IMG/VR virus record: IMGVR_UViG_3300035698_003990
Coordinates: 1 to 27,280 of that record
DNA from: a virus
Direction: 5' to 3' (one strand)
Length of the DNA: 27,280 nt
Position 1 is the stretch's first letter, and each line of letters begins with the position of its first letter. Of the stretch, positions 1 to 27,280 are shown piece by piece. The translations under genes were made by a program, and so were the position numbers. A model generated the notes under the pieces. The model did not search any database and was not told where the DNA came from. It was given only the letters and a program-made list of their open reading frames with translations.

Positions 1-1
1 C

Positions 2-76
2 CTCGAAGATGCCAAGATGAGGCTTGGGAAAGTGTTCCAAGCTAAAGACGGAGGAAAATCTGTTTACGACCAATAA
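2..76 (+). CDS. 3' end of a small unknown gene (partial)
   Basis: Only the last 24 codons are in the window, in frame 2, ending in TAA at 74-76. The visible residues include LEDAKMRLGKVFQAK and then a short polar tail. The pattern 'L-E-D/E-A-K-M-x-x-G-K' resembles, from memory, the C-terminal helix of small phage proteins with the Acb2/Tad1-like fold (anti-CBASS or anti-Thoeris sponges), but 24 residues cannot settle this. It is on the strand opposite to the late genes and converges on their final terminator at 137-166. It may therefore be the last early gene of the phage. Confidence 0.5.
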   Translation, partial: LEDAKMRLGKVFQAKDGGKSVYDQ

Positions 77-136
77 TCCATCCCTGCCCTCCCTAGAAAT
101 AAGTTGTTTAGCCCCTTGCAATTATTCACAAACAAA

Positions 137-166
137 AAGCCCCCTTCCCTAGAAGTTGGGGGGCTT
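137..166 (-). terminator. rho-independent terminator closing the minus-strand late unit
   Basis: On the minus strand an 8-bp GC-rich stem, AAGCCCCC paired with GGGGGCTT (arms 159-166 and 137-144), is followed directly by TTTGTTTG. This is a textbook intrinsic terminator 26 nt past the stop of the 192-560 gene. On the plus strand the same stem lacks a T-run, so it would only weakly stop the gene that ends at 76. Confidence 0.85.
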
Positions 167-191
167 AATGTGACTAGAATTAACATCCGCA

Positions 192-560
192 TTATACCGC
201 CGTTATTGCGCCATTACAACTATGAATTAATGCCGAATTATCGGCGTATTTCTTCACCTTTTGCGCCTGCCGGACGCTGATTGCGAAGTGTTCTGCTATG
301 TCAGCAATCCTTACAACCTCGGACGGAAGCTTTTTGGCCATAGTTTTAATTTCGTCCGGAGAGAATAGGGGAGTGCTCATTTCGCCCTTAGACGGCTCGA
401 CCTTCAAAAACGAATACAAGCCCACCTTTGAGCAATACATTTCAAACAGCCCGACCAGTGTGCCCGCCAACCTACGAATAACCCTACAACTATATAGAGC
501 CATTACTACGATTGCAGATAGTAGAATAAAGAGACCTGTTTTTAATAGTTTTGTTTTCAT
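192..560 (-). CDS. membrane-anchored or lipoprotein-like small protein with a possible helix-turn-helix segment
   Basis: A 122-aa protein of unknown function. Residues 9-24 form a hydrophobic segment after a Lys-rich N-terminus. It is followed by LYSC at 22-25, which looks like an imperfect lipobox with Tyr where a small residue is usual. The C-terminal third (about 85-106) has a helix-turn-helix-like pattern (RIADIAEHFAISVRQAQKV) that resembles winged-helix openings. The start is an ATG with no Shine-Dalgarno, preceded by its own -10 TATAAT at 574-579. It is the last gene before the terminal hairpin and follows the probable endolysin, so a role in lysis or envelope disruption is possible. 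The function is inference only. Confidence 0.65.
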   Translation of the reverse strand: MKTKLLKTGLFILLSAIVVMALYSCRVIRRLAGTLVGLFEMYCSKVGLYSFLKVEPSKGEMSTPLFSPDEIKTMAKKLPSEVVRIADIAEHFAISVRQAQKVKKYADNSALIHSCNGAITAV

Positions 561-573
561 GTGTTCTTTTTAA

Positions 574-601
574 ATTATAAACGAAAGTAATCATCTTTAA
601 A
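574..601 (-). promoter_or_regulatory. sigma70-like promoter for the 192-560 gene
   Basis: On the minus strand a TTTAAA (-35-like, 596-601) lies 16 bp before a perfect TATAAT (574-579), which is about 14 nt upstream of the ATG at 560. The gene just upstream (597-698) ends inside the -35 box. A separate promoter fits the strong terminator at 747-783, which would cut this gene off from the late operon. Confidence 0.5.
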
Positions 602-698
602 TAAAATTGCATAACTTTATGATTAAAAGATAAATCACGCCTCCGCAATAAATGCCGAGTCCGATTGCCCATAACTTGATTTCTGTTTTGTGTTTCAT
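597..698 (-). CDS. 33-aa single-span membrane peptide
   Basis: The small frame starts with ATG at 698 and ends in TAA at 597-599. After a charged N-terminus (MKHKTEIK) nearly all remaining residues are hydrophobic (about 9-31), giving one transmembrane helix. It lies between the endolysin terminator and the 122-aa membrane protein. That placement and the topology suggest a holin or lysis accessory peptide, but there is no family signature. An A-rich stretch, AACAAAAACAAA, precedes the ATG and no Shine-Dalgarno is present. An in-frame extension upstream to 815 would read through the terminator hairpin and is unlikely. Confidence 0.45.
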   Translation of the reverse strand: MKHKTEIKLWAIGLGIYCGGVIYLLIIKLCNFI

Positions 699-746
699 TT
701 TGTTTTTGTTAATGATTGTGTATATACTACCACATTCCATAACAAA

Positions 747-783
747 AAGCAACCCCCGAATAGGGGATAGTGGGGGAGTGCTT
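747..783 (-). terminator. strong intrinsic terminator after the endolysin gene
   Basis: The minus strand reads AAGCA-CT-CCCCC, a 14-nt loop, then GGGGG-T-TGCTT followed by TTTGTT. The 5+5 bp stem with a small internal loop and the U-run form a clear terminator 10 nt past the TAA of the 793-1458 gene. On the plus strand the hairpin is followed by a T-run at 789-794, so it may work in both directions. Confidence 0.85.
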
Positions 784-792
784 AATGCTTTT

Positions 793-1458
793 TTAGGTGT
801 TTTTGTATCGCTCAATATCTTCCTTCCATCTATATAGAAGTTCTATTGCTCTTTCCGCAGTCATTTTTTGCTTATCGTTTTTTATATCTAATCCGGCGGC
901 TTTTGCTAGAATCTGAAACTTCATTATGTCGATTTCTTCTTTCGGGTCATGAATCGGTAGGCCCTCATCTTTTGCTCTATCCCAATTCTCTTTCGCCCAC
1001 TCGGAAACAAATTCCATATCTTTCTCAAAAGTCGCGAAGCCTGTTATTGAATATTGAGAAGGTAGTTCGTCAAATCCCTTTCCTGTTAATGGGTCAACAC
1101 CGGAAAGCTTTTTGCCATCTACTTTGTCGATATATAGCCAATGGTTGCGATTGACCTGCACAATCACTCCGCTTGAAGGGTCGTTTGCATGGATTGCGAT
1201 TTCTTTTATATTGTTGTTGTAATACCTGTACAAAAAGACCATCCCCCGGAATTTTGTCTTTTCCCAAAGGATTTCTCCGCGATAATTAAAAGCCCAGTAA
1301 AAAGCCGCGTCTTTCGGGCTTGCCGGGTATCCTCTGAATTTCTCCAACAACATACACAAAGCCGTAATCGTGCAACCGTCGCGTTTTAAAGTTGTTGCGC
1401 TTTCGCCTATCCTAATATTCCCCCACCGCGGATCTCCCTGTTTTAATTTTGTGATCAT
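793..1458 (-). CDS. C39-like (papain-fold) cysteine peptidase, probable endolysin
   Basis: A 221-aa protein. The first 130 residues fit a bacteriocin-processing-like or C39-like peptidase. The nucleophile is Cys29 in KRDGCTITALCMLL, a conserved His106 sits in NRNHWLYIDKV, and Asp122 follows in SGVDPLTG. Such folds are often found in phage and bacterial enzymes that cut peptidoglycan cross-bridges. The C-terminal region (about 145-221) is helical and charged and may bind the cell wall. No other candidate endolysin is visible in the window. The gene stands alone between divergent promoters and a strong terminator, so it is probably expressed separately from the virion operon. An annotation as a virion-associated peptidase cannot be excluded. 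Confidence 0.7.
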   Translation of the reverse strand: MITKLKQGDPRWGNIRIGESATTLKRDGCTITALCMLLEKFRGYPASPKDAAFYWAFNYRGEILWEKTKFRGMVFLYRYYNNNIKEIAIHANDPSSGVIVQVNRNHWLYIDKVDGKKLSGVDPLTGKGFDELPSQYSITGFATFEKDMEFVSEWAKENWDRAKDEGLPIHDPKEEIDIMKFQILAKAAGLDIKNDKQKMTAERAIELLYRWKEDIERYKNT

Positions 1459-1483
1459 GGTTCTGTTGTTTAAAAGATATATT

Positions 1484-1512
1484 TTGCAATTTTTATTTTA
1501 TCACTATATAAT
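1484..1512 (+). promoter_or_regulatory. sigma70 promoter of the KH-domain gene
   Basis: TTGCAA at 1484-1489 and a perfect TATAAT at 1507-1512 are separated by exactly 17 bp. This predicts a start near 1519 and a leader of about 24 nt before the ATG at 1543. It is the best match to a vegetative bacterial promoter in the window and drives a gene that opposes its neighbours. Confidence 0.75.
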
Positions 1513-1523
1513 GAGTGCAACAA
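1495..1523 (-). promoter_or_regulatory. possible minus-strand promoter of the endolysin gene, overlapping the KH promoter
   Basis: On the minus strand TTGTTG (1518-1523) and TAAAAT (1495-1500) are 17 bp apart. The -10 matches 5 of 6 and the -35 only 3 of 6. It lies on top of the plus-strand KH promoter, so the two could not be occupied at once. Some such promoter is expected because the KH gene interrupts the minus-strand series. Confidence 0.35.
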
Positions 1524-1542
1524 CTTTTATTGATCCCCTCCA

Positions 1543-1821
1543 ATGAAAATAGACGATATTCAGGAATGGCTTTTGCACCTTATGAAGGGGCTGGTTTCTT
1601 TCCCGGATGCTGTTGAGATTAGCAAGATAAGTGATGAAATGGGCGTCTTATTCATTGTAAAAGTGGATAAAACTGATCAAGGGAAAGTTATTGGTAGAGA
1701 AGGTTCCATTGCTGGAGCAACTAGGGTGGTGCTTAGATCCGTCGGTAGACTAAACGATCTGCGGGTGAGCCTTAAAATTGATGTAGGTACAAATTATGAA
1801 CCTCGGAAAGAATTGCGCTAG
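1543..1821 (+). CDS. KhpA/YlqC-like KH-domain RNA-binding protein (moron-like)
   Basis: A 92-aa protein filling a single type II KH domain. The GXXG loop is GREG at 51-54 in the context GKVIGREGSIAGATR, followed by the expected helix (RVVLRSVG) and a beta-strand (DLRVSLKID). The upstream strand DEMGVLFIVKVD matches the KhpA family closely, and from memory most closely the Patescibacteria versions. In bacteria KhpA partners KhpB to bind many RNAs and affect cell division and elongation. Here it is the only complete plus-strand gene, has its own promoter, and converges with the giant ejection gene so that both stops share CTAG. This arrangement looks like a moron acquired from a host. No AACC motif precedes its ATG; the nearby CCCCTCC is not a Shine-Dalgarno. 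Confidence 0.85.
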   Translation: MKIDDIQEWLLHLMKGLVSFPDAVEISKISDEMGVLFIVKVDKTDQGKVIGREGSIAGATRVVLRSVGRLNDLRVSLKIDVGTNYEPRKELR

Positions 1822-1828
1822 AGCAATT
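1811..1828. other. small hairpin over the two convergent stop codons
   Basis: AATTGC (1811-1816) and GCAATT (1823-1828) form a 6-bp stem whose GCTAGA loop holds both stop codons (TAG plus at 1819-1821, TAG minus at 1818-1820). There is no clear T-run on the plus side and only a weak one (CTTTCC) on the minus side, so it would be a poor terminator. Confidence 0.4.
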
Positions 1829-4800
1829 GTGATCTTAGGTAATTTGCTTGCCCCTTGTTTATTGCGTTTGCTTTAATCATCGCACCTATTCCTTGTTCGA
1901 TTTTCTTATCGTCCAGCTTTTTAATTTTCACTTTATCAACTACACCATCAAGTTCAGCACTAGACCCTTGGCTGATATTGTATCTTCGCCTTTGATATGC
2001 TCGCCAATCCGTACTACTTGCTTGGCCGTTTTTATTTGATGTTCCACCGGTTCCCCTAATAAACGCTCCAAGCTGTGACCTTGTAACCATCTTATCTACT
2101 GCCGCAAATTGCCACTCTAAAACACTTGTAGGTTGTGGCGCATCTTCATTTAGGTATTCGTATTGGCCGATCTTTTTCCCTTCGGCATATACTTTATCAA
2201 CAATTTCAAGTTGCACATCCGGATCAAGATCATCATAGAAATCACTTGCCGACAATTCTTCGAGCAGATCCTTCCTAGCTATACCAACCTTTTTTAAATA
2301 TTTAGCGTATTCATCTTTGTCAAGGCTGTTGTTCTCGCCGTTGAATTTAAAGCTTTTTGTTGGGATAGATGGGATTGCTGTGTTTTCACCTGTTTCCTCG
2401 TATAGATTATTGATAAGTTTATATGCTGGATTTTTCTGGATCTCTTTGAATTTAAAAGGATCAAGCACATTATAAATAAAAGGATTCCTGTCCGGTGGTG
2501 TTCGTTTGATTTCTTCACCAAGTAGCCCGACTTTTGGGGTGAATTCATCGGTTCCAAAGGTTCGAGATTTTATCACATATTCAAGACTTCTATAAAACCC
2601 CTCGCCTTTAAGATCCGCAATACTGTCCTCGTCCGCCCTAGTAAGCGCTCCGAGAGTATTTGGAAGAACGATTGCACTCACTAAACCAAAAGTGCTTCTG
2701 GCCCATCTGTTAAACTTTGATTCGCCGCTTGCTCCGTCTATGTTCGCCGCAAGATCCAGCAAGGTTGCTGTTGATTGTAAGAAGGTTTGGTTCATTATGA
2801 AATTGCCAACTCCAAACAGATCCTTCAAAGAATCGCCAATCTCATTTATTGCATCCTCAGCTTTTCCAGAAGATTCCCTGTCCATTTCTGGTGACTGAGC
2901 TTTTGAAAATTCCATTTCTAGCGCCGCCCCAAACAAACCAAACATATCATATCGAGCAGTCTTGTCACCCTCTTTGTATTCCGTACTGCCACCATTAAGC
3001 ATCCTTTTTAATGCGCTAAGGTTGATACTTCTTGGGGGGATTTTTGTGTATTCAAGGGCTTCTTTTTTTGGATCCTCATAATCATCACCATTTATCAACC
3101 CCTTTGAAACCAGCAATCCAGCCGCAGTTCTAAGCATTATTCCAACAGTAGCCTTTCCAAAAGACAATTCAGCTTCCCGCCTGTTCCCCCTGTACACTTC
3201 ATATAGCCCTTTTGCAAAAGAAACTTGTGGCAATAAAAACTGCAAACTTTCAGCTACAACATTTATAGGAGTCTTCACAAATATTGATTGAGTCCTTGCT
3301 AAGAATTTGAACAGCCCACCAACCGCAGGAACTTTCCCCAAAGTTTCAAAAACTTTATTCACACCCTTAGCGGTCTTACTTTCTTGCTGAAATACTGTTG
3401 TTCTAGCTATTTCCTCAATCTGTTCATTTGAACCTTGATCCGGGAATTCAATAAAGGATTCTCTATCCTTCCCTTCAAGCCCCTTCAAATCTGCCATTTC
3501 TGCGGCGGCTGATCTATAAGCTCCACGATAAAACGGCTTATCACCAAAAGCCAGCAATCTGAACATGGATTCTGCCGGCATTCCTAGCATCCCCTCAATC
3601 AATTTATTCACTCGATCATAAGGCTTCACCTTGCCTGTTCTTATTCCCACCGGGAGATCCTTGCCAGTGAATACTGAGGCAAGAGATTTTAGCGGGGCAA
3701 GCCCCCTGTAATTATCTATTTTCGCCATATCCTCGGGGAGTGTTCCTTTATACAAGGACTCAACCGCTTCGGCGGTTCCTTGAAATCCGCCCTTTATATA
3801 CTCTTTCGCACTACCAGCCATAAGCACTCGATCCTTTTTAGTAATGAAAGAGAAAAGCTTATCCTGTAAAACGCCGATATATTTTGCAGCCGTATTCGGA
3901 CCAGCAAACATTATATTGTACAACGGATTTTTAATCTGTGATAATGGGGTCAAAATATTCCCCTGCATAATTGTAATTAAAGTATCAGCTATTTGTTTTG
4001 GTAAAAGTGAATTTACTTTTTTACCAATTTTTCGCACATGGCTATTGCTTTCTTTCACTTTTTGCTTATACTTTTTGAGATCAGATGGATCCATTGACTC
4101 CTTGGCTTTCTCAATTGCCGCATCTAATTCTGCCCTAGCTTCTTCTTGTGCCTTGAACATCTCGAGCAATTCATCTTGCTGTTCATCGGTAAGTTTTCTG
4201 TCCACCTTTCTGAGCCGTTTGTTTATATCAAACACCTTGGCTTCTGGAGTAAGCCACTTAGACCATATTGATTGCGCTTGGACTAATTGCCCCGCCTTAG
4301 TTGCTATCTCTGCGGCCCTATCAATAATCGCTTCATTCTCTTGATACCTGCCTTCTTCTTGTAGTTTTTGGGCTATTTTCTGTCCGGCAAATACGGCAAT
4401 CTTATCATCCTCTCCATAGAAAAGTTCTTTCAATTCGGCCTCATTCATCTCCTCTAAAAAGGTGTCCACCTCTTTATCTGTAAGGATCTGGTAAACGGAG
4501 TTTGGACTTTCTTCAATTGCCGCTTTTGTTTCCGCAGATATTTCGTCACTCTCCAAAACCCTTTCACTAATTTTCCGCATCTTCAAATCACCAAAACTTT
4601 TCTTTTTTAAATCGGCCTCATTCTCTGGTAATTCTGCATTAAGCCCCTTTATTTCTTTCAGCGTATCATTTATTTCCTTTTGGGAAGGTAATCCAATAAT
4701 GAAATCAAAAGCGGCTTCTTCATCCATGTCACCCCTCACCTCCATCACTTTCTCAATAGCAGTATTGAAGTCTGTTCCAGCCGCAGAACTTCTAAAAGTT

Positions 4801-6782
4801 TCAATGTCACCTTTGTCAAAATTCTTTAATCGAGCTGTCCTTTTAATTTTATTGAATAGCCGTAAATCATTTTTATCAAAGCCGGTCAACTGATCTTTCT
4901 GGCTATCAATAAACGATTGCAATTCCTGTACTTTGTTTGCGCCCTCTTGCGCCGCCGCCTTATCTCGGGCATAAAGCTGTTCCGGTGTAAGCTTCCCATC
5001 CCCACCTATGCCAACTAGGTCATCGGTTTTGAGGGGGGTTTTAGGGAGTTGTGCTTTGTTCCAGATGTCTGTTAAATCTATTTGCTCTAATTCCTCTTTC
5101 CCATTAAAGAAATCTTCTAAACTCTTAGGAGGAATAACCGCACCTTTCTCCTTTGAGAATATAACTCCTAGCTCATCTATTGCAACCTTTAGCCCTGTCG
5201 GCTGATTCATAAATTCATTCCTCTGTTCTTCTATAAAGTTTCTTGCAATCTTTGTTTTAAGTGGATCCCCAGCAAAGTCCCTATCGTGAACACTATCTAC
5301 AAACTCCTCCGCAGTTTCATATTTCTTCGCCTCCTCTATAAGCGGTTGTAATTCCTCGGGCACCACCTCATCCGTTGCCGGTGTACCGGTTTCGGGAATT
5401 GCCGCTGGCTTCTCAATCCCTGGCCTCTGTCCTGGGATCAATGGATCTTGCAATCCAGCTAATCGGCTCTCCTTAAAGCTTCCCTCTATAGATTTTACAT
5501 AATCCTGCGCCACTCCGCTTGCGTAAGAGTACATATTTTTGGCTACGGCTTGCGCTTTAACTGGATCGATACCTTGACTTTCTAGTAGAGCGGAGGCTTT
5601 ATCCATTGATTCGGCCATTTGTGTCTGTGGCACAATTGCGCCAACTCCTCCACCAAGAACACCACCAACAATAAATATATCCAATAAATTCGCGAATATA
5701 TCTCTGGTTTCATCGTAGCCAATTTTTGCAATAAGGTTTGTTGCGACTTCTTGTGAAACTTCCTCAAGACCTTCGGACATAAATCCAAGAGCAACCCTAT
5801 TTGCCAAAGGTTTTCCCGCTAATTTAAATAGATTCGATACACCCCAAGTTTCCAAGACACCTTCAACTATCCCCGCAGGAACAGCAATCGCCATTGATTT
5901 TGTTGGACTTTCCCCCGCCCTCCTAGCATTCATGTATTCAGAGCTTGCTTTTAATCCCCCAAATAACCATAGAGCCGCACGCGGATTTCTTGCTAAATAC
6001 CCAGCACCCATAGCTATAACAAGCGACTCAGCACCCGACACATATTGCGCTAATTCTTGCTGAAACCCTTTATCTAGCCTTGTTATGTTCCCTTGCTGCA
6101 AATCTTCTATACCACTAATCATATCATTGATAAGTTTCACATCGGCCTCTTTTTGCTTAACGAGATTGTCCGGGATTGAAACTTCTTCATCGCTCAATAA
6201 ATTTGCAAGCCCAGTATAAAAATCAGTCTTAACTTCCTTAGCGGCCAAAACCTTTATTGGGATGGTTTTTATAAATTCCGTTACAAAATTCTGCGTTGTG
6301 ACACTAAAAGTTTCCGCAATATCCTCGCTAGTGTCTACCGTCTGCTTACCCATAAACCTAAGCTTGCCAAGAAGCTGATCATATTTTGACGGTGCAGCGC
6401 TGATTTCATCATCCCTCCATGTCGAAGTATGTTGCTTTGGAATTAGTTTCCCATCCTTCATCCTTGTTTTAAAATTATCCACAAAATCCATAGTCCGGCC
6501 AACTGTGGGCTGTTCCATTTCTATTTCTGCCTGCCTTGCCTTAGCCGCTTGTATTGTATTATGTACCCTCTCAACTGCCTTCGGGAGTTCCGGCGGGCCT
6601 TGTACCGGCTCAGTTTTTATAGTCTTTTTCGCCATACTACTCGCTGGATGTGCTGGCTGTTTTGCTTGATCAACAATCCCATTCACCATATCAACTGCCG
6701 GAGTTGCGGGGGGTGTAGGTGTAGGTGAGCTTGCTTGGGGAGGCACATATCCCCTTTCTTGTAAGATTGAAAGTATTGACAT
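1818..6782 (-). CDS. 1654-aa large virion protein, probable ejection or internal protein
   Basis: The largest gene in the window. The N-terminus (1-45) is a Pro/Ala-rich linker. Two hydrophobic, Gly/Ala-rich stretches occur at about 250-280 and 359-386. A long charged helical part runs from about 430 to 920. A more hydrophobic block (about 925-1300, including LITIMQGNILTPLSQIKNP and a helix near 1204-1229) resembles from memory the large polyvalent protein domain LPD38 found in phage ejection proteins. The C-terminus is helical and polar. Size, membrane-like segments and position at the end of the tail cluster, next to another large protein, fit a podovirus internal protein that enters the host with the DNA, analogous to T7 gp16. 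No lysozyme or protease motif was seen. The upstream spacer reads AATAACAAAATAAT before the ATG. Confidence 0.6.
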   Translation of the reverse strand: MSILSILQERGYVPPQASSPTPTPPATPAVDMVNGIVDQAKQPAHPASSMAKKTIKTEPVQGPPELPKAVERVHNTIQAAKARQAEIEMEQPTVGRTMDFVDNFKTRMKDGKLIPKQHTSTWRDDEISAAPSKYDQLLGKLRFMGKQTVDTSEDIAETFSVTTQNFVTEFIKTIPIKVLAAKEVKTDFYTGLANLLSDEEVSIPDNLVKQKEADVKLINDMISGIEDLQQGNITRLDKGFQQELAQYVSGAESLVIAMGAGYLARNPRAALWLFGGLKASSEYMNARRAGESPTKSMAIAVPAGIVEGVLETWGVSNLFKLAGKPLANRVALGFMSEGLEEVSQEVATNLIAKIGYDETRDIFANLLDIFIVGGVLGGGVGAIVPQTQMAESMDKASALLESQGIDPVKAQAVAKNMYSYASGVAQDYVKSIEGSFKESRLAGLQDPLIPGQRPGIEKPAAIPETGTPATDEVVPEELQPLIEEAKKYETAEEFVDSVHDRDFAGDPLKTKIARNFIEEQRNEFMNQPTGLKVAIDELGVIFSKEKGAVIPPKSLEDFFNGKEELEQIDLTDIWNKAQLPKTPLKTDDLVGIGGDGKLTPEQLYARDKAAAQEGANKVQELQSFIDSQKDQLTGFDKNDLRLFNKIKRTARLKNFDKGDIETFRSSAAGTDFNTAIEKVMEVRGDMDEEAAFDFIIGLPSQKEINDTLKEIKGLNAELPENEADLKKKSFGDLKMRKISERVLESDEISAETKAAIEESPNSVYQILTDKEVDTFLEEMNEAELKELFYGEDDKIAVFAGQKIAQKLQEEGRYQENEAIIDRAAEIATKAGQLVQAQSIWSKWLTPEAKVFDINKRLRKVDRKLTDEQQDELLEMFKAQEEARAELDAAIEKAKESMDPSDLKKYKQKVKESNSHVRKIGKKVNSLLPKQIADTLITIMQGNILTPLSQIKNPLYNIMFAGPNTAAKYIGVLQDKLFSFITKKDRVLMAGSAKEYIKGGFQGTAEAVESLYKGTLPEDMAKIDNYRGLAPLKSLASVFTGKDLPVGIRTGKVKPYDRVNKLIEGMLGMPAESMFRLLAFGDKPFYRGAYRSAAAEMADLKGLEGKDRESFIEFPDQGSNEQIEEIARTTVFQQESKTAKGVNKVFETLGKVPAVGGLFKFLARTQSIFVKTPINVVAESLQFLLPQVSFAKGLYEVYRGNRREAELSFGKATVGIMLRTAAGLLVSKGLINGDDYEDPKKEALEYTKIPPRSINLSALKRMLNGGSTEYKEGDKTARYDMFGLFGAALEMEFSKAQSPEMDRESSGKAEDAINEIGDSLKDLFGVGNFIMNQTFLQSTATLLDLAANIDGASGESKFNRWARSTFGLVSAIVLPNTLGALTRADEDSIADLKGEGFYRSLEYVIKSRTFGTDEFTPKVGLLGEEIKRTPPDRNPFIYNVLDPFKFKEIQKNPAYKLINNLYEETGENTAIPSIPTKSFKFNGENNSLDKDEYAKYLKKVGIARKDLLEELSASDFYDDLDPDVQLEIVDKVYAEGKKIGQYEYLNEDAPQPTSVLEWQFAAVDKMVTRSQLGAFIRGTGGTSNKNGQASSTDWRAYQRRRYNISQGSSAELDGVVDKVKIKKLDDKKIEQGIGAMIKANAINKGQANYLRSQLL

Positions 6783-6791
6783 ATTATTTTG

Positions 6792-9020
6792 TTATTGGAA
6801 AAAACTACTAAGATCCGCTTTGTTTAAGTTGCCTAGCTCCCAAGGCTCCGCTACGGCTTGCCCCAAAAGATCAGCATTATTAAGCACCTCATCAATCTCC
6901 TCTTGTGTCGCACCAAGTTCTTTTAGTTTGGCTATTGCTTGATTTTCTGTAATTTTCTTAGCAACAATCGCTTTGGATATTATTTTAAATTCTTCACTTA
7001 GCCCCTCATAATCATTCCCAAAATCATCACCATAATCAAGGGAACTAGAACTAGAGCTAGATCTAGAGCCGCTACTAGGTATTCTAGTTTTTCCAAGCAA
7101 AATACTTTCTGTATTAAGCTCACCTGTTGTTTTATCTCTAGTAATTACATCTAAATAAACATCACCATTCGCTTCTGTTCGTTTTGATTGATGGACTTGA
7201 TCAAGAGTTTCAGAAGAAACCATCATCGCCTCTGCTAAGGATAAAGGAATTCCAGCTTGGACCGCAAGCTGATTAAATAGCATCTGATCCTCTGGCGCAA
7301 GATCATTAAACTCCTTCCCAGCATTTGCGCTAGTTAGGATCCCTAAGTTTGCTTTTGCCGCAGTCTGCTCTTGCGTTTCCTCCTTATCTATTAAATTGGA
7401 TAATTGAATAGCTTGATTAAACTGAGTATTGTATTGGTCCTGTGCATTCTGTATGTCTGTATTGTATGCGCCCATCATGGCTTCAAGAACACTATATTTT
7501 GCACTCAATTGGTTTGCAATGGAAGTCCTTTCGGCTACAAGATCCCGCCTTTGACGGCTATATTGTAATTCTTCTGCGGATTGCCTTTGTCTGATTCCCC
7601 TAACTGAAACCCTGCGATTCTCCTCCTCTGGCATAAGTGAAGAAAAATCCGCATCAAGTTTAGCAATATCCGCATCAACTCCCGCCAAAGAATCCTCCAG
7701 CATCCCCACGCCCAACTCTTTCCTTTGCTCTGCTAGTTTACCGGATGAAGACATTTGGGCCTCTGGCGCATTCGGCCCATTACCATTAAGAGCTTCAAGC
7801 AACTTCTTGGATAATTCAGCAGCGTTGGAAGTGTCGATTTTGGTTCCAGAATCCCCTATTGTTGTCGCTTCTGATTCTTGATTAGCGTTCGCTTCGTTGT
7901 TTATTTGATCTCTAAGATTTAATTCCGCTCCACCACCTGCACCTCCCGCACCCTCTGGCGCAGCTCCCCCGCTTTGCTTGTTGTATCTATCCCATAAGTA
8001 AAAAGCATTCTCTTGTATGCCTGTGGCTTTGCCGTTTTTATAAAGTGAAGTCCAAACCGGATCATCCTTTGACGGTGTAATTGCACCGCTTTTAATGGCT
8101 TCAAAAAGCTCACTTGCTTGCATGCTGCCGAAATCGGGTTGCCCACCTTGTCCGCTACCATCTGCACCAGCCCCCTCTACTCCAGCTCCTTGTTCTCCAG
8201 CACCACCAACTAAACTCCTCAAATAATCACCCTTTCTTTTATCAGCTTCACTACCCGGATTTTCCAAGTATCTTCTTAATACCGGGGAATCCTTTTTATA
8301 TGTTTTTCCACCAATTTTAATTACATCTGGTAATTGTGACGCAATATCATGATAACCCCATCCATTAAATTTACCCTTAACGCTTCCAACCTCACCACCC
8401 TCAAAATCCCCAGTTTCGGGATTGATCTTGAAAGTCTGTGGCTGTGACTGCCCTGTAGTTTGGCCGATGTAATCAACTGTTATATCGTTTGAACTTCCAC
8501 CCTTCAAAAATCCACCCATTTCTTTTACAAAGTCTTGCCCAAAATATTTAGCACCTCCAGCGATTCCCGCATTTATTCGATCAATAGCAGACGGATCAGC
8601 CCAGCTACCATACTTTGAAACTTGATCAGAGGCTCCCTTAATCCCTCCAGAAACTCGCTTTCTATATTCTGCAAGTTGCTCAGAGCCGGGTAATGAAATA
8701 CCGCCTTGCCCCTTATTAGCCAAATTCCCCGGCTGATATGCGTTTGCCAATTCCCCCAAATCCCTTTCAAACCCTTTCTCAAAAGACCCTGTGAAGCCTT
8801 TTGTATCGCTTTGATAAAAATCATCAACCTGCCCATAGCCGTAATTCAAGATTGAAGTGTAGGTTTGCTCCGGACTCCAGCCGTGAAGATCCTGCATATA
8901 CTTCGCCGTTGATCTCGCCTTTGGAGTTCGCGAAATCTTGTAACGATTATCAGCGTTCTCGTAGTTAAATGTAGACGCTGGCATATTTGCTCCATCTTCT
9001 GCTGTTGGTCTTCTTATCAT
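6792..9020 (-). CDS. 742-aa virion protein, probable second ejection protein
   Basis: There is no clear family. Residues 1-130 are Tyr/Gly/Asn-rich. A Gly/Ala/Gln-rich linker region lies around 255-375. A long charged coiled-coil-like helix covers about 410-545, with a run of Gln, Arg and Glu heptads near VRGIRQRQSAEELQYSRQRR. A Ser-rich tract (about 648-660) then leads to a C-terminal helical domain with DEVLNNADLLGQ. It ends 9 nt before the 1654-aa gene starts, so the two are almost certainly co-transcribed and perhaps co-packaged. The composition suits an internal, extended protein. A role as tail needle or tape-measure-like protein is possible but less likely given the podovirus-like gene order. 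Confidence 0.55.
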   Translation of the reverse strand: MIRRPTAEDGANMPASTFNYENADNRYKISRTPKARSTAKYMQDLHGWSPEQTYTSILNYGYGQVDDFYQSDTKGFTGSFEKGFERDLGELANAYQPGNLANKGQGGISLPGSEQLAEYRKRVSGGIKGASDQVSKYGSWADPSAIDRINAGIAGGAKYFGQDFVKEMGGFLKGGSSNDITVDYIGQTTGQSQPQTFKINPETGDFEGGEVGSVKGKFNGWGYHDIASQLPDVIKIGGKTYKKDSPVLRRYLENPGSEADKRKGDYLRSLVGGAGEQGAGVEGAGADGSGQGGQPDFGSMQASELFEAIKSGAITPSKDDPVWTSLYKNGKATGIQENAFYLWDRYNKQSGGAAPEGAGGAGGGAELNLRDQINNEANANQESEATTIGDSGTKIDTSNAAELSKKLLEALNGNGPNAPEAQMSSSGKLAEQRKELGVGMLEDSLAGVDADIAKLDADFSSLMPEEENRRVSVRGIRQRQSAEELQYSRQRRDLVAERTSIANQLSAKYSVLEAMMGAYNTDIQNAQDQYNTQFNQAIQLSNLIDKEETQEQTAAKANLGILTSANAGKEFNDLAPEDQMLFNQLAVQAGIPLSLAEAMMVSSETLDQVHQSKRTEANGDVYLDVITRDKTTGELNTESILLGKTRIPSSGSRSSSSSSSLDYGDDFGNDYEGLSEEFKIISKAIVAKKITENQAIAKLKELGATQEEIDEVLNNADLLGQAVAEPWELGNLNKADLSSFFQ

Positions 9021-9036
9021 GTTAAATATTGTTAAG

Positions 9037-9177
9037 TTATTTTTTAATTATTTTTTCTATTTTGGATACTCTGTCCTCTAATTCGTTTAGCATATTTACA
9101 ACCGAAGCCCTATATGTATCACCTAGCACAGTCTTGTTTTCCTTAATTTTATCCATGTAGTCTTTAAGTTTTTTCAT
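9037..9177 (-). CDS. 46-aa coiled-coil protein
   Basis: A short frame begins with ATG at 9177, sharing the A of the preceding TAA (TAATG), and ends in TAA at 9037-9039. It encodes a Lys/Glu-rich peptide. The second half (NELEDRVSKIEKIIKK) has clean heptad spacing of Leu, Val and Ile, typical of a small coiled coil. The one-base overlap with the tail fiber and the 16-nt gap to the next gene support a real, translationally coupled gene. It could be a trimerisation or assembly helper for the fiber; that is inference. Confidence 0.6.
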   Translation of the reverse strand: MKKLKDYMDKIKENKTVLGDTYRASVVNMLNELEDRVSKIEKIIKK

Positions 9178-11321
9178 TATGCAAAGAAGTTATTGATACC
9201 TATATAGTAATTATCCGTTGCAGTACCACCTCCAGAAGTACCTAAGACAGCATTATACGCTACACTATTACCCATAGAAGAACCACCTGACCCCCCAGAC
9301 CCACGGCCTTCGAGAGAACCAGTTCCCTTTGCACCACTACCGCCACCAAAAGTGCCAGCAGCTCCACCATTAGCTCCTGCTTGAGTAGTTCCTCCTGCTC
9401 CACCTCCTGCTCCACCACCAGACCAATCATTAGGAGTACCAGCAACACTCCCACTCCCACCGCCAGCCCCACCTTTCGTATATATATCTCCAGTATTTGC
9501 AGTAATCTTATTGTACAATACAACTACTGTACCAGAAGCACCTCCTCCACCTCCTCCACCACTCCCACCACGAGCATTGTCTGGAGTCCCATTGCGTTTA
9601 GCAATTAGCCCATCCCCACCGTCTGTGCCAGAAACATCTACTGTACCAGAGAAGTCTAAATACCCCCCACAAAATAGTAATAATCCAGCTCCACCAGCTC
9701 CACCAGCTCCACCATCTCCACCAGTATTTCCAGCCAGAACAGTGATACCAGCACCCCCTCCTCCACCGCCAGATCCAGCAAAAACTCTTATCCTATTTTC
9801 GATAAGTTTAAGCAATGTTGTTGAATAATAGGTAGCACTTGTTACTGCTGCACCTCCAGTACCAGAAGTTCCAGTTGCAATAGTAGTAGCTCCAACACCT
9901 CTTTCGCCTCTGGTATCTGTATCATCTATGTTTAATCCATTATTACCTGATGTTCCACTTACTTGTGTACCACCTCCAGCACCAGTAGCCCCATCGCCAC
10001 CAGCTCCTCCCATTCCTGAAGCATCTAAATCTCCAGCAATAGTAACATCTCCCTGTGATCTAATCATTATAATTGTTCCGTTTGGATGAGGGTTTTCAAA
10101 ATTAACAGTTGCTCCACTAGAAATCCCTATCTCAGTATAATTTTTAATAACTGCCTGCTCATTATTAAGATCAATAGTTGTAGTACCAGTAGTTACATTC
10201 AATGCTCCATCGCTACCATCTCCACCAAAATATCCACTAGTACCAACAGCAATACCATTTATCACCATGTTTCCACTAACATCGTCATACATCGCATATT
10301 GCCCAGCCGAATAATTACCCATAAATACACCATAAGTGTCTGCAACATTACCTCCTATGCCATTTAGGTTTCCTATCCTTACTCTTTCTGAGTAGTCGCT
10401 ATATAGTAGTCCTGTTCTTGAGAATACGGAATAGTAAGGTGCATTCAGACCCTCACCAACCATCTTCAACCAACCACCCGAATAAGCAGCCGCCCCATCT
10501 GATGAGCCCTCTTTCGTGATAGTAGTTCCAGCCTTCCAGATAGGATTAGTGTCGGCCGCAAAGCTATCTGCCAAATCTCTTGTAACTGTATATATAGGAG
10601 CGGAAGTGATATTTGTAATTCGTAAGTGCTCTTCTTGTATTCCCAAGGCTGTCACCGCACGGATCACTATCATATCATTCACCGCCCAAGTAGTTGTGCC
10701 TTTTGTTTTAAGCGTAGAAGCGTCTAAAGCAGTCATATCAATATCCAGAACATCGCTATTTGAAACAAGAACCTGCCCGCAAATTGTAGCGATCACATCA
10801 TTCATAAAAGTTGATCCCCTCATAATCCCCCTAGAAATAAGATTCTGTGCTTCGATCACCTCCGGTGAAACACTAAACCCACTAGATCCAGAAGCATAAT
10901 TATCAGAGAATATTGTTCGCGTAGGCCCATCGAGTGTGATGTTTGGCCCAGCAGCTACCCCCAGCCTTATTAGTTGATTGTCGGCATCGATTAGAATTGT
11001 TGCCAAGTCCCGCGTTGCGCCACCAGAGAATATTGCACCCGGCCCAATATCCCAGCCTCCAATTATTCCCCCAAAAGCCTTTATCAAACCTTCGGCTGTT
11101 AATTGCCAGCCCTGCACATCAAGCTCAAAAGCATTTGATTCCAGCAACCCCGGCCTAACCACAACCCCAATCGCCTTTAGCATAGCCTTTAGTTGGGTAA
11201 CACTAAATTTTTGATTAACCGAATCTCCAGAAGCGGAGAAGCTTTTGGGCCTTTCCCCTTTCATGTTAGGATCTTCAAGGGCCGGTGGACCGGGAAGCGG
11301 ATTGTAAGGGATCTCTGGCAT
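9177..11321 (-). CDS. tail fiber with a glycine-rich C-terminal domain
   Basis: A 714-aa protein. The N-terminal part (1-60) is Pro-rich and likely attaches to the tail. Residues 60-390 hold beta-rich fiber sequence with motifs such as NQLIRLGVAAG and SGNMVINGIAVG, seen in trimeric phage fibers. From about 405 the phrase FENPHPNGTIIMIRSQGDV introduces a very Gly-rich domain (about 431-700) with many GGAGG/GGGGG runs. These are compatible with polyglycine-II helices like those in adhesins of the T4/S16 gp38 type. From memory similar sequences are common in phages of uncultured small-genome bacteria. An AACC lies only 3 nt before the ATG. The domain probably binds the host surface. Confidence 0.75.
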   Translation of the reverse strand: MPEIPYNPLPGPPALEDPNMKGERPKSFSASGDSVNQKFSVTQLKAMLKAIGVVVRPGLLESNAFELDVQGWQLTAEGLIKAFGGIIGGWDIGPGAIFSGGATRDLATILIDADNQLIRLGVAAGPNITLDGPTRTIFSDNYASGSSGFSVSPEVIEAQNLISRGIMRGSTFMNDVIATICGQVLVSNSDVLDIDMTALDASTLKTKGTTTWAVNDMIVIRAVTALGIQEEHLRITNITSAPIYTVTRDLADSFAADTNPIWKAGTTITKEGSSDGAAAYSGGWLKMVGEGLNAPYYSVFSRTGLLYSDYSERVRIGNLNGIGGNVADTYGVFMGNYSAGQYAMYDDVSGNMVINGIAVGTSGYFGGDGSDGALNVTTGTTTIDLNNEQAVIKNYTEIGISSGATVNFENPHPNGTIIMIRSQGDVTIAGDLDASGMGGAGGDGATGAGGGTQVSGTSGNNGLNIDDTDTRGERGVGATTIATGTSGTGGAAVTSATYYSTTLLKLIENRIRVFAGSGGGGGGAGITVLAGNTGGDGGAGGAGGAGLLLFCGGYLDFSGTVDVSGTDGGDGLIAKRNGTPDNARGGSGGGGGGGASGTVVVLYNKITANTGDIYTKGGAGGGSGSVAGTPNDWSGGGAGGGAGGTTQAGANGGAAGTFGGGSGAKGTGSLEGRGSGGSGGSSMGNSVAYNAVLGTSGGGTATDNYYIGINNFFA

Positions 11322-11333
11322 AGTGGTTATTTA

Positions 11334-12743
11334 TTAAATATCCGTACCAATCGCCTCAATTGAAGGGCAAGTGTTAGCGGAAACAGTAAAGGTCATTTTA
11401 ATTTGCAAACTACCAATCGCAGAAACACCTAGCTGTGACTCGATCTTGTTCATGGTCACATCAGTCACCGGGGTCATTTCTACATAAGTCGCACCATTTA
11501 CGGAATAGAAGAAAACAACTCCTGTGCTTGCTGGAAGGCTATTGTATAGAGCATAAACGCTCCTTAAAGTCTTTTTAATATCTCTTTTATCTTGATTAAG
11601 CATCATTGTTTCTAGGTAGGCGGAAGTGTATTTGTTTGAATAATCAAGCTTGTCTACCCCATAAGCAGCTCCATCTTTCCACGCTATATAAACATCAAAG
11701 TCGGAAACAATTACTGCGCCAATCTCTATGCTCGCCGTTTTTGCCTGTGAAATTACATAGGATAGATCAAGCACCTTCCTGTAATCCCTTGAATAAGAGC
11801 CTAGGGAATAAACCCCTTGCTTGGCTGGATTCCCTGCAACATTGGAAAAGCCAAAAATCGGCACTCCTTTTAGGTTTGAGGTTGAGCCGGGATGAACAAT
11901 CCCATTTTGTGAGCTTGAATACTCACCGGGGATCCTTTTAAAAGATGAAAGATATTGGCCGTCATAATAATAAATATTCCCGGACTTCCCAGCATTCACA
12001 TAAATATAATTATCATCCCTAATAAACGCATTTATCCCAGATTCCTCAATCGGATCAGAAGTATTCCATGATGGAGAAACTGTATCCCATCGAATAATCT
12101 CCGTCCTGTTTACCGTATCAGCCACATAAGTGCCAATCAGCAAATCTATATCATAAGGTATCATCGTTTTAATCCTGTGTGGATCAGTTAAATCAAGCAC
12201 ATTTGCATTAAACACTCCGGCTTCATCCACTTGCGCCACTTGGTTTCCATCACCAATAAACAAGGTCAAATCCTGTATAGCCATTGGATGAAATTCCGCA
12301 TCAGTAATATCAAAAGTTGCCCAATCCAAATCTACTGCCGCACCAGCCCAAGCATCATCAGCACCGGCTACTGTAACCCTGTGTAGTCGGCTTTGAGTGG
12401 CCCAATAAATATACCCATTATATTCAAAAGCACCTAAACATCCATGCCCGCCTGCCGCCGCAACTGTTGTATAGGCCAAAGAGTAAGCTCCAGTCGATTC
12501 TTTCCTAGCCCAAATCTTTCCATCAGTAGAACTAAAAAAGAACTTGTACCCATTTGAACAAGAAAATCCCTCCTTACAAAAAGCCGTAACCACCGCAGCA
12601 CTATCCTTTGCGAGCTTCTGATGAACCTTTAGGATTCCGGGGGTGCTATGGCCGTCTACCCCCACACATTCTGCAAAACTGCCCGCAATTCCTGAGAATT
12701 TTGAGTCCGCTATTCCTCCAAAGTTTCCGTTCCATATAAGCAT
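11334..12743 (-). CDS. tail nozzle / tubular protein B-like (beta-propeller)
   Basis: A 469-aa protein made of short beta-strands with repeating Trp/Tyr-ended units such as DGKIWARKE, NGYIYWATQSRLHRV and SGNIYYYDGQYLSS. It also has IGTYVADTVNRTEIIRWD, a pattern expected for propeller blades. It sits directly after the adaptor candidate and before the fiber, the same place as T7 gp12 (tubular protein B) or P22 gp10. The C-terminal 100 residues form a separate beta domain (ASTGVVFFYSVNGATYVEM). The role as nozzle or stabilisation protein is inferred from order and fold pattern, not from strong sequence identity. Confidence 0.65.
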   Translation of the reverse strand: MLIWNGNFGGIADSKFSGIAGSFAECVGVDGHSTPGILKVHQKLAKDSAAVVTAFCKEGFSCSNGYKFFFSSTDGKIWARKESTGAYSLAYTTVAAAGGHGCLGAFEYNGYIYWATQSRLHRVTVAGADDAWAGAAVDLDWATFDITDAEFHPMAIQDLTLFIGDGNQVAQVDEAGVFNANVLDLTDPHRIKTMIPYDIDLLIGTYVADTVNRTEIIRWDTVSPSWNTSDPIEESGINAFIRDDNYIYVNAGKSGNIYYYDGQYLSSFKRIPGEYSSSQNGIVHPGSTSNLKGVPIFGFSNVAGNPAKQGVYSLGSYSRDYRKVLDLSYVISQAKTASIEIGAVIVSDFDVYIAWKDGAAYGVDKLDYSNKYTSAYLETMMLNQDKRDIKKTLRSVYALYNSLPASTGVVFFYSVNGATYVEMTPVTDVTMNKIESQLGVSAIGSLQIKMTFTVSANTCPSIEAIGTDI

Positions 12744-12761
12744 TTTGCATAAATTAAATAA

Positions 12762-13484
12762 TTAGTATTCCCATCCATCGTCACCAAACTCATTAGCCGG
12801 AGGCAATTCCCCAATAATCTCCTCAGAGTTATCCATAGAACCAAGAGCATCGAGAGCAATTTGAAGATCATTCGGATAATTCTGCTCCATTGGCGATAAA
12901 GGCAACGGTATAGACTGTGCGCCCTTGTAAGCAATTGACACCCGCCTTGCGAGCAATTCATGGAATTGTCTAGGGAAGCCGAAGGTTGTAGCAGAGGGGT
13001 CTTCTGTGAGGTCGTCTGTGGCTGTTAAGTTGGCAAGATCCGCAGGGAATATGTGCGCCCACATCCTTATTCCCTCCGTAACATCAACAATAGTGCCAGA
13101 AAGGATTAAAAGGTTTCTTCTCCTTATTACATAGGCAAAGCCGTCTTTCTCGTTTGTAAATTGATTAACAATCTCTGATTCAGTTTCGGACTTCAAATAG
13201 CCTTTTAGTGCCTTGGCCGGTTGTCGTGCGCTAGAGGCATCAAATTTTATTGTAACTTTCTGGATTTTGTTTAGAAGATCATCCCCAATTGCATACTCCC
13301 TCTGGTCCGCTACTAGATCAGTAAGCGTAGGGATTAAGAAGAAATTAGCATTCTTTTCCTCGATCATAGAAGCAATCTCGTCTTTGAAAAGATTAACATA
13401 AATTAGTTTATTCGCAGGGGTGAAGGTAATATCGTTCGTTCCGCAATATAAGTTGATCAGATCATTTAAGCCTTTTGCAGTCAT
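12762..13484 (-). CDS. head-to-tail adaptor / tubular protein A-like
   Basis: A 240-aa protein. An N-terminal helical half (residues 1-45, NDLINLYCGTND and the following helix with FKDEIASMIEEKN) leads into a beta-barrel part. The typical adaptor phrase FFLIPTLTDLVADQREYAIGD and the later FPRQFHELLARRVSIAYKGAQ match the layout of podovirus adaptors (T7 gp11, P22 gp4), which bind the portal and carry the nozzle. It precedes the nozzle candidate by 18 nt. The C-terminus is acidic (last 15 residues). Its place between membrane proteins and nozzle is slightly unusual because the adaptor is not next to the portal. Confidence 0.65.
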   Translation of the reverse strand: MTAKGLNDLINLYCGTNDITFTPANKLIYVNLFKDEIASMIEEKNANFFLIPTLTDLVADQREYAIGDDLLNKIQKVTIKFDASSARQPAKALKGYLKSETESEIVNQFTNEKDGFAYVIRRRNLLILSGTIVDVTEGIRMWAHIFPADLANLTATDDLTEDPSATTFGFPRQFHELLARRVSIAYKGAQSIPLPLSPMEQNYPNDLQIALDALGSMDNSEEIIGELPPANEFGDDGWEY

Positions 13485-13485
13485 A

Positions 13486-13731
13486 TTATTGTTTTGTTAG
13501 TAATGCTTTTATTTCCGCAATCGCTTCCTTTAGTGTCACAATATCCACTTCCATATTTCCTATACTGGCCTGTATGTGGGTTAAGTGGTTTCCCTCTATG
13601 GTGTCGAGTCTTTGATTGTTTAAGGCAATCCCCTTGTCGAGCTTTGTTCCAAATAAAACTACTGTGACAACAATACTCATAACGGTAATGCCTATCCTTA
13701 AAGCCTCAATGTGCCACTTAACATCGTTCAT
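13486..13731 (-). CDS. XhlA-like membrane protein with coiled coil
   Basis: An 81-aa protein. A transmembrane helix at about 12-28 (RIGITVMSIVVTVVLFG) is followed by an amphipathic coiled-coil helix (KLDKGIALNNQRLDTIEGN onward, to 81) with a regular Leu/Ile pattern. Hemolysin XhlA-type proteins and some holin partners or i-spanins have this build. The ATG at 13731 overlaps the TAA of the holin candidate by one base (TAATG), and AACC lies 8 nt upstream, so the pair is likely coupled in translation. The function is inferred from topology. Confidence 0.6.
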   Translation of the reverse strand: MNDVKWHIEALRIGITVMSIVVTVVLFGTKLDKGIALNNQRLDTIEGNHLTHIQASIGNMEVDIVTLKEAIAEIKALLTKQ

Positions 13732-13961
13732 TATTTTTTGGTTGTGTTTAAATATTTTGTAATCCTTGCAACTCCCAAACCAATCGCTACTGTAATCATA
13801 TTATCCGGATTCCACGCAGTAAGCACTTGTACCAAATAATCACCAGAACCAGCAATTAACTGAGCAAAAGCACCCCAATAAATCGCTTTCATGTGCTTGC
13901 TTGTAAGGAAATCAAAAGCCGTAGTGTACGCTTTGCCTAGCATTTCTTTTACTTTTTCCAT
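13731..13961 (-). CDS. probable holin
   Basis: A 76-aa protein with a charged N-terminus, then two moderately hydrophobic segments (about 23-48, KAIYWGAFAQLIAGSGDYLV; and about 53-66, NMITVAIGLGVARITKY) and a basic C-terminus. Small size, two helices and a coupled coiled-coil membrane neighbour fit a class II-like holin. It is 2 nt after the TAA of... the next upstream gene's stop at 13964. The endolysin candidate is far away at 793-1458, so the lysis functions are split. Without a family match this stays moderate. Confidence 0.5.
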   Translation of the reverse strand: MEKVKEMLGKAYTTAFDFLTSKHMKAIYWGAFAQLIAGSGDYLVQVLTAWNPDNMITVAIGLGVARITKYLNTTKK

Positions 13962-13963
13962 AA

Positions 13964-14452
13964 TTATTTGATTAAATTATAAATTCTTTCATCCATAGTA
14001 TCGCCTTCTAAAGTGCAATCTTCTCCACATTCAAGAGTTGCTAACTCTACCGCAAACTGTAACTGGAAATTGAAATCACTCCCCATTTTTGTACTATCAA
14101 ATTTCTTCTCCTTTGTGTCGTATTTGGCAACAAGATCAGCTTCTAAGTCTTTCCTTTTGACTTCATCGTTCTTTGCCACTAGATCAAGATAAACATAATC
14201 CTCTTTTGTTGTTTCGTTCTTTTTAAATTTATCTTCTTCTCTGGTCCAGTCTGACCCCATCTGCTCTAGTGTGGCGCAATAGTAGTTGTCACCATCCTCA
14301 TACTGAACATATTTGCCGTCACAAGCTTCAAGCTTTACTTCTTCATACGACCTAGGCTCATCAACATCATCGCCCAGGTTTGAAATGCCCAATGTACCAA
14401 CTATTCCAAGTGCAAGTGTTATAGCTCCTATTGTTGTAGTTTTCAAATCCAT
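13964..14452 (-). CDS. exported, cysteine-containing membrane-anchored protein
   Basis: A 162-aa protein of unknown function. Residues 8-24 (IGAITLALGIVGTLGIS) form an uncleaved signal anchor. The rest is acidic and polar and contains two Cys pairs, one around 46-62 (EACDGKYV...YYC) and one near 141-145 (LECGEDC). These could form disulfides outside the cytoplasm. I chose ATG at 14452 because the longer frame begins with GTG at 14488 and would add a basic stretch before the anchor. The neighbours are also membrane or exported proteins, so this may be part of an envelope module (spanin-like or superinfection exclusion). No signature decides it. Confidence 0.6.
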   Translation of the reverse strand: MDLKTTTIGAITLALGIVGTLGISNLGDDVDEPRSYEEVKLEACDGKYVQYEDGDNYYCATLEQMGSDWTREEDKFKKNETTKEDYVYLDLVAKNDEVKRKDLEADLVAKYDTKEKKFDSTKMGSDFNFQLQFAVELATLECGEDCTLEGDTMDERIYNLIK

Positions 14453-14501
14453 AAATTTGTTTTTTATAAAGTTACATCTTCGACCCACTACTTAATTTTG
14501 T

Positions 14502-14597
14502 TTAGCCTTTAGGGGTGTGTTCGTAGAAATCAATTGTTGTGCTCGCCCTAATGTTGTCAGCGTCGGCAATTAGCCAATTTTTGAATTTTTTAAACAT
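14502..14597 (-). CDS. 31-aa small protein
   Basis: A short frame runs from ATG at 14597, 9 nt after the TAA of the signal-peptide fiber gene, to TAA at 14502-14504. It encodes a basic, aromatic N-terminus (MFKKFKNWLIAD) and an ordinary soluble remainder ending HTPKG. It fills a spacer that would otherwise be unusually long for this operon. There is no AACC motif or Shine-Dalgarno. It could be a real small protein or chance coding. Confidence 0.35.
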   Translation of the reverse strand: MFKKFKNWLIADADNIRASTTIDFYEHTPKG

Positions 14598-14606
14598 ATT
14601 TTTAAA

Positions 14607-15920
14607 TTAATTAATAAACCAATTTGAATTTTCGCAATATAAATCAATATCATCATAATTTTCCGACAACACAGCATTCGCCGCACCATCAATTGTTTCT
14701 GCTCCCTCTGTGTCAATGGTGATGTTGTTAGTGCCTGAAAGTCCACCAGCATCCTTAACAGTCAAAGATCTCCCATCCGTACATCCAGCAGTTGTGAGAG
14801 TAAGGCTTGTAACTGCCCCTGTTGCTGTATAGGTAACATGTAATATTTCATCAGTAACAAGCAAATCATAAGTTGAAGCATTCACAGTCGTCACATGCTT
14901 GCTTCTACCACCTGTTGTGTGGAGCTGAGTGTCGGGTGCAGTTGTGCCGATACCCACATTTGCAATTGGGCTCAAAACTATGTCGCCTACACCGGTTGCT
15001 ATTTCTGCATATCCTCCGCCTGAGCCTGTACCCATAAAGGCCAAGCTGGCCCATTCGGTATTGTTTGTGTCGTGGTCAGTTGCGGACTGGATGTATAAAG
15101 TTGGGTTTGTACTTGATGCGTGGTTGGGATTTTTATCAACATTTGAACCAGAAGAAATAACAAAGTTATTACTTGTTGCCAATCCCATAACTGAATTGCT
15201 AAAACCTAGTTTTTGATAAAAAGCAGTGGACGAACCGCCAGCATTTCGTATTATAAAATTTCCGTCAACAAATGCATTCCTGGAATCAAGTGTAAATAGT
15301 GCTGAAAGGGTTTGTAGATTATCGCCAGCAGTTGCCTTCGCTGGAGTTTGGAATATGATTTGCCCCTCGTCACCCGTACCAGTTCCAAGCCCTGCGGCGA
15401 TTGTCATATCCGCACCTGCAATATCGCCAGCACCGCCTGTTGCTACATTTGGTACTCTGAAAGTTGCACCTGTTGCGAGTGTTGTACCAGCTTCACCCCT
15501 ACCAGCAATTAGAACTCCAGCACTATTAATTCTAAATCTTACAAATCCACTTCCCGAAGTCAAAACAACATCGCCAGTACCTAGGCTTGTAAGCTTTAAG
15601 TCAACATCTGTAACGCCTTTTAGTTCGTCGATATTTAGAATATCGTTGCCGTCCATGTCGAGATCACCAGACATCGTTATCCCGCTAATATGGAGCGTTC
15701 CTGCGTAAATCTCATTAACCGGATTCGCTGTGTTTCCAAGGGTTTGAGTGCTATCACAAAAGCCCCAAGAATCGGCATCAAGTATGCAGAGCGCACTAGG
15801 GGTTGTTGGACTTCCACCACCGCTAGGGCCAGTCGGACTGGCTAGAGCAACACCACCAAACAGAAACAAACAAATAACAAGTACGCTGAAATATCGTAGT
15901 AAATTTTTTAGTTTAAACAT
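14607..15920 (-). CDS. fiber-like protein with a Sec signal peptide
   Basis: A 437-aa protein. The N-terminus is a textbook signal peptide: Lys-rich start (MFKLKNLLR), hydrophobic core at 11-25 and an ALA cleavage site at 25-27, followed by a Gly/Ser/Pro linker. The mature part is fiber-like, with SGDLDMDGNDILNIDELKG near 83-101 and repeated beta-structured segments (VGIGTTAPDTQLHT). The C-terminal domain (about 345-437) has ILHVTYTATGAV and GLSGTNNITIDTEGAETIDG, a module common at the ends of phage spikes and fibers. A signal peptide is not expected on a phage tail protein. The ATG overlaps the preceding gene's stop by 8 nt. It may be secreted to the host surface. Confidence 0.7.
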   Translation of the reverse strand: MFKLKNLLRYFSVLVICLFLFGGVALASPTGPSGGGSPTTPSALCILDADSWGFCDSTQTLGNTANPVNEIYAGTLHISGITMSGDLDMDGNDILNIDELKGVTDVDLKLTSLGTGDVVLTSGSGFVRFRINSAGVLIAGRGEAGTTLATGATFRVPNVATGGAGDIAGADMTIAAGLGTGTGDEGQIIFQTPAKATAGDNLQTLSALFTLDSRNAFVDGNFIIRNAGGSSTAFYQKLGFSNSVMGLATSNNFVISSGSNVDKNPNHASSTNPTLYIQSATDHDTNNTEWASLAFMGTGSGGGYAEIATGVGDIVLSPIANVGIGTTAPDTQLHTTGGRSKHVTTVNASTYDLLVTDEILHVTYTATGAVTSLTLTTAGCTDGRSLTVKDAGGLSGTNNITIDTEGAETIDGAANAVLSENYDDIDLYCENSNWFIN

Positions 15921-16491
15921 AAGTTGCAGTTTCTTTAATGATTATTGATCCAAAATCTGCGTTGTCAGCATCAGAATTAAGGAGATATATCGGTAAGGGT
16001 GTCTTTCCAACTCTTGTCTGATGACTTGCAACCACCACTCCTTCAATCTTAAATATCACATAATCTTCTTCCCACTCGATCTCATAATCTTTTTCTGCGG
16101 CCGCTCCGGGGAAGCTTGCGGTGATGTCTGTTGTTTGTGCGTTCCCATCATCATCATAAGAAACAGCATTAAAGACTGCACCTTTTATCTCAAAGTAAGC
16201 TGATCCTACTGCGGGAGTACCCGGCAATAACAATCCAAACTTCTTGGCCTCACCAGCAGAAGGAGTTGAAGCTATGTTTACGGCAAACTGGAAAATACCA
16301 TACTTAAACTGCGTATAAGAAGCGAGTGAGCCACCACTAGCTAAACGAAGCTTACTTGAAACAACTGAAACTGTTGTTGCCAATTCTTTCCAAAAGGAGG
16401 CATCTAATCCTCTTTGGACTACATCATAAACAAAACCAGCACGCTTCAATGCTTGGCCTTCTTTATTTACTGCAATTTGTGAACTTCCCAT
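15913..16491 (-). CDS. beta-sandwich virion protein (lectin-like fold guess)
   Basis: A 192-aa protein without a firm family. It is beta-rich, with Phe/Tyr-alternating strands such as QFKYGIFQFAVNIAS, AYFEIKGAVFNAVSYDDDGN and YEIEWEEDYVIFKIEGVVV. This pattern is like a concanavalin/laminin-G jelly roll used for host or glycan binding. It starts 67 nt after the beta-helix gene, with AACC 9 nt before the ATG, and overlaps the next gene by 8 nt. It is likely a capsid decoration or receptor-binding accessory protein. Confidence 0.55.
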   Translation of the reverse strand: MGSSQIAVNKEGQALKRAGFVYDVVQRGLDASFWKELATTVSVVSSKLRLASGGSLASYTQFKYGIFQFAVNIASTPSAGEAKKFGLLLPGTPAVGSAYFEIKGAVFNAVSYDDDGNAQTTDITASFPGAAAEKDYEIEWEEDYVIFKIEGVVVASHQTRVGKTPLPIYLLNSDADNADFGSIIIKETATYV

Positions 16492-16524
16492 AATGTCTGT
16501 GGTTATTGATAAAAATCTCTAGGA

Positions 16525-16544
16525 GAAGCCCCTTTTGAGGCTTC
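16525..16544 (-). other. hairpin after the beta-helix gene, possible weak terminator
   Basis: GAAGCC (16525-16530) and GGCTTC (16539-16544) form a 6-bp stem, 7 bp if a G-U pair is counted. On the minus strand TTTTTA follows, but 11 nt after the stem, so termination is expected to be partial. It could lower expression of the downstream fiber and tail genes relative to the capsid genes. Confidence 0.45.
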
Positions 16545-16557
16545 CCACTAAAAACTT

Positions 16558-17544
16558 TTAAGCAGGTGTGACAGCGATACCAACCTTGGAGGTTGTCATA
16601 TCACCCATACCAACTACTTGAACTTGATCAGTAACAGTCGCACAGAAATTTGTGCAATTACAAGCCGGTGAAACGAATAATAGATTTCCGTCTACCAAAC
16701 CTGTGACTGATTCAACTGCATCTGTTAGTGCAATTCCACCCGATCCCGCACATATAGCGGCATTGAAAATCGGATTGATGAAAGTTTGAGTAAACTTACA
16801 ATCACCAGCCGCATTGATTTTAATGAAGTTCGCATTGGCTTCACTTGAATTGATACTCCAAAGACAATCTTTGAATACACAAGACTTCATTTCTTGACCA
16901 GTAGTGACCTCATCAATAAGCATAACAGCTCTATCACCAGAAGTAACAAGCGTGTCATTTCCAAAGGTACATTCCTTGAATGTACCGGAATCTTCACCCA
17001 TAACTGCTTCATGTGCAGTAGTGCCACCTAGATTATCCGCAACACCAAACACAAAAGAACAGTTCTCATACATATTTCCTTCACCACCAAATTGGAATAC
17101 TGTCAAGGCTGTGGCCTCAGCAGATCCTTGGATGAATTTAATATTTCTGAAAGAGTTTCTTGTTCCTGTGTTCTTGATCACATAAGCTCCAGCCGTTCCA
17201 GTAGCGGTTTGTAGCTTTGTTCCTTGCTGTAAATAACGACCACCACCATCCAAGCCCTCAACATGAATCCGGCTCTTTGTCCAAGCAATAGAAACTACTG
17301 TGTGAGTGTTCTGAGCTGACATTAGGATAATGTCGTTTCGATTTGTCACACACGCTTCATACGCTTCATTTAATGTAGTAAATACATTCTCTGAACCAAA
17401 TCTTTGGAAGATTTTATTGTAGTCTGTGTCTGAATCTTCCAAGACCAAGAACACCTCACCGCCAGTAAGGAGATTGGCCCGAATAGTATCATCATGCACC
17501 CCAAGGCGCACTAGATCAGCTATTGTTTCTTGAAAATTACCCAT
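16558..17544 (-). CDS. parallel beta-helix virion protein
   Basis: A 328-aa protein. After a 100-residue helical N-terminus the sequence has repeated short turns of the kind FRNIKFIQG, YENCSFVFG, FKECTFGND and MKSCVFKDCLW (about 140-225), with Asn/Cys ladder positions. This is characteristic of right-handed parallel beta-helices such as pectate lyases and phage spikes. The Cys-rich C-terminal stretch (SPACNCTNFCATV, about 298-310) is odd for a cytoplasmic virion protein and might bind metal. It follows the small capsid genes, with AACC 9 nt before the ATG. It could be a capsid decoration or a tailspike. Confidence 0.6.
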   Translation of the reverse strand: MGNFQETIADLVRLGVHDDTIRANLLTGGEVFLVLEDSDTDYNKIFQRFGSENVFTTLNEAYEACVTNRNDIILMSAQNTHTVVSIAWTKSRIHVEGLDGGGRYLQQGTKLQTATGTAGAYVIKNTGTRNSFRNIKFIQGSAEATALTVFQFGGEGNMYENCSFVFGVADNLGGTTAHEAVMGEDSGTFKECTFGNDTLVTSGDRAVMLIDEVTTGQEMKSCVFKDCLWSINSSEANANFIKINAAGDCKFTQTFINPIFNAAICAGSGGIALTDAVESVTGLVDGNLLFVSPACNCTNFCATVTDQVQVVGMGDMTTSKVGIAVTPA

Positions 17545-17569
17545 AATATCTTTGGTTATTCCCGGCTAG

Positions 17570-17612
17570 GAGTGGACCGCTACCACTCACCGGATATAAA
17601 TTTTTAGCGGTC
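17570..17612. repeat. two competing inverted repeats between capsid and beta-helix genes
   Basis: GAGTGG (17570-17575) pairs with CCACTC (17583-17588). GACCGCTA (17575-17582), lying in that loop, can instead pair with TAGCGGTC (17605-17612). The two stems cannot form fully together. There is no T-run. It may be an RNA processing or partial termination site at the border between capsid and appendage genes. Confidence 0.45.
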
Positions 17613-17621
17613 AATAGGGGA

Positions 17622-17951
17622 TTATCCTAGAGCAATCCAAGAGATTTGCTCACTTGTCACAACAATATCGGTATCAAGCCCCATAGTGAAGCCGTCCTCT
17701 GCTACTGTGACTCCGTCAGAAGTAACTAGAGTGCGTGTACCTGCGGCAACTGTTTTGATACCATAAGCATCAGTCATGCCCTCATACCATTCCATCTGAT
17801 CTCGTGAAGTGGTATTTACTACTTTCACATAACGAGGTTTGAAGCCTGTTGTGATCTTGAATGCATCAACTGTACCTGTGTCTAGGTATCGCCCCATAGC
17901 TGTGTTGTTCACACTTGCTGGAGCTTTTGACTGTGTAGAAGTTATAGCCAT
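17622..17951 (-). CDS. small capsid-associated protein
   Basis: A 109-aa protein with mostly beta-structure (FKPRYVKVVNTTSRDQMEWYEGM). It ends with a repeated Thr/Val pattern (VTVAEDGFTMGLDTDIVVTSEQISWIALG). The family is unknown, but similar short proteins commonly sit directly downstream of N4-gp56-type capsid genes. A capsid decoration or stabilisation role is inferred from place. AACC lies 8 nt before the ATG. Confidence 0.55.
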   Translation of the reverse strand: MAITSTQSKAPASVNNTAMGRYLDTGTVDAFKITTGFKPRYVKVVNTTSRDQMEWYEGMTDAYGIKTVAAGTRTLVTSDGVTVAEDGFTMGLDTDIVVTSEQISWIALG

Positions 17952-17987
17952 TTTAAATTGGTTTTAACGAAATAATTCAATAACTGT

Positions 17988-18479
17988 TTACAATAAAGCT
18001 GCTTCTTTCCCTGCACCTGATATTAAGTTTCTCTGAATCGCCGCTTCTGTCTGAGAGTATGAATTCGCAATTACCTCTGCAACTTGCTGAGGTAGGTCGA
18101 TATACATAGCTTTCGGAATATCTAAGCGATACCCATTAAGGGTAACAGATTGCTTAATACTTGGATCCTCACCACCTTCTCTAGGGATCATCGTTCGGAC
18201 CTTCGGCTGTTTAAGCAAGATTCTTTTCATTCTTTCTGCCTTGCTTCCACCTGCGGGGTCTGATTCCTTTGAACCGGGATTAGTTTGTTTCTTGTACTGA
18301 TACTTCCTCAAATAATCCGCTTCCACCTCTGCTTCTGGTAAAGACTCATCAGCAGTAGAAACGAGTTTGGCCGCCTTAGGCTTACGAGTTCGTTTCTTCT
18401 TAGGAGCTTCCTCCTGAGCTTCTGGCTCATCGGCTTGTTTTAAGCGAGGTTCTTCCTGTGATTTTACTTCCTTTTCCAT
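17988..18479 (-). CDS. capsid-associated protein with disordered Lys/Glu N-terminus
   Basis: A 163-aa protein. Residues 1-65 are highly charged and disordered (PKKKRTRKPKAAK). A compact C-terminal part (about 95-145) contains VRTMIPREGGEDPSIKQSV and NGYRLDIPKAMYIDLPQQVAE, a pattern seen in small proteins next to phage major capsid genes. I chose ATG at 18479, since the longer frame would begin with TTG at 18497. It starts 45 nt after the capsid stop. The Lys-rich tail could touch DNA inside the head. Confidence 0.6.
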   Translation of the reverse strand: MEKEVKSQEEPRLKQADEPEAQEEAPKKKRTRKPKAAKLVSTADESLPEAEVEADYLRKYQYKKQTNPGSKESDPAGGSKAERMKRILLKQPKVRTMIPREGGEDPSIKQSVTLNGYRLDIPKAMYIDLPQQVAEVIANSYSQTEAAIQRNLISGAGKEAALL

Positions 18480-18524
18480 ATTGTTTTTAATTAGCAAAAT
18501 AAGTAATCATTAAAAGGGCAACGC

Positions 18525-19490
18525 TTAGGAGCTTACAGCGTGTTCAATTCTTACTGCGAAGTTCTCATCCAGTCTTTTAGCAACGAAAGTCGCTTTCCAA
18601 CCGGATGTACTTCTTTGATCAAGAGGATCAGCAGTTCCAGCAGTTCCAAGAGCTTTGATGATATTCTTCATAGTTTCACCAGAAATCCTAGAAATACCAT
18701 AAAAGTCTTGTGCAAGGATCATTGTGTAATGTACATCAATTGAACCAGCACCAGCACTAGAGTCCACTTTGGCATTGGTAGTCATAACGAAACGCACATC
18801 ATCCAATTTTCCAACTTCTTCCTCCATAACACCACCCTGTGAAGAATACTCCTCAATTGGCACCCATCCGGCCTCATTCTTTAAATCGAAAAGAGTATTT
18901 TCTGAAATAATACCTACATAAGAAGCATTAAGTGGAGAAGTGTTGAATCCAGTAGAAGGGTTAACCATTCTTGTGATCTTCATAGCATTGTTCCCTTGTA
19001 GTGTTCTTACGGCTTCTCGGATCTCATTTCTATTGAGTTTCATTGAAGCGGAAACAGTAGCAGTAGAAGTAGCTGTTGAAGCGTACTGGATAGTTGAACC
19101 TGCAACCATCACATCCCTAGCAAGCTGATCAAGAGAGTTTCCTGCTTGCTGTCCTAGAATATACGCAGTTTCAGAAAGTAGCGGATCAAATGTGGTCATT
19201 TGTAAGAAATCGGTAAGAGTCACATAGTCACCATACGGCTTAACTGTTGCGGTAACATCTGTAACTGATAACTGCGCTCCAGATGGAGTCACCCCTTCAC
19301 TTAGGGCTGTTGTGTTCGCTGAGAGCAAAGAATACCTACGGAATTTAATCACCGCCCCCCCATGCTTAGGTAAGTCACGCACCTGCCCAAATTTTGTGTG
19401 TAGCAAAAGAGGCTTGGCCGCTTTTAGCATATTTCGGTCGTAATAATTATTAACGGCCGCAGTAACCTGTGTGGTAGTTGTATCTGCCAT
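18525..19490 (-). CDS. major capsid protein, N4-gp56 family
   Basis: A 321-aa protein. The N-terminal NNYYDRNMLKAAKPLLLHTKFGQ and the following VIKFRRYSLLSANTTALSEGVTPSG are hallmarks of the N4-gp56 type HK97-fold capsid family. The E-loop region and the segment DYVTLTDFLQMTTFDPLLSE follow in order, and the C-terminal part has FYGISRISGETMKNIIKALG. Length and order are normal. The scaffold-like gene precedes it by 67 nt. The spacer holds a 12-bp hairpin that ends 3 nt before the ATG. Confidence 0.88.
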   Translation of the reverse strand: MADTTTTQVTAAVNNYYDRNMLKAAKPLLLHTKFGQVRDLPKHGGAVIKFRRYSLLSANTTALSEGVTPSGAQLSVTDVTATVKPYGDYVTLTDFLQMTTFDPLLSETAYILGQQAGNSLDQLARDVMVAGSTIQYASTATSTATVSASMKLNRNEIREAVRTLQGNNAMKITRMVNPSTGFNTSPLNASYVGIISENTLFDLKNEAGWVPIEEYSSQGGVMEEEVGKLDDVRFVMTTNAKVDSSAGAGSIDVHYTMILAQDFYGISRISGETMKNIIKALGTAGTADPLDQRSTSGWKATFVAKRLDENFAVRIEHAVSS

Positions 19491-19493
19491 TTG

Positions 19494-19550
19494 TGATATT
19501 GATTATCAAAATAAATTCATTTCTGAATCAGTAAAAAGTAATCAATATCA
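19494..19550 (-). promoter_or_regulatory. 12-bp hairpin directly upstream of the capsid start codon
   Basis: TGATATTGATTA (minus strand, 19550-19539) pairs perfectly with TAATCAATATCA (19505-19494), with a 33-nt loop between. The second arm ends 3 nt from the ATG at 19490, so the stem would cover the ribosome landing site of the capsid mRNA. It could be a translational control element or an RNase processing or protection site. Confidence 0.55.
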
Positions 19551-19557
19551 GTAATCA

Positions 19558-20247
19558 TTAGTCGGTTTTGTACTCCCCTTGGTTCACCTTGTCTTGTAGC
19601 TTTTCAAAGTCCTCATCGCTCATATTAGCTATTTCCTCAGCAGATGGGATATTTCCTGTGGCTCTAGGTGCTTGCCTTCTACTTGATCCACCTCCACGCA
19701 TTGCCCCGGCTTCTTCATCTGCCAATGCTTTCTTTTGCGCCCCTACTTTGGCTGCCTGCGAGAATGCTAAGTGGTGATAAATTGCTTTAGGCGGTACTGC
19801 GCTCCAAGCTGGATGATCCATGTAGGCTCTGATAGACTTTTCAAGTTTCTTCGCTTCTGGCTCATCCTTAAACAGTTCTGCCACCTCATCTTCATCAGCT
19901 CTTTTGGCTATCGCATCCACTAACGGACTGATCTTTTCGCTGATTTTCTTATCAACTGGATCTTGATACAAGTCCTCTGGGATCTCCGGATCTTCGTCTG
20001 GGTCCACTTTTGACCGCAATTTCTCTAGCTGTTTATTCTTGCGGGCAATGATATGTGCGGCGCTCCCTCTAACTGGAATGTCTTCTGGCGCTACACCTTC
20101 ATCTTCTGGTGGTGGTGGTTCTTCCGCTCCTTCTGGCGGTTCGGCACCCTCTAGGGGAACAACTTCTGATTTTGGTGGTAGTTCTACACCCTCATCTCCG
20201 GGTAATGGAATTTCTTCTTCACCGGGAGCTGGAATTGTCTCTGCCAT
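19558..20247 (-). CDS. scaffold-like protein
   Basis: A 229-aa, very acidic protein. It has a Pro/Glu-rich N-terminus (1-55), then a charged helical middle (SAAHIIARKNKQLEKLRSK and DPVDKKISEKISPLVDAIAK) and a short helical C-terminal segment (SAEEIANMSDEDFEKLQDKV, about 203-222) that resembles capsid-binding ends of scaffolds. Its place just before the major capsid protein supports an assembly scaffold. An AACC motif lies 9 nt before the ATG. No protease signature is visible. Confidence 0.65.
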   Translation of the reverse strand: MAETIPAPGEEEIPLPGDEGVELPPKSEVVPLEGAEPPEGAEEPPPPEDEGVAPEDIPVRGSAAHIIARKNKQLEKLRSKVDPDEDPEIPEDLYQDPVDKKISEKISPLVDAIAKRADEDEVAELFKDEPEAKKLEKSIRAYMDHPAWSAVPPKAIYHHLAFSQAAKVGAQKKALADEEAGAMRGGGSSRRQAPRATGNIPSAEEIANMSDEDFEKLQDKVNQGEYKTD

Positions 20248-20265
20248 ATTTTTTAGGGTTATACT

Positions 20266-20300
20266 CGGTCCTTATGATATAGCGAGCAACATTTGGACCG
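20266..20300. repeat. inverted repeat in the scaffold leader
   Basis: CGGTCC (20266-20271) and GGACCG (20295-20300) could form a 6-bp stem with a 23-nt loop in the spacer upstream of the scaffold gene. No T-run follows. It may be an RNA structure or processing site; the function is unknown. Confidence 0.3.
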
Positions 20301-20325
20301 GACGGATAAAGTTAATTTAAAGATA

Positions 20326-20667
20326 TCACTTATTCTCTTTTTTGGGAAGAAAATCTTCACTTGTGTTGTATGGGTCTGGATTAAAAACATCAATCTTCCC
20401 ACTATCAAATGATGCGTATATATTGCTTGGAAGCTCTAACATCTGGGTCAAATACCTCCTTCTACTATTATGATTCAATATCCGGACCTTGCATTCTTCG
20501 GCGGTATATTGATCAAAGTCCTCAATATCCAGCAAAAGAAATGCGTCAATATCCAGTAAATTCTCCTCTAGGGCCGCATTCAATACCGCCCAAAACTCTG
20601 AATCGATCCCTTTCTTTAGGATCTTGCCAATTGTTTCTTTGTCGTATTCTTCCGTTAGTTTAGCCAT
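20326..20667 (-). CDS. unknown 113-aa phage protein
   Basis: A soluble acidic protein, mostly helical, with LNAALEENLLDIDAFLLLDI as its main helix. No family is recognised. ATG at 20667 is chosen because it has AACC 11 nt upstream; the longer frame would begin at a TTG at 20736 inside the deformylase gene. It is the only gene in the window whose stop is TGA, and an in-frame TAA lies two codons later. The location between deformylase and scaffold suggests a virion assembly or accessory function. Confidence 0.6.
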   Translation of the reverse strand: MAKLTEEYDKETIGKILKKGIDSEFWAVLNAALEENLLDIDAFLLLDIEDFDQYTAEECKVRILNHNSRRRYLTQMLELPSNIYASFDSGKIDVFNPDPYNTSEDFLPKKENK

Positions 20668-20680
20668 AATCTGTATCTGG

Positions 20681-21112
20681 TTAGTAAATAGCTTTGCCGT
20701 TGAAATGGTCAATCTCGTGCTGGAATATGCAAGCAACTAGACCAGTTAGTCGCTCCTTTACCTGTTTTCCATCAAGCCCGGTGTATTCAATATCAAGAGT
20801 TTCATACCTTTTCACCTTCTTTTCTGGCCTATATGGGAAAGATAAACACCCCTCATAGTGGGTAAAGTCACTCTCCTCTGATCCATGCACTATCTTTGGG
20901 TTGATTATTACTAGGCCGTTTTTCATCACAAAGAACCTCAAAGGGTCTGTATGATCCACTTGGCAATGCGCCAAAGCGTAGCCTCCGAACTTGTAATTAC
21001 CAATAGCATCCCCGCATATACGCACCATCTCTAGCACAATCGGTATAATCTTCTTAATCTTCTTAACTTCTTGCGACTGCTTCTTACATTGTCCTGCTAG
21101 AATTTTCATCAT
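20681..21112 (-). CDS. def: peptide deformylase
   Basis: A 143-aa metalloenzyme that removes the formyl group from nascent proteins. Motif 1 is degenerate (GYALAHCQV, Gln51 kept). Motif 2 is EGCLS at 87-91 with the metal ligand Cys89. Motif 3 is HEIDH at 132-136 with both His ligands and the catalytic Glu133. All essential residues are therefore present. It starts at ATG 21112, sharing a base with the portal TAA (TAATG). The second ATG at 21109 has AACC 8 nt upstream and may be the true start. Phage deformylases are known from cyanophages and metagenomic phages, usually outside structural operons. It probably keeps pace with heavy late translation. Confidence 0.88.
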   Translation of the reverse strand: MMKILAGQCKKQSQEVKKIKKIIPIVLEMVRICGDAIGNYKFGGYALAHCQVDHTDPLRFFVMKNGLVIINPKIVHGSEESDFTHYEGCLSFPYRPEKKVKRYETLDIEYTGLDGKQVKERLTGLVACIFQHEIDHFNGKAIY

Positions 21113-23103
21113 TATTGGGTTTGAGTTGTAGGGGCTGGAGTAGCCGGGGGGTTATTCTGTAGCTGGCCTTGTGGTTTTGTAATCTGGTTAGGGTTTTGCG
21201 GTTGCCCTCCACCTTGTGCTTGCGCCTGTGCTTGTTCTTCCGCTTGTGCAATTTCCATGTTGCGTTTAACTACCATCAACTTCTCATGCTGCCTTATATG
21301 GGCAACTGATTGAGGATTTTGTATTGCCTTTGAGTGTATTCTCCTATGGAGCGAGTGATCATCGTCAATATTGATATTCGGCAACTGGGCAATATTCAAA
21401 AGCTGATTCTCTGATTCCGCTTGGATCTCGTCAACTGTTGGAGGGAATGCCATCTCAACTTCTTCCTTACTCATACCATTAAGCTGCGCTAATCGTTTCT
21501 CGATAAACCTTCGATCATTCTCCGGGTTCTGTATTGCTAACTCGGCAAAGCCCATAAACGATTGCTGATCCCTCTGCCTTTTGGCCTCAGAGATGACTTT
21601 TGACTCAATCTTCACATCCGGGTCCACTTCGGAAATAATGTTATCCCTATTCAAGGGCCGCCATATTGGGGCAAGAGCGCCCTGTACTCTAATAATCTTC
21701 TCATCAATACCGCTTTTGAAATGGAGTTTATATTGCTGATACCATTGTTTCCAATAAGACCTATCGCTCCAGCCGTAGACCTTAGCGCTCATTGAGTATC
21801 TTGTATCAACCTTAGAAGAAACCAGCTCCAGTTCCCCAAGTGTTCGTTTCTCACTTGAAACTGTGCCTTGCTGGATCTCCGGTGTGGCTGTTGCTTTCTG
21901 TGCCGCACCATCAAGCATATCCATAATCACATTTACGTACTGATGAACAGTAGACTTATTGACCGGCTGCATCGCATTATCTACTCGGCCATCAACACCA
22001 ATAAACTTATTATTCTTAAAATTCAAATCATTCACATTCTTGATCCTGCTCCTATCATACAAATACTGGCCCATCCCTTCATTCTTCGCAGACTTTAACC
22101 CAAGATTAAGCAACATAGCCTTTGCCCTCTGCTTATCCTCAGTAAGATCCGGGATAGAAACACCATCCCAATCATGTGACATCGGATAAAGCGATCTATC
22201 TGTTAATGGCCATCTGCCATTATAATTTAGCGGAGTGAGTCTAATTATTTGTGACCTGCAATTCCCCAAAGTCACCATGTACTTCTTGCCTTTGATCGTA
22301 GTGAACCAGTTCAAAAGGTTGAATTCATAATTATTGTGCTTCCCCAAAGCTTCTTCGTGAGCATCAAATGGAGTAGTTCCCTGCGCTTGGCTTCTGGCTT
22401 GTTTAGCTTCTTTAAGTAGTGATCTTATGCTTTTATCTTTCTTCAAGGCACCAATATTAAAATATGCTGGCAACGATTTAAGTTCGTAATATGTAGCACC
22501 AATCTCCCATCCACCAAATCGCATCGATCCTCTGCCCATAGAATCGCCGTTTACTGAGGTTGCTCTAGGATCTCGGATGAAAGTGGCCGCATCAATCAGC
22601 TCTGGAGCTGGGGCCATTATCCCCTTTTGCCTATTGAAATCCATCTGCAACACTAATCCCCGCCCAAAAAACTCAGCATCCCAAGACCAATAATAATCCA
22701 TCTCGCTTTTACCCATCACATCATAATCAAATTCAGCTAACGCATTAAGATTTTCCTCCACATCATCATCGCCCTCACCACCCCGGCCTTCCCAATTCGC
22801 CATCAGCCGATCATCGTATAGGGCCGCATGGATAGTATTGAAAACTGTAAACATTAAAGGATCCCCAACTGAGGAGGGATCCCTCCTCTGATTATTATAA
22901 AGCCGTAAGCGGGCCAAATTTATAGCTCTTTTGGCCTCGTTATAGGCAAAAGACAACTCATACTCCTCATTTACTTGATCAATGATCTTTTTCTGCAAAG
23001 CCGCATCAATACTCTGTTTCACCTTTTTCCCATCCTCAACAATATCCCTTTCAATATCTGTGTATACCGCAAGTAGCCTGTTAGCCTTTTTAATTCCCGC
23101 CAT
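21112..23103 (-). CDS. portal protein
   Basis: A 663-aa protein. Length, the position after the terminase and before scaffold and capsid, and the sequence pattern support a portal. The first 150 residues are helical with YNEAKRAINLARLRLYN, and then an alpha/beta core follows (AEFFGRGLVLQMDFNRQKG, ATFIRDPRATSVNGDSMGR). A wing and stem part contains DNAMQPVNKSTVHQYVNV and GTVSSEKRTLGELELVSSK, a phrase typical for podovirus-like portals. The C-terminal 60 residues are Gln/Pro-rich, a barrel or disordered tail. It ends overlapping the deformylase gene by one base. Confidence 0.85.
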   Translation of the reverse strand: MAGIKKANRLLAVYTDIERDIVEDGKKVKQSIDAALQKKIIDQVNEEYELSFAYNEAKRAINLARLRLYNNQRRDPSSVGDPLMFTVFNTIHAALYDDRLMANWEGRGGEGDDDVEENLNALAEFDYDVMGKSEMDYYWSWDAEFFGRGLVLQMDFNRQKGIMAPAPELIDAATFIRDPRATSVNGDSMGRGSMRFGGWEIGATYYELKSLPAYFNIGALKKDKSIRSLLKEAKQARSQAQGTTPFDAHEEALGKHNNYEFNLLNWFTTIKGKKYMVTLGNCRSQIIRLTPLNYNGRWPLTDRSLYPMSHDWDGVSIPDLTEDKQRAKAMLLNLGLKSAKNEGMGQYLYDRSRIKNVNDLNFKNNKFIGVDGRVDNAMQPVNKSTVHQYVNVIMDMLDGAAQKATATPEIQQGTVSSEKRTLGELELVSSKVDTRYSMSAKVYGWSDRSYWKQWYQQYKLHFKSGIDEKIIRVQGALAPIWRPLNRDNIISEVDPDVKIESKVISEAKRQRDQQSFMGFAELAIQNPENDRRFIEKRLAQLNGMSKEEVEMAFPPTVDEIQAESENQLLNIAQLPNINIDDDHSLHRRIHSKAIQNPQSVAHIRQHEKLMVVKRNMEIAQAEEQAQAQAQGGGQPQNPNQITKPQGQLQNNPPATPAPTTQTQ

Positions 23104-23116
23104 AGTAAAGAGTTAT

Positions 23117-23602
23117 TTACTTGTTTTCCGGAACTGGGTCAGCATTAAAAGGTTTTGCTTGTAGAGCATCAAGTGAACGCATCGCACCAGAGAGTGCCAC
23201 TTGCTCACCATAGTCTAGGTCTTGTTTAGAATATAAAGGTTTTCCGAACAAATGCAAGAATCTATTCCGCAAGGTTGGTTTAAGAAACAGATGATCTTGG
23301 AATATCTCGCCTTTATAAGCGAAAAGATACTGGAACATTGTTTGGTACTGGAATACACAAACAAGTATATCCCGGTATTCCATCTTCCGTATAACATTCA
23401 ACCTAAACCTGGGCTTCACGATAAAAGAACTGCTCCCAAAAAGCCTCCTCAACCAATGCTTTGGTAAGGGCTTACTATCCAGTTCTTCTTTCCTTTCGTT
23501 GATCTTTATAGCTTCTTCTTCGTGCTTCCTCATGCAACAATTCTTGTACTTCTTCATGCTTCCACAAGTGCAAACATGGTTTCTTTCTGGTCGTGCTTCC
23601 AT
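23117..23602 (-). CDS. SEC-C zinc-motif protein
   Basis: A 161-aa protein. The N-terminus holds a SEC-C motif, VCTCGSMKKYKNCC (residues about 10-23), which binds one zinc and in SecA and other proteins contacts partners such as SecB or ribosomes. The rest is basic with aromatic clusters (YRDILVCVFQYQTMFQYLF) and has no clear enzyme motif. ATG at 23602, preceded by AACC 8 nt upstream, is a better start than the TTG at 23638. It lies between the large terminase and the portal, so it may help DNA packaging or link to host factors. The role is unknown. Confidence 0.65.
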   Translation of the reverse strand: MEARPERNHVCTCGSMKKYKNCCMRKHEEEAIKINERKEELDSKPLPKHWLRRLFGSSSFIVKPRFRLNVIRKMEYRDILVCVFQYQTMFQYLFAYKGEIFQDHLFLKPTLRNRFLHLFGKPLYSKQDLDYGEQVALSGAMRSLDALQAKPFNADPVPENK

Positions 23603-23641
23603 AAAAAGGGGGTTTAAACAATAAATAAAATAATCCAAATC

Positions 23642-25243
23642 CTAGTAAGGGTCAAGTGCATCCAGCTCCGCTTGATAGTCACCTGTGGCCGCCTTGCTCA
23701 TCTGGAAATGCACAAAAGTCGGCTCATGTAACAATAGCCGATGCAGATTCTCGACATTGTGATCATTCCGATCAACTGGCCTAGCGTTCAATTGCTTAGT
23801 ATCTTTAGCCGGACCTTTCCATTCTTGCCAAACATATTCCTCCAACTGCTTAATGCAGACCGTACAAGTATCAAATACATACAATTCCGGGGGCATCACC
23901 ATTCGGCCCTCTTGCACTTGATAATCCAGAGCATCATTAGTCCGCTTGATTCCAGCCATTAGATCCTTTGATCCTTTAACGTAGCTCTCACCTAAGTCAT
24001 AAAGCATGGAACCAACACTCTTATCTTCCCGGTGCTGATCATCGTTGTAAGCTGATGGATCAATAATCTTGGTTTCAATTCGGTAGTGCATACTGGCCTC
24101 AAAAGCCTTCATTCGCTCATACAGCTCTTTTGTGGATCCACCGCTTATCACTTCACCGGTAATATATTTCGTGCCCTTAGAATCCACGCTCATGTACAGA
24201 GCATGGTCCGGCGCTCTTGGGTGTGGATCAAGCGCTTTGTAAGTTGTGTATAGTTTCTCATTAAGCGGGAAAGGCTTAATAACATGAATCTTTCTACTAA
24301 AACTCTTGTGGACTCGCCCAATCAAATGCCCAAACTTCCCAAAAACCCTAGCTTCTTTCTCGTCCTCAGCAAACCCATCCGCTATCCTCTTGATATTCGA
24401 GTGGTCCAGAATCCCCCTCACACCATGCAAACTGCAATTATCTTCCATCTCGGCCTCGACATAATCCGCATAAACCCCATCAGCGTGTTCATCCATCCAT
24501 TCCTTGATCCAAGCTGAATAGGTCAAAGGTGTGAAAGTCCACACAACAATCATCCCTAAACGACCCCTAGCAAGCGTGGCCATAAACTTATCCTTCGGCA
24601 TAGGCTCATCAATCCACACTAGCCCGATATCCGTTGACTCAAACTCTTTCGCATCCTGCTCAGTAGACATTATGTCGATAATCCAGCCGGTATTAGTTTC
24701 GATCTTGCACACATAATTTTTCCCTTCCTTACCCAATTCATAATTCGCCTCTGGAAACCGCTTAACTTCGTTCTGTGGAAACCACTTCTCCAACTCCGGG
24801 ATGATCTTTGATTTGATAGTAGTCGGATCAGATATAATCCTTGCCCGCTTCAAATAGGGCCAGTTCTGATACACCGGCAAACTTGTGACCGGGCGCTTGC
24901 TGGTCTTGCCGTTCTTGTCATTCCACTCAAAAGCATCCTCCCTAAACCAAGGGGATTGCGGGCCAAAGATGATATTAGTCACAATATTCGCACCAACCGC
25001 AGACTTGCCCACACCATTAGCCGCACAAAACAAACTAACAAAACGCTGATCTTCTCCGACCATCTGGATAAACTCCTCTTGCTTGCCATTGGGGATAAAC
25101 TTACTTGCTGGAACCAGAGCCTCTCTCCTCAACTTCTCCCGATAAAGCTCCAACAACCTCTGATACTTCTCCGGCGATTCGATCTTCAATTTCCTCATCG
25201 CTAACTTGGCTAAGTTTCCCTTTGATTGTAATGGTAGTGTCAT
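23642..25243 (-). CDS. terL: terminase large subunit (packaging ATPase/nuclease)
   Basis: A 533-aa protein. The Walker A motif is CAANGVGKS (73-81). The Walker B motif with catalytic Glu is LVWIDEP (208-214). A coupling motif, VVWTFTP, follows at about 233-239. The C-terminal nuclease domain starts with the acidic motif YKALDPHPRAPDH (about 335-347) and includes IIDPSAYND and RNDHNVENLHRLLL. Length and order match terminases that cut and translocate DNA through the portal. The start at 25243 makes the gene overlap the small-subunit gene by 143 nt; the next in-frame ATG at 25198 would reduce this to 98 nt. The stop is TAG. Confidence 0.92.
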   Translation of the reverse strand: MTLPLQSKGNLAKLAMRKLKIESPEKYQRLLELYREKLRREALVPASKFIPNGKQEEFIQMVGEDQRFVSLFCAANGVGKSAVGANIVTNIIFGPQSPWFREDAFEWNDKNGKTSKRPVTSLPVYQNWPYLKRARIISDPTTIKSKIIPELEKWFPQNEVKRFPEANYELGKEGKNYVCKIETNTGWIIDIMSTEQDAKEFESTDIGLVWIDEPMPKDKFMATLARGRLGMIVVWTFTPLTYSAWIKEWMDEHADGVYADYVEAEMEDNCSLHGVRGILDHSNIKRIADGFAEDEKEARVFGKFGHLIGRVHKSFSRKIHVIKPFPLNEKLYTTYKALDPHPRAPDHALYMSVDSKGTKYITGEVISGGSTKELYERMKAFEASMHYRIETKIIDPSAYNDDQHREDKSVGSMLYDLGESYVKGSKDLMAGIKRTNDALDYQVQEGRMVMPPELYVFDTCTVCIKQLEEYVWQEWKGPAKDTKQLNARPVDRNDHNVENLHRLLLHEPTFVHFQMSKAATGDYQAELDALDPY

Positions 25244-25685
25244 ACTTTTTCTTTATTTTATAGATCATATCTAAGGCGGCCTTTCTTGCGGTTTCGCTTA
25301 CTATTGGGAAATATGCCACTTTTTTGTCGTCTTTTAAGGCGATATAAGAGCAGGGAAATCCAAAGCCTTGTATTATATCCTTTATGTTTTCGTCCGTTTC
25401 TTCGAGAGGGAAGCCAAACTTGCCGATCCGTTTCATGTTCATAAGTTCGTTGTGTTTCTCCGCAACATAATCATCCGGGAAAGTTTCATCTAGAATATCC
25501 TCCCAAGTTTTAGTTTTAATAATCTGTCCAGCATCAGCATAGCTAGGAGAATAACCGGCATCCTCTGCGGCCTGTTTAAAAGTTGGCTTCTTTCCATCCT
25601 CACGAGTTTTCCCTAGGTTTTCTAAAACGGCTTTGTGCTTGATTGCAACAGCTCCTAAGTTCTTCTTCTTGGTTTTCTTAGTCAT
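25101..25685 (-). CDS. terS: terminase small subunit
   Basis: A 194-aa protein from the ATG at 25685. A basic N-terminus leads to a helix-turn-helix (KPTFKQAAEDAGYSPSYA, about 33-50), the DNA-binding part of small terminases. A helical central region (YVAEKHNELMNMKR) follows, then the oligomerisation part with VSETARKAALDMIYKIKKKY and a C-terminal acidic tail. An upstream in-frame ATG at 25712 would overlap the previous gene. The 3' end is dual-coding with the start of the large subunit. Confidence 0.8.
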   Translation of the reverse strand: MTKKTKKKNLGAVAIKHKAVLENLGKTREDGKKPTFKQAAEDAGYSPSYADAGQIIKTKTWEDILDETFPDDYVAEKHNELMNMKRIGKFGFPLEETDENIKDIIQGFGFPCSYIALKDDKKVAYFPIVSETARKAALDMIYKIKKKYDTTITIKGKLSQVSDEEIEDRIAGEVSEVVGALSGEVEERGSGSSK

Positions 25686-25695
25686 AAATATACTA

Positions 25696-25971
25696 TTATT
25701 TAGCCTGCCCATTTTCCTCAGCCCTCATATATCCCATAAAATCACTAACCATTTTTACTGCCGCAATCGACCTAGTATCTCCAAGCTTGATATTACCATC
25801 TTTAATTCCTTGATTCAAATCATCACACTCCGCAGACATCGCACTCATAAGTATCGATAAAACATTATCATTTTCCCCATACCCAGCAATCTCCTTGCTG
25901 GTCACACAAACACCTTGACCATCTGAATCCACTTCGTAATAAAGCACCAACTTTCCATATTTTTTAGGCAT
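25696..25971 (-). CDS. unknown 91-aa protein
   Basis: A small acidic protein with beta-strands at the start (GKLVLYYEVDSDGQGVCVTS) and helices after about 33. No family is recognised. It overlaps the nuclease stop by 8 nt and ends 10 nt before the small terminase start, so it is part of the operon. It may be a packaging or DNA-metabolism accessory. Confidence 0.6.
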   Translation of the reverse strand: MPKKYGKLVLYYEVDSDGQGVCVTSKEIAGYGENDNVLSILMSAMSAECDDLNQGIKDGNIKLGDTRSIAAVKMVSDFMGYMRAEENGQAK

Positions 25972-26326
25972 TTTTAGTTAAGTTATTAAGATATTCAATT
26001 GCTGGCATACAGCCCTTGCAAACAGTACACCTCACCCCAGGGCAGTCATCTAGGGCATCAATCCAATCACATTGCTCCGCAGATATTACCCCGCCCTTCT
26101 GTCGCTTCAACTCGATAAACACCAATCCCCTCTCTGGCACAATAATCATTAAATCCGGCACACCCGGCGAAAGCCCCATAGCCTTTAGCTTCACTCCTAA
26201 ATTCCTTGAATAATTTCCTCCATGTGCAATATGCGTGAACCTCCAACCCTTGATTCTAAGCCATTTAACAAGGGCTTTCTGCTCATCTTCCTCCCTAGGG
26301 ATAATCATTTTTGGATTAGTTTTCAT
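25964..26326 (-). CDS. VRR-NUC domain nuclease
   Basis: A 120-aa PD-(D/E)XK nuclease of the VRR-NUC type, a family present as stand-alone proteins in many phages. The acidic N-terminal EEDEQ (12-16), Gly-rich loop, GVPDL (Asp58) and FIELKR (Glu72, Lys74), with Gln85 in SAEQCDW, form the expected active site. Such enzymes cut branched or structured DNA and can resolve junctions before packaging, which fits its place ahead of the terminase. It overlaps the previous gene by 11 nt. Extra Cys near 95-106 (C95, C100, C103, C106) may bind zinc. Confidence 0.85.
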   Translation of the reverse strand: MKTNPKMIIPREEDEQKALVKWLRIKGWRFTHIAHGGNYSRNLGVKLKAMGLSPGVPDLMIIVPERGLVFIELKRQKGGVISAEQCDWIDALDDCPGVRCTVCKGCMPAIEYLNNLTKNA

Positions 26327-26744
26327 CTTTAAGTTTATCTATATTGCGCTGAATATACCACACAGCCTTTTCCAGATCCTCAATAGGCTTGCCTTTATGC
26401 TCATGCCTCCACAAATACTTCATAGCATTGCCGACAAGGAATCCAAACTCCTCTACAATCTCGATACTTTCAACCCCGCTAGGATGCTTGCCGTAATGGT
26501 CCGGATGATTAACAGGATCACCAATTTCATCATCCTTAATAAGTTTCATTTGACTATCAAAAATAGTAAAACTCCAAGTAAAAGCAGTAGCAACACAAGA
26601 ATAATGCCCCGATTCTTGGGACACATCACGATTTCTTCTGAATATCAAATCCCCAAAACCTATACATTCTGGACACCACCCCTCAACATCACGAAAACCC
26701 AATTCCGGCGTCCTAGTTCTGATTTTGTAAAGTTTTTCCTCCAT
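26316..26744 (-). CDS. DUF3310 protein (T7 gp1.7-like)
   Basis: A 142-aa protein. The C-terminal 70 residues carry the DUF3310 signature: NHPDHYGKHPSGVESIEI, then FLVGNAMKYLWRHEHKGKP and LEKAVWYIQRNID. The related T7 gp1.7 is a nucleotide kinase. The N-terminal half is an extra domain with a Cys pair (WCPECIG, about 23-29) that may bind zinc. It is the first gene behind the late leader, with AACC 9 nt before the ATG. Confidence 0.8.
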   Translation of the reverse strand: MEEKLYKIRTRTPELGFRDVEGWCPECIGFGDLIFRRNRDVSQESGHYSCVATAFTWSFTIFDSQMKLIKDDEIGDPVNHPDHYGKHPSGVESIEIVEEFGFLVGNAMKYLWRHEHKGKPIEDLEKAVWYIQRNIDKLKDEN

Positions 26745-26799
26745 TATTTTTTCGGTTTAGCGGCTGGCTTTCAAGAAACTTAGTAACATAACGATTTGA

Positions 26800-26857
26800 T
26801 TAATAAATAAAAGATGGCGGCCCATGTTCAGTGAGTACCGCCATCTGATGAACATGG
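26800..26857 (-). promoter_or_regulatory. late-operon leader: terminator/antiterminator-like switch
   Basis: Minus-strand order is B' CCATGTTCA (26857-26849), A' AGATGGCGG (26846-26838), B TGAACATGG (26830-26822), A CCGCCATCT (26820-26812), then TTTATTTATT. A'/A pair perfectly (9 bp) as a GC-rich terminator with a U-tract. B'/B pair perfectly (9 bp) and would block it. The loops are only 1-7 nt, too short for both stems at once. This is the geometry of an attenuator placed between a promoter at 26899-26926 and the first late gene. Confidence 0.65.
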
Positions 26858-26898
26858 ATTACTACTCAACAACTTAAAGTTCAAGTAACAACGCTTCG

Positions 26899-26926
26899 AG
26901 TTTATCACATCCCCGGAACTAATCAA
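26899..26926 (-). promoter_or_regulatory. minus-strand late promoter
   Basis: On the minus strand TTGATT (26921-26926) and TAAACT (26899-26904) are 16 bp apart, with a TG dinucleotide one base before the -10 (extended -10). The predicted RNA starts near 26892 and gives a leader of about 150 nt before the ATG at 26744, which includes the switch at 26800-26857. Two 20-bp repeats lie just upstream. Confidence 0.5.
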
Positions 26927-26942
26927 GCCCAAATTTCTTTTA

Positions 26943-26981
26943 GGATAATTCCGGGACTTTCGGGATAATTTCGAGACTTTT
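26943..26981 (+). repeat. two tandem 20-bp repeats, likely operator sites
   Basis: GGATAATTCCGGGACTTTC (26943-26961) is repeated as GGATAATTTCGAGACTTTT (26963-26981), 16 of 19 positions identical with a 20-bp period, about two helical turns. A shorter inverted version (CCCCGGAACT, 26911-26920) lies in the late promoter spacer. The block sits directly upstream of the late -35 and between two divergent promoters, so it is a natural place for a phage regulator. Confidence 0.55.
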
Positions 26982-27007
26982 TAAGTTTTCGAGGCCATAT
27001 AAGGCGA

Positions 27008-27081
27008 TTTAAGCCCTTAAAAATAAATAGTTGACCCAAAGTGCCTTGAAGTAATTACAAATAGCTAACTCTTAATTACTT
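27008..27081. repeat. dyads in the early control region
   Basis: TTTAAG-CC-CTTAAA (27008-27021) is a perfect 14-bp palindrome with a 2-bp centre. AAGTAATTA (27049-27057) and TAATTACTT (27073-27081) form perfect 9-bp arms 15 bp apart. A possible second early promoter (TTGACC at 27031-27036) lies between them. They may bind a regulator of the plus-strand early genes. Confidence 0.4.
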
Positions 27082-27140
27082 ACCAATAACAAAACGGCAC
27101 TTCTGTCAAGCCGAACAGCGAAGAAAAGTACATTAAACTA

Positions 27141-27169
27141 TTGACTTTATCATTACTTTTTGATAATAT
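27141..27169 (+). promoter_or_regulatory. early plus-strand promoter
   Basis: TTGACT (27141-27146) matches the -35 consensus in 5 of 6 positions. The -10 is GATAAT (27162-27167, 15-bp spacer) or TAATAT (27164-27169, 17-bp spacer). A start near 27175 would leave about 30 nt before the ATG at 27208. It drives transcription out of the window, opposite to the late operon. Confidence 0.65.
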
Positions 27170-27207
27170 ATAGATGTTCAACAGTTACTTATTTAACCAA
27201 CACAACT

Positions 27208-27280
27208 ATGAACAACACAAAAACAGCACAGGAAAAAAAGACCTATTATCAAGTCGAGGCGACAGAGTCGGGAGATGTAA
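27208..27280 (+). CDS. 5' end of an early gene (partial)
   Basis: ATG at 27208 begins 24 visible codons (MNNTKTAQEKKTYYQ onward) and runs off the window. AACC ends 9 nt before the ATG, the same signal and distance as in many late genes, and a good promoter lies just upstream. The visible part is polar and shows no domain. As the first plus-strand gene after the control region it could be a regulator or early protein. Confidence 0.6.
   Translation, partial: MNNTKTAQEKKTYYQVEATESGDV

Follow-up and report, generated by a model that had tools for sequence, protein, structure and literature searches.

Terminator-type riboswitches and the attenuators that sense tRNA or protein, e.g., SAM-I, T-box, and pyr, use mutually exclusive antiterminator and terminator structures. 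In phages, the HK022 put RNA and lambda Q modify RNA polymerase, which then passes downstream terminators, and in well-studied phages the timing of late genes is set mostly by sigma factors, activators, or antitermination proteins. The putative element considered here resembles the first group in being a leader that precedes an operon and contains an exclusive antiterminator and terminator, and differs from it in having no Rfam match and no known ligand site, in the topological nature of the exclusion, and in preceding phage late genes rather than metabolic genes. Like put and Q, it would control a terminator in phage transcription, but here the terminator arm itself belongs to the switching structure. 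A phage-borne structured regulatory RNA in a host with a streamlined genome has also been described in methylophage Melnitz and some pelagiphages, which carry a glutamine riboswitch next to ssrA; that RNA, however, is a known host-type aptamer and not a late-operon leader (PMC9004378). Rfam scans of the leaders analyzed in this work, both in the phage under study and in its relatives, revealed no known riboswitch.

The window, i.e., the whole analyzed stretch of DNA, is a single virus record of 27,280 bases with nearly all genes on the minus strand. The minus-strand genes encode a DUF3310 protein, a VRR-NUC protein, the terminase, an SU10-like portal, a peptide deformylase, and the capsid protein, and the gene for the DUF3310-domain protein (26744–26316) is the first late gene. 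This context is phage structural and not metabolic, which bears on any riboswitch reading. The peptide deformylase gene (20681–21112, minus strand, PF01327) is situated within the late block between the portal and the capsid genes, while in several relatives a distant homologue is placed upstream of terS instead. On the plus strand, a gene at 1543–1821 encodes a KhpA/KhpB-type KH RNA-binding protein (Pfam PF13083, E = 4.4e-12), possibly an RNA-binding regulator; this unusual phage cargo is convergent with a gene encoding 1654 amino acids.

Four 9-nt arms are found upstream of the first late gene on the minus strand: A' (CCATGTTCA, 26857–26849), B' (AGATGGCGG, 26846–26838), A (TGAACATGG, 26830–26822), and B (CCGCCATCT, 26820–26812). 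A' and A form an antiterminator-like stem, and B' and B a terminator-like stem directly followed by the U-tract TTTATTTATTA (26811–26801), the predicted termination region. Both the sequence and a repeat search of the window confirmed the two perfect interleaved pairs of the original prediction: each pair is 100% complementary, the pairs have no base in common, and the linkers between successive arms are 2, 7, and 1 nt. The predicted arm order, B'-A'-B-A, is that of the plus strand; in the transcript the order is A'-B'-A-B. In 1500 dinucleotide shuffles of 27 kb, two perfect interleaved stems, each of 9 bp or more and both confined to 70 nt, appeared at a mean of 0.0033 per shuffle, and no shuffle had them together with a U-tract. 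Approximately 0.64 Mb of other phage DNA contained one such interleaved locus, inside a tandem repeat. The 5' part of the leader (26892–26858) may form a weak hairpin upstream of the arms. A candidate leader peptide (ATG at 26855, 32 codons) was rejected, as it has no clear ribosome-binding site and its length is ordinary.

The arms are preceded by a putative late promoter, TTGATT-16-TAAACT (26926–26899, minus strand), identified by its match to the consensus, with a predicted start site near 26892. The extended −10 element that had been predicted is present (TGn), but the promoter as a whole, with 8 of 12 consensus matches in addition, is only weak to fair, and a standard sigma-70 scan did not list it. 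The B'B hairpin follows this promoter at a distance of about 80 nt and precedes the first late gene by 68 nt; it is situated within a divergent gap of about 460 bp that separates this gene (start at 26744) from a short plus-strand open frame (ATG near 27208) running off the contig at the right end. Two tandem imperfect 20-bp repeats, possible binding sites of a late regulator, are localized directly upstream of the promoter (26937–26976). The same gap contains a 25-bp motif, GCTTAAATCGCCTTATATGGCCTCG (27014–26990, minus strand), and similar motifs with 3 and 8 differences are found just upstream of terS in two related phages (L113:1815–1839 and L097:2994–3018, respectively); the shared motif is either a late-region signal or a chance similarity.

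A scan of both strands places the B'B hairpin (−16.6 kcal/mol) in the top three of the window's distinct U-tailed hairpins. The first rank belongs to a hairpin at 16514, and B'B is tied with a hairpin at the end of the operon (133); the three share the late (minus) strand, the other two being localized in gaps between or after genes. The hairpin at 16514 (−23.4 kcal/mol), the strongest terminator-like structure of the window, is located within the late block, between the genes at 17544–16558 and 16491–15913; the late genes may be split between two or more transcription units. The B'B loop of 17 nt is long for a terminator, which is why a standard terminator scan missed it, and the U-tract is interrupted by an A. 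Taken as a whole, the 149-nt leader has a folding stability that does not exceed that of its shuffles (z = 0.14).

Folding of the minus-strand leader, the check suggested with the original prediction, gave A'A and then B'B in successive transcript lengths. In equilibrium folds of the growing transcript, A'A reached 0.91–0.92 with the 3' end at 26822–26816, and B'B reached 0.88–0.99 from 26813 to beyond the U-tract; thus, A'A is predicted to form before B'B. The predicted energies are −10.7 kcal/mol for A'A and −17.2 kcal/mol for B'B, the latter being more stable by 5–6.5 kcal/mol, and the predicted barrier of the direct path from A'A to B'B is about 15 kcal/mol.

A possible mechanism is as follows. 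RNA polymerase would start near 26892 on the minus strand, and the nascent RNA would first fold into A'A, holding B' in its loop; after the emergence of B, the B'B terminator with its U-tract would form only in the absence or after the displacement of A'A. The exclusion would result from topology and not from a common strand, since the linkers of 2, 7, and 1 nt are too short to span two complete 9-bp helices of a pseudoknot; from helix geometry and linker lengths alone, we infer that an H-type pseudoknot retaining both full helices is excluded. Polymerase covers about 14 nt of RNA. The lead of A'A over B'B would be about 10 nt and A'A would be deeply trapped, which makes read-through the likely default, and a factor blocking or melting A'A would bring about termination. 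Termination itself and the direction of control in the window leader are what we infer from these folding models. Taken together, sequence and prediction yield the anatomy of a functional attenuator, i.e., exclusive helices, a U-tailed terminator, and placement between a promoter and the gene.

Related phages were gathered by searches with terL and the capsid protein and grouped by terL, portal, and capsid protein. One relative, L113, resides in a Candidatus Parcubacteria metagenome-assembled genome, and a relative of the capsid protein was found in 3 of 380 sampled genomes of the same phylum, including that of L113 itself. This suggests that the hosts are Patescibacteria, and the window phage is probably a phage of Parcubacteria. 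In L097, L086, and L113, a promoter-like sequence is followed by a strong terminator and then by the late genes, and the leaders of L097 and L086, when folded, yield a closed structure of several hairpins in competition with the terminator. The alignment of these two leaders, with one 3-nt gap placed by hand, already contained nine double changes; it served to construct a model (R1), with which further members were found on the coding strand of the relatives. The resulting class comprises nine distinct contigs (L077, L081, L086, L089, L094, L097, L107, L109, and L149), where it is localized 584–1853 nt upstream of terL on the coding strand.

The class is a four-hairpin RNA with conserved loops and a conserved junction. 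Hairpins P1, P2, and P4 are included in the model, whereas P3 was read by eye (GAA..UUC, GAG..CUC, AGAU..AUCU, with UCGUA in most loops). In the nine-member alignment, 93% of cells pair and two-sided changes occur in 19 of 21 pairs; the cells with such changes number 67, compared to 19.7 in shuffles (0/500 reach the observed value), although the alignment was fitted to the structure, which favors covariation counts. The pairing signal collapses in slid-alignment controls. An independent test is provided by the members outside the R1 training set, which score 25.7–44.7 bits with this model (E from 0.0011 to 2.5e-9). A model rebuilt from the clean set of nine contigs (R3) gives 61–78 bits, a partly circular result, as the members built the model; it has no match at E up to 10 in the rest of the 846 kb scanned, and its background in 514 kb of other phages peaks at 12.4 bits. 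Another model (R2) was not used, as it contained two doubtful matches from cellular genomes.

Eight of the nine members have a sigma-70-like promoter (9.5–11 of 12) located 3–24 nt before the RNA, scores of 10 or more being observed at 1.3% of random places; the promoter of L107 is weaker. The U-tailed terminator hairpins of these leaders have −24 to −39 kcal/mol, and the 3' strands of P1 and P4 constitute the 5' arm of the terminator, pairing with its 3' arm. Among the P1/P4 3'-strand cells, 108 of 125 also find a partner in the terminator, and 103 are paired in both states. Pairing with P1/P4 and with the terminator arm is largely retained though most positions vary between phages, a three-strand covariation. 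Judging by the sequences, the leaders of the relatives look like antiterminator/terminator attenuators.

The relatives' leaders have no match in Rfam, and we found no description or published name of this RNA in the open-licence literature, so that the class is apparently undescribed. Searches of about 380 genomes from the phylum and about as many from the taxonomic class yielded no convincing cellular member: the match in L185 falls inside an adenylosuccinate synthetase-like gene, that in L186 is in a repeat within a tsaD-like gene, and the remaining matches to cellular genomes are weak. Where the contig of a relative extends at least 2 kb upstream of terL, the late-leader RNA class is missing in about half of the cases, and six of the phages without it (L073, L075, L078, L088, L096, and L098) showed no U-tailed hairpin below −14 kcal/mol in this region. 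In L113, the tenth relative, a terminator of −28 kcal/mol is located 1053 nt upstream of terL, and an alternative hairpin involves its 5' arm. Together with the nine members, L113 brings the relatives that have a strong U-tailed hairpin and an alternative fold there to 10 of the 19 with this much upstream sequence. In two relatives (L097:2680–2812 and L113:1304–1434), the late-leader terminator is closely followed by a second RNA of about 110–130 nt (GGATTCCCCCTRTAACAGGTCGAG...), conserved and apparently structured; it has four pairs changed on both sides and no Rfam match at the gathering threshold.

By sequence, the window leader is not a member of this class: with R3 and no filters it scores at best 5.2 bits, compared to 61–78 for the members, and the core is absent. 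A proposed homology based on the common element TCCAT-N8-GATG was rejected, as neither R1 nor R3 supports it. At the same time, the setting is that of the class, namely, a fair promoter and a U-tailed hairpin (−16.6 kcal/mol) located 1569 nt upstream of terL. Both have the same leader position before the packaging genes and a fold alternative to a U-tailed terminator; in the class, however, a strand is shared with the terminator, whereas in the window the exclusion would be achieved by interleaving without a shared strand. The best reading is that the window switch is an orphan late-operon attenuator, either convergent and independent or highly diverged. Late-transcription attenuation looks like a habit of the group, as at least nine relatives hold covarying leaders at this place, and the window element, having the same anatomy in the same place, is read as a version of this common regulatory habit.

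An alternative explanation is that the promoter and the terminator yield a stand-alone phage small RNA of about 85 nt, with the interleaved pairs serving its fold or target pairing and the late genes using another promoter. The spacing between the promoter and the terminator suits such an RNA, and a second weak promoter-like site, TTGAAA-17-AAAAAT (26774–26746), is present between the terminator and the gene. That site, however, is at chance level (3 found in the scan, 3.3 expected), and the alternative folds of the relatives consume the terminator arm, which would be needless for a plain small RNA. We consider this explanation unlikely.

Searches for homologues of the window leader bear on another possibility, namely, that B'B serves as a plain or leaky terminator and A'A arose by coincidence and has no function. 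As in the original prediction, which recognized no known class, the window has no match at the gathering threshold among 4227 Rfam models; the best scores, for SAM-III (17.3 of 45 bits) and the shuA thermoregulator (21 of 58 bits), are far below gathering and were treated as chance. Blastn of the leader against phage records, the fetched relatives, and Patescibacteria genomes gave short, scattered, chance-level matches and no convincing homologue. Of the exact and gapped arm patterns searched in viral contigs, only the terminator pattern matched, in three contigs with no sign of relation to the window phage, and a search with relaxed stem length found no interleaved stems at the leader position of the relatives. 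The coincidence would agree with there being no homologue with a compensatory change, with the ordinary folding energy of the whole leader, and with the site having been picked from an entire window; it is nevertheless improbable, given that the chance expectation for interleaved 9 + 9 bp stems is 0.003 per window and that no shuffle combined them with a U-tract. Still less probable is that the arms act as DNA, i.e., as overlapping inverted repeats bound by a late regulator, terminase (cos), or a replication initiator in a divergent control region, for although the gap is divergent, the tandem 20-bp repeats adjoin, and roughly one helical turn separates the half-sites A'-B' and A-B, no arm copies were seen elsewhere in the window, and the strand-specific U-tract right after B and the rank of B'B suit an RNA function.

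We therefore favor, with a probability of roughly 60%, the reading that the leader of the late operon (packaging and virion genes) contains a transcription attenuator. The attenuator originally proposed is supported by its anatomy, the predicted folding order, and the covarying leaders of the relatives, and weakened by window arms without homologues and by the lack of an R3 match; the conserved attenuator-like RNAs at the late-leader position of the relatives raise the hypothesis above the support from the window's own sequence. More tentatively, and at somewhat less than even odds, phages of Parcubacteria and related Patescibacteria may gate the late operon by cis-acting RNA attenuators, the four-hairpin class sensing a phage or host factor and the window phage having substituted an independent interleaved switch for the same job.

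If this is true, the late promoter and the packaging genes in a group of uncultured phages would be separated by a strong terminator with an alternative RNA fold, which would point to late switching sensed by RNA in hosts whose genomes are very small. In the relatives, the class, with its model, loops, and three-strand covariation, is defined well enough for synthesis and testing, and the identity of the sensed factor would reveal the signal by which these phages commit to virion production.
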